A DNA stretch of 50,447 bases from contig MHDZ01000078.1 in NCBI GenBank assembly GCA_001805055.1, forward strand, positions 1-50,447. Direction: 5' to 3'. This stretch comes from Nitrospirae bacterium GWC2_57_13 (lineage in GTDB: Bacteria; Nitrospirota; UBA9217). Below the pieces are notes generated by a model. The model had not been told where the DNA came from. It saw nothing but the letters and a program-made list of their open reading frames with translations, and ran no database searches. This document shows positions 1-50,447 of the stretch, piece by piece (positions within the stretch are counted from its first letter, which is position 1; every line of letters begins with the position of its first letter). A program made the position numbers and the translations under genes.

Positions 1-4
1 GTGA

Positions 5-24
5 GTGCGCCCTGCCGGGCGCAC
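5..24. repeat. Short inverted repeat
   Basis: GTGCGCCC and GGGCGCAC form an 8-bp stem around a TGCC loop. It lies just beyond the tmRNA terminator. It could be a second terminator hairpin or the end of another transcript outside the window. Confidence 0.5.
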
Positions 25-29
25 AAAGA

Positions 30-56
30 AAAAGCCCCTTTTTCAAGGGGCTTTTG
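30..56 (-). terminator. Rho-independent terminator of tmRNA
   Basis: AAAGCCCCTT (31-40) pairs with AAGGGGCTTT (45-54) around a 4-nt loop. Read on the minus strand the hairpin runs into a T-rich tract (CTTTTTCTTT), as expected for an intrinsic terminator just past the tmRNA 3' end. The T/A symmetry may let it work in both directions. Confidence 0.8.
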
Positions 57-86
57 CGAGACAATGGACTCTGTGAAACCGTAAAC

Positions 87-437
87 TGGTGGAGGCGGCG
101 GGAATCGAACCCGCGTCCGGAAACCTTCAACCGAAAGCTCATACATGCTTATCCCCTCGTTTTAAGCTCTCGCCTCATCCAGCGCCTTGGGGAAAGCTTT
201 GGATTCGGCCAGCCCAGATTGTCTTATCCTCCCGCCCCGGACACAGCGGGAAGACCAGCCCGAATTTTACATCCCTCCAACCGCTCGGGCGGCAGCCGGG
301 AGATGCGCTACTTATTAAGCAGCGAGTGCCAGTTCGTGGTTATTGGCAGTTGTGTTTTGCCATGTGTTTAACGAGCCCCATGGCACCTCGGCATGCAACT
401 CCCGACCTCTTGATCCCCGTCGAAACCAGTCGCCCCC
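87..437 (-). ncRNA. ssrA: Transfer-messenger RNA (tmRNA, SsrA)
   Basis: tmRNA rescues ribosomes stalled on broken mRNAs and adds a degradation tag. The 3' end on the minus strand has the T-arm GGTTCGATTCCCG and a GCCTCCACCA acceptor with encoded CCA. The first seven bases, GGGGGCG, pair with CGCCTCC near the 3' end, and the GGTTTCGACGGGGAT block next to the 5' end is a tmRNA hallmark, so the boundaries are well set (351 nt). The tag frame (315-347, stop TAA at 315-317) reads Ala-Asn-Asn-His-Glu-Leu-Ala-Leu-Ala-Ala, ending in the usual LAA-type signal for ClpXP. The resume codon GCC is inferred from that reading. I see no clear promoter, because the upstream DNA is a polypurine repeat. Confidence 0.97.
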
Positions 438-450
438 CTTTCTGTGAACC

Positions 451-545
451 TGGAAGATAGGAAGCTGGGAAGGTAGGAAGTTAAGCAAGTCAACCGTTTC
501 ATGCCCTCTTACCCTCTTCCCTTCTTACTTTCTGCTTCTATAATA
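451..545. repeat. Purine/pyrimidine palindromic spacer repeat, copy 1
   Basis: The left arm is purine-rich (GGAAGCTGGGAAGGTAGGAA) and the right arm pyrimidine-rich (CTCTTCCCTTCTTACTTTC), so the two halves are roughly complementary and could fold back. Related copies lie at 1656-1756 and 2622-2718. Confidence 0.6.
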
Positions 546-550
546 GTACT

Positions 551-853
551 CTATTTCCTCTTCTCATTCAACAGCCCTTTCACGTCCTCTGCGCTCAACC
601 CCTGGATCCTGACGATCTTCCGGCGGGACGTGTGGCCTGAGACGATCCCGATGTCCGACTTCGGGATGTTGAGGATATCGGCAAGGAACCGGACCAGGGC
701 TTCGTTCGCTGCTCCGTCCACGGGCGGGGCCATGAGCCTGATCTTGATGGTGCCGTCCTCCGGGAAGATGACCTCGTTCCGGGACGCTCGGGGCTGGATC
801 CTGATCGTCAGGAGCGCGGGGCCGGAGGCATCAGGAGCCGGCAGGGGACACAT
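551..853 (-). CDS. DUF167 / YggU family protein
   Basis: A 100-residue protein of the YggU/DUF167 family, small conserved proteins of unknown biochemical role. The family pattern is clear: an IRIQPRASRNEV strand near residues 17-28, KIRLMAPPVDGAANEAL in the middle, and GHTSRRKIVRIQGL towards the end. The length is normal. The start overlaps the end of the DivIVA-like gene by 23 nt, with GAGGAAG a few bases upstream as ribosome site. It sits last in a yggT-divIVA-DUF167 set, an arrangement common near proC and yggS in many bacteria, so the genes are probably co-transcribed. Function is not known. Confidence 0.9.
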   Translation of the reverse strand: MCPLPAPDASGPALLTIRIQPRASRNEVIFPEDGTIKIRLMAPPVDGAANEALVRFLADILNIPKSDIGIVSGHTSRRKIVRIQGLSAEDVKGLLNEKRK

Positions 854-1313
854 CCCGCACTTCCTCGCCTGTCTCCTCGTAGTTGATCATTTCCAGGTGC
901 ATCTGGATCACCTTTTTCATGTCCTGCAGAAAATGATGCCGCTGGCGCTTCAGGTTCTGAATGTCCGCATCGAGCTTCACCTTCTCGCGCAGAGCGTCAT
1001 TGCCGGTCTTCTGGCAGTCCACCTCGGCGTTCTTGACGATCAGGGACGCTTCCTTGCGCGCGCTGTCCTTCAGGTCCTCCACCAGCTTCTGGGTCATGAG
1101 CATGGTGTTCTTGAGGTTGTCCTCTTTGTCCTGCAGCGCGCGCAGCCGCTCATCATACGTATGATGGAACTCGCGAAGCTCAGTCACTTCGCGGATCAGG
1201 TCCTCCATCTCCTCCCTGATGAGATCGAGGAACTCGTCCACCTCGGCCCGCACGTAGCCGCGCAGGGCCAGATGGAACCGCTTCTGCTGAATGTCCAGCG
1301 GCGTTACTCTCAT
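831..1313 (-). CDS. DivIVA-domain coiled-coil protein
   Basis: A 160-residue cytoplasmic coiled-coil protein. The N-terminus (MRVTPLDIQQKRFHLALRGY, followed by VRAEVDEFLDLI) is the DivIVA lipid-binding motif, which recognises curved membrane at poles and septa. Residues ~35-130 are heptad-rich, Glu/Lys/Leu coiled coil. Proteins of this type beside yggT and proC occur in many Gram-negative phyla, where their division role is less well studied than in Gram-positives. Its ATG overlaps the yggT stop by 4 nt, a sign of translational coupling. It is probably a scaffold for envelope growth, inferred from family and context. Confidence 0.9.
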   Translation of the reverse strand: MRVTPLDIQQKRFHLALRGYVRAEVDEFLDLIREEMEDLIREVTELREFHHTYDERLRALQDKEDNLKNTMLMTQKLVEDLKDSARKEASLIVKNAEVDCQKTGNDALREKVKLDADIQNLKRQRHHFLQDMKKVIQMHLEMINYEETGEEVRDVSPAGS

Positions 1314-1627
1314 GGCAATCTCCCTCCTCCAAGACCTCTCGCTGCGTCATAGAGGTTCCTGATCAGGGCGTATTCAAGAAAGTAAATGATCAGGATCGCG
1401 AAAAGCGGTGATATGTCGATCCCGCCCGTTTTCCAGGGCGGCGCTATCTTTCTGAGCTGTCGCAGCACCGGCTCCGTGGCCTGGTGCAGAATCTTCACGA
1501 TGGCATTGCGCGGGTCGGGGTTCACCCAGGAGATCAGGGCGCGGGCCAGAATGATCCAGAAATAGAGGTCCAGCACGATAGCCAGGACCTTGGTGAGTCC
1601 GAACAGAATATTTCCAAAAAAGGACAT
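1310..1627 (-). CDS. YggT family integral membrane protein
   Basis: A 105-residue inner-membrane protein of the YggT family with two hydrophobic segments: residues ~4-28 (FGNILFGLTKVLAIVLDLYF) and ~75-95 (ISPLFAILIIYFLEYALI). The family signature, ALISWVNPDPRNAIVKILHQ followed by TEPVL, lies between them. YggT proteins are implicated in osmotic tolerance and cell morphology, but no mechanism is settled. I chose the internal ATG at 1627 rather than a longer upstream frame because AGGAGG lies 5 nt before it and the family starts just ahead of the first membrane segment. It overlaps the next gene by 4 nt. Confidence 0.92.
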   Translation of the reverse strand: MSFFGNILFGLTKVLAIVLDLYFWIILARALISWVNPDPRNAIVKILHQATEPVLRQLRKIAPPWKTGGIDISPLFAILIIYFLEYALIRNLYDAARGLGGGRLP

Positions 1628-1655
1628 TGTACCTCCTGTTGTATAAAACATGAAG

Positions 1656-1756
1656 TTAAGAAGATGGGAGGGTACGAGGGTAAGCATCGGCCCAACTTCT
1701 TCCCTTCTTCCCTTCCTACCTTCCCACCTTCAGCCTTTCTCCTGACTTCCTGCCTT
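1656..1756. repeat. Purine/pyrimidine palindromic spacer repeat, copy 2
   Basis: The spacer between proC and yggT has a purine-rich left half (AAGAAGATGGGAGGGTA) and a pyrimidine-rich right half (CTTCCCTTCCTACCTTCCC). It belongs to the same family as 451-545 and 2622-2718. Confidence 0.6.
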
Positions 1757-1759
1757 CGA

Positions 1760-2572
1760 TCATTTCCCCAGCTCTTTGCTCCTTTCAGTTGCCGCTTCCA
1801 CGGCATTCATGATCGTGGCGCGAAAGCTCCCCTTTTCAAGCGCGTGAAGCCCCGCGATGGTGGTTCCGCCCGGGGACGTGACCATGTCCCTCAGCTTGCC
1901 GGGATGCTCCCCGGTTTCGATCACCATCTTCGCGGCGCCGAGCACGGTCTGGGCAGAAAGCTCCAGCGCGAGCTGCCGCGTGAGGCCGGCCTCCACGCCT
2001 GCATCGGCCAGGGCCTCGATAAACGTGAACACGTAGGCAGGCCCGCTGCCGGAAAGGCCGGTCACCGCATCCATGAGCCGCTCCTCCACCACCACGGCCC
2101 TGCCCACAGAGGAAAAGATGGCCTGAGCTGCGGCCAGGTCGGCATGGGTGGCGTTCTTTCCCGGCGCCAGCGCAGCAGCGCCGGCAAGCACCAGTGCCGG
2201 CGTGTTCGGCATCACCCGGATGACCCGATGCGGTCCGCCCAGCGCCTTCTCGATGGCGCTGATGGTGACCCCCGCTGCTATGGATATGATCAGGGTGTTT
2301 TCATGGACCGTGGGGCCGAGCTCTGTCAGCACTTTTTCCATCACCTGGGGCTTGACGCACAGCACCAGGATGCCCGGCTCGCCGATGGCCTCACGGTTGT
2401 TCTTCAGCACAATGATACCATAGGTTTTGCGCAGATGCGCAAGCCGCTCCGCGGAAATGTCCGACACCATGATCCGGTCAGGCGTGATCGTTCCCGCTGC
2501 CAGCATACCCTTGATCAGCGCTTCGGCCATGTTGCCGCCGCCGAGGAATGCGATCTTCTTATCTATCGCCAT
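1760..2572 (-). CDS. proC: Pyrroline-5-carboxylate reductase
   Basis: Catalyses the last step of proline synthesis: NAD(P)H-dependent reduction of pyrroline-5-carboxylate to proline, in the cytoplasm. The 270-residue length is typical. Visible signatures are the Rossmann dinucleotide motif IAFLGGGNMAEALIKGM (residues ~7-23), RVMPNTPALV near 150-160, and the family signature VTGLSGSGPAYVFTFIEA followed by LADAG near 195-220. GGGAGAG precedes the ATG. It heads a likely operon with yggT, the DivIVA-like gene and DUF167, and follows yggS, a frequent neighbour in other genomes. Confidence 0.97.
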   Translation of the reverse strand: MAIDKKIAFLGGGNMAEALIKGMLAAGTITPDRIMVSDISAERLAHLRKTYGIIVLKNNREAIGEPGILVLCVKPQVMEKVLTELGPTVHENTLIISIAAGVTISAIEKALGGPHRVIRVMPNTPALVLAGAAALAPGKNATHADLAAAQAIFSSVGRAVVVEERLMDAVTGLSGSGPAYVFTFIEALADAGVEAGLTRQLALELSAQTVLGAAKMVIETGEHPGKLRDMVTSPGGTTIAGLHALEKGSFRATIMNAVEAATERSKELGK

Positions 2573-2621
2573 ATGCTCTCCCTGTTCTCTTTCTTAGCAC
2601 TGCCCACACTTCCTGCAAGGA

Positions 2622-2718
2622 CGAAGCTAAGAAGGTAAGCGGATCGGAAGGTGCGAGACGCTGATACATAAACGCCTCTTCTTAACTTCATACCTTCCCA
2701 ACTTCTTACCTTCCTACC
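2622..2718. repeat. Purine/pyrimidine palindromic spacer repeat, copy 3
   Basis: The spacer between yggS and proC has a purine-rich arm (GAAGCTAAGAAGGTAAG) facing a pyrimidine-rich arm (CCTTCCCAACTTCTTACC). It is the third copy of the family seen at 451 and 1656. Confidence 0.6.
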
Positions 2719-3402
2719 CTACCGCGAACCAAAAATGGCCGTACCAACCCGCACCATCGTTGCCCCTTCTTCCACGGCAACCTCAAAATCGCCGCTCATG
2801 CCCATGGACAGCTCCTGCAGCGAGAGGCCGGAGATGTTTTCCTTTATTATGACCCCGGCAAGCTCCCGCAGCCGCTGAAAATAAGGCCTCGAGTTCTCAG
2901 GGTCCTCTGAGTAGGGCGGCATGGTCATCAGCCCCTGGATTCTGATGTTCCTGAGCTTCGCTGCTTCCCTGGCAAGGTCAACGGCAGTGCCGACGTTGAT
3001 CCCTGCCTTGGCATCCTCGCCTGCAATGTTCACTTCGATCAGTACACGCTGTATCTTGCCGGCCCTTGCGGCCTGTTGATCAATCTCCTGCGCCAGCTCC
3101 AGACTGTCCACGGAATGGATAAGGTCGAAGAGCTTCACGGCGTACTTGGCCTTGTTCTTCTGGAGGCTGCCGATGAGGTGCCAGGTTGCAAGCCCGCCGA
3201 GCTGCGCGATCTTGTCCCGCGCCTCCTGCACCCGGTTCTCGCCGAGGATCGCCGCCCCGGCCTTCACAGCTTCCCGGATGCGCGCCGGATCAACAGTCTT
3301 GGTCACGACCAGAAGCTTGACGGATGCCGGGTCGCGCCCTGCGCGCTTTGCCGCTGCGGCTATTCGGTCCTGTACTGCCTTAAGATTCTCCGCAATGGTC
3401 AT
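2719..3402 (-). CDS. yggS: YggS family pyridoxal phosphate homeostasis protein
   Basis: A 227-residue single-domain PLP-binding protein (fold type III, alanine racemase N-terminal barrel) that buffers PLP and amino acid pools rather than catalysing a known reaction. The PLP lysine is expected at K35 in LLVVTKTVDP. HLIGSLQKNKAKYAV (the family HFIGxLQxNK motif), HSVDS and SMGMSGDFEVAVEEGATMVR are all present, the last binding the cofactor phosphate. The length is normal. The start is ATG, with AGG a few bases upstream. It sits upstream of proC, the commonest context for this family. Confidence 0.95.
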   Translation of the reverse strand: MTIAENLKAVQDRIAAAAKRAGRDPASVKLLVVTKTVDPARIREAVKAGAAILGENRVQEARDKIAQLGGLATWHLIGSLQKNKAKYAVKLFDLIHSVDSLELAQEIDQQAARAGKIQRVLIEVNIAGEDAKAGINVGTAVDLAREAAKLRNIRIQGLMTMPPYSEDPENSRPYFQRLRELAGVIIKENISGLSLQELSMGMSGDFEVAVEEGATMVRVGTAIFGSR

Positions 3403-3420
3403 TATGGACCTGCAAACCTA

Positions 3421-3569
3421 TTGGACACGGATCAAATCTGATCACATCTGATAAAACAGGTAAGTTACGGGTAGTTCTTGTAAAAGGGAAATGCTTTTGC
3501 CTCGTTAGAATTTACCTGATTCACTGCTGATTTTTCTCTTTCGCCCTTACAGATCTGATCCGTGTCCAA
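3421..3569. repeat. Inverted repeat TTGGACACGGATCA in spacer
   Basis: TTGGACACGGATCA (3421-3434) is perfectly repeated in inverse as TGATCCGTGTCCAA (3556-3569). A third, partial copy (CGTGTCCAA) follows at about 3620-3630. The repeats frame a 149-bp module between yfiH and yggS. No reading frame is convincing inside it. Confidence 0.75.
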
Positions 3570-3638
3570 ACAAGTCCTTCACGAAAAAGCTTTTGCCCTC
3601 TCCGGATTTATCCGACCTTTCCGTGTCCAAAAAACCCC

Positions 3639-4400
3639 TCACGGTTTCAGCATTATCACCGACAGCATCCGTCCGGTCCGCCCCTCGGTGCGAAAGGAAT
3701 AGAACAGGTCCCGGCGGCAGGACGTGCACAATCCCAGCGCGTGGATGTTCTTTTGGGAAAACCCTGTTTCGGCGAGCTGAATCCTGTTCAGGTGCACGAG
3801 ATCGAGGCTCCATCGTCCGTTCGGGCGCTGCGATGCGATCTTTTTCCAGACAGCGAATTCCTCCTGCAGCGGGCCCATCACGGCCTCGTCCACCTCGTAG
3901 CATTCAGGGCCGATTGCCGGACCGATGGCAGCCATCATCCCGTGGGGATCGCAGTCATAGTGGGTGCGCATCATCACAACGGCCTTCTGAACGATCCGCT
4001 TGAGCGAGCTGCGCCAGCCGGCATGCACTGCGGCCACAACAGGGCGCCTGGGATCATAGAGCAGGACCGGCACGCAATCGGCTGTCTCGACACCAACGGC
4101 CAGGCCGGGCAGGTCAGTGATGATCCCGTCGGCCTGCACCTTCTGATACCCGCCGGCGCTGTGGGGCATTTCGCTGATGCGTACGATCTCGTCGCCGTGC
4201 ACCTGGTTCACGGTCACGAGCTTTTCGAGGCCGATCCCGAAGCTCGCTGCCACGTCGCGCCAGTCATCGACCTGCTTGATCCCGTTGTTTCGCGCGCCGA
4301 GGCCGTTCCGCCGCGTGGTGAAGGCGTGGATGATTTTTCCTGAGCTCCCGAAGTCCGGGACCGTCAGGAATGGAGCTCTCATTTTTACTTCGACGTTCAT
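3639..4400 (-). CDS. YfiH/LACC1 family purine nucleoside phosphorylase (polyphenol oxidase family)
   Basis: A 253-residue cytoplasmic enzyme of the YfiH (DUF152, Cu-oxidase_4) family. Members cleave purine nucleosides with phosphate and deaminate adenosine, and were formerly called polyphenol oxidases or laccases. The metal site is visible: H68 in VNQVHGD, C109 in VETADCVPVLL and H126 in VHAGWR. LGLCTSCRRDLFYSFRTEGRTG closes the C-terminal half as usual. The start at 4400 is uncertain, since Met7 (4382) is also possible. In E. coli the family is linked to peptidoglycan quality control, and many envelope genes lie nearby here. Confidence 0.9.
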   Translation of the reverse strand: MNVEVKMRAPFLTVPDFGSSGKIIHAFTTRRNGLGARNNGIKQVDDWRDVAASFGIGLEKLVTVNQVHGDEIVRISEMPHSAGGYQKVQADGIITDLPGLAVGVETADCVPVLLYDPRRPVVAAVHAGWRSSLKRIVQKAVVMMRTHYDCDPHGMMAAIGPAIGPECYEVDEAVMGPLQEEFAVWKKIASQRPNGRWSLDLVHLNRIQLAETGFSQKNIHALGLCTSCRRDLFYSFRTEGRTGRMLSVIMLKP

Positions 4401-4685
4401 GTGTAAACGTTCACCGCCAGGGCGCTAAGGTCGCGAAGGAATGCAAAGTCCTTATTCTCACCACGAAGCGCGCGAAGAACACGAAGAAATCCAGGCCGTT
4501 TTCTCGCGGAGACGCAGAGAGAGCAAGGAGCCTGAAGTTTAGTTCCGGCCCCTTAACTCCTCACCTCTCACCCCTTACCCCTTACCCCTGACGCCTGTTT
4601 AAACTGCTGCTTTGCGAGAAACAAGGTCGTTGATGTTTCCCTGTTCCTGATTCCGCATTCCGCATTCGCCACTCCGAACTCGCCG
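4401..4685. repeat. Spacer of stacked low-complexity repeats
   Basis: A 285-bp spacer with no gene. In order it holds CACCGCCAGGGCGCTAAGG, CACCACGAAGCGCGCGAAGA, CGCGGAGACGCAGAGAG, a CTCACCCCTTACCCCTTACC tract and ATTCCGCATTCCGCATTCG. Each is an internally iterated motif. Such blocks are passed between genomes as spacer DNA in several environmental phyla (recollection, not checked). Confidence 0.55.
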
Positions 4686-6413
4686 CTACCCGCACACCCC
4701 GCAGGTCTTGCACGATCCCACCTTGCAGGGCGGCGTGTACTTCCCTTCCAGCGCTCGCTCAAATTCCTTCTTAAGATAATCTTTCCGTACTCCGATGTCA
4801 ATGAAATCCCAGGGAAGGACCTCGTCGAAGTCGCGCCGCCTGGCAACATAGAAATCCATGTCCGCGCCGAGCTCACGAGCTGCGGCTTTCCAGTCCCCGT
4901 CATGGCGGTGCGCTGCTTGCAGAAGCCTGCCAAGGCGCCTGTCGCCGCGCGACAGCAGTGCCTGGAAGTATTCCCATTTCGGAAGGTCATGAATGACATT
5001 CATATTGCCCACAGGCTTGAGCGTTTTTTCGAGGCTTCGCATCTTCCGGTTCAGGCTTGCCACGGCTTCCATGGGCTCCCACTGAAAAGGCGTAAAGGGC
5101 TTCGGCACAAAGGAGTTGACACTCAGCGTGATCCTGCCGATCCTGCCTGCTGCGCGGGCGTGCCTGAGCTGGACCTCGCGCACCTTTTGCGCGAGCGCCG
5201 AAATCTCGGCCACATCGTCGTCCGTTTCCGTGGGCAGACCGATGATGAAGTAGAGCTTCAGGTTCGGAATGCCGCTTCCGAAGACGAGGTCAGCGGCGCG
5301 CAGGATGTCCGCCTCGTCGAGGCCCTTGTTGATCACCTTCCGCAGCCGCTCAGAGCCCGCCTCGGGAGCGATGGAGATGGTCTTGTGGCCGCTCCGGGCG
5401 AGCCGTTCGATCAGCGCGGGGCTGAGCGAGTCGGCCCGGAGCGACGAGACGGACAGGCTGCCTTCGATGCGCGCGCAGAGCTCGTCGATGGCCGGATAGT
5501 CGGAGAGTGCAGACCCCACCAGGCCGATCTTGCCGCAAACATCGTCGGCGCGCTTTGCCTGCTCTCCTGCCTGATCGCTGCTCAGGTTCCGCGGCGGAAG
5601 ATAGATGTACCCGGCCATGCAGAACCGGCAGTGCCTGCCGCAGCCCCGCGTGATCTCGGCAAGGTGCATGTCGCTGAACTCCGTGTCCGGCGTAAGGATC
5701 ACCGACGAGGCCGCTGCCCTGTCGATATCGCTGACCGAGCGCTTCCTGATCCGCTCCGGCGCTTCGGGCACGAGCCGCGTTCGGCCGCGGATCCTTCCGT
5801 CGGCAAGATACTCGACCTCATAGAACCCCGGCACATAGATGCCTTCCACGGAGCAGAGGGCCCGCAGCAGCGCGTCCCTGCCCTTGTCCCGGTTCAGCCG
5901 GAAGACCTCGATGAACTCCTGCACCACTTCCTCGCCCTCGCCGATGATCATGATATCGAAGAAGTCCGCCAGCGGTTCAGGATTGAAGAAGGTGCAGATG
6001 CCGCCAAGCACGAGCAGCGGGTCCCCGGGCCCCCGCTCGCTTCGCCCGGCAGGGATCCCCGCGAGATCGAGCATTTCGAGCACGTTCAGATAGTCCTGCT
6101 CAAAGGAGACGGAAAAGGCAAGGATGTCGAAGTCCTTTACCGGCCTTTGGCTCTCAAGTGCAGCGAGCGCCGTACCGGTGCGGTAATATTCTTCGCGGTC
6201 GTCCTCATCAGGCAGGAACACGCGCTCGCAGGCCGTGTCATCACGCCTGTTCAGCACTGCATAGATCTGGTGCACGCCGAGGTTCGACATTCCCACGTGG
6301 TAGGTGTTCGGATAGGCGAGGGCCACCTCGACATCGGCGCCGCGCGCCTTATAGATGGTTCCGCGCTCACGGGCGAGGAGGGCATCGATCTTTTCCGTCA
6401 GTTTTCTGGTCAT
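4686..6413 (-). CDS. B12-binding-type radical SAM protein (TIGR03960-like)
   Basis: A 575-residue radical SAM enzyme. An N-terminal cobalamin-binding-like region (residues ~25-200, including LAYPNTYHVGMSNLG and LLVLGGICTFFNPEPLADFF) precedes the radical SAM core, with the [4Fe-4S]-binding CxxxCxxC at C258/C262/C265 (RGCGRHCRFCMAGY). ISIAPEAGSERLR and LKLYFIIGLPTETDDD are typical SAM-core strands. The C-terminus ends in a Cys-rich CKVGSCKTCGVCG, which could hold a second cluster. This layout matches the family usually annotated TIGR03960; in other genomes it is often followed by a DUF2344 partner, which is absent here. The substrate is unknown. Confidence 0.88.
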   Translation of the reverse strand: MTRKLTEKIDALLARERGTIYKARGADVEVALAYPNTYHVGMSNLGVHQIYAVLNRRDDTACERVFLPDEDDREEYYRTGTALAALESQRPVKDFDILAFSVSFEQDYLNVLEMLDLAGIPAGRSERGPGDPLLVLGGICTFFNPEPLADFFDIMIIGEGEEVVQEFIEVFRLNRDKGRDALLRALCSVEGIYVPGFYEVEYLADGRIRGRTRLVPEAPERIRKRSVSDIDRAAASSVILTPDTEFSDMHLAEITRGCGRHCRFCMAGYIYLPPRNLSSDQAGEQAKRADDVCGKIGLVGSALSDYPAIDELCARIEGSLSVSSLRADSLSPALIERLARSGHKTISIAPEAGSERLRKVINKGLDEADILRAADLVFGSGIPNLKLYFIIGLPTETDDDVAEISALAQKVREVQLRHARAAGRIGRITLSVNSFVPKPFTPFQWEPMEAVASLNRKMRSLEKTLKPVGNMNVIHDLPKWEYFQALLSRGDRRLGRLLQAAHRHDGDWKAAARELGADMDFYVARRRDFDEVLPWDFIDIGVRKDYLKKEFERALEGKYTPPCKVGSCKTCGVCG

Positions 6414-6468
6414 TTCCTGTCCGCTAGTAACCGGGAAATTTGATTGTTTTCAAAAGGGCAGAACATAT

Positions 6469-6601
6469 AACCACGGGTCCCGCTGTGCGGGACACACAGA
6501 TGAATACAGGTGCTGTGGACCGAGCCGACCGCGTCGGCGTAAATCACGGCACCATGGTTGCCTTGGTCCAAAAAAACCGTGTGCGGCCTCCGCCCGTGGT
6601 T
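6469..6601. repeat. Palindromic spacer module with AACCACGGG ends
   Basis: AACCACGGG (6469-6477) and CCCGTGGTT (6593-6601) bound a 133-bp module. Inside, CACGG (6545) and CCGTG pair, and GGTTGCCTTGGTCC (6556-6569) is the exact reverse complement of a block at 21880-21893. The whole 6414-6786 spacer has no gene apart from the promoter at 6729-6757. Confidence 0.65.
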
Positions 6602-6728
6602 TAACCGTTTTTGGCTCTGGCTTGTCCGGCTTGTGAATGTCCGCAGCAGCAATAGTTTCCTGTGATAATACAGGAGATTCCCCGGGGAATCAATACGTTC
6701 GTCCCGCAAGCCTGCCACAACAACGGGG

Positions 6729-6757
6729 TTGACAAGCATCCTGAATTTGTTTAGCAT
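6729..6757 (+). promoter_or_regulatory. Sigma-70 promoter of the thioredoxin gene
   Basis: TTGACA (6729-6734), 17-bp spacer, TAGCAT (6752-6757). Transcription would begin near 6764, about 20 nt before the ATG at 6787. This favours that ATG over the TTG at 6769. Confidence 0.7.
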
Positions 6758-6786
6758 ATTCGCAACCTTTGAAGCACGGGGAAAGC

Positions 6787-7302
6787 ATGAAAAAACGCTT
6801 TTTTATTTTTCTTATCATCATCGTGACAGCCGCTGTCGCCGCCGCTGCGGGACCTGCTGACTACGGCACTGAGCCCGGCAAGGTGGCACCGCCCTTCGAG
6901 CTGAAGGACCTGAACGGAAAGACGGTGAACCTGTCCGACTATGCCGGCAAGGTCGTTCTCGTCAACTTCTGGGCCACCTGGTGCGGCCCCTGCCGCGCCG
7001 AGATGCCGTCGCTCAACAGCCTGTACGAATCATACAAAAAGGACGGCTTCGTGGTGGTTGCTATATCCGTCGATCAATCGGAGAAGGTCGTCCGCTCCTT
7101 CATCGACAAGAACAAGCTCGCCTTTCCGGTCCTGATGGACCCGGACAAGGAGATATACTTCGACGCCTACGCTGTCCTGGCGCTGCCCATGAGCTTTCTG
7201 ATCGACAAAAAGGGATTGATCGCGGAACGGTACATCGGCGAGAAGGACTGGACAGCACAGGAGATCAAGGACAGGATATTCCGCCTCATACAGGCGAAGT
7301 AA
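6787..7302 (+). CDS. TlpA/ResA-like periplasmic thiol-disulfide oxidoreductase
   Basis: A 171-residue exported thioredoxin-fold protein. The signal sequence (MKKRFFIFLIIIVTAAVAAA) is followed by a TlpA/ResA core: APPFELKDLNGKTVNLSDY, the active site WCGPC (residues 65-69), and the cis-proline region LALPMSFLIDKKGLI. Such proteins keep cysteine pairs reduced in the periplasm, often for cytochrome c heme attachment, which fits a genome with a multiheme cytochrome. The ATG is preceded by GGGGAAAG. A longer TTG-started frame exists, but it begins close to the predicted transcription start. The next gene follows by 13 nt, so the two form an operon. The specific partner is not known. Confidence 0.92.
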   Translation: MKKRFFIFLIIIVTAAVAAAAGPADYGTEPGKVAPPFELKDLNGKTVNLSDYAGKVVLVNFWATWCGPCRAEMPSLNSLYESYKKDGFVVVAISVDQSEKVVRSFIDKNKLAFPVLMDPDKEIYFDAYAVLALPMSFLIDKKGLIAERYIGEKDWTAQEIKDRIFRLIQAK

Positions 7303-7315
7303 GGGGAGGTTCTCT

Positions 7316-7657
7316 ATGAACAGGATGCTCGTAACTACTTTTGCTGCCGCGGCCCTGCTTGCAGTCGGCTGCTCGTCAACGTTCCTGGTAAGCAAGAACG
7401 GCTATGGCTATTTCCTCGAAAGCAACGCGAAGTCCCTCCAGACCATGCTCTGCGACTCCGGAGACCTGCAAAAGATCCTTTCGGACACTCACCTGGCAAA
7501 GGACGTGAAGGAAAATTTCTACCGGTTCAACTGCACGGCTGAACGGTCGGGCGAGAAGGTAAAACAACTCTTTACGGTCATGACGCCTGTTGAGAGGAAG
7601 GAACTGCGGCTGGCGTTCAAGAGCAACGGCTACGACGTCAACTACCTGCCCTGCTGA
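7316..7657 (+). CDS. Small hypothetical lipoprotein
   Basis: A 113-residue protein with a lipoprotein signal: MNRMLVTTFAAAALLAVGCS, the lipobox LAVGC putting the lipidated cysteine at residue 19. The mature part is small and alpha-helical in character, with three more cysteines (in MLCDSGD, RFNCTAE and the C-terminal YLPC). I do not recognise a family. GGGGAGG precedes the ATG, 13 nt after the thioredoxin stop. Because it is co-transcribed with a thiol oxidoreductase and carries cysteines, it might be a redox client or partner; this is inference only. Confidence 0.82.
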   Translation: MNRMLVTTFAAAALLAVGCSSTFLVSKNGYGYFLESNAKSLQTMLCDSGDLQKILSDTHLAKDVKENFYRFNCTAERSGEKVKQLFTVMTPVERKELRLAFKSNGYDVNYLPC

Positions 7658-7669
7658 GACAAGCTCCTG

Positions 7670-7690
7670 TGACGTCCGGTCCGGACGTCA
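7670..7690. repeat. Perfect 21-bp palindrome
   Basis: TGACGTCCGG (7670-7679) and CCGGACGTCA (7681-7690) are perfect inverse arms around one T. It lies 12 bp after the lipoprotein stop and just before the terminator of the cold shock gene. It could be the plus-strand terminator hairpin or a protein site. Confidence 0.75.
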
Positions 7691-7691
7691 A

Positions 7692-7731
7692 AAAATAAAA
7701 GGCCCCGAAGATGGGGGAAAACCTTCGGGGC
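7692..7731 (-). terminator. Rho-independent terminator of the cold shock gene
   Basis: GCCCCGAAG (7702-7710) pairs with CTTCGGGGC (7723-7731). On the minus strand the hairpin is followed by TTTTATTTTT. It lies about 95 bp past the cold shock stop codon. Confidence 0.85.
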
Positions 7732-7825
7732 TGCTGAATGGATTAAACCTTCGTCCTTTTTGTCGTACCGCTTCCAGCCTTCAAAACAGCAAGGGACGGC
7801 AGTACGCCGTCCCGTATGCTCCTGG

Positions 7826-8038
7826 TTAGGAAGACTTGCTCACATTTGCCGCCTGCGGACCTTTTTCTCCCTGGGTGACCTCGAACTCAACGACCTGACC
7901 CTCGGAAAGCGTCTTGTATCCTTCGCCCTGGATGGCCGAGTAGTGCACGAACACGTCGCGGCCGCCGCCATCGGGCTCGATGAAACCGTACCCCTTCGCT
8001 TCGTTGAACCACTTCACTTTCCCATTCGTAGTCGACAT
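7826..8038 (-). CDS. CspA-family cold shock protein
   Basis: A 70-residue single OB-fold RNA chaperone that melts RNA secondary structure. RNP1 is GYGFIEP (residues ~16-22) and RNP2 is DVFVHYSAI (~28-36); [11 protein letters not shown] is the classic family block. The length is exact for the family. GGAGGGAGTAGTATC precedes the ATG. A leader of over 200 nt could lie upstream (8039-8247), which is common for csp mRNAs that regulate themselves by leader structure. I see no clear promoter there. A strong terminator follows, so it is probably monocistronic. Confidence 0.97.
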
Positions 8039-8247
8039 GATACTACTCCCTCCTTGCCTGGTTCCGCTCCGCAGCAGCCGTCAACACGTCGCCGCAGCCG
8101 GAATACGATTTAACAAACATGAGAAGAAGCATCTCCACGTCCCCCGACGTCTTCTTCCCCGGACAGCTTCAGTGATATATATGAGAATTGATAAGAACTC
8201 ATAGGAATGTAATAGGGCAGGATATGCGTCTCGGGAGGATCCCTTTC

Positions 8248-9183
8248 TTACTGCATGTATCTCGACGGGTTGACAGGCAAGCCGTTCACGCGCACTTCAT
8301 AGTGGAGATGCGGACCTGTGCTGGAGCCGGAATCCCCCAGAAAGGAGACGATATCGCCGCGTTTCACCCGCTGCCCCGCTTTCACGTTCAACCGGGAGTT
8401 ATGTGCATAGAGCGTCTTGATTCCGTAGCCGTGGCTGATCTCCACCATGTTGCCGTAGCCCGTGCCGAAGCCGGCCTTGAGCACCACCCCGTCGGCAGGT
8501 GCCGCGATCGGAGTTCCTGTCTGGGCCGCGATATCGATTCCTTCGTGCAGTCTCACGATGCCGCTGAACGGGGATGTTCGGTTGCCGAAGTGCGAAGTGA
8601 CCCAGCCCTTTACGGGCCAGATCGTCGGTGTGGATGCGAAGAGGGAGCGTTTGTCCTCGAAATACTCGATCAGCATCTGCAGGCTAGCTTCCTGCTTCAT
8701 GGCCGCCGATTTGAGCTGCACCAGTTCATGGCGCATTTCCTTCAGCGCGTCATCCTGCTTCTTCTCTCCGAGATTCGTCAGGTTCTGGATGCCGAGTTCG
8801 TCAGGGCCGCCGATGCCGAGCACCTGCTGGGCCTTGTCCCGGGGCCCCAGGCTCACGGTGCGGCGCAGCTTTGTATCAAGGTCGCGAAGGCGGAACATCT
8901 GCCGCTTGTAGTCAAGAAGATCAAGGGCGAAATTCTGCACTTCAGCTTTCTGCTGCATCAGCTCCTCGCGCACAGCGCGCAGCTCCCACACCTTGTCCGT
9001 GGCGTAATTGTACTCGTAGAGGAGATACAGGGAGAGCAGGAGGACCCCAAATATCGAAATAAAGACATTTCGGAAAATGGTCTTGGAAATGCTGAGGGAG
9101 CGCACCCGGGCATTGGGGCCCGGCACGAACATGAAGGTAAAATACTCTTTTTTCCCAGGCTTTCTGACTTTCTTATCCTTCAT
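8248..9183 (-). CDS. M23-family metallopeptidase with N-terminal membrane anchor and coiled coil
   Basis: A 311-residue envelope protein. A basic cytoplasmic start leads to a membrane segment at residues ~39-57, then a coiled coil (~65-175), then a LytM/M23 domain (~195-311). The zinc site is complete: H213 and D217 in HEGIDIA, H261 in LYAHNSRL, and H292xH294 in GPHLHYEV, so it should be an active peptidoglycan endopeptidase cutting peptide cross-links. The layout matches membrane-bound M23 proteins of Gram-negatives used in growth or division. A good promoter lies at 9219-9247, so it is likely transcribed alone. Confidence 0.93.
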   Translation of the reverse strand: MKDKKVRKPGKKEYFTFMFVPGPNARVRSLSISKTIFRNVFISIFGVLLLSLYLLYEYNYATDKVWELRAVREELMQQKAEVQNFALDLLDYKRQMFRLRDLDTKLRRTVSLGPRDKAQQVLGIGGPDELGIQNLTNLGEKKQDDALKEMRHELVQLKSAAMKQEASLQMLIEYFEDKRSLFASTPTIWPVKGWVTSHFGNRTSPFSGIVRLHEGIDIAAQTGTPIAAPADGVVLKAGFGTGYGNMVEISHGYGIKTLYAHNSRLNVKAGQRVKRGDIVSFLGDSGSSTGPHLHYEVRVNGLPVNPSRYMQ

Positions 9184-9218
9184 CTAACCCCCGAATAGGC
9201 GCAAACAGAGCTGCATTG

Positions 9219-9247
9219 AAATTAACAAAAACGGGCTGTATTGTCAA
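9219..9247 (-). promoter_or_regulatory. Sigma-70 promoter of the M23 peptidase gene
   Basis: On the minus strand: TTGACA (9242-9247), 17-bp spacer, TAATTT (9219-9224). It lies 36 bp ahead of the start codon. The rest of the 9184-9473 spacer shows nothing else clear. Confidence 0.7.
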
Positions 9248-9473
9248 GCACTTGTAAAAAAATTATTCCAAAAAAACTTGTGCGGTTCCGATATATTGTG
9301 CCTATTTTCCGAATACTTACCATATATGGTGTCCCTGTTTTTCCGAAGTCTTGTTCGCCCAAGGACAGCGGCATCGCTCCAGGGCGAGAAAGCAGGCCGT
9401 TACCCCGGTCTGGGTGGAAGAGGTCTTCCATGACATCGGGTCTGGTCCGGCCCGGTTCGGACCCAGATCTGCA

Positions 9474-9794
9474 CTATTCCCCCGTGGTCTCCCGGACCCA
9501 GCCGAGATACTCTGCAGACCCGGCGGCGATGGGCAGGGCGATGATCTCGGGAACAGTGTAGGAATGGAGCTCCTTGACCCTTTTGATGATCTTCTCGATG
9601 AGGGGCTGCCTGGTCTTGCAGATCATGAGCACTTCCCGCTCGTCCTGCACTTTGTTGTCCCAGAAAAAAAGGGACCGTATTCCCGGAAGAATATTTACGC
9701 AGGCCGCGAGGCGGTCGTCCACCAGCGCCCGGGCGATCTTCGCCGCCTCGTCCTCGGAACCAGCCGTTATCAGCACCACCATCTCGTCGGCCAT
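9474..9794 (-). CDS. cutA: CutA1-family divalent ion tolerance protein
   Basis: A 106-residue trimeric ferredoxin-like-fold protein of the CutA1 family, linked to copper tolerance in E. coli although its real role is unsettled. Family marks: VLITAGSEDEAAKIARALVD at the start, RLAACVNILPGIRSLFFWDN (residues ~28-47), EVLMICKTR and the PEIIALPI motif (82-89). The longer upstream frame is rejected because GGAGG lies 5 nt before the ATG at 9794 and the family starts there. It is the last gene of the run that begins with the amidase, after a 190-bp repeat-bearing gap. Confidence 0.93.
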   Translation of the reverse strand: MADEMVVLITAGSEDEAAKIARALVDDRLAACVNILPGIRSLFFWDNKVQDEREVLMICKTRQPLIEKIIKRVKELHSYTVPEIIALPIAAGSAEYLGWVRETTGE

Positions 9795-9813
9795 GAAACC
9801 TCCTGTCCTGTCG

Positions 9814-9845
9814 TCGCATAGGGCATGGTGCATGGCGCATGGAGT
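9814..9845. repeat. GCATRG-type iterated repeat, copy 1
   Basis: Iterated GCATAGGGCATGGTGCATGG units. A second block with the same unit is at 20840-20880. Confidence 0.6.
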
Positions 9846-9890
9846 AAAAAAGTAAAGCGTCTGTCGGCTGCGAAGCCCGTATCGTAAAGC

Positions 9891-9971
9891 GGTTGAAAAG
9901 GTTACGCGGTAAAGACGAACAACGCAACCGAACAACGAAACGGGCCTCGTTGCCGTAACCGTATTTCAACC
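9891..9971. repeat. Palindromic spacer module GGTTGAAA...TTTCAACC
   Basis: GGTTGAAA and GGTTACG on the left are mirrored by CGTAACC (9954-9960) and TTTCAACC (9964-9971). The centre iterates GAACAACG. It lies just downstream of lptD. Confidence 0.65.
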
Positions 9972-9984
9972 CTCTGCTCTCTTG

Positions 9985-12042
9985 TCAAAACTTCACGGCC
10001 CCGATCCCCTTGAGCTCGAGGGAAAAAAGATACTGCGTCTCACCGGGCTTCGAAACATAGGCCACGCCGAGGCCCCAGCACTGGGACCCGTACTGTGCCC
10101 GGTATTCCTCTTGGGTGGTAGTTTTATTCTCGAGATCATGCCAGAGCCTGGCGCTGACACTCCATTTCCGCAGCTTTGCCCCGGCTCCGCCTATCAGGAA
10201 TTCGGTTCGCGGCTCCCGAAGATACCGGTGAGTAACGTCGAACTGGATCACTTCGCCGTTGACGGTCACACTTTCCGACGAAGACTTCAATCGGTCGATA
10301 TAGGTATCGTACTCGCCGTTGGCCGACAAGGTCAGCAGCTTCGGTGTGCGCAGGTATACTTCACCGCGCAGGGCCGAACGGGTCTGTTCGTTGGGGAGCG
10401 CCCCGTTTCTCGCGATGTGCAGATCATAGGACTGGGAGAAGCGCATGATGAGCATGTCATAGTTCCGGACAGCGGCCCCCTCGCGGTACTGGGCCGTGAA
10501 CCGGTTGATCAGCGCAAAGGTCATAAGATTCTCCGCGGTCACAGCATCCACTGAATCGAACTGGGGAATCTCGGCCCTGTCGATGCGGGATATATAGTTA
10601 TAAGAAACCGTGGGCTCGATGGAATGCCGGATCTTACCAATGCCTGCATCGCTCTCGGCGCCGTAGACCCTCGATAGCCGGGCGTTGAGATCAGCCCCGC
10701 CGAAGAAATACTGCCGCTCCACGGGCTCCGGCGTTGTCTCCCCCTGATCATAGAACGTTGCCCGCACCCCTGCCCGGGGCGTGAAGCTCACCCCGCTCCT
10801 GCCGAAGAGGGCTGAAAACTGGGGACCGAAGTCGGCGCGCCGAAGGCCGTTGCCCTGCTGTCGGGAAAAATTCACCGCCGAACCGTCAAAGCTCAGATGC
10901 AGGGGGCCGGCAATGCGCTCCTGGAAGATCGTATAGCGCAACTCCGGCAGCTTCTGTATCGTCACATCGTTCAGCTGGGTAAGGTCCGTCGAATATTGAC
11001 CTGCCAGATAGAGCGCGGCGGTGTCCCAGCGTTCTACATAAAAAACATTCGAGTCAAGATAGGGGCGGGAGCGAAGCTCAAGCTTCTTTTCCAGCGTCTG
11101 ATAGTAAAGGTGGTCGCTCACCAGATTGATGTCAACGCGGGCCGAAAGGTCTTCGGCGAATTCCTCGCGGTGCTGCAGCGAGAACTCCCAGAGATACTGA
11201 TCGGAATCGCGGCGATCGAAATACTTATAGTAGGCCCTGCCCGAAGAGTCGCGGGACGATACGTACCGGAAGTCCACGCCTGTGCCGTGGCCCAGCCTGT
11301 CGCGGTAGTCGGAATAGAGCGTCATGTCACGGGAATCCGATATCGCCCAGAACAGCGCGTTCTTCATCAGAAAGCCTTCGCTGCTGCTGAAGCCCGCCTC
11401 GGGGATCAGCAGTCCCGACTGGCGGCGGACCGGGAAGAGCAGATAGGGCGTATAAAAAAGCGGCACCCCCCCCATGTTGAAGGACACGCCGCGGCCTGTG
11501 GCATAGCGGTTCATATCCACATTGATCTCGCGCGCCTTAAGATACCACTCTTCATCATCGCAGGTGGTGAAGCTGCCGTTCTCGATCCGATAGACGCTCT
11601 CACCGAGGCGCTCGATCCGCTCACCCTTCAGGTGGTAGTTGTCCTTGCTCATGAAGAGCTCGCCCCGGTAGATGAGGCCCGACTTTGTGTTGATGTTCAT
11701 CTGGAGCTTCTCGGCGCGCAGAACGCCGCTGTTGTCCCGGAAGTAAACGGATCCCTCGGCGAGAGCTTCACCGGTCCGATTGTCCAGAACGATCCGATCT
11801 GCTTCTAGCAGCAGCCCCTCCTGCTCGATCTTGACGTTCCCCACGGCGACGTACCGGTCGTTCGTGCGGTCGTAGTCGAGGTTGTCCGCTTTCACGGTGA
11901 CGGGAATCTTGCCCGCCGGCTCCTGGGCGAGAGCGGCATCAGGCCGTCCCAACAGGAAGCCCGCGAAAAGCAGGACTGGCACGATGATCATTTTCATGGT
12001 CTGCATGGCAAGGTTTACGCTCTTCACCTTTTCGTCCGGCAT
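9985..12042 (-). CDS. lptD: LPS-assembly protein LptD (outer-membrane barrel)
   Basis: A 685-residue outer-membrane protein that, with LptE, inserts lipopolysaccharide into the outer leaflet. A signal peptide (hydrophobic ~15-38, ending ALAQ) is followed by the OstA beta-jellyroll domain (VKADNLDYDRTNDRYVAVGN and repeats, ~45-190). The barrel then carries the family blocks GVPLFYTPYLLFPVRRQSGLLIP (~195-220) and many alternating aromatic strands to the end. Only a few cysteines are present (for example TTCDDEEW and SQCWGLG), fewer than the four of enterobacterial LptD. It follows folC by 22 nt and is part of the envelope gene run. It shows that the cell has LPS or a similar glycolipid. Confidence 0.95.
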   Translation of the reverse strand: MPDEKVKSVNLAMQTMKMIIVPVLLFAGFLLGRPDAALAQEPAGKIPVTVKADNLDYDRTNDRYVAVGNVKIEQEGLLLEADRIVLDNRTGEALAEGSVYFRDNSGVLRAEKLQMNINTKSGLIYRGELFMSKDNYHLKGERIERLGESVYRIENGSFTTCDDEEWYLKAREINVDMNRYATGRGVSFNMGGVPLFYTPYLLFPVRRQSGLLIPEAGFSSSEGFLMKNALFWAISDSRDMTLYSDYRDRLGHGTGVDFRYVSSRDSSGRAYYKYFDRRDSDQYLWEFSLQHREEFAEDLSARVDINLVSDHLYYQTLEKKLELRSRPYLDSNVFYVERWDTAALYLAGQYSTDLTQLNDVTIQKLPELRYTIFQERIAGPLHLSFDGSAVNFSRQQGNGLRRADFGPQFSALFGRSGVSFTPRAGVRATFYDQGETTPEPVERQYFFGGADLNARLSRVYGAESDAGIGKIRHSIEPTVSYNYISRIDRAEIPQFDSVDAVTAENLMTFALINRFTAQYREGAAVRNYDMLIMRFSQSYDLHIARNGALPNEQTRSALRGEVYLRTPKLLTLSANGEYDTYIDRLKSSSESVTVNGEVIQFDVTHRYLREPRTEFLIGGAGAKLRKWSVSARLWHDLENKTTTQEEYRAQYGSQCWGLGVAYVSKPGETQYLFSLELKGIGAVKF

Positions 12043-12064
12043 GCCGCACTTCTCGCGGTTCCGT

Positions 12065-13432
12065 TCATCCTGTCAGTCCTTTGAGCGCTGCAGAGCCGTC
12101 GTTCTCGGGAACGAGCGCCTCCCGCGCCTCCCCCACGACATAAAGGGAGCCGGTGACCAGAATGAGGTCATCGACCGCGGCAGCCGCCCGCGCCGCAGCA
12201 AGGGCCTCGACAACAGTGGACGCCGAACTGACCAACGCTCCACCCGCTCCGACCTCGGCGGCCAGCCGCTCCGTTTCCAGTGCCCGGGAATAAGCAGGCC
12301 GCGTCACAATGACCGAATCAGCCAGGGGCAGGAGCGCTGCTGCTATGCCGCGCCAGTCCTTGTCGGCAAGGACGCCCAGGACAAGATGGGTCTTGCGATA
12401 GGTTCTCTTCATCTCCGCCACGGTCAAGGCCAGAACCCTTGCGGAGGCGGGATTGTGGGCGCCGTCAAGGTAGATGTCGGGCCGGACCGCTACCCGCTCA
12501 AGACGCCCTTCCCAGCGGGCCTGTGCGAGCCCCTTCCTTGTCTGCTCCCCGGTCAGAACGATGCCTGCTGCCTGAAGGCATTCAGCGGAAGCAAGTGCCA
12601 GACAGGCATTGTCCACCTGATATCGGCCAAACTGGGGGATCGTGAATCGTGCGCGAGCCCCCGTGGTGCCGCGGTACACGAATTCCTGCCCCGCCTCCCG
12701 GACGGATACATCGCCCGCGCTGAAGTCCTTTCCCAGCCTGTAGAGCGACGCGCCTGCTTCCCGTGCCTTCATTTCAAGCACGGAGATCACCTCGGGCTGC
12801 ACGACTCCGGTAACGACGGGAACACCGGGCTTGATGATGCCCGCCTTCTCTACGGCGATCTGCTGCAGTGTGGTGCCCAGAAACTCCGTGTGCTCGAGAT
12901 CGATATTAGTGATCACTGACACCAGCGGCGTGACAACGTTCGTGGAGTCAAGCCTTCCGCCCATACCCGTCTCGATAACCGCGATGTCCACGCCTTCCTC
13001 GGCAAAGTAGGTGAAGGCCAAGGTCGTGGTCACTTCGAAAAAGGTGGGATTGAGCGCCCCCGCGCCCGGCGGGAGCTGGGCGCTCCGGTAGGCTGCGCGC
13101 ACGCGCCGCGCCAGTTCGACGACCCGCGCTTCGGAGATCAGGAAATTGTCGATGCGTATTCGTTCGGTGAAACTGACAAGATGCGGTGACGTATACAACC
13201 CCGTGCGAAGCCCCGCGGTGCGCAGCAGGGAGGCAAGAAAGGCGGCAGTGGAGCCCTTACCGTTCGTCCCCGCGATATGGACGGAACGGAACCGCCGGTG
13301 GGGATCGCCGAGAAGTTCCATGAGCACCCGGCTGTTATCCAGGCCGAGTTTGATCCCGTGCTTCTGCAGGCCGTAGAGATACTCGATCGTTTCCTGGTAT
13401 GAGGGATCATCGGCCATTCCGCTTCGAGACAT
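12065..13432 (-). CDS. folC: Bifunctional dihydrofolate/folylpolyglutamate synthase
   Basis: A 455-residue cytoplasmic Mur-ligase-fold enzyme that makes dihydrofolate from dihydropteroate and glutamate and extends the glutamate tail of folates. P-loop at residues 54-61 (AGTNGKGST), then LYTSPHLVSFTERIRI, the FEVTTTLAF block, TGMGGRLDSTNVV and YLDGAHNPAS, all standard for FolC. The longest frame starts at a GTG (13438). I prefer the ATG at 13432 because GAGGTGG lies just before it. It sits between the zinc-finger gene (25 nt) and lptD (22 nt) in one transcription direction. Confidence 0.95.
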   Translation of the reverse strand: MSRSGMADDPSYQETIEYLYGLQKHGIKLGLDNSRVLMELLGDPHRRFRSVHIAGTNGKGSTAAFLASLLRTAGLRTGLYTSPHLVSFTERIRIDNFLISEARVVELARRVRAAYRSAQLPPGAGALNPTFFEVTTTLAFTYFAEEGVDIAVIETGMGGRLDSTNVVTPLVSVITNIDLEHTEFLGTTLQQIAVEKAGIIKPGVPVVTGVVQPEVISVLEMKAREAGASLYRLGKDFSAGDVSVREAGQEFVYRGTTGARARFTIPQFGRYQVDNACLALASAECLQAAGIVLTGEQTRKGLAQARWEGRLERVAVRPDIYLDGAHNPASARVLALTVAEMKRTYRKTHLVLGVLADKDWRGIAAALLPLADSVIVTRPAYSRALETERLAAEVGAGGALVSSASTVVEALAAARAAAAVDDLILVTGSLYVVGEAREALVPENDGSAALKGLTG

Positions 13433-13457
13433 CGCCACCTCTGCCGTCGCCGCCGCT

Positions 13458-14285
13458 TCAGGGCCTCGCCGCTGAGGGCTGCGGCGTCTCCGCCGGAGCG
13501 GCCTGCGCCGGTTTTTGCGCGGCGGGCTGCCCGGGCGCTGCCGCCTTCGGAGCAGCCGGGACCGTATTCAGCCGCAGTACAAAGGGAAGGGATTCGGTAG
13601 CAGGAGAAGATTCAAGGACCGACCGCTGGTACCGGATCTTTCCCGACGGCTCGATCCGATTAAAAAGCGTCAGGAGTTCCTTAGGGGTAAGGCTGCCGGT
13701 GATCTCACGATCGGAAGCAGAAAACCTCCTGTTCCGGAGCACGGCGTGGCCCTGCATCACCGCATTGATCCTCGATATTGCCGAGGCTTCGTCCTCAACG
13801 GTGATCGTGACCACAAGCGGCTCCCGGGCCGGGGCCTGGGCCGCTGGCTTCGGCACGGCGGGCGCAGGTTGGGGCCTCGGCGCCGTGGCCTCGGCAAGGA
13901 CAGGTTCGGCAGGCGCAGCCTGGGGCGCAGCTGCCTCGATGCTCTCAAGCTCGCGGTCATGATACAGCGGAGCGATCACATACAGATACAATGCAGCCGC
14001 AGCCGCCAGAAAGCCCGCTATCCACAAAGGGCGGTACAGCAGCCGCTTCAGGACCGAAAGCACGGACACACCCGCCCTCACCCGCTGGACCACGCCCTCC
14101 GGCGGCGTGATATCCTTTAAAAGCTTCCTGGTCTCGGCGGAACGCCGAAGCGCCTGGTAATCAGTGCTGCAGAAGGCGCATTTCTTCAGATGCCGCTCGA
14201 TCTTTTTCTGCTCATGCGTGAACAGGTGCCCCAGAAGATATTTGCGAAGAGATTTTCTGGTATAGTCGCAGTCCTTTTTCAGCAT
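13458..14285 (-). CDS. Zinc-finger (anti-sigma-like) membrane protein with Pro/Ala-rich linker
   Basis: A 275-residue single-pass membrane protein. The N-terminus has an anti-sigma-type zinc finger, HLKKCAFC (H-x3-C-x2-C, residues ~32-39), preceded by C6. A membrane helix lies at ~85-107 (LWIAGFLAAAAALYLYVIAP). A periplasmic Pro/Ala linker (~118-155) leads to a folded segment (~157-240, VVTITVEDEASAISRINAVM) that I do not recognise, and a second Pro/Ala/Gln tail. The zinc finger is as in ZAS anti-sigma factors, but no sigma factor gene adjoins. It may sense envelope state; that is inference. GGGGGACGC precedes the start. Confidence 0.8.
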   Translation of the reverse strand: MLKKDCDYTRKSLRKYLLGHLFTHEQKKIERHLKKCAFCSTDYQALRRSAETRKLLKDITPPEGVVQRVRAGVSVLSVLKRLLYRPLWIAGFLAAAAALYLYVIAPLYHDRELESIEAAAPQAAPAEPVLAEATAPRPQPAPAVPKPAAQAPAREPLVVTITVEDEASAISRINAVMQGHAVLRNRRFSASDREITGSLTPKELLTLFNRIEPSGKIRYQRSVLESSPATESLPFVLRLNTVPAAPKAAAPGQPAAQKPAQAAPAETPQPSAARP

Positions 14286-14337
14286 GCGTCCCCCTTACTC
14301 GTTGCTTCGTACCTGGCACCTGCCCGAATCCGGCCTG

Positions 14338-15141
14338 CTACGCTCCGCCCACCTGCACCAGCTCGGCGGTAACGGCCCCATCTCCGAGAAAGCGCTTTCC
14401 GATGCGCTCGAACCGCGCGGGCGAATCCGTGACAAAATATTTCCGAGTGCCCGGGCCCGGCGCCTGTCGCACCCAGTTCAGCTTCGCCAGCACATCCGCC
14501 ACTTCGGCAGCAGTCTCCACAGCCGAGTCGATAAGCGCCACCCCGGGCCCCATGACCTTTTCAATCACTCCCTTGAGGAGCGGGTAATGCGTGCACCCCA
14601 GCACGAGCGTATCGATGCGCTTCTCCCGCAGCGGCGCAAGATAGACGGAACTGACGAGCTCAGCCACTTCATTATCCGTCCAGCCTTCCTCGGCAAGGGG
14701 CACAAAGAGCGGACAGGCAAGGCCGAAGAACTCCGCGGCAGGGTCCAGGGACTTGATCGCGCGCTCATAGGCACCGCTTCCGATCGTGGCCTCCGTGCCG
14801 ATCACGCCGATCCTGCCGGATTTCGTTGCGGCGACAGCGGCCCGGGCGCCGGGCTCAAGTACGCCGATCACCGGCATGGGAAATTCCTTCTTCACCGCCG
14901 CAAGGCTGACGGCCGACGCCGTGTTGCAGGCGACCACCAGCACTTTGATCTCCTGCTTCAGGAGAAAACGCGTGTTCTCGAAGCTGTAGCGCGTGACGGT
15001 CTCGGGCGATCGGATGCCGTAGGGAACACGCGCCGTGTCACCGAGATAGATGATGTTCTCATGCGGGAGCCTCGCGATGACCTCCCGCGAAACGGTCAGC
15101 CCCCCCACTCCGGAATCAAATATGCCTATGGCCTTTTGCAT
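14338..15141 (-). CDS. murI: Glutamate racemase
   Basis: Converts L- to D-glutamate for peptidoglycan. The 267-residue length is typical. Both catalytic cysteines are present: C72 in VVACNTAS and C183 in LGCTHYPLL. The substrate-binding IFDSGVGGLTV (7-17) and YLGDTARVPYG (32-42) are intact. It lies between the GerMN gene (29 nt) and the zinc-finger gene (52 nt) in a run that includes a cell-wall amidase, a coherent peptidoglycan group. Confidence 0.97.
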   Translation of the reverse strand: MQKAIGIFDSGVGGLTVSREVIARLPHENIIYLGDTARVPYGIRSPETVTRYSFENTRFLLKQEIKVLVVACNTASAVSLAAVKKEFPMPVIGVLEPGARAAVAATKSGRIGVIGTEATIGSGAYERAIKSLDPAAEFFGLACPLFVPLAEEGWTDNEVAELVSSVYLAPLREKRIDTLVLGCTHYPLLKGVIEKVMGPGVALIDSAVETAAEVADVLAKLNWVRQAPGPGTRKYFVTDSPARFERIGKRFLGDGAVTAELVQVGGA

Positions 15142-15170
15142 AATCGGACGAACGCTCGTCTCTGCCGTTC

Positions 15171-15773
15171 CTACTGCCGGGCCAGATCCGGCCTGGCGCG
15201 AAAGAATTCCGAAAGGTCGATGTGCCCTGCCAGCGTTTCTGCCTCCCGGCCTTCGATCAGCAGATGGACCTGCTTCACTTCCTCGAAGTTCTGCGTCAGC
15301 GTGTTCACAATGGCGTACACGGCCAGCAGCTCGTCCCTCACGGACCCGCGGAAGTCACGGTCCTTGCTGGCAGGGACCAGATCTACGTAGGCAGTCCCCG
15401 ACGTATCAAGATAAAGAGCCGAAAGCCTCAGGTTCTTGAGCAACGGCGCCTGCCAGGAACGGGGGCTCGTCAGCAGCGCGGCGACTGCCTCACGTGCCTG
15501 GGACTGGGAGTCGTACTGCCGCTCCACAGAGACCGACTCGGACGCCATCACGCCGCCGGAAGGAAAGAACATCATGACCGGCAGCGGCTCTGCAGGGCTC
15601 AGGAGCGGTGCAAGCGACGGCGGAGACTCCGCCCCATCAGACGGCGTCGGCGCAGGGACTTCCATGCGGGACCAGAGATACAGGCCGGAAACGGCAAAGG
15701 CCGCAAGAACGATGATCAGCACGAGCAGGACACGATTGCTGCTGTCGATGCGCCTATCGGTTTTTTCCGGCAT
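15171..15773 (-). CDS. GerMN-domain membrane protein
   Basis: A 200-residue protein with an N-terminal membrane anchor (residues ~14-34, VLLVLIIVLAAFAVSGLYLW), a short Pro/Ser linker, and one GerMN domain (~65-185). The GerMN domain is recognised by VMMFFPSGGVMASESVSVER, EAVAALLTSPRSW, AYVDLVPAS and the E-LLAVYAIVNTLTQNFEEVKQVHLLIEG strand-helix-strand. GerM proteins work in spore germination in Bacillus, but the domain is also found in non-spore-formers as an exported, possibly peptidoglycan-linked module. It starts at 15773 (GGAGG upstream), overlapping the amidase end by 20 nt, so the two are probably coupled. Confidence 0.85.
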   Translation of the reverse strand: MPEKTDRRIDSSNRVLLVLIIVLAAFAVSGLYLWSRMEVPAPTPSDGAESPPSLAPLLSPAEPLPVMMFFPSGGVMASESVSVERQYDSQSQAREAVAALLTSPRSWQAPLLKNLRLSALYLDTSGTAYVDLVPASKDRDFRGSVRDELLAVYAIVNTLTQNFEEVKQVHLLIEGREAETLAGHIDLSEFFRARPDLARQ

Positions 15774-16854
15774 AGGCCTCCACCCCGCGCGCGATCGCCT
15801 CGGCTGCCCGCGCCCTGTTCTGCTCGAACCCCACTTCCACCAGGATCGCCGGAGCGTCCACTGCCCGGAGAAGCGCCAGGGGCGCCTGTGCGGGCCCTCC
15901 ATCGTTCCTGCTGGTCAGCTGCTGCATGACCGTCCTGCCGAGGCTGCTGCTCTCGGCTGCATGGGTGTATTGCTGGCTTCCCCAGAGAGTTTCCCGTTTC
16001 CCTGTTTCCGCCTCAAGTCCCAGGAAATCCCTGGGCGCCGATCTCGGCTGAGAACCGCTGCCTTCGCTGACGCCGAGAAGGTATACCTGCGCATCCTTAC
16101 TGTTCGTGAAATGAAGGCTGATGAACAACGCTGCGCCTGCGGAGTTCGATGCGGCAGCGCGTCCGGCGAGCGAGACGGATTGGTCCTTGTCCCGCGTCAG
16201 CACCACGGCCGCATCGGGCAGCAGCTTCTTCAGCTCCTTTTTTATCGCCTGCGCCAGATCAAGGGACTTCGCCTTTTCATACCCGTGGGCTGTGACGATC
16301 CCCGCTTCCCGTCCGCCGTGACCGGGGTCCAGAACGACCACCATCCTGGGAGGTGTCTGCTGGGCTGCCGGTTGCTGGGCTGCCGGTTGCGGGGGAGCCG
16401 GAGGGGGCGGAGTGGCCGCAGGGGCAGAGGTCTGGGGAGCAGGGGCGATCGGCGCCGGAACCGACGTTGTGCGTGAAATATCAAGCACGATACGGTCGGG
16501 GCTGCGCAGAACGAAGTCCTTCACCTCCCCTGCCGCAGCATCCAGGTGAACGAACACGTAGGGTTTGGCCGTGTCCCGCTTTACTTCCATGGACTTGATC
16601 ACGCCGTCGTTGATCACAGGCAGGGACGCTGCCACGGAGAACAGCCCTTCGTAGGCGGAGAAGACGATCCCCCGTCCGTCGCTGGTCTTTGTCAGCACAT
16701 AGGGAGCGGCCGATTCTATCTCAAAGACAACGCGCGTGAACGTGGGATAGGAAAAATAGCGCACTCCCTTGACGGCGAGGTCTTTTCCGGCCGTGTGTGC
16801 CGCGCCGGGAACTGTCAGCACGGCAGCGAGCAGACATGCTGCGAAGGTACGCAT
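15754..16854 (-). CDS. AmiC-type N-acetylmuramoyl-L-alanine amidase with AMIN domain
   Basis: A 366-residue exported amidase that cuts the bond between muramic acid and the stem peptide, as needed for daughter-cell separation. A signal peptide (1-22) is followed by an AMIN domain (~27-128, septal targeting), a Pro/Gln/Ala linker (~131-169) and an Amidase_3 domain (~171-366). Zinc ligands are visible: H179 in DPGHGG, E183 and H248 in ISLHFT; the catalytic glutamate is E340 in VEVGFEQN. The usual SIHAN motif reads SLHFTN here. The longer frame to 17031 is rejected because it crosses the ferritin promoter and the signal peptide starts at 16854. It heads the run down to cutA. Confidence 0.93.
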   Translation of the reverse strand: MRTFAACLLAAVLTVPGAAHTAGKDLAVKGVRYFSYPTFTRVVFEIESAAPYVLTKTSDGRGIVFSAYEGLFSVAASLPVINDGVIKSMEVKRDTAKPYVFVHLDAAAGEVKDFVLRSPDRIVLDISRTTSVPAPIAPAPQTSAPAATPPPPAPPQPAAQQPAAQQTPPRMVVVLDPGHGGREAGIVTAHGYEKAKSLDLAQAIKKELKKLLPDAAVVLTRDKDQSVSLAGRAAASNSAGAALFISLHFTNSKDAQVYLLGVSEGSGSQPRSAPRDFLGLEAETGKRETLWGSQQYTHAAESSSLGRTVMQQLTSRNDGGPAQAPLALLRAVDAPAILVEVGFEQNRARAAEAIARGVEAYAGKNR

Positions 16855-16920
16855 ACGGGCCGAATAATAACACAGGAACGGGATTTGTGCAACAGAAAGC
16901 CTGAATTTCCCAGAATTTAA

Positions 16921-16949
16921 TTGACACTCCCGATGCGAAGGGCTATTAT
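16921..16949 (+). promoter_or_regulatory. Sigma-70 promoter of the ferritin-like gene
   Basis: TTGACA (16921-16926), 17-bp spacer, TATTAT (16944-16949), 37 bp before the start codon. A near-consensus promoter, suggesting strong expression. Confidence 0.8.
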
Positions 16950-16986
16950 TTTGTCCCAGGGAAGGCATCAGAGAAGGAGGATTGTC

Positions 16987-17463
16987 ATGACCAAGTACTC
17001 GATCTCCGAAGTAATCGAAATGGCGCTCCAAACGGAACGGCTCGGCTTTCAGTTCTATACGACCATTGCCGAAAAGTTCAGGGAACAGCCCGAGCTTGCG
17101 AAGCTTTTCACTACGCTCGCGTCAAAAGAAAAGGTGCACGAACGGACCTTCTCGGAGTTGCAGGAGAAGGTCGCCAGGAACGCGCCGGAGCCCGCCCAGT
17201 GGGAAGAAGTTAGTGACTACATGAGGGCCTTCGTGGAGTCCGAGTTTTTTCTGGGGAAGGGGAAATCCCTTCCTTCCATGGAGGGGATCAAAACGCCGCA
17301 GGACGCCGTTCGGTTCGCAATGGGATTTGAGAAGGAAACGCTGCTCTATTTCATGGGGCTCCGGTCGATGGTGAGCGAAAAGGCCGCCGTGGATGCCGTC
17401 ATTGATGAAGAGAAGAGCCATATCGTCTGGCTCACCCGCCTGCAGCATTCCCTGAAAAAATAA
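16987..17463 (+). CDS. Ferritin-like diiron protein (rubrerythrin erythrin domain)
   Basis: A 158-residue four-helix-bundle protein of the rubrerythrin/COG1633 type without the C-terminal rubredoxin domain. The paired carboxylate/His pattern is visible: ETE-type TERLGFQFY (~14-22), KEKVHERTF (~50-58), FEKETLLYF (~115-123) and DEEKSHIVWL (~139-148). Such proteins bind two irons and are linked to peroxide or oxygen protection in anaerobes; I cannot say more from sequence. AAGGAGG lies 7 nt before the ATG. It has a near-consensus promoter and is monocistronic. The following 17464-17642 holds GC-rich inverted repeats (about 17500-17522) but no clear T-tailed terminator. Confidence 0.9.
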   Translation: MTKYSISEVIEMALQTERLGFQFYTTIAEKFREQPELAKLFTTLASKEKVHERTFSELQEKVARNAPEPAQWEEVSDYMRAFVESEFFLGKGKSLPSMEGIKTPQDAVRFAMGFEKETLLYFMGLRSMVSEKAAVDAVIDEEKSHIVWLTRLQHSLKK

Positions 17464-17642
17464 CCGCCGCGCGCATCGGGGCGCCTACGCTTTGAAACCG
17501 GCCTCCGCGCGGCCGGCGGAGCAGCATAGCTGACAGCCCCGAAGGCGGTGCGCAAAACCAGCCGACACGAGTATCACTGTTTTCTGAAAACGACAGGGGC
17601 GGCACTGGTTATGCTTTTTTGCCGAAGGACAAGAGGCGGAAA

Positions 17643-18653
17643 CTAAAGCGGGAAGTGGCAGGCCACCTGATGGCCGTCGCCGATATCGCGCAGCTGCGGC
17701 TCGCTCGCCGGGTCGGTACAGACTGTGGGGCGGCCCTGGGACTCGTAGACCGGGCAACGGGGAGCGAATCTGCAGCCCGAATAGGGTCGCTCAAAATCGA
17801 AGACGCCCCAAATGCCCGACTGGGTGTTCCGGGTCGCGCTGGATGATTCCTTGCTCTGCTTTTCCACGAGGGACGACCAGAGAATGTGCGTATAGGGATG
17901 CTTCGGCGCGTGCGCGATGCGGCCCGAGAGCCCCATCTCGACGATCTTGCCGAGATACATGACCGCAACCTTGTGGCTGATCAGCTCCACGACGCGCAGG
18001 TCGTGAGAAATGAAAAGATAGGAGAGCCCGAGCTGGCTCTGCAGGTCCCTCAGAAGGTTCACCACCTGGGCCTGGATGGACACGTCCAGGGCGCTTGTCG
18101 GCTCATCGGCAACGATGAGCCTCGGCCCCACGGACAGCACGCGGGCGATCCCCACGCGCCGCTTCTCGCCGCCTGAAAGCTCGTGGGGGAAATTAGATAG
18201 TTTGCCCTTCTTGAGGTTCACCTGCTCCAGAAGTTCGCCGATCCTTCGGCTCACTTCCTCATCGCTCACCTTGTGATGCACGGTGATGGCCTCACGGAGG
18301 ATGTCCCGGATGCGCATCTTCGGGTTGAGCGCCGCGTCCAGGTCCTGAAAGATCATCTGCATCTGACCCCGGAGCTTTCTGAGCTGTTCCGTGGTCGCCG
18401 TGGTGATGTCCTTGTCATCAAAGAGGATCCTGCCTGACGTGGGCGCGGCGAGCCGCAGCACCGTCCTGCCGATCGTGGTCTTGCCGCACCCTGACTCGCC
18501 CACGAGCCCCACGGTCTCGTTCTCCTTGAGATAGAAGCTCACCCCGTCCACAGCGGGAATGCGGCGCTCCTCGCCGCTGAAGGCGGAAAAGAGCCCCTTG
18601 CGATGGAAGAAGTGCTTCTTCAGATCGATGACTTCCAGGATTGTTTTCGGCAT
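17643..18653 (-). CDS. oppF: Oligopeptide/dipeptide ABC transporter ATP-binding protein (OppF/DppF-like)
   Basis: A 336-residue cytoplasmic ATPase of the peptide/nickel importer family. Walker A is GESGCGKTT (52-60), the signature [15 protein letters not shown] near 163, Walker [13 protein letters not shown] near 185, and the switch His in ISHDLRVVE. The C-terminal oligo-HPY extension carries the [11 protein letters not shown] cysteine block and another two cysteines that bind an iron-sulfur cluster in relatives. It follows oppD in the same direction, but a 183-bp spacer with repeats (18661-18720) separates them, unlike the tight coupling of oppC and oppD. The substrate is probably peptides but is not proven. 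Confidence 0.95.
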
Positions 18654-18720
18654 ATAAACCTAACCCGGACAAGCCCCGCAAGCGGGACAAGGCCGGCTAC
18701 GCCCCGCATCCTATTTTTAA
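18654..18720. repeat. GC-rich repeat block in the oppD-oppF gap
   Basis: Iterated GGACAAGCCCCGCAAGCGGG/GGACAAGG units, then CCTATTTTTAATAGG (a 7-bp-armed palindrome, TTTTT region at the centre). It may be a spacer repeat or a stem that tunes oppF expression. No gene is visible in the 183-bp gap. Confidence 0.45.
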
Positions 18721-18836
18721 TAGGGAGCGGGGGTGGCTGAATTTTGTTTCCATTTTGAATAGAATTTGATTCTTAACCGACTAAACGTCATAGGATTTAG
18801 ATATTCGTATTTAGCGCTTCTTGTGTCTCCTTCTTG

Positions 18837-19937
18837 TCAATCAAAGTACAGCCAGCACCTCGCCCGGTGACCCGGCGCGATCTCGCGCAGATCCGGTTCG
18901 CGGCGTTCGCAGTTCTCGCGGATCTTCGGGGTAACGCGGTTGCAGCGCGCATAGAACCGGCAGCCTGCTGGTATATTGATCGTGTCCAGTACGTCCCCTT
19001 CAATGGCCTGGAGAGCGACCTTGTCCCGCACGTGCTCTTCGCCGGGAATGGAGGCAAGCAGCGCCGAGGTGTAGGGGTGTTTTGATGAGATCGACGCGGT
19101 CAGAATGTCGCGCACAGGGCCATACTCCACCACCGTGCCGCCGTACATGACCACAACGCTGTCTGACAGCCGCGAAATGACGCTGATGTCGTGGCTGATC
19201 AACATGGTAGTGGTGCCGAGCTCCGATTTGAGCTCCGCCAAAAGGTCCACGATCTTGGACTGGATGGTGGCGTCGAGGCCCGTTGTGGGCTCATCGGCGA
19301 TGAGCAGCGCGGGCTCGCAGGCAAGGGCCATGGCGATCATCGCGCGCTGACACATGCCGCCGGACAGGCCAAAGGGATAATTGTCGAATCGGAGCGCCGG
19401 GGAATCGATCTTAACCCGTTTCAGCCAGTAGATGGCCCTCTCTGCCGCCTCCTGAGCGTCCGTGATCTTCGTATGGAGACGGATGGCCTCGGTGATCTGC
19501 TTGCCGACGGGGGTGAAAGGATTGAGCGAGGCCTTGGGATTTTGGAAGATCATGGCGATCTCCCCTCCCCGGATCGTCCGCATTACTTCGTCGGAGCGCC
19601 GCTCCCATCCGAGCACGTCCTTGCTCACCTGCATGATCCTGTTCTGCTCCCTGCCGATCTTCACATAGCCTTCCAGCCCGTCCAACAGGTCCTTCTGCTC
19701 TCCGTTGGAGCCGAACAGTATCTTTCCGGCGATCACTCCCGGCCCCCCGCTGATCAGACCCAGCACCGAAAGGGCCGTGATGCTCTTGCCGCTGCCGCTC
19801 TCGCCCACCACACCGAGGGTCTCACCACGTCTGATCTCGAGGTTCACCCCGTCCACCGAGCGGATGAAGGCCTGTTTGCTCCGGGAGTAGAAATAGGTCC
19901 GGAGATCCTCTATTTTCAGGAGCGGCGCGTTCTTCAT
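18837..19937 (-). CDS. oppD: Oligopeptide/dipeptide ABC transporter ATP-binding protein (OppD/DppD-like)
   Basis: A 366-residue ATPase, longer than OppF because it has a ~25-residue insert (FGSNGEQKDLLDGLEGYVKI) after the first strands. Walker A GESGSGKS (~44-51), signature LSGGMCQRAMIAMAL (~195), Walker B LLIADEPTTGLD (~217) and the HPY extension with CRFYARCNRVTP are present. It pairs with OppF to power uptake through OppB and OppC. Its ATG overlaps oppC by 4 nt, so they are translationally coupled. Confidence 0.95.
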   Translation of the reverse strand: MKNAPLLKIEDLRTYFYSRSKQAFIRSVDGVNLEIRRGETLGVVGESGSGKSITALSVLGLISGGPGVIAGKILFGSNGEQKDLLDGLEGYVKIGREQNRIMQVSKDVLGWERRSDEVMRTIRGGEIAMIFQNPKASLNPFTPVGKQITEAIRLHTKITDAQEAAERAIYWLKRVKIDSPALRFDNYPFGLSGGMCQRAMIAMALACEPALLIADEPTTGLDATIQSKIVDLLAELKSELGTTTMLISHDISVISRLSDSVVVMYGGTVVEYGPVRDILTASISSKHPYTSALLASIPGEEHVRDKVALQAIEGDVLDTINIPAGCRFYARCNRVTPKIRENCERREPDLREIAPGHRARCWLYFD

Positions 19938-20827
19938 CTGCCCCTCTTGCCTTCGAGCAGGTTATTGAGGCCGTCGCCCAGCAGATGGAACCCCATGATC
20001 GTGAACAGGATGGCGAGGGCGGGAGCGGTGGAAGGCCAGAACTTGCCCTGCATGAAGTAGTTGGCGCCTGCCTGGACCATGTTGCCCCACGACGGCGAAG
20101 GCTCCTGGACGCCGAACCCGAGGTAACTGAGGCTCGTCTCCATGAGGATCGCCTCGCCCATGCCGAGCGTCGCCTGAATGATCAGCAGCGAGCGGCAATT
20201 GTACCACAGGATGTGCTTCAGAATGATGGTCCGGGCCGGTAGGCCGAGTGAGACTGCCGCCTCGACGAAGTTCTTCTGTTTGAGGAAAAGGATCTTGCCC
20301 TTCACGAGCGACGCGACGACGGGAACGTTCGTGAGCCCGACGACGATCATGATGTAATAAATGTCCGGTTTAAAGGCCGCGACCACAAGCAGTATCAACA
20401 CGAGCCGCGGAAAGGAATCCACGAGGTTCGTGAAATACGTGATCGCCGTGTCGGCCATGCCGCCGCGGTATCCGGCCAGCACACCGAGGGTGCTGCCGCC
20501 GATGAGCGAGATGGCGACGGCCAGCAGACCCGGCAGAAAATAGGCCTGGATGCCCACGATCAGACGGGAAAAGATGTCCCGCCCCATGAAATCGGTGCCG
20601 AGCAGATGGCCTGCCGTACCCGGAGGCGACATCATCAGGTCGAGCCGGATGTCGTGGGGGTCGTGGGGCAGCAGATGGAAAGCCCCGAGCAGATAGGACA
20701 CGACCACGAGCGTTACGATCAGCAAGCCGTAGCTCACATACACCAGATCGGCGGCATCGGCCTTCTTCCAGAAGGGAATGTCCGAAAAATCCCCGATCTC
20801 ACCTGATCTTTGAGAATAGTTCTTCAT
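19934..20827 (-). CDS. oppC: Peptide ABC transporter permease (OppC-like)
   Basis: A 297-residue inner-membrane permease with about six membrane segments, the first at ~34-56. The BPD_transp_1 domain carries the EAA loop near residues 195-215 (NFVEAAVSLGLPARTIILKHIL), which docks on OppD/F. HDPHDIRLDLMMSPPGTAGHLLGTDFMGRDIF is the typical DppC/OppC region before the core. The longer frame would start inside the repeat at 20840-20880; I chose the ATG at 20827, with AGGAA upstream. It ends overlapping oppD. Confidence 0.93.
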   Translation of the reverse strand: MKNYSQRSGEIGDFSDIPFWKKADAADLVYVSYGLLIVTLVVVSYLLGAFHLLPHDPHDIRLDLMMSPPGTAGHLLGTDFMGRDIFSRLIVGIQAYFLPGLLAVAISLIGGSTLGVLAGYRGGMADTAITYFTNLVDSFPRLVLILLVVAAFKPDIYYIMIVVGLTNVPVVASLVKGKILFLKQKNFVEAAVSLGLPARTIILKHILWYNCRSLLIIQATLGMGEAILMETSLSYLGFGVQEPSPSWGNMVQAGANYFMQGKFWPSTAPALAILFTIMGFHLLGDGLNNLLEGKRGR

Positions 20828-20839
20828 AATAGAAATTCC

Positions 20840-20880
20840 TGCATAGCACAGAGGGCATGGAGCATAGCGCATCGGGTATG
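20840..20880. repeat. GCATRG-type iterated repeat, copy 2
   Basis: GCATAGCACAGAGGGCATGG followed by AGCATAGCGCATCGGG between oppB and oppC. It shares its unit with 9814-9845. Confidence 0.6.
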
Positions 20881-20902
20881 AATCTCTTTGCTCTTTGCGT
20901 AC

Positions 20903-21859
20903 TCACTCCTTCGACGCCCGTGGATTCACCATGACATAGACCACGCGCTGAAACATGCTGCCCATGCGCACAAAGACCGCCGCCAGCATGGCGATTCCCA
21001 TGATCACCGGAAAATCCCGGTCCTGGGCCGCCTGCCACGCCATTCTCCCCATGCCCGGCCAGTTGAACACCTGCTCCACGATCACCGCCCCACCCAGGAT
21101 GAAGGGGATCTTTGCGGCAATGATCTCGGTCACGGGGATGAGGAATCCCTCCTTGAAGGAATGTTTCCAGACCGACGCCCCCTTGGCCCGGGCCGTGCGG
21201 ATATAGTCCTCGGACATGACGCGCCCCATCTCGTCGCGCAGGGAGCGGATGACCTCGCTGATCGTCCCATTCCCCACACCGAGCACGACGATGGGCAGCA
21301 GCGCGTAAAGCCAGCTGAAGCCCCGCGACGAACTCGTCATGAGAGGGAACAGGCCGAAGCGGTGCATGAAGATGTAGATGACGATGTAGCCGAGCCAGAA
21401 CACGGGCAGGGCCGAGACCACATAGGCGAACATGGTCAGGGGCCAGGACAGGGCCGTCGTACCGCGCACCGAGGAGTAGAGCGCGATGGGCACGGCGATG
21501 AGCAGCGTAACGAGCATGGACCCGATCGTCAGAATGAGCGTATTGAACCCGACGAAAACAAGCTCGCTTGCCACGGGCAGTCCCGTACGGATGGACGTGC
21601 CGAAATCCCCCTGCAGCATCTGGGTGACCCAGGAGAAATACTGAGAGTACCAGGACTGCGAGAACCCCAAAGCCTCACGCGCGCCGGCGCGGGCCTCTTC
21701 GGACTGGACCTGCCCTTCGACCAGCATGCTGAAGGGGTCTCCCGGTGCGAGATAGAGAATGACGAACACCACGAAGCTCACGCCGAGCAGCAGGAGCACC
21801 GTGATCATCACTTCCCTGGTCAGCACCAGGGCTATGGGGCGAAGACCGGACAGTCTCAT
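20903..21859 (-). CDS. oppB: Peptide ABC transporter permease (OppB-like)
   Basis: A 318-residue inner-membrane permease of the OppB/DppB type. The N-terminal part (VLLLLGVSFVVFVILYLAPG, then DPFSML) is family typical, and the core carries MSEDYIRTARAKGASVWKHSF (~222-242), the EAA coupling loop, and NWPGMGRMAWQAAQDRDFPV near the end. It forms a heterodimeric channel with OppC. It lies between oppA (89 nt) and oppC (75 nt, repeat-bearing). Confidence 0.94.
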   Translation of the reverse strand: MRLSGLRPIALVLTREVMITVLLLLGVSFVVFVILYLAPGDPFSMLVEGQVQSEEARAGAREALGFSQSWYSQYFSWVTQMLQGDFGTSIRTGLPVASELVFVGFNTLILTIGSMLVTLLIAVPIALYSSVRGTTALSWPLTMFAYVVSALPVFWLGYIVIYIFMHRFGLFPLMTSSSRGFSWLYALLPIVVLGVGNGTISEVIRSLRDEMGRVMSEDYIRTARAKGASVWKHSFKEGFLIPVTEIIAAKIPFILGGAVIVEQVFNWPGMGRMAWQAAQDRDFPVIMGIAMLAAVFVRMGSMFQRVVYVMVNPRASKE

Positions 21860-21876
21860 CGTTTCACTTTCTTAAT

Positions 21877-21900
21877 CACGGACCAAGGCAACCGTGCTCC
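21877..21900. repeat. Small hairpin repeat shared with the 6.5-kb spacer
   Basis: CACGG and CCGTG pair around GGACCAAGGCAACC (21880-21893). The same 14 bases occur inverted at 6556-6569, also flanked by CACGG/CCGTG. It lies between oppA and oppB. Confidence 0.6.
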
Positions 21901-21948
21901 CGTTCGTTCTTACATCCCGCCCTGTCCGGATCGGCTCGCTTCATATTC

Positions 21949-23565
21949 CTACTTCTGCTCCGCCTCAGGAATGAACCAGTCATCGGCAAAGGAGAAGAAC
22001 TTGTACGGGTGTATCGCAACGCGACGCAGCTTCTTGTGGTACGCCGCATAGTTCGTGAGCGACCACAGGAAGGTATAGGGGTTCTCCTCGGCCAGGATCG
22101 CATGGAGTTTCCGGTTGATCGTCCGGCGCTTTTCATGATCAAGGGTCAGCTTGCTCTCAACAATAAGGCTGTCCACCTCGGGGTTGGAATAGCCGATAAA
22201 ATTATACTTCCAGGGCCCGATCTCGGAGGAGTGGAAGAGCTGGGAAATGTCCGCCGAGTCATCAAAGACCCACGAGGCATACACGATGTCGAAGTCATAT
22301 TCACGAAGCACATCCTCGTTCCATGCGCGAAACTCCTTGAACTCCACGCTCACGTCAGCGCCGATGTTCTTGAGGTAGTTCTTGAAGGCGAGCACGACGC
22401 GCTTCATGGCCTCGCTCTCTTTTTCGATCGGCACCTTGAGACGCAGGGACAGCTTCTTCCCCTCTTTCTGCATGATGCCGTCGGCTCCCTGCTCGAACCC
22501 CGCCTCCTTCAGCAGCGCAATTGCCTTCTGGGGATCATAGGGCAGGGGCTGCACTTCCAGGTTGTAGGCCCAGCTCCCCGGCGCAAAGGGGCCGGAAATG
22601 ATAGTACCCTGGCCGTTGAAGAAGGAATCGAGCATCTCCTGCCGGTTCACCGCGTAGCTGAAGGCCTTGCGCACGCGCTTGTCGGCCAGCAGCGGGTTCC
22701 GCATGTTGTAGCCGAAAAAGGAATAGGAAAGAGCGTTGTAGGGCTGCAGAACGAAGCGCTTGTCGCCCTGGATCTCGGGAATGTCCCGGGGATTCACCAG
22801 CACGATCATATCGATGGCATTGAACATGAGCGCCTGGGTCATGATGTTCTGGTCGGCGAAGGGCTTTGAGATGATCTTGTCGATATGAGGCCGGCCCTTG
22901 AAATAGTTCTCGTTCGCCACGAGAATGATCTCCCGGTCCGCCGTAATGTTCTTCAGGATATAAGGCCCCGTGCCGATGGGATTCTGGACAAAGGTGTCCT
23001 CGCGAGTGAGAAAGAGGGGGTTCGACGGACCGTGGCGCGGAATGATCTTGAAGCTGAACTTGGCCAGGGCGTTCAGAATAGGCCGCTTCAGGCTGAACTT
23101 GACCGTGAAGTCGTCCACCTTCTCCGCCGTATCGATGAATTCGTACCGCACCTTGAGCGATGTGATGGTCTTGGGATGCATCATCATCTTGTAGGTGAAG
23201 ATCACATCATCGGCCGAAAAAGGCCTCGCCTCCTCGCCTTCCCGCGGATGCCACGTTACGTTCTTGCGCAGGAAGAAGGTATAGGTCCTGCCGTCGGAGG
23301 AGACATCCCATTTTTCGGCCAGTTCCGACACGATCTCCTGCTTCTCGTTGATGCCCACCAGTCCGTTGAAAATCAGCTCCGTCAGCCGAAGAGAGATCAT
23401 TTCGTTGCTTGTGATCGGATCGAGCGTCGACGGCCGGCCGTATTCCCCGTAGCTCATGGCGCCGCCGTTGGGGCGTCCGTCTGTCTTGGGCGCCGCATCT
23501 GCCGCGAAAGGAAGCAGGCAGCTCATGCCGGCAATCACCAGCAGAACAAGTAGTCGTCGTTTCAT
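21949..23565 (-). CDS. oppA: Peptide ABC transporter substrate-binding protein (OppA-like, SBP family 5)
   Basis: A 538-residue exported binding protein. A cleavable signal peptide (MKRRLLVLLVIAGMSCLLPF, then AADA) precedes a family-5 SBP fold: YGEYGRPSTLDPITSNEMIS, LAEKWDVSSDGRTYTFFLRKNVTW (~85-108), and IGTGPYILKN near 200. There is a cysteine at the signal, but the pattern (GMSCLLP) is a poor lipobox, so it is probably a free periplasmic protein. GGAGGAAACC precedes the ATG. It is the first gene of the opp operon. The substrate cannot be told from sequence: peptides, nickel chelates and other ligands occur in the family. Confidence 0.94.
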   Translation of the reverse strand: MKRRLLVLLVIAGMSCLLPFAADAAPKTDGRPNGGAMSYGEYGRPSTLDPITSNEMISLRLTELIFNGLVGINEKQEIVSELAEKWDVSSDGRTYTFFLRKNVTWHPREGEEARPFSADDVIFTYKMMMHPKTITSLKVRYEFIDTAEKVDDFTVKFSLKRPILNALAKFSFKIIPRHGPSNPLFLTREDTFVQNPIGTGPYILKNITADREIILVANENYFKGRPHIDKIISKPFADQNIMTQALMFNAIDMIVLVNPRDIPEIQGDKRFVLQPYNALSYSFFGYNMRNPLLADKRVRKAFSYAVNRQEMLDSFFNGQGTIISGPFAPGSWAYNLEVQPLPYDPQKAIALLKEAGFEQGADGIMQKEGKKLSLRLKVPIEKESEAMKRVVLAFKNYLKNIGADVSVEFKEFRAWNEDVLREYDFDIVYASWVFDDSADISQLFHSSEIGPWKYNFIGYSNPEVDSLIVESKLTLDHEKRRTINRKLHAILAEENPYTFLWSLTNYAAYHKKLRRVAIHPYKFFSFADDWFIPEAEQK

Positions 23566-23659
23566 GGTTTCCTCCTCAAGAAGTTCGGAATTCTGTGTTT
23601 CAACGCCTCGGCGGCACCGGGCCTTCCCGACCGCACCCGCTCCGCAGGCGAAGGGGTTC

Positions 23660-25213
23660 CTACAATATCTTTACGTCTCCTGCGCTCTTGTGCTCCATGG
23701 AGTAGATTCCCTGCATGGCTTCCTGAATCTGGCGGACCTCGGGAAACTGTTTGCTCATCTCAAAGTAGATCTCCAGGGCCTCGGAAAACTGCTTTGTCCT
23801 GAAATAGGTCCCTGCAAGGTTCACGAACATGGCCGGGTCGTTCGATTCGATCTTGTTCTTGTTGCTCTTGTCCCGCCCTGCCTCCATGTACGACGCCGCC
23901 CGGGCGAGGTCCTTCTTGCCCAGATGGTACCGTCCCAGAGCGATGTTCAGCGTGGCGTATCTCCTGCCGTCCCCGTCCTCAGCAACGGCCGCCGCCTTTT
24001 TCAGCACCTTGGGGCAGTCCACCTGCAGCCTGCCGCAGGCAAAGAGGATCTCGGCAAGCAGGTCGGGATCAACAGGCTGTCGGTCGGACAGCTCGTCCCA
24101 CATCGACACGGCGTCAAGCTGCTTCCCCTTCTGATACTGGTTGGTCGCCTGCCGGGCCGCTGCGCGGTCCTTGAACTGCTGCGGCATCTGGGGAGAGGCA
24201 AGGAATGCTGTCAAGGCCTTCATGGACTGATCAATATCCCCCGCCATGCTGTAGGCGGCGCCGAGATAATAGCTGGCCGTGTCACGGACCTTGGGGTCCT
24301 GGACCGCCCGCTCAAAGGATGCGATGGCGGCCTTCAGGTACAGGTTGGAGAGGGACTGGAGCAGTGAATACTCATAGAAATAGATCACTTTGCTCCTGCC
24401 CAGCACTTCCTTGTACGAATAGGACTTCAAGTCGTACTCCGCCACCAGAGAAAGGGCCTGGTCAATGCGCCCGGCCTTCACATATACGGGAACGACGCTG
24501 GCGAGCAGCCGCATTCCCGGGCCGCCCCTCCTCTTCTTGGCCTGGGCAACGCTTTTTTCCGCAAGGGCAAGAGGGTTCTTGTCGTTCATGCCAGCCTCGC
24601 TGTAAGCTGCGGCGAGCATGGCCAGCGCATCGGGCTCATCGCCCAGCACGTCGGACCACTGGCCCTCCGCCTTCTTCCGGTCGCCGCTCCGCAGCGCGGC
24701 GATGCCGAGGCTGATCTTTCCGAAGGCCCGCTGCTTTTCGTCGATATCCGCTGTCGCCAGGAACTGCTCGATTTCCCTCGCCGCCAGATCGTGCTTCCCC
24801 GTCTCGAGCAGCAGTTCGCCGTAGTACAATCCCGCGGCCCGGCTCCTGCTTCCTCCCCGCGCGGCGTCGAGCCGTTTCAGATAATCGGCATTCACTGCAA
24901 GGGAGGCTTGGTGCAGTTCCCGGTGCAATTCGGCCGTCCGCTGATAGATCATGCCCAGGGTCAGGTGCGCCGCGCCCTGCCTGGCCTGGTCGATGGAAGG
25001 CAGCGCTGTCCTGAGCGTTGCGGCCGCCTGCCCGTAATGCCGCTGCTCCAGCAGCTTCATGGCCAGGGTCACCGGATCCTCGGCCCCCTGCGCGGGAACC
25101 GCGGCGAAGCCCCACAGGACAAGCGCAAGGCCGCACCATTTGATCGCCGAGGCCGCCCCACTACTGCGCCCGCCCGGCACAACGCCATCCTGAAAGACAT
25201 GCTGACTTATCAT
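23660..25213 (-). CDS. Exported TPR-repeat protein
   Basis: A 517-residue protein, probably exported: residues ~22-44 are hydrophobic (WCGLALVLWGFAAVPAQGA), with the start placed at ATG 25213 because GAGGGTGGG lies before it. The rest is almost entirely helical TPR-like repeats (for example AAATLRTALPSIDQARQGAA, ASYYLGAAYSMAGDIDQSMK, NIALGRYHLGKKDLARAASY, NLAGTYFRTKQFSEALEIYF), a scaffold for protein-protein contacts. No catalytic motif is visible. It is the last gene of a four-gene envelope operon, 23 nt after the TolB-like gene. A role as assembly or docking partner is inferred. Confidence 0.85.
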   Translation of the reverse strand: MISQHVFQDGVVPGGRSSGAASAIKWCGLALVLWGFAAVPAQGAEDPVTLAMKLLEQRHYGQAAATLRTALPSIDQARQGAAHLTLGMIYQRTAELHRELHQASLAVNADYLKRLDAARGGSRSRAAGLYYGELLLETGKHDLAAREIEQFLATADIDEKQRAFGKISLGIAALRSGDRKKAEGQWSDVLGDEPDALAMLAAAYSEAGMNDKNPLALAEKSVAQAKKRRGGPGMRLLASVVPVYVKAGRIDQALSLVAEYDLKSYSYKEVLGRSKVIYFYEYSLLQSLSNLYLKAAIASFERAVQDPKVRDTASYYLGAAYSMAGDIDQSMKALTAFLASPQMPQQFKDRAAARQATNQYQKGKQLDAVSMWDELSDRQPVDPDLLAEILFACGRLQVDCPKVLKKAAAVAEDGDGRRYATLNIALGRYHLGKKDLARAASYMEAGRDKSNKNKIESNDPAMFVNLAGTYFRTKQFSEALEIYFEMSKQFPEVRQIQEAMQGIYSMEHKSAGDVKIL

Positions 25214-25236
25214 CGCACCCACCCTCATACCGTCAA

Positions 25237-26541
25237 TTATTGCTTCTGCGTCTGCTTCAGCTTTGCGATATAGATCTGGTCCCACTGGTTAACCTGCGCC
25301 CGGAAAGCGATCGAACCGTCAACGGCGCAGGAAACATCATGGTTCATTTTCGTGTCCGTTTTCAGCAGGCGGTTTGTGCGGTCGTTGACGTCCACGACAA
25401 AGATCGGATTATACTCCTGCCGGTCATTCTTCACATAGATGATCCGCGTGCTGTCAGGCATCCATGCGGGCCCACGCTCCACGTCGGGCACCACGTCTTC
25501 CGCCACGATCCGGGCTGCAAGCCCGTCGCCTTCCTTGGGGTCCGAACCGTCGGCGGCCACCACGACGATCGCCCATATCCGGGGATCACCCGCCTCGTTG
25601 TAGTTCGTATAAAAAGCGATCTTTGTGCCGTCGGGCGACCAGATGGGCCGCAGATCATCGGCATTCCACTGCGTGATCGTCCTGGGCGTCTCCGCGGGTC
25701 TGGCCGGATCATCAATCACGAAGATGTCATGGTTCTCATTGCTCCCGTGCATCATCACGATCTTTTTGCCGTCGGACGACCACTGGGGATAGAGGTAGGC
25801 CTTCCCCCCTTTGGTCAGCCGCGTCAGCGAGCGGTCGGACAGCTTCATGAGATAGAGGTCGCCCTTGCCGGTCCGCCCCGATACGAACAGGAGGGAATCC
25901 GCAACAGGCGACCAGTGCGCGTGCCCGTCCTTTTCCTTGTGGTCCGTCAGGCGCGTTGTGGTCTTGCCGCCAAGCTCGCGCAGGTAAATGTCGTAATTCC
26001 CCTCCCCGCCGTTGCTCATGAACACGAAGCGGTCCTCTGTCGGCGCCCAGGTGATGCCGGCATTGTAGCTGACCTCCTCGAAGACGCCGGGGAAGAAGAA
26101 CTTCATTTCCGTGCTGCCTTCTGAGAGCTGATAATACACGGTATGTACGACCGTGCCGTCAGGCCGGGCAATGATGATCTCTTTCTTGTCCCCCCTGCTG
26201 CGCTCAAAGGCGAGCAACTTGCCCGAGGGAGACCATGCCGGGTTGGAATCGTTCCGGCCGGATTCGAACCGCATGAGGGGCCGCACCGTGAGCGGCTCGA
26301 TCGGTTCCGGCTTTTTCGGCTCTTCTGCCGCCACGGCCTCCGCGGCAGGGGCCGCAGCGTCCGGTGCGGCTGGTGCAGGGGACGCCTCGGCACCCTTCTC
26401 GGGAGCCGGTCCCCGCGATCCCTGCACGGGGCCTGACGGCGCCGCGCCGGCAGGAGGGACCTCGGCTGCTGCAACGGGGCCGAACTGCAGCAGGACCGCC
26501 ACCACTGCGCCGGAAAGACAATATTCAAAACACGCCTTCAC
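25237..26541 (-). CDS. Periplasmic TolB-like beta-propeller protein (PD40 repeats)
   Basis: A 434-residue exported protein. A signal peptide (to ~26) and a low-complexity Ala/Pro segment (~28-80) precede a six-bladed PD40/TolB-type propeller (~88-430) with repeats such as SNPAWSPSGKLLAFERSRGD, HAHWSPVADSLLFVSGRTGK, YPQWSSDGKKIVMMHGSNEN and RPIWSPDGTKIAFYTNYN. It is not TolB of a Tol-Pal set: no tol genes are near and the N-terminal TolB domain is absent. It starts at GTG, with AGGAGGAGCAG upstream. It lies between the PEGA lipoprotein (20 nt) and the TPR gene. It is probably a periplasmic interaction platform. Confidence 0.87.
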   Translation of the reverse strand: MKACFEYCLSGAVVAVLLQFGPVAAAEVPPAGAAPSGPVQGSRGPAPEKGAEASPAPAAPDAAAPAAEAVAAEEPKKPEPIEPLTVRPLMRFESGRNDSNPAWSPSGKLLAFERSRGDKKEIIIARPDGTVVHTVYYQLSEGSTEMKFFFPGVFEEVSYNAGITWAPTEDRFVFMSNGGEGNYDIYLRELGGKTTTRLTDHKEKDGHAHWSPVADSLLFVSGRTGKGDLYLMKLSDRSLTRLTKGGKAYLYPQWSSDGKKIVMMHGSNENHDIFVIDDPARPAETPRTITQWNADDLRPIWSPDGTKIAFYTNYNEAGDPRIWAIVVVAADGSDPKEGDGLAARIVAEDVVPDVERGPAWMPDSTRIIYVKNDRQEYNPIFVVDVNDRTNRLLKTDTKMNHDVSCAVDGSIAFRAQVNQWDQIYIAKLKQTQKQ

Positions 26542-26561
26542 CTGCTCCTCCTTGCACTGCC

Positions 26562-29129
26562 CTACATCATGTCCTTGATCTGGTTCCAGTATTTCTGCGC
26601 GGCCTCGCGGCTCTGCTCATAGGTGCTGTTGCCTTCAAGCTTCTTCGGGAAAAAGTCGAAGTACTCCCGCCATGCGAGGTTCGCGTCATTCAGGATCTGG
26701 GACTTCCTGGTCAGAAGGTAGAGCTTATGGTACGACAATGCGGTGTAGTAGTAGGTGTCATGCACGGCTTCATCATACTGCAGATTCGGGAAGAACCGGG
26801 TGTTCTGCTTTGCCGTTTTCAGACTCTGGATGGCCTTGGCAAAGCTCTGGGCTGCACTTTCCTTGTCCCGCTGCACCAGGGCGTTCCCCTTCTCATAGTA
26901 TGCATGCCCCAGGTTCGTGAAGGCAACGGCGAACTGCTTGTAGATGAGCTGCTCGTTCTCGGGCAGCGTCAGCACATTCTCGAATTCCTTGATAGCGGCA
27001 TCGTAATCATTCTTCTGGTCCAGGTAGATCTGGGCCAGCCGGCTGTGCGCCTCGGAGTAGTCGGGATGGCCTTTCTCCGTGCTGCGGTAAGCCTCGACAG
27101 CGGCGTCGTAATCGTTCTTCTGCTCCGCCCGCTCTCCCATCTTAAGGTAGTCTTTCTGCAGGGTGATCTTATGGCCGCCGGTACGGTCCTCGATCTTCTT
27201 GTCGAACTCGACCACTTCCTCCCAATCGCGATAATCGCCGCCCACGGTGATGCGCACCGTATGAAACCCGAGGCTCACGAGCTTTCCGTCATGGATCGGC
27301 GTTCTGCCCACCTTCTCGTCGTCGATGAACACATCGGCGCCCGACGGCTCGGTCTCCAGCTTGAAGAGCGAATTGTTCACCTGCAGGACGAACTCTTTCG
27401 TGTCTTTGTTCTTCTCGATCTTTACCTTCTCGCTCAACTGCTGATAGCCGTGCCGGTAGAGCATCAGATTGTAGCTCTTGCCCACGCGGATGGGGACCTC
27501 GGCCTTGCCGCCCGATCCTGTGGAGCCGACCCAGTCGTCGTTCAGATAGATGTTCACGCCCACCAGGGGCGCCACGTCGGGCGGCACCCCGCCCTTCGCC
27601 GACAGGACGAAATAGTTCTGGAGCCCTTCTTCGTCGCGATAGATGCGCCGCACGACCCGGTCTCCCACGCTCACTTTTTCACCCTTCTTCAGGTCTTCTG
27701 CCTCGGTCAGCGACGCGGCATCGTCCGTTTTCCGGACCTTCACCTTGCCGATGTCCCGGTACCCGGCGACCTTGCCTGACTCGGTCAGGCTGGGCGACAT
27801 GAGGGCGAACTCCATGCCCTTGCCGATGCGGTAATCTGCCTTGCCGAGATTGATGCGGTAGCGGTCGCCGTCCACTTCGATGACCGTTCCTTCAAAGGGA
27901 AAGCGTTCGACGACAGCCGAGGCGATCTCCTTGGCCACACTGCCGATGTCCCGCTCGTCCCGCGCCGTCATGATCTGGCTCAGGATCAGTTTTCCGCCGG
28001 AGGTGTAGAACTTGGTCTCTATCAGCAGGCCCTTCGGGTCCTTTGCCACGCTGCCGACGACGATCATATCCACGGACCGCCTCAGCCCCGTGTCGCTCCA
28101 GCCCTTGGTGACGGCCTTATCGATGCTGATGCGGGATTTTTTCATGGCCGCCTGGAGCGTGGCGCTCGGCACTTCACGGAAGGCCTTATACTTGAACAGG
28201 TTATTGCCTACCGCTGCTTCTGTCCGGGACAGGACCTCCTTCAGGTCTACGCCAGGCGTGTTGCTCGCGAACCGGTAGATGCCTACCCTGATAGCGCGGG
28301 GTGTGGTCGGGTAGAAGTACCGCTGGATGTTCTGCTCGCCTTCAAGTACGACCGTCGCCTTCCACGTTGAGGGAATATATCCAGGAGCCGACAGCGACAG
28401 CGATGCCTTCTTGCCCGCTTCGCCGTCATAGTTATAGACGAGCACGCCGCGGGCGTTGGTCTTGCCCATATCCTTCCTGTCGATGGTGACCCTGACGCCC
28501 GACACCGGGCTCGTTTCGCCGTACTCCTCCTTCAGGGTCGTTACGGTCACAACAGCGCGTTTCGATAATTCCGCCGCGAGCCGCTCACCGGGCTCTACGT
28601 CGCCGGTCTTGCGCCAGAGGGAGTATCCGGACTTGGTCACCGCCAGGTCGACCCCCTTCTTCGGAAGCTCCTGGTAATCGTAGATAAACTCGCCGTTCGC
28701 ATCCGTCGTGCCCGCCTCCTTGCCGAAGGCCGTCACCACCGCGCCTTCGATCGGCGTGCCCTTCTCGGTCACCGCGATCGTCACGTACCGCGTGGCCTGT
28801 AGTTCCGCGGTGAAGGAATATTTCTCCACGGCCCCGTTCTTGGGAAGCTTCATCAAAAAGGTGGTCTTCCACGGCTGGATGCGGTAGCCCGCGGCCTCTT
28901 TCACCACCGAGAGCTCTACGTCGGCCCCGGCCTTTTTCCTGATCCCTTTCAGGAACAGGCCCTCAGCGTTCGTGACCCCGATCTCCTTGCCGTCGGCCAG
29001 CACCTTTGCCTCGGCCGCAGGCTTGCCGTCAAGCCGCGCCTTCACCTCAAGCTCAAGCTTCTCCCCGCAGGCGAAAAGCAGGAACGATGACATCAAAATA
29101 AGAACGGAAAAGAGTGTTCGCTTCGTCAT
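26562..29129 (-). CDS. Large lipoprotein with carboxypeptidase-regulatory-like, CsgG-like, PEGA and TPR segments
   Basis: An 855-residue lipoprotein. Lipobox LLFAC, lipidated C21. Residues ~25-270 are three or four beta-rich regulatory-like repeats (ALAKV..GITNAEGLF, EAGTTDANGEFIYDY, GKTNARGVLVYNYDG). Residues ~285-470 resemble CsgG/FlgT-type envelope proteins (RVGIYRFASNTPGVDLKEVL, FEGTVIEVDGDRYRINLGKA). Residues ~590-680 are a PEGA-like repeat (LETEPSGADVFIDDEKVGRT). The C-terminus is TPR (EAHSRLAQIYLDQKNDYDAA). GAGGAGG lies ahead of the ATG. The combination suggests an outer-membrane assembly or anchoring factor with surface-binding parts. I do not recognise a named homologue. Domain borders are by eye. 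Confidence 0.83.
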   Translation of the reverse strand: MTKRTLFSVLILMSSFLLFACGEKLELEVKARLDGKPAAEAKVLADGKEIGVTNAEGLFLKGIRKKAGADVELSVVKEAAGYRIQPWKTTFLMKLPKNGAVEKYSFTAELQATRYVTIAVTEKGTPIEGAVVTAFGKEAGTTDANGEFIYDYQELPKKGVDLAVTKSGYSLWRKTGDVEPGERLAAELSKRAVVTVTTLKEEYGETSPVSGVRVTIDRKDMGKTNARGVLVYNYDGEAGKKASLSLSAPGYIPSTWKATVVLEGEQNIQRYFYPTTPRAIRVGIYRFASNTPGVDLKEVLSRTEAAVGNNLFKYKAFREVPSATLQAAMKKSRISIDKAVTKGWSDTGLRRSVDMIVVGSVAKDPKGLLIETKFYTSGGKLILSQIMTARDERDIGSVAKEIASAVVERFPFEGTVIEVDGDRYRINLGKADYRIGKGMEFALMSPSLTESGKVAGYRDIGKVKVRKTDDAASLTEAEDLKKGEKVSVGDRVVRRIYRDEEGLQNYFVLSAKGGVPPDVAPLVGVNIYLNDDWVGSTGSGGKAEVPIRVGKSYNLMLYRHGYQQLSEKVKIEKNKDTKEFVLQVNNSLFKLETEPSGADVFIDDEKVGRTPIHDGKLVSLGFHTVRITVGGDYRDWEEVVEFDKKIEDRTGGHKITLQKDYLKMGERAEQKNDYDAAVEAYRSTEKGHPDYSEAHSRLAQIYLDQKNDYDAAIKEFENVLTLPENEQLIYKQFAVAFTNLGHAYYEKGNALVQRDKESAAQSFAKAIQSLKTAKQNTRFFPNLQYDEAVHDTYYYTALSYHKLYLLTRKSQILNDANLAWREYFDFFPKKLEGNSTYEQSREAAQKYWNQIKDMM

Positions 29130-29206
29130 AGACGCCTCCTCAGATACTGTTCAATCGTGCGGGTCCATGGCCGGCCCCTGTTGCTTGCCGGGTTGAACCG
29201 CCCGAA

Positions 29207-29656
29207 CTACATCGACGGCGGCTGGATGCTTACTTCGCCGGGATTGATGATCTTGTCCTCGTCGGACGCGGCGCCCTTGATCGTCGCGCGCTTCCCTTCG
29301 AGGATCTTCTTCAACTTGAACTCGATCTTCTTGCCCGTGAATTTCTTGATCTCCACGGTCTCCGTCTCGGTCGCATAGCCGATCCTGCTCGCTTCGACCT
29401 TGTACATGCCTGGCGTGACCTTTTCCTTCTCAGATTCGAACTTGCCTTCGACGTCCACGGTTACCGCGTGGGATGACTGGCCGATGCTCCCTGTTGTATT
29501 GATCATGTTCACGATCGAGCCCTGCGGGCTGTCCTGGGCTGCCTGGATCGGCTGCAGATTCGCGTCCACGAGCTGCACGGTTCCGTAGATCTTCGGCGAA
29601 CACGCGGCGAGCAGCAGGAACGAGCCTGCGATCAGAATGCGATTGATGCTGTTCAT
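29207..29656 (-). CDS. Small lipoprotein with carboxypeptidase-regulatory-like domain
   Basis: A 149-residue lipoprotein and first gene of the operon. Lipobox LLLAAC, lipidated cysteine at residue 19. The mature protein has a carboxypeptidase-regulatory-like beta fold: YGTVQLVDANLQPI, SHAVTVDVEGKFESEKEKVT, PGMYKVEASRIGYATETETV, then KKFTGKKIEFKLKKI. This resembles the first repeats of the next gene, so the two may share a binding partner. GGGAGGGGAATA precedes the ATG; longer frames upstream run through the leader and terminator and are not used. It is 77 nt ahead of the PEGA/TPR gene. Confidence 0.85.
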   Translation of the reverse strand: MNSINRILIAGSFLLLAACSPKIYGTVQLVDANLQPIQAAQDSPQGSIVNMINTTGSIGQSSHAVTVDVEGKFESEKEKVTPGMYKVEASRIGYATETETVEIKKFTGKKIEFKLKKILEGKRATIKGAASDEDKIINPGEVSIQPPSM

Positions 29657-29743
29657 AACTATTCCCCTCCCTCCCGATACAATGGGTTTCCCTGTATGAT
29701 GGCTCATAGATTCCTGACCACTTGTGCTGAAAAAATAAAAAAA

Positions 29744-29794
29744 CCGCCAAAGAATCATACAGAAAGAGGTACTCCTCCTGTTATACTTTGGCGG
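29744..29794 (-). terminator. Intrinsic terminator/attenuator in the leader of the envelope operon
   Basis: CCGCCAAAG (29786-29794 on the minus strand) pairs with CTTTGGCGG (29744-29752), followed on the minus strand by TTTTTTTATTTTTT. It stands about 90 nt before the first start codon and after the predicted promoter, so it must be read through for the operon to be expressed. The loop also carries a small GAGG/CCTC stem. Confidence 0.85.
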
Positions 29795-29855
29795 CTCGAC
29801 CGGCCTGTAATCCAGAACTTTTGTCGCACGGAAAGCGATGATTGGCATTGATCAT

Positions 29856-29945
29856 GCGATGCATACGTTCTGTCTTAGGTAGCCTCGGAGCTCTGCGCCC
29901 CCCGGTTTCCCGGAGTTTGCTCTGAGCAAAGTCATGATAGGGCTA
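29856..29945 (-). promoter_or_regulatory. Candidate GEMM-I (cyclic di-GMP / cGAMP-type) riboswitch aptamer
   Basis: On the minus strand the RNA reads GAGCAAAC, a hairpin CUCCGG-GAAA-CCGGGG, then GGCGCAGAGC, and CCUAAG a short way on, followed by UAUG. GEMM-I (c-di-GMP-I) aptamers share GCAAAC, a GAAA-capped stem, GACGCAAAGC and a tetraloop receptor of the CCUAAG/UAUG type. An AUCAUG/CAUGAU pair could close the domain. The 3' half of the outer stems does not match what I remember of the family, so the class is uncertain. It lies between a promoter and a terminator, which supports a switch. Confidence 0.5.
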
Positions 29946-29963
29946 TTGCGCGTGACAATGTAA

Positions 29964-29992
29964 AATGTAGCATTCCCGCCGCCCGTTGTCAA
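29964..29992 (-). promoter_or_regulatory. Sigma-70 promoter of the envelope operon leader
   Basis: Minus strand: TTGACA (29987-29992), 17-bp spacer, TACATT (29964-29969). The start would be near 29957, giving a ~300-nt leader before the first lipoprotein gene. The promoter sits inside the hairpin at 29971-30002. Confidence 0.7.
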
Positions 29993-30002
29993 GGCGGGAA
30001 TG
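29971..30002 (-). terminator. Hairpin downstream of the ThDP-enzyme gene
   Basis: CATTCCCGCC (29971-29980) pairs with GGCGGGAATG (29991-30000). It follows the ThDP-enzyme stop by about 60 nt and may end that transcript. No strong T-tract follows. The -35 box of the next operon lies in its loop and arm. Confidence 0.55.
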
Positions 30003-30063
30003 AGGTTGATTTTCCTTGAAAAGACCGGACACCTCGGCAACGGTGTATCTGCGATGCCGGCGA

Positions 30064-31698
30064 TCAGATCTCGCACACCAGGTTCTCGATCTCCTTCGAG
30101 AACGTCTCGTAGTTCACCGAGTAGTCCACGGGGCACTCGATTACCACGGTTTTATTCAGCGAGAACGCCTTGCGCAGCACTTCGGTGAGATCATCTCCTT
30201 CGCCCACCTTCATGCCCGCCGCGCCGTAGCTCTCCGCGTAGGCCACGAAATCGGGATTGCCGTACTCGAGGCCGAAGCTCGGGAACATCATGCTCTGCTG
30301 CTTCCACTTGATGAACCCGAAGGCATTGTCGTTCAGGATCAGGACCACGACAGACGTGTTCAGCCGAAGCGCCGTCTCAAGCTCCTGGGAGTTCATCATG
30401 AAGCCGCCGTCGCCCACCACGGCCAACACTTTCCGGTCCGGGTTGATGAGCTTGGCGGCAACGGCCGACGGCAAGCCTGCACCCATGGTCGCAAGGGCGT
30501 TGTCGAGCAGAAACGTATTGGGCTTATAGGTCTTGTAGAGCCGCGATAACCATAACTTATAGATGCCGTTGTCCAGGGTCAGGATATCCTCCGGCGCCAG
30601 GGCCGCACGCACGTGCCGCACGATCTCCCGGGGTGTGGGCGGAAAGCTCTTCCCGGTGTCAACGAAAAGCTTTCTTGTCAGAAATTCCCTGATTGCCATG
30701 AAGGCCGCGCCGTCCTTCTTCGGCGCGATAAGCTCGCCGAGCCGCTGAAGTGATGACGAAATGTCACCCACGACCTCGACCTCGGGATTGTAGTACTTGT
30801 CCGCCTCGGCAGGAACAAAATCAAGATGGACGATCCGCTTGTCGAGATTCCTGTTCCAGACCGACGGCGGGTATTCGACGATATGATATCCCACGGTAAT
30901 GACCGCATCGGCCCGGTCTATGCCGCAGTTGATATAGTCGCGGCGGTGAATTCCGGCGGCAAAGAGACTGTACGGAGACTCATCGCTCAGTACACCCTTG
31001 CCCATCTGGGTGTGGACGGCAAAGATGCCGGTTTTCTCGACGAAGGCAGGCATCCCGCGCGAGATGCGTGTCCTGTTCGCTCCGGCGGAAAGCAGGATCA
31101 GCGGATGTTTCGCACCGTTGATCAGCCGGGCGGCCCGTTCGATGGCCTGGGGATCAGGCGCAGGCCGGCGCGCGTCGCCCTTGTGCTGGACCAACGCATC
31201 GCTCGAGCCCGCAGCCACGTCCTCGGGAAGCTCCACGTGCACAGCGCCGGGCCGTTCTGCCTGGGCAAGCTTGAAGGCGTTCCGCACGATCGTCGGGATA
31301 GTGTTCGGGTCCGCGATCGAAACGGCGCTCTTGGTGACAGGCCGCATGAGCCGCACCACGTCGATAAGCTGGAACCGGGCCTGCCAATTCTCGCGCAGGG
31401 CCTTCTGACCTGTTATCGCAACAAGCGGAGCGCCGATGAGCTGGGCGTGGGCTATCCCGGTCACGAGGTTCATGGCGCCCGGACCAAGGGTGGAAAGACA
31501 GACTCCTGCCTTGCCTGTCAGCCTGCCGTAGGTTGCGGCCATGAACGCCGCGGCTTGTTCGTGGCGCGTCACAATGAGCCTGATATTCGAGGTGCGGAGG
31601 GACTCGAGAAAATCGAGGTTCTCCTCGCCGGGCAGACCGAAGACGTACTCTACTCCTTCCTCTTCCAGCTGCTTCACGAACAGGTCGGATGCTTTCAT
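30064..31698 (-). CDS. ThDP-dependent acetolactate-synthase-family enzyme (possible 2-oxoglutarate decarboxylase)
   Basis: A 544-residue thiamine-diphosphate enzyme of the acetolactate synthase/pyruvate oxidase fold. The ThDP-activating glutamate is E47 in VTRHEQAAAF; the ThDP/Mg motif is GDG (429-431) to NDN (456-458); VCLSTLGPGAMNLVTG and PLVAITGQ are typical. No regulatory subunit gene or ilvC/ilvD is nearby. Instead it follows an aldehyde dehydrogenase of the succinate-semialdehyde type and genes for citrate synthase and aconitase. In the cyanobacterial TCA bypass, a protein first annotated as acetolactate synthase is a 2-oxoglutarate decarboxylase next to the SSADH gene, and this sequence resembles it at the N-terminus (from memory). 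The reaction is therefore either acetolactate formation or 2-oxoglutarate decarboxylation. Confidence 0.85.
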   Translation of the reverse strand: MKASDLFVKQLEEEGVEYVFGLPGEENLDFLESLRTSNIRLIVTRHEQAAAFMAATYGRLTGKAGVCLSTLGPGAMNLVTGIAHAQLIGAPLVAITGQKALRENWQARFQLIDVVRLMRPVTKSAVSIADPNTIPTIVRNAFKLAQAERPGAVHVELPEDVAAGSSDALVQHKGDARRPAPDPQAIERAARLINGAKHPLILLSAGANRTRISRGMPAFVEKTGIFAVHTQMGKGVLSDESPYSLFAAGIHRRDYINCGIDRADAVITVGYHIVEYPPSVWNRNLDKRIVHLDFVPAEADKYYNPEVEVVGDISSSLQRLGELIAPKKDGAAFMAIREFLTRKLFVDTGKSFPPTPREIVRHVRAALAPEDILTLDNGIYKLWLSRLYKTYKPNTFLLDNALATMGAGLPSAVAAKLINPDRKVLAVVGDGGFMMNSQELETALRLNTSVVVLILNDNAFGFIKWKQQSMMFPSFGLEYGNPDFVAYAESYGAAGMKVGEGDDLTEVLRKAFSLNKTVVIECPVDYSVNYETFSKEIENLVCEI

Positions 31699-31725
31699 AG
31701 ATGATCAACCCTCTGTAAAGAATTT

Positions 31726-31886
31726 ACCACGGAGCCACGGGGATAAAAAAACATTCTTTGACACTGATAAGGGCGGATTATCATTCCGATCACGTCGGAT
31801 CTATCAGCCGTTATCATAGGTGTGCTCCCTGTTGATCAATGTCAAAGGTTCTTCTTAATATGTTTTTCCGTGCCTCCGTGGTTTGA
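31726..31886. repeat. Long imperfect inverted repeat (ACCACGGAG...CTCCGTGGT)
   Basis: A 160-bp spacer between the dehydrogenase and ThDP-enzyme genes. ACCACGGAGCCACGG on the left is mirrored by CCGTGCCTCCGTGGT on the right. Inner blocks TTTGACA and TGTCAAA, and CTGATAA and TTATCA, also mirror. The RNA could form one long hairpin inside the mRNA. Confidence 0.7.
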
Positions 31887-31892
31887 CTCGTC

Positions 31893-33323
31893 TTATTCCT
31901 TCACCACCACGGTCTTGATGTTCACGAACTCCTTCAACCCGTAGTGCGACAGCTCGCGGCCGACGCCGGACTTCTTCACGCCGCCGAAGGGCAGGCGCGG
32001 ATCCGACTTGACCATGTCGTTGATCGCGATGGCGCCGGCCTCGATCCGTGCCGCGACCCCTTCGGCCCGCTCGATGTTTCTGCTCCAGACCGCTGCACCA
32101 AGACCGTATTCCGTGTCGTTCGCCGCGTCAACAGCCTCGTCATCGGTCTTAACGACAATGATCGGAGCGATGGGGCCGAAGACCTCTTCGGTCAGGACCT
32201 TCATATTCGGCAAAGGCCTCAGCACGGCACAGGGCGCGAAGAAAAGCCCTTTTCCGGGCCCCTGGCCGACCTGTACGATCTCAGCTCCTTTTGCCCTGGC
32301 GTCGCTCAGCTGCTTGTTCAGGCCGTCGAAAATGTCTTTCCTCGCCATTGGCCCGATATCGGTCGTTTCATCCATGGGATCTCCGATCTTGAGCTCCCTG
32401 AGCTGCGCCAAAAAATGTTTCGTAAATTCCTCGGCCACGCTCTCCATCACGATGAAACGCTTCGCCGCGATGCAGCTCTGGCCCGCGTTGATCATTCTCG
32501 CTTTTGCCGCAGTCCGACCTGCCAGTTCCACATCGGCGTCATCAAGCACCACAAAGGGGTCTGATCCTCCGAGCTCCAGCACGAGCTTCTTGATCTTTCG
32601 TCCCGCATGGGCCCCTACCTCCTCGCCCGCCCGGTTGCTGCCTGTGAGCGATACGGCGTCCACTAGGTCCTCGTCGATCAACCGGAGCGCCTGCTTCACA
32701 TCGATCAGCAGGGTAGTGAAGACCCCTTCGGGAAAGCCCGCCGCCCGAAAAGCTGTTTCCAATGCGATCGCTGTGGCCGGCACGTTCGACGCGTGCTTCA
32801 GGAGGACGGTGTTGCCCGCGGCCACCGCAGGCACGCCGAACCGGAAGGCCTGCCAGAAGGGAAAGTTCCAGGGCATGATCGCCAGCACGACGCCCAGCGG
32901 CTGGAACAGGACATAGCTCTTTTTCGCTTCCGTCTTGATATGCTCGGGCTGCAAAAAGCGCTCTGCATTCAAGGCATAATACTCGCTAAGCCAGGCGCAT
33001 TTATCTACCTCCGCCAGGGCATCCTTGATGGGCTTGCCCATCTCGCGCGTCATGAGCTCCGCGTAGTGCCGCTTCTCCGTGCGCAGATGGTCCGCAAGCC
33101 GTTTCACAGCAGCGGCCCGCTCCGCCACCGGCACGGTCCGCCAGGCGGTGAATGCGCGCCTCGCCTTCTCAACGGCGCCGTTGGTCTGCCGCTCCGTAAG
33201 CAGGGAGAATTCTTCCATAATTTTTCCCGTGTAGGGATTGATCGATCGGATCTTCTGGTTCTTTCCCCTGTCGGTCCTGGAGGTTTTAGCCGTCCTGTTT
33301 TTCACTCCCGCTGTTCGTTTCAT
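31893..33323 (-). CDS. NAD(P)-dependent aldehyde dehydrogenase, succinate-semialdehyde type
   Basis: A 476-residue aldehyde dehydrogenase. Catalytic C284 (GQSCIAAKRF), base E250 (LELGGSDPF) and N153 (PWNFPFWQ) are intact. LKHASNVP and the LELGGSDPFVVLDDAD block are typical of the Sad/YneI-like succinate-semialdehyde dehydrogenases, including those of the cyanobacterial TCA bypass, as far as I recall. It would oxidise succinic semialdehyde to succinate in the cytoplasm. The start at 33323 follows AAAGGAAC. Other aldehydes remain possible. It lies between citrate synthase (56 nt) and the ThDP enzyme. Confidence 0.88.
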   Translation of the reverse strand: MKRTAGVKNRTAKTSRTDRGKNQKIRSINPYTGKIMEEFSLLTERQTNGAVEKARRAFTAWRTVPVAERAAAVKRLADHLRTEKRHYAELMTREMGKPIKDALAEVDKCAWLSEYYALNAERFLQPEHIKTEAKKSYVLFQPLGVVLAIMPWNFPFWQAFRFGVPAVAAGNTVLLKHASNVPATAIALETAFRAAGFPEGVFTTLLIDVKQALRLIDEDLVDAVSLTGSNRAGEEVGAHAGRKIKKLVLELGGSDPFVVLDDADVELAGRTAAKARMINAGQSCIAAKRFIVMESVAEEFTKHFLAQLRELKIGDPMDETTDIGPMARKDIFDGLNKQLSDARAKGAEIVQVGQGPGKGLFFAPCAVLRPLPNMKVLTEEVFGPIAPIIVVKTDDEAVDAANDTEYGLGAAVWSRNIERAEGVAARIEAGAIAINDMVKSDPRLPFGGVKKSGVGRELSHYGLKEFVNIKTVVVKE

Positions 33324-33379
33324 GATGTTCCTTTCGTGCGCCTCTGCCGATCCCACATGCCGTGCCGCTGCGTCCGGAC

Positions 33380-34564
33380 CTATCCCGGCCTCTTACCCAT
33401 CGGCTCATACACACACCCTGTCTTGCCGCAGTAATTGCCCACGTACTCTGATTCCGGACGATAGAGAGCCGGCTTCTCCTGGGCATCGCCGAACTTCTCT
33501 TCGATGATATGGGCCGCCCAGCCTGCAATGCGCGAGATGGCGAAGACCGGCGTCATAATATCTGCCGGGATGCCCATCATGTGATAAACAGGCGCGCTGA
33601 AAAAATCCACATTGGGTTTGATCGTGGTCTTGCCCCGCGCCTCGAACTCCCGCACCGCATTCTCCTCAACCGCCACGGAAAGCGTGTGCAGCCACTCCAG
33701 CCCCAGCTTGCTGCCGAGCCTCCCGCCCATTTCCTTCAGGAACCGGGCGCGGGGGTCCATGGTCTTGTACACGGCGTGGCCCAGGCCCATGATCTTCTTG
33801 CCGCTGACGAGCTGTTGCTTGACCCAGCCGGGAATGTCCTTCTCGTTCGTCAGTTCCAGCAGCATCTTGATTACCCGGGCATTCGCTCCGCCGTGCAGAC
33901 TGCCCGAAAGAGCGCCCACAGCAGCGGCTACACCGGCATACATGTGCGCCTGCGTCGATACCACTTCACGGGCCGCGAAGGTGGAAGCATTAAAGGTGTG
34001 GTCTGCGTGCAGCACGAGACAGACGTCAAAATCCCGCGCCGTTTCCGCATCAGGCTTCTTCCCATGGAGCATCGAGAGGAAATTAGCCGCGTGGGACAGG
34101 TTCTTGTCCGGCAGCACCGGCTCCTGCCCGCTCCGGATCCGGTGCCAGGCAGCGACAATAACAGGCATCCGCGCGATCAGCCTGATCGCCTTCCTGATAT
34201 TGGCTTCCCGTGTTTCCTCAGCAGCTTCGTGATCTGTAATAGCGAGCAGAGGAATCGCTGCCTGCAGCACGTCCATGGGCCTCGCCTCGCGGGGCCACTG
34301 CTTGAGGCTCTCGATCACAAAGCCGGGCACGGTCCGCGCGTCGATAAGCTGAGCAGTGAACTCCATAAGCGTCTTCTCACCTGGCAATGCGTCATGCAGC
34401 AGAAGATAAGCGGTCTCCTCGTAGGTCGAATTCCTGGCGAGCTCCTCGATCCGATAGCCGCGGTAAATAAGGATGCCGTTCTGGCCGTCAATTAAACTCA
34501 CTTTCGTGTCGGCCACGGTCACGCCGCGAAGGCCCGTGTTCTTGATTTTCTCGCTCTCTGCCAT
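33380..34564 (-). CDS. gltA: Citrate synthase
   Basis: A 394-residue citrate synthase of the short (non-enterobacterial, dimeric) type, condensing acetyl-CoA and oxaloacetate. The catalytic triad is visible: H224 in SLHGGAN, H263 in GLGHAVYK and D320 in PNVDFFSAPVYH. 2-Methylcitrate synthases look similar, but no propionate genes are near and aconitase precedes it, so citrate is favoured. The start codon is preceded by a tandem purine repeat (34577-34632). Confidence 0.93.
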   Translation of the reverse strand: MAESEKIKNTGLRGVTVADTKVSLIDGQNGILIYRGYRIEELARNSTYEETAYLLLHDALPGEKTLMEFTAQLIDARTVPGFVIESLKQWPREARPMDVLQAAIPLLAITDHEAAEETREANIRKAIRLIARMPVIVAAWHRIRSGQEPVLPDKNLSHAANFLSMLHGKKPDAETARDFDVCLVLHADHTFNASTFAAREVVSTQAHMYAGVAAAVGALSGSLHGGANARVIKMLLELTNEKDIPGWVKQQLVSGKKIMGLGHAVYKTMDPRARFLKEMGGRLGSKLGLEWLHTLSVAVEENAVREFEARGKTTIKPNVDFFSAPVYHMMGIPADIMTPVFAISRIAGWAAHIIEEKFGDAQEKPALYRPESEYVGNYCGKTGCVYEPMGKRPG

Positions 34565-34576
34565 GATCAGATCCGC

Positions 34577-34632
34577 TTTCCCTCTTTCCCTCTTTCCCTC
34601 TTTCCCTCTTTCCTTCTTTCCTTCTTTCCTTC
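34577..34632. repeat. 8-bp tandem repeat ahead of citrate synthase
   Basis: Seven contiguous 8-bp units on the plus strand: four TTTCCCTC then three TTTCCTTC. On the coding strand this is GAGGGAAA/GAAGGAAA, 12 bp before the gltA ATG, where it includes the ribosome-binding region. Confidence 0.95.
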
Positions 34633-34670
34633 TTTACCTTCTCCCTGTCCCCTCATCTGTAGCTGCACGC

Positions 34671-36614
34671 TCACGCCGTCTTCTTCAGCTCTTCTTTCAC
34701 GAAGTTCAATGTGCCGCCTGCCAGCAGATGCCTTCGCTGCCGCTCCGAAACGTCGAGGACCGTGATGATCTTTTTCCCGCCAATGGTCACCGGGATCTCC
34801 CGGTCGCCCTGCGCCACATGCTTTCGGACATCGTCCAGGACCACTGCTGCTCCCGCTTCGATCCGGTCATAATCGGCCGGGTCTTTGAAGGTGAGCGGCA
34901 GCACCCCGAAGTTGCAGAGATTCGACAGATGGATGCGAGCGAAGCTCTTGACGATCTTGGCTCGCACACCGAGATACCGCGGTGCCAGGGCCGCGTGCTC
35001 GCGGCTCGAACCCTGGCCGTAGTTCTGGCCGCCGACGACCACGACGGTCTTCTTTTCCCTGGCCCGTTTCGCGAACTCGGCATCGATCTGGGAAAAGACG
35101 AATTCGCTGATCGCCTCGATGTTCGAGCGGAGCGGAAGCACCTTGCTCCCTGCCGGCATGATGCCGTCTGTGGAGATGTTGTCCCCCACTTTCAGGATCA
35201 CCTCGGCAACCAGACGGCCCGGAAGTGGTTCGAGCTTCGGAAGGGGCCTGACGTTCGGCCCTCGAACCACCACGGTCTTGCGCAGCTCGGCAGAGGGAAA
35301 AATGATGGATTTCTCGTTCACCAAGTACTTCTCAGGGTCCTGGATGCGCGGGTAGGCCATTTCCTTTGCCAGGTCGCGGGGGTCCGTGATCGCGCCCTTG
35401 AGCCCTGCAGCGGCAGCGGTCTCTGGCGAACACAGATAGATCTGATCGTTCTTCGTACCGGAGCGTCCGGGGAAATTTCTCGGGAAGGTACGCAGGCTCA
35501 CCTCGCCCGTACCCGGCGCCTGGCCCATGCCGATGCAGCCCTGGCATCCGGGCTCGTGGATGCGCGCACCTGCTGACAGAAAGTCCATAAGCCCGCCGGC
35601 CTGGTACACGTTCTCCGTCACCTGCCTGCTGCCGGGGTTCACGTTGAAGGAGACATCAGGATAGACCTGCCGTCCTGCCAGTATCTTCGCAGCGACCATC
35701 AGGTCGCGGAAGGAGGAATTCGCGCTGCTGCCCACGATCACCTGGTGCACCTTTGTTCCCGCCACTTCCCGCACAGGCACCACGTTGCCCGGCGATGAGG
35801 GTTTCGCGATCAACGGTTCGAGCTTCGAAAGATCGATCTCGGCCTGCTCGTCGTACTGCGCGCCTTCATCGGCAGATAGTTCCTTCCAGGCGTCGCTTCT
35901 GCCCTGGGCAACAAGGTATTCTCGCGTTCTGTCATCGGAGGGAAAGATCGTGCTCGTGGCGCCCAGCTCCGTGCCCATATTACCGATGGTCTCGCGGTCC
36001 GTTGCCGAGAGCGTTTTGACACCAGGGCCATAGTACTCCACGATCTTGCCGACGCAGCCCTTCACGTCATAGCGCCGCAGCATCTCGAGGATCACATCCT
36101 TGGCGCTCACCCAGTCTGGCAGCGAGCCCGTGAGCTTCACACCCAGCACCTTAGGGCAGAGAAGATGGTAGGGATAGCCGGCCATGGCGAGCGCCACGTC
36201 CAGGCCGCCGGCGCCGATGCCGAGCATGGACACGCCCGCCGCACCCGGCGTGTGACTGTCCGCGCCCAGGAGGGTCTTGCCTGGCACGCCGAAACGCTCC
36301 ATATGCACCTGGTGTGACACGCCGTTGCCCGGCTTGCTGAAGTGGACGCCGTACCGGGCCGCCGCGGTCTGGAGAAAACGGTGGTCATCGGCGTTCTTGT
36401 TGTCGGCCTGGAGCAGGTTGTGGTCAACGTACTGGGCTGCCAGCTCTGCTTTCACGCCATAGATGCCGAGGGCCTCGAATTCCAGCATGGCAAGCGTGCC
36501 TGTCGCGTCCTGCAGCAGGGTGTGGTCGATGGTGATGGCGATCTCAATTCCCGGCTGAAACTCGCCTTCCACAAGGTGAGATTCCAGTATTTTTTGCGTC
36601 AGGTTCCGTTTCAT
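34671..36614 (-). CDS. Aconitate hydratase (single-chain ~650-residue bacterial type)
   Basis: A 647-residue aconitase that would interconvert citrate and isocitrate. LLGADSHTPGAAGVSMLGIGAGG (~115-137), GPGVKTLSATDRETIGNMGTELGA, and the swivel domain GDNISTDGIMPAGSKVLPLRS followed by QNYGQGSSREHAALAPRYLG are all present. C357 and C360 (EPGCQGCIG) are two expected cluster ligands. The block usually reading GSCTN is GSSAN (295-299) here, so the third cysteine ligand is missing. GGAGTGCC precedes the ATG at 36614. It heads a probable operon with gltA, SSADH and the ThDP enzyme. Size and layout fit the Aquifex-type aconitase family. Confidence 0.9.
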   Translation of the reverse strand: MKRNLTQKILESHLVEGEFQPGIEIAITIDHTLLQDATGTLAMLEFEALGIYGVKAELAAQYVDHNLLQADNKNADDHRFLQTAAARYGVHFSKPGNGVSHQVHMERFGVPGKTLLGADSHTPGAAGVSMLGIGAGGLDVALAMAGYPYHLLCPKVLGVKLTGSLPDWVSAKDVILEMLRRYDVKGCVGKIVEYYGPGVKTLSATDRETIGNMGTELGATSTIFPSDDRTREYLVAQGRSDAWKELSADEGAQYDEQAEIDLSKLEPLIAKPSSPGNVVPVREVAGTKVHQVIVGSSANSSFRDLMVAAKILAGRQVYPDVSFNVNPGSRQVTENVYQAGGLMDFLSAGARIHEPGCQGCIGMGQAPGTGEVSLRTFPRNFPGRSGTKNDQIYLCSPETAAAAGLKGAITDPRDLAKEMAYPRIQDPEKYLVNEKSIIFPSAELRKTVVVRGPNVRPLPKLEPLPGRLVAEVILKVGDNISTDGIMPAGSKVLPLRSNIEAISEFVFSQIDAEFAKRAREKKTVVVVGGQNYGQGSSREHAALAPRYLGVRAKIVKSFARIHLSNLCNFGVLPLTFKDPADYDRIEAGAAVVLDDVRKHVAQGDREIPVTIGGKKIITVLDVSERQRRHLLAGGTLNFVKEELKKTA

Positions 36615-36697
36615 GGCACTCCTCACCGTCCTGAAAGGAGCATCCTGCTGTTTAATTGGGATATTTATTGTCTTGTTTGATTCTAACGCCTGTTTTA

Positions 36698-36725
36698 ATT
36701 GTACCACGAGCAGGATGAATGTCAA
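36698..36725 (-). promoter_or_regulatory. Sigma-70 promoter of the aconitase operon
   Basis: Minus strand: TTGACA (36720-36725), 16-bp spacer, TACAAT (36698-36703), about 85 nt ahead of the aconitase start. The rest of the 36615-37226 spacer carries the divergent promoter and a palindrome (see below) and no convincing gene. Confidence 0.75.
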
Positions 36726-37013
36726 CGAACTGTGCCGCCCGCGAGTCTGTGCGAACAGGCAGGCAACGGTTTCCTCACCCGCTAACACGTCCTGCTTGAG
36801 TTTGCATTTTTTGCCGCGAGGATAATCATGCCCATTCTACCATATCCCCCCCTTAGCGAAGTTCGATATACGGCAACCAACAAGGGTGCGACTGCCTTGC
36901 ATGCGGTCATTCCGGCATGTTGTGGCAGCCGCAGACTTTGGCCTGTGCCTGTGCACGTCTTTCGCGATCTTTCGTTCCTCATTATTTAGTCGTAGACGAC
37001 TTTTCACGGCTTT

Positions 37014-37042
37014 TTGACAGGGCACAGTCTCTCATCTAGACT
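37014..37042 (+). promoter_or_regulatory. Possible promoter of the cytochrome gene
   Basis: TTGACA (37014-37019), 17-bp spacer, TAGACT (37037-37042). It would give a leader of about 180 nt. Confidence 0.55.
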
Positions 37043-37113
37043 GATAGTAAAGGCTCCACTTGTTCCTGATCCACCGTTTCCAGATACTTGTTCAAAAGTT
37101 TCGATTCTCTCAA

Positions 37114-37134
37114 CACATTCAGATGCTGAATGTG
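37114..37134 (+). promoter_or_regulatory. 21-bp palindrome in the cytochrome leader
   Basis: CACATTCAG (37114-37122), ATG, CTGAATGTG (37126-37134): perfect arms around 3 nt, followed by a GGCCC/GGGCC stem at 37147-37165. It may be an operator or a leader hairpin. Confidence 0.6.
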
Positions 37135-37226
37135 CTCATGATACCCGGCCCATTCACTAAGGGCCGCTGAGATCGTGCTGCAGGAAGGGGAGACCTGTCT
37201 GGTCCGCAAGGAAAGGAGGATATGTC

Positions 37227-38396
37227 ATGAAACGGTTCATCTGGATCTGCGCGCTGCTGCTCGCAACAGCGCCGCTCACGGTTTATGGTGAGTTTGCCAC
37301 GCTCGACGAACTCGCCAAGGCCTACAGCGTGGACACGTGCAGGACCTGCCACGCCAAGGTGCACACCGAGTGGACGTCGTCGTACCACTCGCAGTCTGTG
37401 GTCCATTCCCTGGGAGGCATACGGAACTTCATTGTTGTGGGCCTTGGCCAGGAGTGGAAGAAGCCCGTGAACAGGGACAACCTCATGCGCTGCATGGCCT
37501 GCCATGCGCCGCAGTTGGCCGAAGCTTCCGAAGGCCTTGCCACGCAGGTCGCTGACCTGATCATCGCCGCTGTGGACGAAAAGGACGGAAAGAAAAAGGA
37601 TGCGGCCAAAAAGGAGATCGCCAAACTGAACGTCAACTGCATTGTCTGCCACAACACCAAGATCATCCTCGAAAAGAACCTCAAGGGCGACCCGAAGCCC
37701 AACGTGTACTACGGTCCGACCGGCAAATCGTCGCCGGCTCACCGCTCGGCAAAATCTAAAGAGATTCAGACGGCCCTGTTCTGCGGCCAGTGCCACGGCA
37801 TCTACACGCCGCCGGATGGAGATATTATCCAGTGCAACACGCTCTACGGCAGCTACCAGGAGGCCTACCGCGGGAACGGCGGGGCCGAAACGTGCCAGGA
37901 CTGCCACATGCTCGCCAAGAACCGCGGCCACAAGTTCCCGGGCGCTTATGAAGTGGAGATCGTGAAAGAAGGCGTGGACCTCGATGTGCAGGCTGCAGCG
38001 ATCAAACTTACGCCGGGCAAGTGGATCCCCACGGCTATCGTGACCGTCAGCCTCACGAACAAGGCCGGCCATCGCATTCCCGATGGCTGACTGTGGTCCG
38101 CCAAGCTGGTCCTGGAAGTGACCGCCAAAACGGATACGGGAAAGACGATCGCTATGGGCAGGAAAGAATACTGGGAGCTGGGCGTTGACATCGACGGCGA
38201 CCATCGCATGGGTGCATGGCAGATCAAAGAGGTCGTGGACCTGACCCTGCCGCCCCGCAAGACCACGAAGGAACGGTTCGTCACTGAGCTGGGTGAAGGC
38301 GTGAAGAGCGCCGACGTGGAAGTAAAGGTTACCTATTATCCTTCGGCAAAGCACGAACTGGTCATCCACAAAGAAGCGAAGAAGCTGACCTTCTGA
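37227..38396 (+). CDS. Pentaheme c-type cytochrome with in-frame UGA (candidate selenoprotein)
   Basis: An exported multiheme cytochrome. Read through the UGA at 38088-38090 it has 389 residues (287, Sec, 101). A signal peptide ends near residue 21. Five CxxCH sites begin at C38 (CRTCH), C89 (CMACH), C138 (CIVCH), C186 (CGQCH) and C223 (CQDCH). The UGA falls in AGHRIPDG-U-LWSAKLVLEV, and the same frame stays open to a TAA-free end at 38396, so this is a stop-codon event, not a frameshift. A SECIS-like hairpin follows (38093-38125). It resembles a group I recall as the ExtKL-type multiheme selenoprotein of Geobacter, unconfirmed. GGAGG precedes the ATG. If UGA is a plain stop, a 287-residue cytochrome results. 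Confidence 0.8.
38093..38125 (+). promoter_or_regulatory. SECIS-like hairpin after the UGA codon
   Basis: GTGGTC (38093-38098) pairs with GACCGC (38120-38125), and CCA (38101-38103) with TGG (38113-38115), leaving a 9-nt apical loop containing GGU (38108-38110). The loop GGU begins 17 nt after the UGA, a spacing like that in bacterial SECIS elements. The stem has internal loops, so it is suggestive only. Confidence 0.5.
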
Positions 38397-38420
38397 GCGG
38401 CAATCGCAAGAGGATGTGAA

Positions 38421-38455
38421 CTGACAGCCGGGCCACGCAAGGGCCCGGCTGTCAG
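38421..38455 (+). terminator. Terminator-type hairpin after the cytochrome
   Basis: CTGACAGCCGGGCC and GGCCCGGCTGTCAG form a 14-bp perfect stem around 7 nt. It lies 25 nt past the cytochrome stop. No T-tract follows. Confidence 0.7.
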
Positions 38456-38701
38456 TATAGTCGCAAAAACAAGGAGGCAGGCATGCTTCCAAGCCTTTCA
38501 GAATGCGCGTTAGTATCGTTTTTTGCTTTGCCTGAGGGATTGCACTGGACGTGACTTTTGCACGAGTCCCCGGCTGATCGTGCTCACGTGTTTATTGATG
38601 TCGCTCTAAAAGGCTTTCCTGCAGGTCTGCCGCCTTTTCGCGCACGTTTTTTTCAACGATGGGGTTTTTTCTTGTGGTTATGCGCCCTGACGGAGAGGGG
38701 C

Positions 38702-39610
38702 CTAAAAGATGCTGAAATCAAAATATCTCTTCGGGTTCTTTTTGATGTCCTTCACGAGTTCGTTCAGCTCCTTCACCGTGGACCGCAGGTCCTCTTTCAA
38801 CTCCCGGTCGCCGATAAGGCTGCCCATGGCGCCCTCGCCCTTATCGATCCGGTCGAGGACGGCGCTCAGCTTCAGGGTGGCGGCATTCATGTTCACATAG
38901 AGGCTCTCGTCGTCGATAAGGCGCCGCATCGTGCCTTTCGACTCGGCGAGCCGCTTCGCAAATGCATCGAGGGACTCCGATGCCTTCAGGAACCGCTGAT
39001 AGACCTCGGGATCGCTGATCACCTTGTTCAATGTGCCTTCCGACGTCTTCAATTCCTTTGCGAAGCTGCGGATGTCCCGGGCAGATGCTGCAAGGTCCCG
39101 GTACAGCGTGTCCTCGCGGATCAGCCTTCCGAGCGTTCCCCGCTCGCTCTCGATCCTGTCCACGAACTGGGTCAGCTCCTCGCCGATCTCGGGAAGGGTC
39201 ATGCCCTCCATCTTATCTTCCGGCATCAGGGCCGGTGCGTCGCGCGAACCCATGCTCAGTTCAATGTACTTGTCGCCCAGCAGACCCAGCGTCCGGATCG
39301 TGGCGGTGGAATCTTTCTTGAGATAGGCGAGGGCCGTCTTGTCGATGGTCATCGTCGTGATGATGCGCTCGTCCGGAGTGAGCAAAATGGTCCGTACCGA
39401 TCCCACCTGTACCCCGGCGAACCAGACCGGCGCGCCCGTCCGCAGGCCCTTGACGTCCCGGAACGCCGCCGACATCACGACCCGTGGCGAAACAAGCTTT
39501 CCGATGTCCCCCGCGAACAGGATGGCCAGGAAAAGGACTCCCAGTCCGGCGGTCACCACGATCCCCACCCGGAGCGAGGACCAGACGAACTTCTGTTTGT
39601 ACTCGTACAT
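38702..39610 (-). CDS. MlaD-like MCE-domain lipid-binding protein
   Basis: A 302-residue substrate-binding protein of a MCE lipid transporter, anchored by one N-terminal membrane helix (~14-34, VGIVVTAGLGVLFLAILFAG). The MCE domain follows (~40-120: AAFRDVKGLRTGAPVWFAGVQVG, TMTIDKTALAYLKKDSTATI, YIELSMGS). A long helical C-terminal part (~125-300) would form the tunnel or hexamer tail. It belongs with MlaE and MlaF for lipid traffic between the membranes. GGGGGCAAC precedes the ATG. It is 26 nt after mlaF. Confidence 0.92.
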   Translation of the reverse strand: MYEYKQKFVWSSLRVGIVVTAGLGVLFLAILFAGDIGKLVSPRVVMSAAFRDVKGLRTGAPVWFAGVQVGSVRTILLTPDERIITTMTIDKTALAYLKKDSTATIRTLGLLGDKYIELSMGSRDAPALMPEDKMEGMTLPEIGEELTQFVDRIESERGTLGRLIREDTLYRDLAASARDIRSFAKELKTSEGTLNKVISDPEVYQRFLKASESLDAFAKRLAESKGTMRRLIDDESLYVNMNAATLKLSAVLDRIDKGEGAMGSLIGDRELKEDLRSTVKELNELVKDIKKNPKRYFDFSIF

Positions 39611-39636
39611 GGGTTGCCCCCTGAGAATGGCCGGCC

Positions 39637-40383
39637 CTACCGCAACAGGAACAGCGCGTCGATGAATTTTTTGAGTTCCTCGTCGTCAGTGTTCAGCAGT
39701 CCCGGCAGGTCTCCGTCAAAGGTGATCCGGCCGTTCTTGAGATAGAGGAAGCGCTCCGACACGCGGGCCGCTGCCGTCACATCATGGGTGACGATGATGC
39801 TCCCCCGCCGGTCCGGCGGCTCACCCGCTGAAAGCTCGCTGATCAGATCTCCGATGTTCTCCGCCGTGAGCGGATCGAGACCCGTGGTGGGTTCGTCGTA
39901 GAGCATCATGCGCGGCTCACCGGCCGCCATGGACCGGGCAATGGCAGCGCGGCGCTGCATGCCGCCGCTCAATTCCTCGGGCATCAGGTCGATGGCGCCT
40001 TCGATGCCGACCTTGCGCAGGAGATTCCGCACTTCTTCATCTATATCCTCCTCCGAAAGCGCGCCCTGCTCCCGCATGCAGTACGCGACATTCTCCCGGA
40101 CCGAGAGGGAATCGAACAGCGCGCCTTCCTGGAACACGATGGTGAATTTGCGCCGAATGGGCCGGAGTTGCGACTCGCTAAGGCGCGTGATGTCCTCGCC
40201 GTCGATCATGATCCTGCCGGAGTCCGGACGTACCAGAGCGAGCAGCAGCTTCAGGATGGTCGTCTTGCCCTCGCCGCTGCCTCCCAGGAAGGCAAGACGG
40301 TCCCAGAACTGCGCCGTGAAGCTCACACGGTCAAGCACCCGGTTCGAATTGTACGCGAGCGTGACGTCCTGAAACTCGATCAT
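39637..40383 (-). CDS. MlaF-like ABC ATPase of the MCE lipid transporter
   Basis: A 248-residue ATPase. Walker A GGSGEGKTT (~34-42), LSGGMQRRAAIARSM signature (~138-152), Walker B MMLYDEPTTGLDP (~160) and the switch-region His in IVTHDVTAA are intact. The best match is the lipid-transport ATPase of the Mla/Ttg2A group, beside MlaE. Its ATG overlaps the mlaE stop region by 4 nt, so the pair is coupled. Confidence 0.93.
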   Translation of the reverse strand: MIEFQDVTLAYNSNRVLDRVSFTAQFWDRLAFLGGSGEGKTTILKLLLALVRPDSGRIMIDGEDITRLSESQLRPIRRKFTIVFQEGALFDSLSVRENVAYCMREQGALSEEDIDEEVRNLLRKVGIEGAIDLMPEELSGGMQRRAAIARSMAAGEPRMMLYDEPTTGLDPLTAENIGDLISELSAGEPPDRRGSIIVTHDVTAAARVSERFLYLKNGRITFDGDLPGLLNTDDEELKKFIDALFLLR

Positions 40384-41144
40384 GCCTGCATCCCCAGCAG
40401 CAGAAAGAGGATCTGCGTCAACAGAAAATCCGTCACAATGATCATGATGATGGAAAGGACCACCGCCGTTGTCGTGGCTTGCCGCAGGCCCCGCGCCCCT
40501 CCCCTCGCCGCGAGCCCCATGTAGCAGCTGATCGTCGCGATAAGGAAGCCGAAAAGAAAGGGCTTGGCAAGTCCCGAAACGATGTTGTTGAAATTCATGA
40601 TCTCGGCGATCTGGCCCCAGTAGAAGGACCCGCTCTGGTGGCTCACGAAGGCCGCGATGTAGTAGCCGCCGAAGAGCGCCGCGCCGTCGCCGATGACGGT
40701 GAGCACGGGCAGCATGAGCGTGGCGCTCAGGACCCGGGGCGTCACGAGCTTCTTGACCACGTCCATGCCGAAGACCCGCAGCATGTCCACCTGGTGGCCG
40801 AGCACCATGGAACCCAGCTCCGAGGCCATGCCGGAGCCCACCCGGCCCGCAAAGGTGAGCGCTATCGCCACCGGGCCGATCTCCCGGATGATGGCAATGC
40901 CAACGATCTTGCCCGTGTACATCTTGAGCCCCAATGCGGCAAGTTCTGTGGATATCTGGAGCGAAAGCGCCATGCCGATGAAGAGGGACACGAGAATGAC
41001 GATGAGGACCGAACCGGACCCTGCGTAATCCATCTGCTCCACGGTCTCGCGGACGCGGAAGGGCCGGTGGAATATCCCGAGAAGGGATCTCGCCGAGAGC
41101 GCATAGAAATCCTGCGCCTGCGCCAGCAGTGTTCGAAGGTTCAT
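40380..41144 (-). CDS. MlaE-like permease of the MCE lipid transporter
   Basis: A 254-residue inner-membrane permease with about five membrane segments and the family blocks ISTELAALGLKMYTGKIVGIAIIREIGPVAIALTFAGRVGSGMASELGSM (abridged in sense, ~65-115). The longer frame to 41231 needs a TTG start and an unusual 29-residue tail; family length favours the ATG at 41144. There is no strong ribosome site, so this start is moderately certain. It opens the mlaEFD set, the minimal core of the pathway; the mlaC- and mlaA-type partners are not in the window. Confidence 0.88.
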   Translation of the reverse strand: MNLRTLLAQAQDFYALSARSLLGIFHRPFRVRETVEQMDYAGSGSVLIVILVSLFIGMALSLQISTELAALGLKMYTGKIVGIAIIREIGPVAIALTFAGRVGSGMASELGSMVLGHQVDMLRVFGMDVVKKLVTPRVLSATLMLPVLTVIGDGAALFGGYYIAAFVSHQSGSFYWGQIAEIMNFNNIVSGLAKPFLFGFLIATISCYMGLAARGGARGLRQATTTAVVLSIIMIIVTDFLLTQILFLLLGMQA

Positions 41145-41257
41145 CAGCAATAATGTACGCTCAGGTTCTTCTTTCGGGGAAAACAGCGGAACAATTTCAA
41201 CAATCTTAGCATGTTCTCTTTCGTTGTGCAATGCCCGGTTCCCGGACGCTTACCCCT

Positions 41258-41286
41258 TTGACGGGAGGGCCGGTTCAGGCTACAAT
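41258..41286 (+). promoter_or_regulatory. Sigma-70 promoter of the FGGY kinase gene
   Basis: TTGACG (41258-41263), 17-bp spacer, TACAAT (41281-41286), 37 bp ahead of the ATG. Confidence 0.75.
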
Positions 41287-41323
41287 GGATCATCGATGAG
41301 ATATCAGGAGGGAGGAACCAATC

Positions 41324-42769
41324 ATGACTGCCGGATGCTTTATCGGGATCGATCAGGGAAGCAGTTCCACGAAGGTCCTTGCCTTGGGCGTGGATGGCCA
41401 GGTCCTGTACCAGACGCGGAAAGAACTGCCCCCTCCAGTCCGCGAGGACCTCAGAGTGGAACAGGACCCGCGCGAGATCCTCGCGTCCGTCGAAGAGGCG
41501 CTGAGTGATACCCTGCAGACCCTTGCAGGAAAACCGGTCCTGGGGATCGGGCTTTCCTGCCAGCGCTCCTCATGCCTCCTCTGGAATGAGGCGACGGGGG
41601 AACCGCTCTCTCCGGTCCTGAGCTGGCGCGACACCCGCGGTATAGAGTTCCTCGAACAACTCGCTGCCAGGAAAGACCTGATATTCAAGGCCACCGGTCT
41701 GCCCCTCACTCCTTATTACTCCGCCACCAAATTCCGATGGCTCCGAAAGAACCTTCCTGCAGCATCTGCGTCCGGGGCCGTCTTCGGCACACTCAGCAGT
41801 TTTCTGACGCAGCGGCTGACAGGGGCCGGGAAGGCCCTCATTGACCACACCAGCGCAGCGCGCACGCAGCTTGTGAACATCCGTTCCCTTTCCTGGGACC
41901 CCGAGCTTCTGTCGCTCTTCGAACTTGACGGCATCCGCCTCCCGGAGATCGTGCCCACGGTCTTCAAATTCGGTACGGTTCCGGCGGCCGGCGCGCCGCT
42001 GCTTGCCTGCATCGGCGACCAACAGGCAGCCATGGTCGGGCTTGGTGTTCTGGAGAAGGGGGATGGCGGTATCAACTACGGCACCGGCGGATTCCTGATG
42101 GTGAACACCGGTGCCGACCTCGTGCCTGCGCCGGGACTCATGGCATCGGTGCACTATTCGACGGAACAGACACGGACCTTCCTGATCGAGGGCAGCGTGA
42201 ATGCCGTGGGTGATGCGCTGGAGTGGCTGCGAGGCCGTTTCGGCCTTTTCAAGGAATATCCTGAGGTGGATGACCTGTGCTGGAAAGCTGTAGACGATGT
42301 GGTGGCCTTTGTGGCCCTGAACGGCACCGGCGCGCCCCATTGGGAGCCGGACATCTCGAGCGCCTTGCACGGCCTGACCGCCGAAAGCAGGCCCGCGGAC
42401 ATCGTACGGGCCACGGTGGAAGGCATCGCCTTCTTCATGAAGGATATCGGCGAGGCGATCCGATCGGCCGGCATAGAGCCCCGGTCCTTTGTTGCCGCCG
42501 GCGGCCTGTCGGCAGTCACATATCTGGTGCAGCTCCAGGCGGACCTCCTGAAAAGCAAAATCCGCACAAGCGCCGTGCAGGATGCATCGGCCTTCGGCGC
42601 CGCGCTGCTTGCCGGCTTGCAGCAGGGAGCGTGGACAATGGCGGATATCAGGAAGATGACGGCCCTGGGCGAAGATGTCGTGGGAGAGGACAATCCCGGT
42701 GCAACCCGGCGGTACCGGCGCTGGAAGGAACTCCACGGGATGACGGCCGGGCTGGATCGCGTGAAATGA
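41324..42769 (+). CDS. FGGY-family carbohydrate kinase
   Basis: A 481-residue sugar kinase of the xylulokinase/glycerol kinase family, ATP-dependent and cytoplasmic. The phosphate-1 loop GIDQGSSSTKVLAL (~8-21), DHTSAARTQL (~180), GDQQAAMVGLG (~227), the GTGGFLMVN phosphate-2 loop (~243), and FVAAGGLSAVTYLVQLQADL (~395) are present. GGAGG precedes the ATG. No sugar transporter or isomerase is near, so the substrate cannot be named; glycerol and xylulose are both compatible. Confidence 0.9.
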   Translation: MTAGCFIGIDQGSSSTKVLALGVDGQVLYQTRKELPPPVREDLRVEQDPREILASVEEALSDTLQTLAGKPVLGIGLSCQRSSCLLWNEATGEPLSPVLSWRDTRGIEFLEQLAARKDLIFKATGLPLTPYYSATKFRWLRKNLPAASASGAVFGTLSSFLTQRLTGAGKALIDHTSAARTQLVNIRSLSWDPELLSLFELDGIRLPEIVPTVFKFGTVPAAGAPLLACIGDQQAAMVGLGVLEKGDGGINYGTGGFLMVNTGADLVPAPGLMASVHYSTEQTRTFLIEGSVNAVGDALEWLRGRFGLFKEYPEVDDLCWKAVDDVVAFVALNGTGAPHWEPDISSALHGLTAESRPADIVRATVEGIAFFMKDIGEAIRSAGIEPRSFVAAGGLSAVTYLVQLQADLLKSKIRTSAVQDASAFGAALLAGLQQGAWTMADIRKMTALGEDVVGEDNPGATRRYRRWKELHGMTAGLDRVK

Positions 42770-42813
42770 CGGGGTCTGTTCCGCTCACCCGCATGTCTTC
42801 CGGAAGATCGTGT

Positions 42814-43506
42814 TTATGTTGTGCCGGTATGGGCCCCTTTCCGTTTCCGGTAGTGATCAACGATCTTCTTCAGGGCCAGCGGAAAGAGGCCCAGGAGAGC
42901 GAAGGAAAGGATCAGCCGCAGCGACAGGATCCCCGCGAGCGACTCGATGCGCGCCAGCTCCTTGCCGGCATTCACGAAGACGACCGTTCCGGGCAGCATG
43001 CCCGCCTGGGAGACCCAGTAAAAGGTGCGCAGCGGCATCCTGGTCACCCCCATGACGAGGTTGATCAGCCAGAAGGGAAAGACCGGCACCAGCCTGAGCG
43101 TGAACAGATAGAAGGGGCCCTCGCGCTCGACCCCCTCATTGATGCGCCGGATCTTCTCTCCAAACCGGGCCTGGACCCAGTCCCGCAGGACAAAGCGGGA
43201 TACGAAACATGCCAGGGTGGCGCCGATGGTGCTCGCAAAGGAAATGACCACCGTGCCGGTCAGGAGGCCGAAGAGAGCGCCGCCGGTAAGGGTCATGATC
43301 GCGGCGCCGGGCAATGACAGGGCCGTGACGAGGATATACAAAAATAGATAGCTGCCGATGACCGTCACCGGGCGCTGCGCATAGAGCGCCGCAAACCGGG
43401 CCTGCGATTCCTTGATGAAAGCAAGGGTAAGGTATTGGTCGAGCCCGAAGGCCTTGAAGGCAATGACCAGTGCAATGATGACGGCGACGATGACGATCTT
43501 TTTCAC
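42814..43506 (-). CDS. TVP38/TMEM64 (VTT-domain) membrane protein
   Basis: A 230-residue inner-membrane protein of the SNARE-associated/VTT (DedA-related) family, thought to move or scramble lipids. It has about five membrane segments; the family region is SLPGAAIMTLTGGALFGLLTGTVVISFASTIGATLACFVSRFVLRDWV (abridged in sense) followed by FTLRLVPVFPFWLINLVMGVT. I chose a GTG start at 43506, because AGAGAGG lies just upstream and the family begins at VKKIVIV; the longer frame to 43689 adds an uncharacteristic tail. It lies opposite the kinase 3' end. Confidence 0.86.
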   Translation of the reverse strand: MKKIVIVAVIIALVIAFKAFGLDQYLTLAFIKESQARFAALYAQRPVTVIGSYLFLYILVTALSLPGAAIMTLTGGALFGLLTGTVVISFASTIGATLACFVSRFVLRDWVQARFGEKIRRINEGVEREGPFYLFTLRLVPVFPFWLINLVMGVTRMPLRTFYWVSQAGMLPGTVVFVNAGKELARIESLAGILSLRLILSFALLGLFPLALKKIVDHYRKRKGAHTGTT

Positions 43507-43587
43507 GGTGCCTCTCTTTATCTGATTTTTGGCTGCTTCAAGGAAGGAAATCGCAAGGCGCTCTATTGCCGGGGAAGCCCATAACAG

Positions 43588-43619
43588 GCAGGGCCGGCGG
43601 ACGCTGCCGACGGCCCTGC
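43588..43619 (-). terminator. Hairpin downstream of the DUF2892 gene
   Basis: GCAGGGCCG (43588-43596) pairs with CGGCCCTGC (43611-43619), just past the stop of the small membrane protein. The T-tract is weak. Confidence 0.55.
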
Positions 43620-43628
43620 GGAGCAACA

Positions 43629-43844
43629 CTATTTCCCGCCTGTTTCTTTCTTCCTGGTCGAAAAACCGAAAGGATAGTAGGCCGGACAAAAACCAACCGC
43701 ACTCGTCAAAAGAAATACGATCGCAAATATCCCGAGCACGATCGCCACTGTACCGCTGAGCGTGCCGGTGAGCAGCAAAATGCCGATCACCACGGCCGCG
43801 CCGGTGCGTACCGCCCTGTCAACAGTTCCCATGTTCATCTTCAT
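43629..43844 (-). CDS. Small DUF2892 / YgaP-like membrane protein
   Basis: A 71-residue inner-membrane protein with two hydrophobic helices (~12-31 and ~33-50), of the DUF2892 type found fused to or beside rhodaneses in other genomes. It ends GFCPAYYPFGFSTRKKETGGK; the GFCP-YxPFG motif is the family mark. GGGGGTGAG precedes the ATG. Function unknown. It stands alone, with a hairpin after it. The 263-bp spacer beyond it (43845-44107) has no visible gene. Confidence 0.88.
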   Translation of the reverse strand: MKMNMGTVDRAVRTGAAVVIGILLLTGTLSGTVAIVLGIFAIVFLLTSAVGFCPAYYPFGFSTRKKETGGK

Positions 43845-44107
43845 AATTTCTCACCCCCTTTCAGCGACGAATTTCTGTAACCTCACTAATAACCCTGCGG
43901 GTAAACTCTTTCGCACCGATTAACGTGCCTCATGTTCTGGGCTATCATCCTGTCCTGTGGCCCCTGCTTTACGCAGTGCTGACAGTCACCCGTCGATGCA
44001 GTGGCGCGTTAAAAGACCGAGAGAAGCTCGCTGATCTGTGGTGATGCTCGGGAGGGAATGGTGCGACGTCTTGATACAGTATAACATACGTCCTCGGCAC
44101 CTGCGCC

Positions 44108-45202
44108 TCAGGTCATGTTCTTTTTTATGATCGCAGCCATCTGCGGCGCGGCACGCTCCATGTCTTCGAGCAGCAGGAGCTGCACCCGCGCGCGGTGAAG
44201 GTTCTGGGCAGGAGAAGTGGTCTTGAAGTAGGTATCACCGCGAAGATAGTCGGCCAGGAACCGGAGGCCCAGCTCATAGGTGATCACCTTCGGGGAGAGA
44301 GCCAGAAGCTCGGTCTCGTCGGGCGTCAGAAAAATAGCCGCCTCTCCGAGATATCCTTCGGCAAGGGCCGCAAAGAGGTCAGGATCGATGCGGATATCAC
44401 CGAAATGTTTTGCGTCCTCGCCTGCGGGGTTGCAGGCTGAGCGCACGCAATCTCCGAAATCAAAATGAACGATCCCGGGCTTGACCGTATCCAGATCGAT
44501 CATGCAGACCGCCTTGCCCGTCAGGTCGCTGATCAATACATTGTTCGCCTTGGGATCATTATGCACGACACGAAGCGGTATCCTGCCGCTGTCCAGGCGG
44601 TCCATAAGCAGCGACGCCGTCCGCCGCCGCCGGTTCACGAACTCTACCTCCGGCCGGACCTCGGCGGCGCGGCTCCTGATGTCTTTTTTGAGCGCCTCAT
44701 CGAATTCCCGGAGATAGTATGGTGTGTTGTGGAAGCTGGGGAGTGTGTCGTGGAGCAGGCGCGGCTGCAGGTCCGAGACCAGGGCCTGGAACCGTCCAAG
44801 GCCGCGGCCGATCTCGCGGGCCAGGTCCGGAGACGAGACGATGTCGTAGACGGAACAGGACTCGATGAAGTGGGTGGCACGCCAGGCCCCTCCTGATGCG
44901 TCGAGAACATAAGGGTGCCCGGTCACTGCGGGGATGAGCGACAGGACCTGCTGCTGGGGATCGACGACGCCTGCCGCAGCCAGCCGGCGCACCATATGGT
45001 CCGTCACGGTGCGGATGTTCTCCATCACCTGCACCGGCAGGGCAAAGACGCCGGGATTGAGGCGCTGCAGGATGTACCGACGCGCTGTCTCGCCCTCGAA
45101 ATATTCGCACAGCCAGGTGTCATTGATCAGGCCTGTGCCCCACTTCTCGGCCTTGACAAATGCTCCGGAGATCTCGAACTGAGATAGGATGGATTCGATC
45201 AT
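44108..45202 (-). CDS. NahK-like N-acetylhexosamine 1-kinase (APH-fold phosphotransferase)
   Basis: A 364-residue kinase of the aminoglycoside-phosphotransferase fold. Catalytic loop HNDPKANN (214-221), metal motif FDFGD (247-251). It resembles bifidobacterial N-acetylhexosamine 1-kinase (NahK), as I recall it: GTGLINDTWL, RRYILQRLNPGVF, GGAWRATHFIES, IDLDTVKPGIVHFDFGDCVRS and FLADYLRGDTYFKTTSPAQN. It would phosphorylate GlcNAc or GalNAc at C1, salvaging amino sugars for UDP-sugar synthesis. It lies 59 nt after dnaJ. Other hexosamine or sugar substrates are possible. Confidence 0.85.
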   Translation of the reverse strand: MIESILSQFEISGAFVKAEKWGTGLINDTWLCEYFEGETARRYILQRLNPGVFALPVQVMENIRTVTDHMVRRLAAAGVVDPQQQVLSLIPAVTGHPYVLDASGGAWRATHFIESCSVYDIVSSPDLAREIGRGLGRFQALVSDLQPRLLHDTLPSFHNTPYYLREFDEALKKDIRSRAAEVRPEVEFVNRRRRTASLLMDRLDSGRIPLRVVHNDPKANNVLISDLTGKAVCMIDLDTVKPGIVHFDFGDCVRSACNPAGEDAKHFGDIRIDPDLFAALAEGYLGEAAIFLTPDETELLALSPKVITYELGLRFLADYLRGDTYFKTTSPAQNLHRARVQLLLLEDMERAAPQMAAIIKKNMT

Positions 45203-45261
45203 GGCGTCAGCACCGATCCCGCTCAGAGCGGGACTTGCGGTACGGCATTACCGTCGGACGA

Positions 45262-46368
45262 TCATTTTTTAGTCTGCTCAGTGAATACTTCCCTCACCTT
45301 GTCCCAGAACCCCGTGGTAAGGGGTGAGCAGCCGTCCGTGCTCAGGCAATCGAATTCCTTGAGCAGTTCTTTCTGCTTTGAAGAGAGCTTCGCAGGCACT
45401 TCGACGGCAACCCGGCAGAGCTGGTCGCCGTGGCCTGAGCCGCGCAGATGGGGGAAGCCCTTTCCGCGCAGGCGGAACACATGGCCCGGCTGCGTCCCCG
45501 CCGGAACCTTGAGCTTCGCAGGGCCTGAGAGCGTCGGGACCTCGATCTCCGTGCCGAGGGCCGCCTGGACGAAAGTGATCGGCACATCGCAGAGGATATC
45601 CTGTCCTTCACGCTCAAAGATCGGATGGGCTTCTACGTTCAAGACCACATACAGGTCGCCGGGGGGGCCGCCCTGCGTTCCCAGTTCTCCCTCGCCGGAA
45701 AGACGGATCGCGGTCCCCGTTTCCACGCCGCCGGGGATCTTGACCGACAGCGTCCGTTCCCGCTCCACCCGTTTTCTGCCCGTGCAGGCCGGGCAGGGAT
45801 CGGTGATCACCCGGCCTTCACCGCCGCACTTGCTGCAGGTACGTGAAATACTGAAGAAGCCCTGCTGGATGCGCACCTGGCCCGTGCCATGGCAGGCTGC
45901 GCAGGCCAAGATCCCGTCGCGCGAGCGCGCGCCAAGACCGTCGCATTCAGAGCAGCGTTCCCAGCGGGGCACGCGAATCTTCTTCGTCGTGCCGAATGCT
46001 GCGTCCTCGAAACTGATCGAAAGGTTATATCGGAGATCATCGCCTGCTGTGGCACGCGACCTGCCGGCGCCGCCGCCGAAAAACTGCTCGAAGATGTCTC
46101 CGAAGACGTCGCCCATTCCGAAACCGCCGAACCCGGCCTGACCCTGAGCGCCCGGCGCTGTGCCGTACTGGTCGTAATAGGCCCGCTTCTGAGGATCGGA
46201 CAGTACCTCGTAGGCCTCGCTGATCTCCTTGAACTTCTCTTCCGCGGCCTTGTTGCCCTGGTTCTTGTCCGGATGGTGCTCGTGGGCCAGCCGCCGGTAT
46301 GCCCGCTTCAGTTCAGCGTCCGTTGCGTTGCGGTGTACGCCGAGCAGTCCGTAATAATCTTTCGCCAT
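45262..46368 (-). CDS. dnaJ: Chaperone DnaJ
   Basis: A 368-residue Hsp40 that delivers substrates to DnaK and triggers its ATPase. The J domain has HPD (~33-35), then a Gly-rich region (~70-115), and the zinc-binding Cys-rich domain with four C-x2-C-x-G units ([15 protein letters not shown] within [16 protein letters not shown], and a shorter CPACTGRK). The C-terminal substrate domains follow ([34 protein letters not shown]). It is separated from dnaK by a strong terminator-like hairpin. Confidence 0.97.
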
Positions 46369-46404
46369 AATAATAACTCACGCCCCGGGGCGGATGATCT
46401 CCTT

Positions 46405-46445
46405 CGATAAAAAAGAGGATAGCGAACGCTCTGTCCGCTATCCTC
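46405..46445 (-). terminator. Terminator between dnaK and dnaJ
   Basis: GAGGATAGCG (46415-46424) pairs with CGCTATCCTC (46436-46445), followed on the minus strand by TTTTTTATCG. A 10-bp stem and six Ts make a strong intrinsic terminator 20 nt past the dnaK stop. Confidence 0.85.
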
Positions 46446-46465
46446 TCTGATAGTGATCCTCGTGG

Positions 46466-48400
46466 CTACTTCTTGTCCTTGTCCACTTCCTCGAACTCGG
46501 CGTCGACCACCTTCTCCTCGGGTTTCCCTCCGTCGCTGCCTGCGGCGCCGCCCGCACCAGACCCCGCGCCCGGTCCGCCGCCGCCCTGCTCCTTGCCCAT
46601 CTTGGAGTAGACCTCTTCGGCCAGCTTATGGGAGGCCTTCGACAGGTCGGCCGTGGCCTTCTTCATCGCCTCCACGTCTGTACCGTCCTTCACGCTCTTC
46701 GCCTGCTCAAGGGCCTTTTGGATATCGCCGCGCTCCGCCTCGGCCAGCTTCGATCCGTAATCGGCCAGGGACTTCTCCACGGAATAGACCAGCGTGTCCA
46801 GCTCGTTCCTTGCCTCGGCAGCCTCGCGCTTTTTCTTATCTTCTGCGGAATGGGCCTCCGCTTCCTTCACGGCCCGGTCGATCTCATCCTTGCCCAGGCC
46901 GCTCGTGGCTGTGATCCTGATGGACTGCTCCTTGCCCGTGCCGAGGTCCTTGGCCCCCACATGGACGATGCCGTTCGCATCGATGTCGAAGGTCACCTCG
47001 ACCTGCGGTACGCCGCGCGGCGCCGGCGGAATGCCTACGAGCTCGAAGCGGCCCAGGGTCTTGTTGTCTCCGGCCATCTCGCGTTCGCCCTGAAGCACAT
47101 GGATGGACACTGCGGGCTGGTTGTCCGAGGCCGTGGAAAAAACCTGGCTCTTCTTCGTCGGAATGGTGGTATTCCGTTCGATCAGCCGCGTCATCACGCT
47201 GCCGAGGGTCTCGATGCCCAGTGACAACGGGGTCACGTCGAGGAGCAGCACATCCTTCACCGCTCCGGTCAGCACCGCGCCCTGGATGCCCGCGCCGATG
47301 GCAACGACCTCGTCGGGATTCACACCGCGGTGCGGGTCCTTGCGGAAAAATTCCTTCACCGCCTGGACCACCTTGGGCATGCGCGTCATGCCGCCTACGA
47401 GAATGGCCTCGTTGATCTTGTCGACGCTGCTGCCCGCATCGGCCAGGGCCTTGCGGCAGGGTTCGATGCTCCGCCTCACCAGCTCGTCCACGAGCTGCTC
47501 GAACTTGGCCCGCGAGAGCTTATAAAGAAGGTGCTTCGGCCCGCTCGCGTCGGCGGTGATGAAGGGCAGGTTGATCTCCGTCTCCATGACCGTGGACAGC
47601 TCCACCTTTGCCTTCTCGGCCGCCTCCTTCAGGCGCTGCAGGGCCATCTTATCCTTGCGCAGGTCGATCCCCTGGTCCTTCTTGAATTCGTCGGCAAGCC
47701 AGGTGATGACCTTTTCGTCGAAATCGTCGCCGCCCAGAAAGGTGTCACCGTTCGTGGACTTCACCTCGAACACGCCTTCGCCCAGCTCCAGGATGGAAAT
47801 ATCGAAAGTGCCGCCGCCCAGGTCGTAGACGGCTATGGTCTCGTCCTTCTTCTTGTCCAGGCCATAGGCGAGCGACGCTGCTGTCGGCTCATTGATTATC
47901 CGGAGCACGTTCAGGCCCGAGATCGTTCCTGCGTCCTTCGTGGCCTGCCGCTGGCTGTCGTTGAAATAGGCCGGCACGGTTATGACCGCATCGGTCACTT
48001 TTTCGCCAAGATAGTCCTCGGCGGTCTGCCTCATCTTCTGCAGGATTATCGCCGATATCTCCGCCGGGCTGTAGACCTTCCCGCGCACCTCCACGTGGGC
48101 GTCACCGTTCGCCGCCTTCACGATCTTATAGGGAAGGTGCTTCATCGCCTCCTGCACCTCCGGTGCATCGAACTTGCGGCCAATCAGCCGCTTGATCGAG
48201 AAGACGGTGTGGTCGGGGTTCGTTATGGACTGTCGCTTTGCGATCTGGCCCACCAGCCGTTCCCCGCTCTCCGTAATGGCCACCACCGACGGCGTCGTGC
48301 GGCTGCCTTCCGAATTCGGGATCACGACCGGCTCGCCGCCTTCCATGATCGCCACGCAGGAGTTGGTTGTTCCCAGATCGATTCCGATTACTTTTGCCAT
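46466..48400 (-). CDS. dnaK: Chaperone DnaK (Hsp70)
   Basis: A 644-residue Hsp70. The ATPase domain (1-~385) carries [32 protein letters not shown] and [15 protein letters not shown]; the substrate domain and lid follow, ending in a Gly-rich tail and [20 protein letters not shown] precedes the ATG. It is the third gene of the hrcA operon, 76 nt after grpE. Confidence 0.98.
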
Positions 48401-48476
48401 GGCTGCCTCCTTAGCATACTACGCATGATGATGATTCGCTCTGAAATGTGATGCGATAATAACGTGGTTACGCCTG

Positions 48477-49073
48477 CTACTCGTTGTTTTCAGCTCCGTC
48501 CGCTGAGGCTGCCGGCCGCTTTGCCACCGCCACCTTCGCGTGCCGGAGCACCTTGTCGTGGTACAGATATCCTTCCTGCATTACCTGCGCCACGGTGTTT
48601 TCGGGCAAGTCAGTTGTTTCGACCTGCATGACCGCATTATGCTGCGCCGGATCGAAAGGCTGCCCGTGCGACGCAAAGAGCTTGACACCGGCCTTCTCCA
48701 GTACATCGCGAAACTGTCGATGCACGAGCTCCACGCCTTCCCGCAGCCCCTGAGCGTTCTGCGGCGAGTCGTCGGCGTGCTTGAGAGCCAGACCCAGATG
48801 GTCCACCACGCTCAGCAGTTCGGAAGCCAGCTGCTCGTTGGCGTACTTGCGAAAATCGGCCGTATCGCGCTGCATGCGCTTGCGGTAATTCTCGAAATCG
48901 GCATAGGTGCGCAGATACCTGTCCTGCGCCTCGGCAGCCTCTTGCTGCTTTTGCTCCAACGCCTGCGTCAGCTTTTCGAGCTCCTCGACAGAGACCGTTT
49001 CCTGCCCCGAAGATGGCGGCGCCCATTCCACGGCCTCGTCCTCGTGATCCTGAAATTCTTCGTTCATGGTCAT
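48477..49073 (-). CDS. grpE: Nucleotide exchange factor GrpE
   Basis: A 198-residue co-chaperone that releases ADP from DnaK. It has an N-terminal coiled coil (~25-75), FENYRKRMQRDTADFRKYA (~56-74), VVDHLGLALKHADD and the C-terminal beta part with AVMQVETTDLPENTVAQVMQ followed by EGYLYHDKVLRHAKVAV. Its ATG overlaps the hrcA stop by 4 nt. Confidence 0.97.
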   Translation of the reverse strand: MTMNEEFQDHEDEAVEWAPPSSGQETVSVEELEKLTQALEQKQQEAAEAQDRYLRTYADFENYRKRMQRDTADFRKYANEQLASELLSVVDHLGLALKHADDSPQNAQGLREGVELVHRQFRDVLEKAGVKLFASHGQPFDPAQHNAVMQVETTDLPENTVAQVMQEGYLYHDKVLRHAKVAVAKRPAASADGAENNE

Positions 49074-50119
49074 TTTCCCTCGATGCCCCGGTGCAGCCGC
49101 TCGTCGAGAATTCGGGACAGCAGGCGGGACGTATAATCCACCACCTGGATCGCCTGCCGGTACTGCATTCGCGTGGGGCCGATCACGCCCAGCGTTCCGA
49201 CCACATTGCCGGCCACCCGGTACTTGCCGACCACCAGGCTGCAGCCCTGCATCTCAAAATAGGGGTTTTCGCTCCCGATGAAGACCTTGATGCCCTCTGC
49301 AGCGATGCTCATGTCGAGCAGCTTAAGCAGCTTGTACTTATCCTCAAAGGCCCGGAGCAGCGCCTTCATTTTTTCCACATTGGCGAACTCGGGATGGTCG
49401 AGCACCTGTGCCGCGCCGCCGACAAATACCTTTTCAGCATCCCGGCCGTGCACGTCGTGGCTTGCCTGATAGGTCTCATCCATGAGCCGCGTGAAGACCT
49501 GTTTTTCCTCACCCAGCTTCTCCTGGAGGCGCTTCCGGATCTCGAATAGTGAGCGCGATTCCAGTTCCTCGTCAAGAAAACGACTGAAGGTGTTGAGCGC
49601 CTGCTGGTCTATACTTTCATCGAGATCGATCAGTTTGTTCTGAACCAGCCCGCTCGCGGTAACGAAGATGATCAATACCTGCCTGCCGCGCAGCCTGACG
49701 AATTCGATGTGCCGGTAGGATCCCTCCGGCTCCGCCGGAGCCACCACTACGCCGGCATTCCGGGAAAGGGCTGCCAGGAACTGGCTCGTCTCCTCCATCA
49801 GGGCATGCAGATCGCCTCCGCCAAGCCTGGGCGCGGCGCTGAACCGGTCCTCAATATCATCCGTTTCGTCTTCGACGCAGACCAGGGTGTCAATATAGTA
49901 ACGGTAGCCCTTGTCCGTGGGAACCCTGCCGGCAGACGTATGCGGATGGGTCAGAAACCCCATCTCCTCAAGTTCTGCCATGATGTTCCTGAGCGTAGCG
50001 GAACTGAGACCGAAATCGTACCGTTGGCACAGCACGTTCGACGCGACCGGATTGCCTGACAGTATATAGCTGTCGACCACTGCCTGGAGTATCTTTTCGT
50101 TTCTTTCACCCAGTGCCAT
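49070..50119 (-). CDS. hrcA: Heat-inducible transcription repressor HrcA
   Basis: A 349-residue repressor that binds CIRCE and shuts off the dnaK genes when GroEL/ES is free. The N-terminal winged helix is marked by LSSATLRNIMAELEEMGFLTHPHTSAGRVPTDKGYR (abridged in sense, ~35-71). The GAF-like central domain and GVIGPTRMQYRQAIQVVDY near the C-terminus are typical. Its own CIRCE lies upstream at 50274-50300, so the operon is self-regulated. GGGAAG precedes the ATG. Confidence 0.97.
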   Translation of the reverse strand: MALGERNEKILQAVVDSYILSGNPVASNVLCQRYDFGLSSATLRNIMAELEEMGFLTHPHTSAGRVPTDKGYRYYIDTLVCVEDETDDIEDRFSAAPRLGGGDLHALMEETSQFLAALSRNAGVVVAPAEPEGSYRHIEFVRLRGRQVLIIFVTASGLVQNKLIDLDESIDQQALNTFSRFLDEELESRSLFEIRKRLQEKLGEEKQVFTRLMDETYQASHDVHGRDAEKVFVGGAAQVLDHPEFANVEKMKALLRAFEDKYKLLKLLDMSIAAEGIKVFIGSENPYFEMQGCSLVVGKYRVAGNVVGTLGVIGPTRMQYRQAIQVVDYTSRLLSRILDERLHRGIEGK

Positions 50120-50273
50120 TGTACACTTCCCAGGAGAAGCCCCTCCGGCAGCAGCCCGAGGTCCCCTTCATAACACGCGACACCCGGCAGTGCCGATTAA
50201 ACGGGACAGCTGCGGGGTAGGAACATACTTCCTCGTTTGCTCTCGTAATTGAATGAGGACCCCTTTCCCCCGC

Positions 50274-50300
50274 TTAGCACTCTGGCCAGTAGAGTGCTAA
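50274..50300 (-). promoter_or_regulatory. CIRCE operator
   Basis: TTAGCACTC (50274-50282), nine bases, GAGTGCTAA (50292-50300): a perfect match to the HrcA operator consensus. It lies just downstream of the -10 box, so bound HrcA would block initiation. Confidence 0.97.
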
Positions 50301-50329
50301 ATTTAACACATCGCTCGGAGAGGTGTCAA
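50301..50329 (-). promoter_or_regulatory. Sigma-70 promoter of the hrcA-grpE-dnaK operon
   Basis: Minus strand: TTGACA (50324-50329), 17-bp spacer, TTAAAT (50301-50306). The CIRCE operator abuts the -10 box. Confidence 0.8.
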
Positions 50330-50362
50330 GCACTTATTTGGTCCAGCCAAGGGGACCAGCAG

Positions 50363-50447
50363 AATCGGCATAGGGGGCGGCCCTAAAGGCCGCGCCCCTG
50401 CCACACCACCCGGCATGCGGGTCCGCACCGGGCGGTTCGAGAAGTTG
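50363..50447 (-). mobile_element. Probable 3' end of a group II intron (partial, continues past the window)
   Basis: On the minus strand the sequence runs GAACCGCCCGG, TGCGGACCCGCA, CCGGGTGGTGTGG, then a GC-rich stem (GGGGCGCGGCC with GGCCGCCCCC) ending CTATGCC. This is the order of domain V and VI-like stems at the 3' end of bacterial group II introns, as I recall them. The terminal loop of the first stem is not a clear GNRA, so the class is uncertain. No reverse transcriptase is in the window. Confidence 0.45.

Follow-up and report, generated by a model that had tools for sequence, protein, structure and literature searches.

ExtKL is listed among the known prokaryotic selenoprotein families (PMC13188914), and appears under the name 'cytochrome c family protein' in the corresponding list of PMC9312934. 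In Geobacter sulfurreducens, extK and extL (GSU2937-GSU2936) are probably one gene interrupted by a selenocysteine (Sec) codon (PMC5877670, PMC6148476), and proposals link the Geobacter protein to selenite and Fe(III) metabolism (PMC5877670). A 'Multiheme cytochrome c selenoprotein (MccSep)' has been deposited, together with a U325A mutant, in PDB entries 9WT8, 9WT9, 9WTA, 9WTB and 9WTC. For cable bacteria, a 2025 paper (PMC11976967) describes small pentaheme cytochromes (sPHC) that are structurally homologous to ExtKL and have, in one strain, a two-gene structure; the word selenocysteine does not occur in its main text.

We analyzed a window of 50,447 nucleotides from Nitrospirae bacterium GWC2_57_13. 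One of its genes adds to this selenoprotein family, which is already catalogued and has a solved structure; the new sequence falls in a separate clade and is, though little studied, not an unusual member. The surprise for a specialist is small. The locus is a clear-cut example of UGA recoding, confirmed by comparison, and it reveals a separate clade of stand-alone ExtKL-type selenocytochromes in Nitrospirota and cable-bacteria relatives. Our analyses also provide a precise core of the SECIS element, and demonstrate exchange between Sec and Cys among members of the ExtKL family.

The gene and its reading frame

The frame that starts at ATG 37227 meets a TGA at 38088-38090 (residue 288) and then stays open for 101 more residues, up to the TGA at 38394-38396. 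This is the same open frame that the first-pass annotation of the window had described, and the five heme sites it had placed 5' of the internal TGA correspond to the five CxxCH that we counted there. In an alignment of 53 sequences, the five CxxCH, Cys203, His235 and Gly281-His282-x-x-Pro285-x-Gly287-Sec288 are invariant. The flanking genes are aconitase on the 5' side and an MCE/Mla-type transporter operon on the 3' side; since both are on the opposite strand, the cytochrome gene stands alone.

The read-through protein scores 398.4 bits against NCBIfam NF040886, 'multiheme c-type cytochrome (seleno)protein ExtKL' (equivalog cut-off, 250), and the part before the UGA alone scores 305.7 bits. 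Two further ExtKL traits, the five CxxCH and a Sec/Cys at the conserved position of the C-terminal motif, are present. The extK/extL precedent that the first-pass annotation had named is correct according to PMC6148476 and PMC5877670, and the window gene falls under the same ExtKL model.

Table 1. Features of the ExtKL-family locus (positions of the window)
Feature	Position	Strand	Basis or remark
Sigma-70-like promoter match TTGACA-17-TAGACT, upstream	37014..37042	+	consensus match only, weak evidence
Purine-rich ribosome-binding site, AAGGAGGAT (including AAGGAGG), just 5' of the ATG	37213..37221	+	direct reading
Gene of the predicted ExtKL-family pentaheme c-type cytochrome selenoprotein	37227..38396	+	389 aa + stop; NF040886
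Predicted N-terminal export signal, about residues 1-21		+	read from sequence
Heme site 1, CRTCH, residues 38-42	37338..37352	+	invariant, 53-sequence alignment
Heme site 2, CMACH, residues 89-93	37491..37505	+	invariant, 53-sequence alignment
Heme site 3, CIVCH, residues 138-142	37638..37652	+	invariant, 53-sequence alignment
Heme site 4, CGQCH, residues 186-190	37782..37796	+	invariant, 53-sequence alignment
Cys203 codon	37833..37835	+	sole invariant Cys beyond the heme sites and position 288
Heme site 5, CQDCH, residues 223-227	37893..37907	+	invariant, 53-sequence alignment
Motif GHxxPxG-U, residues 281-288, last codon predicted Sec	38067..38090	+	invariant in alignment
UGA, predicted selenocysteine codon, residue 288	38088..38090	+	homologue alignment; matches Sec325 of MccSep (PDB 9WT8)
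Coding region after the UGA, residues 289-389, C-terminal beta-strand region, + stop	38091..38396	+	purifying selection, predicted model
Predicted bacterial SECIS core, 17 to 34 nt after the UGA	38107..38124	+	synonymous constraint, conserved pairing, PMC13188914 constraints

Residue 288 and the coding region after the UGA

A search of the genome collection returned 80 homologous loci. Residue 288 was counted in 58 readable sequences, comprising 56 of these loci, the window gene and its paralogue on contig C98; the count excludes L080 (frame broken), L081 (a fragment with UGA) and L039 (masked at residue 288). The codon is UGA in 52 of the 58 sequences and a Cys codon in the remaining six, and no other residue occurs. 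The GHxxPxG-[U/C] motif is general among the homologues, with one exception, at the Pro (L076). The first-pass annotation had proposed that the UGA encodes Sec and that homologues should carry Cys or U at this residue rather than unrelated ones. This expectation was borne out in all 58 sequences, and the proposal is supported by the Sec/Cys-only residue as well as by the constrained SECIS and the sel genes described below.

In a maximum-likelihood tree, the Cys forms occupy two separate places (L070/L072 and L046/L047/L049/L066), and Sec and Cys have therefore interchanged at least twice. A third clade, consisting of L061, L062, L064, L082, L046, L047, L049 and L066, includes both Sec and Cys members with a motif that is mostly GHxxPHG-[U/C]. 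This mixed clade is well suited to studying how Sec and Cys replace each other in a cytochrome.

The window protein is 60-77% identical to homologues both 5' and 3' of the UGA, so the frame is far from chance. Against the closest relative, L024, dN/dS is 0.16/1.10 (about 0.15) after the UGA and 0.25/1.06 before it, and third codon positions hold most of the differences in all pairs compared. By these alignments, the codons after the UGA evolve as protein, under purifying selection. The AlphaFold model has a mean pLDDT of 90.5, with values of 74-98 (most >87) for the 10-residue blocks after the UGA, and predicts that residues 289-389 are mostly beta strands that continue the strands before it.

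The SECIS element, the recoding machinery and the reading of the UGA

Among the UGA forms, synonymous codon identity reaches 0.84-1.00 at codons +6 to +11, where 0.24-0.50 is expected; it is moderately raised at codon +4 and near expectation at most other codons from -16 to +16. The suppression of synonymous changes at codons +6 to +11 therefore marks a conserved SECIS there. Its stem pairs 38107-38112 with 38118 and 38120-38124, with a bulged U38119, and encloses the apical segment U-GGA-A (38113-38117, 23 to 27 nt after the UGA). In alignment A1, where this stem joins columns 20-25 to columns 31-37, 96% of cells are paired, more than in slid controls, and two of the pairs display changes on both sides (G-C to A-U; C-G to U-A or G-C). 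Much of the pairing is lost in the Cys homologues.

The hairpin is included in the minimum free energy (MFE) fold of the window sequence, the stability of which is ordinary (z = 0.13; MFE -10.3 for 45 nt including flanks). Given that single-sequence folding alone could not support the element, we established it by comparison instead. The published model of bacterial SECIS elements specifies an apical loop of 3-9 nt, a stem of 4-16 bp, an MFE <= -7.5 and a G in the first two loop positions, at 16-37 nt from the UGA (PMC13188914). The present hairpin, whose stem has 5-6 bp and whose loop, UGGAA, begins 23 nt past the UGA, agrees with this model. An Rfam scan of 37000-38600 returned no SECIS family, only sub-threshold chance matches to miRNAs.

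The first-pass annotation was right about a hairpin downstream of the UGA, but had placed GGU in its apical loop. The GGU at 38108-38110 sits in the 5' arm of the stem, and the apical segment is U-GGA-A. A SECIS of the E. coli fdhF kind, in which the apical loop holds GGU, is an improbable description of this element: a CAGG[CUGGU]CCUG hairpin can be drawn in some relatives, but the GGU-loop stem pairs in 62% of cells (32% in the other register), as opposed to 96% for the GGUC/GACC stem. The GGU-loop models also have little or no covariation beyond shuffles, and the 5' half that such a stem needs is mostly without synonymous constraint. Because of their 62% and 32% pairing, both GGU-in-loop stem models were rejected and the original placement of GGU was corrected.

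Directly 5' of the UGA, codon -1 (38085-38087) is GGC in 42 of the 52 UGA forms, with a codon identity of 0.67 where 0.30 is expected. This bias suggests that the 5' context influences how the UGA is decoded.

The genome (3.32 Mb in 105 contigs, 95.7% complete) possesses selA, selB, selC and selD, the genes that the first-pass annotation had named as the check on its proposal. On contig C33, selA (599 bits), selB (367 bits; cut-off, 242) and the tRNA-Sec gene selC (66 bits by Rfam, and also called by ARAGORN, with anticodon TCA) lie close together, and selD (364 bits) is found on contig C76 (L017, G000:C76:25022-25939). The selD gene has one in-frame TGA, consistent with SelD being a selenoprotein, as it is known to be in other organisms.

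At the level of sequence, we demonstrate the equivalence of UGA and Cys at residue 288, a constrained SECIS, the presence of the recoding machinery and selection on the coding region after the UGA. Almost certainly, the UGA would be recoded by way of SelB and the SECIS to yield one 389-residue, presumably exported, ExtKL-family pentaheme cytochrome with Sec288. SelB bound to the hairpin, which starts about 16-17 nt past the UGA, would deliver Sec-tRNA(Sec) to the UGA, and the product would be the 389-residue protein with Sec288 in place of a truncated protein of 287 residues. The 101 residues after Sec would then complete the beta-strand domain found at the C-terminus alongside the five-heme domain.

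The main alternative raised at first reading was a natural nonsense mutation or a sequencing error; in either case, or with an assembly error, an otherwise ordinary cytochrome gene would be split. Single-base errors can occur in a draft assembly of 105 contigs, but 52 sequences from several phyla share the UGA at this codon, which is therefore not a read error, and Cys, in the six others, is the sole alternative. The alignment thus rejects this explanation, the probability of which is negligible; the erosion in the Cys forms of an RNA element that is conserved in the UGA forms, and the same UGA in the second ExtKL copy of this genome, likewise argue against it. Only marginally more credible, and still very improbable, is the view that the UGA is a true stop with ExtK and ExtL as separate proteins, or that it is decoded as Trp or some other amino acid through readthrough or an altered genetic code. 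The early annotation of G. sulfurreducens did split extK and extL (PMC6148476), but the homologues without UGA have Cys, never Trp, in single open frames. The purifying selection on the region after the UGA, the strands that run on from those before it in one confident model, and the non-standard residue at this site in the solved homologue, with a mutant named U325A, also speak against this interpretation and for Sec at residue 288.

The protein is most likely exported and periplasmic, and its five hemes would relay electrons. Sec288 stands six residues from the invariant His282, and may be the reactive group, either as a heme ligand or as a redox selenolate or selenenylsulfide adjacent to a heme. 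The invariant Cys203 is a candidate for its partner.

Relationship to described ExtKL-type cytochromes

In the maximum-likelihood tree, the window gene falls in a 22-row clade of Nitrospirota and Desulfobulbaceae, apart from the canonical-type ExtKL. The same genome has a second ExtKL gene (L020, G000:C98:34121-35371), which scores 586 bits, carries one TGA with its own SECIS and belongs to the canonical-type clade. A ketoacyl synthase gene lies upstream of this paralogue, and the stretch read contains no recognisable ext cluster genes. High-scoring ExtKL genes with one TGA (520-586 bits) are common in related genomes of the same family, and G004 and G005 have genes whose scores are similar to that of the window gene (about 391-398 bits). 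No extHIJ/MNOPQS-type neighbours were found around the window locus. Among the 22 clade loci, with per-locus maps for three of them, nothing recurs but the gene itself; L025 alone shares the downstream Mla/FGGY-kinase genes.

The clade with the motif GHRIPDGULWSxK may have a function of its own, as a second selenoprotein of ExtKL type alongside the canonical ExtKL of the same cell; its Sec288 would then be the catalytic or heme-adjacent redox group, possibly paired with Cys203. We advance this proposal tentatively, as it is somewhat more likely to be wrong than right. The pair of ExtKL paralogues in one genome makes the role of Sec in a multiheme cytochrome testable. Moreover, the locus serves as a warning that automatic gene callers truncate or split ExtKL-type genes.

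The window protein and ExtKL of G. sulfurreducens, which has five hemes, one predicted Sec and a gene once split at the in-frame UGA, both belong to NF040886. The window gene lies in a clade separate from the canonical-type ExtKL, in a tree built without the Geobacter sequence itself, and the motifs differ accordingly (GHRIPDGULWSxK in the window clade, GHxIPDGUPTPNR in the canonical type). Unlike Geobacter ExtKL, the window gene is not accompanied by the extHIJKLMNOPQS cluster; this cluster is a trait of Geobacteraceae and does not define NF040886.

MccSep serves as the experimental point of reference. It matches the window protein over its full length in a profile comparison (E = 2e-148), and its residue 325, X in the wild type (9WT8) and A in the mutant (9WT9), aligns exactly with residue 288. 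The presence of the Sec column in these entries means that the family is already established as a selenoprotein family at the level of deposited structures; our literature search found no paper on MccSep. In contrast to the window protein, MccSep has the canonical-clade motif IPDGxPTPNRLVLSV. It is absent from the fold matches listed for the predicted model (structure library up to April 2026), among which PDB 5ZE8, a pentaheme cytochrome c552 from Thermochromatium tepidum, ranks first (TM 0.62, E = 1e-14). The sequence match to 5ZE8 is weak (17% identity), and includes the His of a GHxxPxG-like motif; in the profile alignment, Ala occupies the position of residue 288, neither Sec nor Cys.

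Finally, the ExtKL homologues of cable bacteria also lack the extHIJKLMNOPQS cluster (PMC11976967). With respect to the sPHC of these organisms, the homologue L043 (6001-7179) of the cable bacterium Ca. Electrothrix aarhusensis shares the clade of the window gene and carries the UGA.
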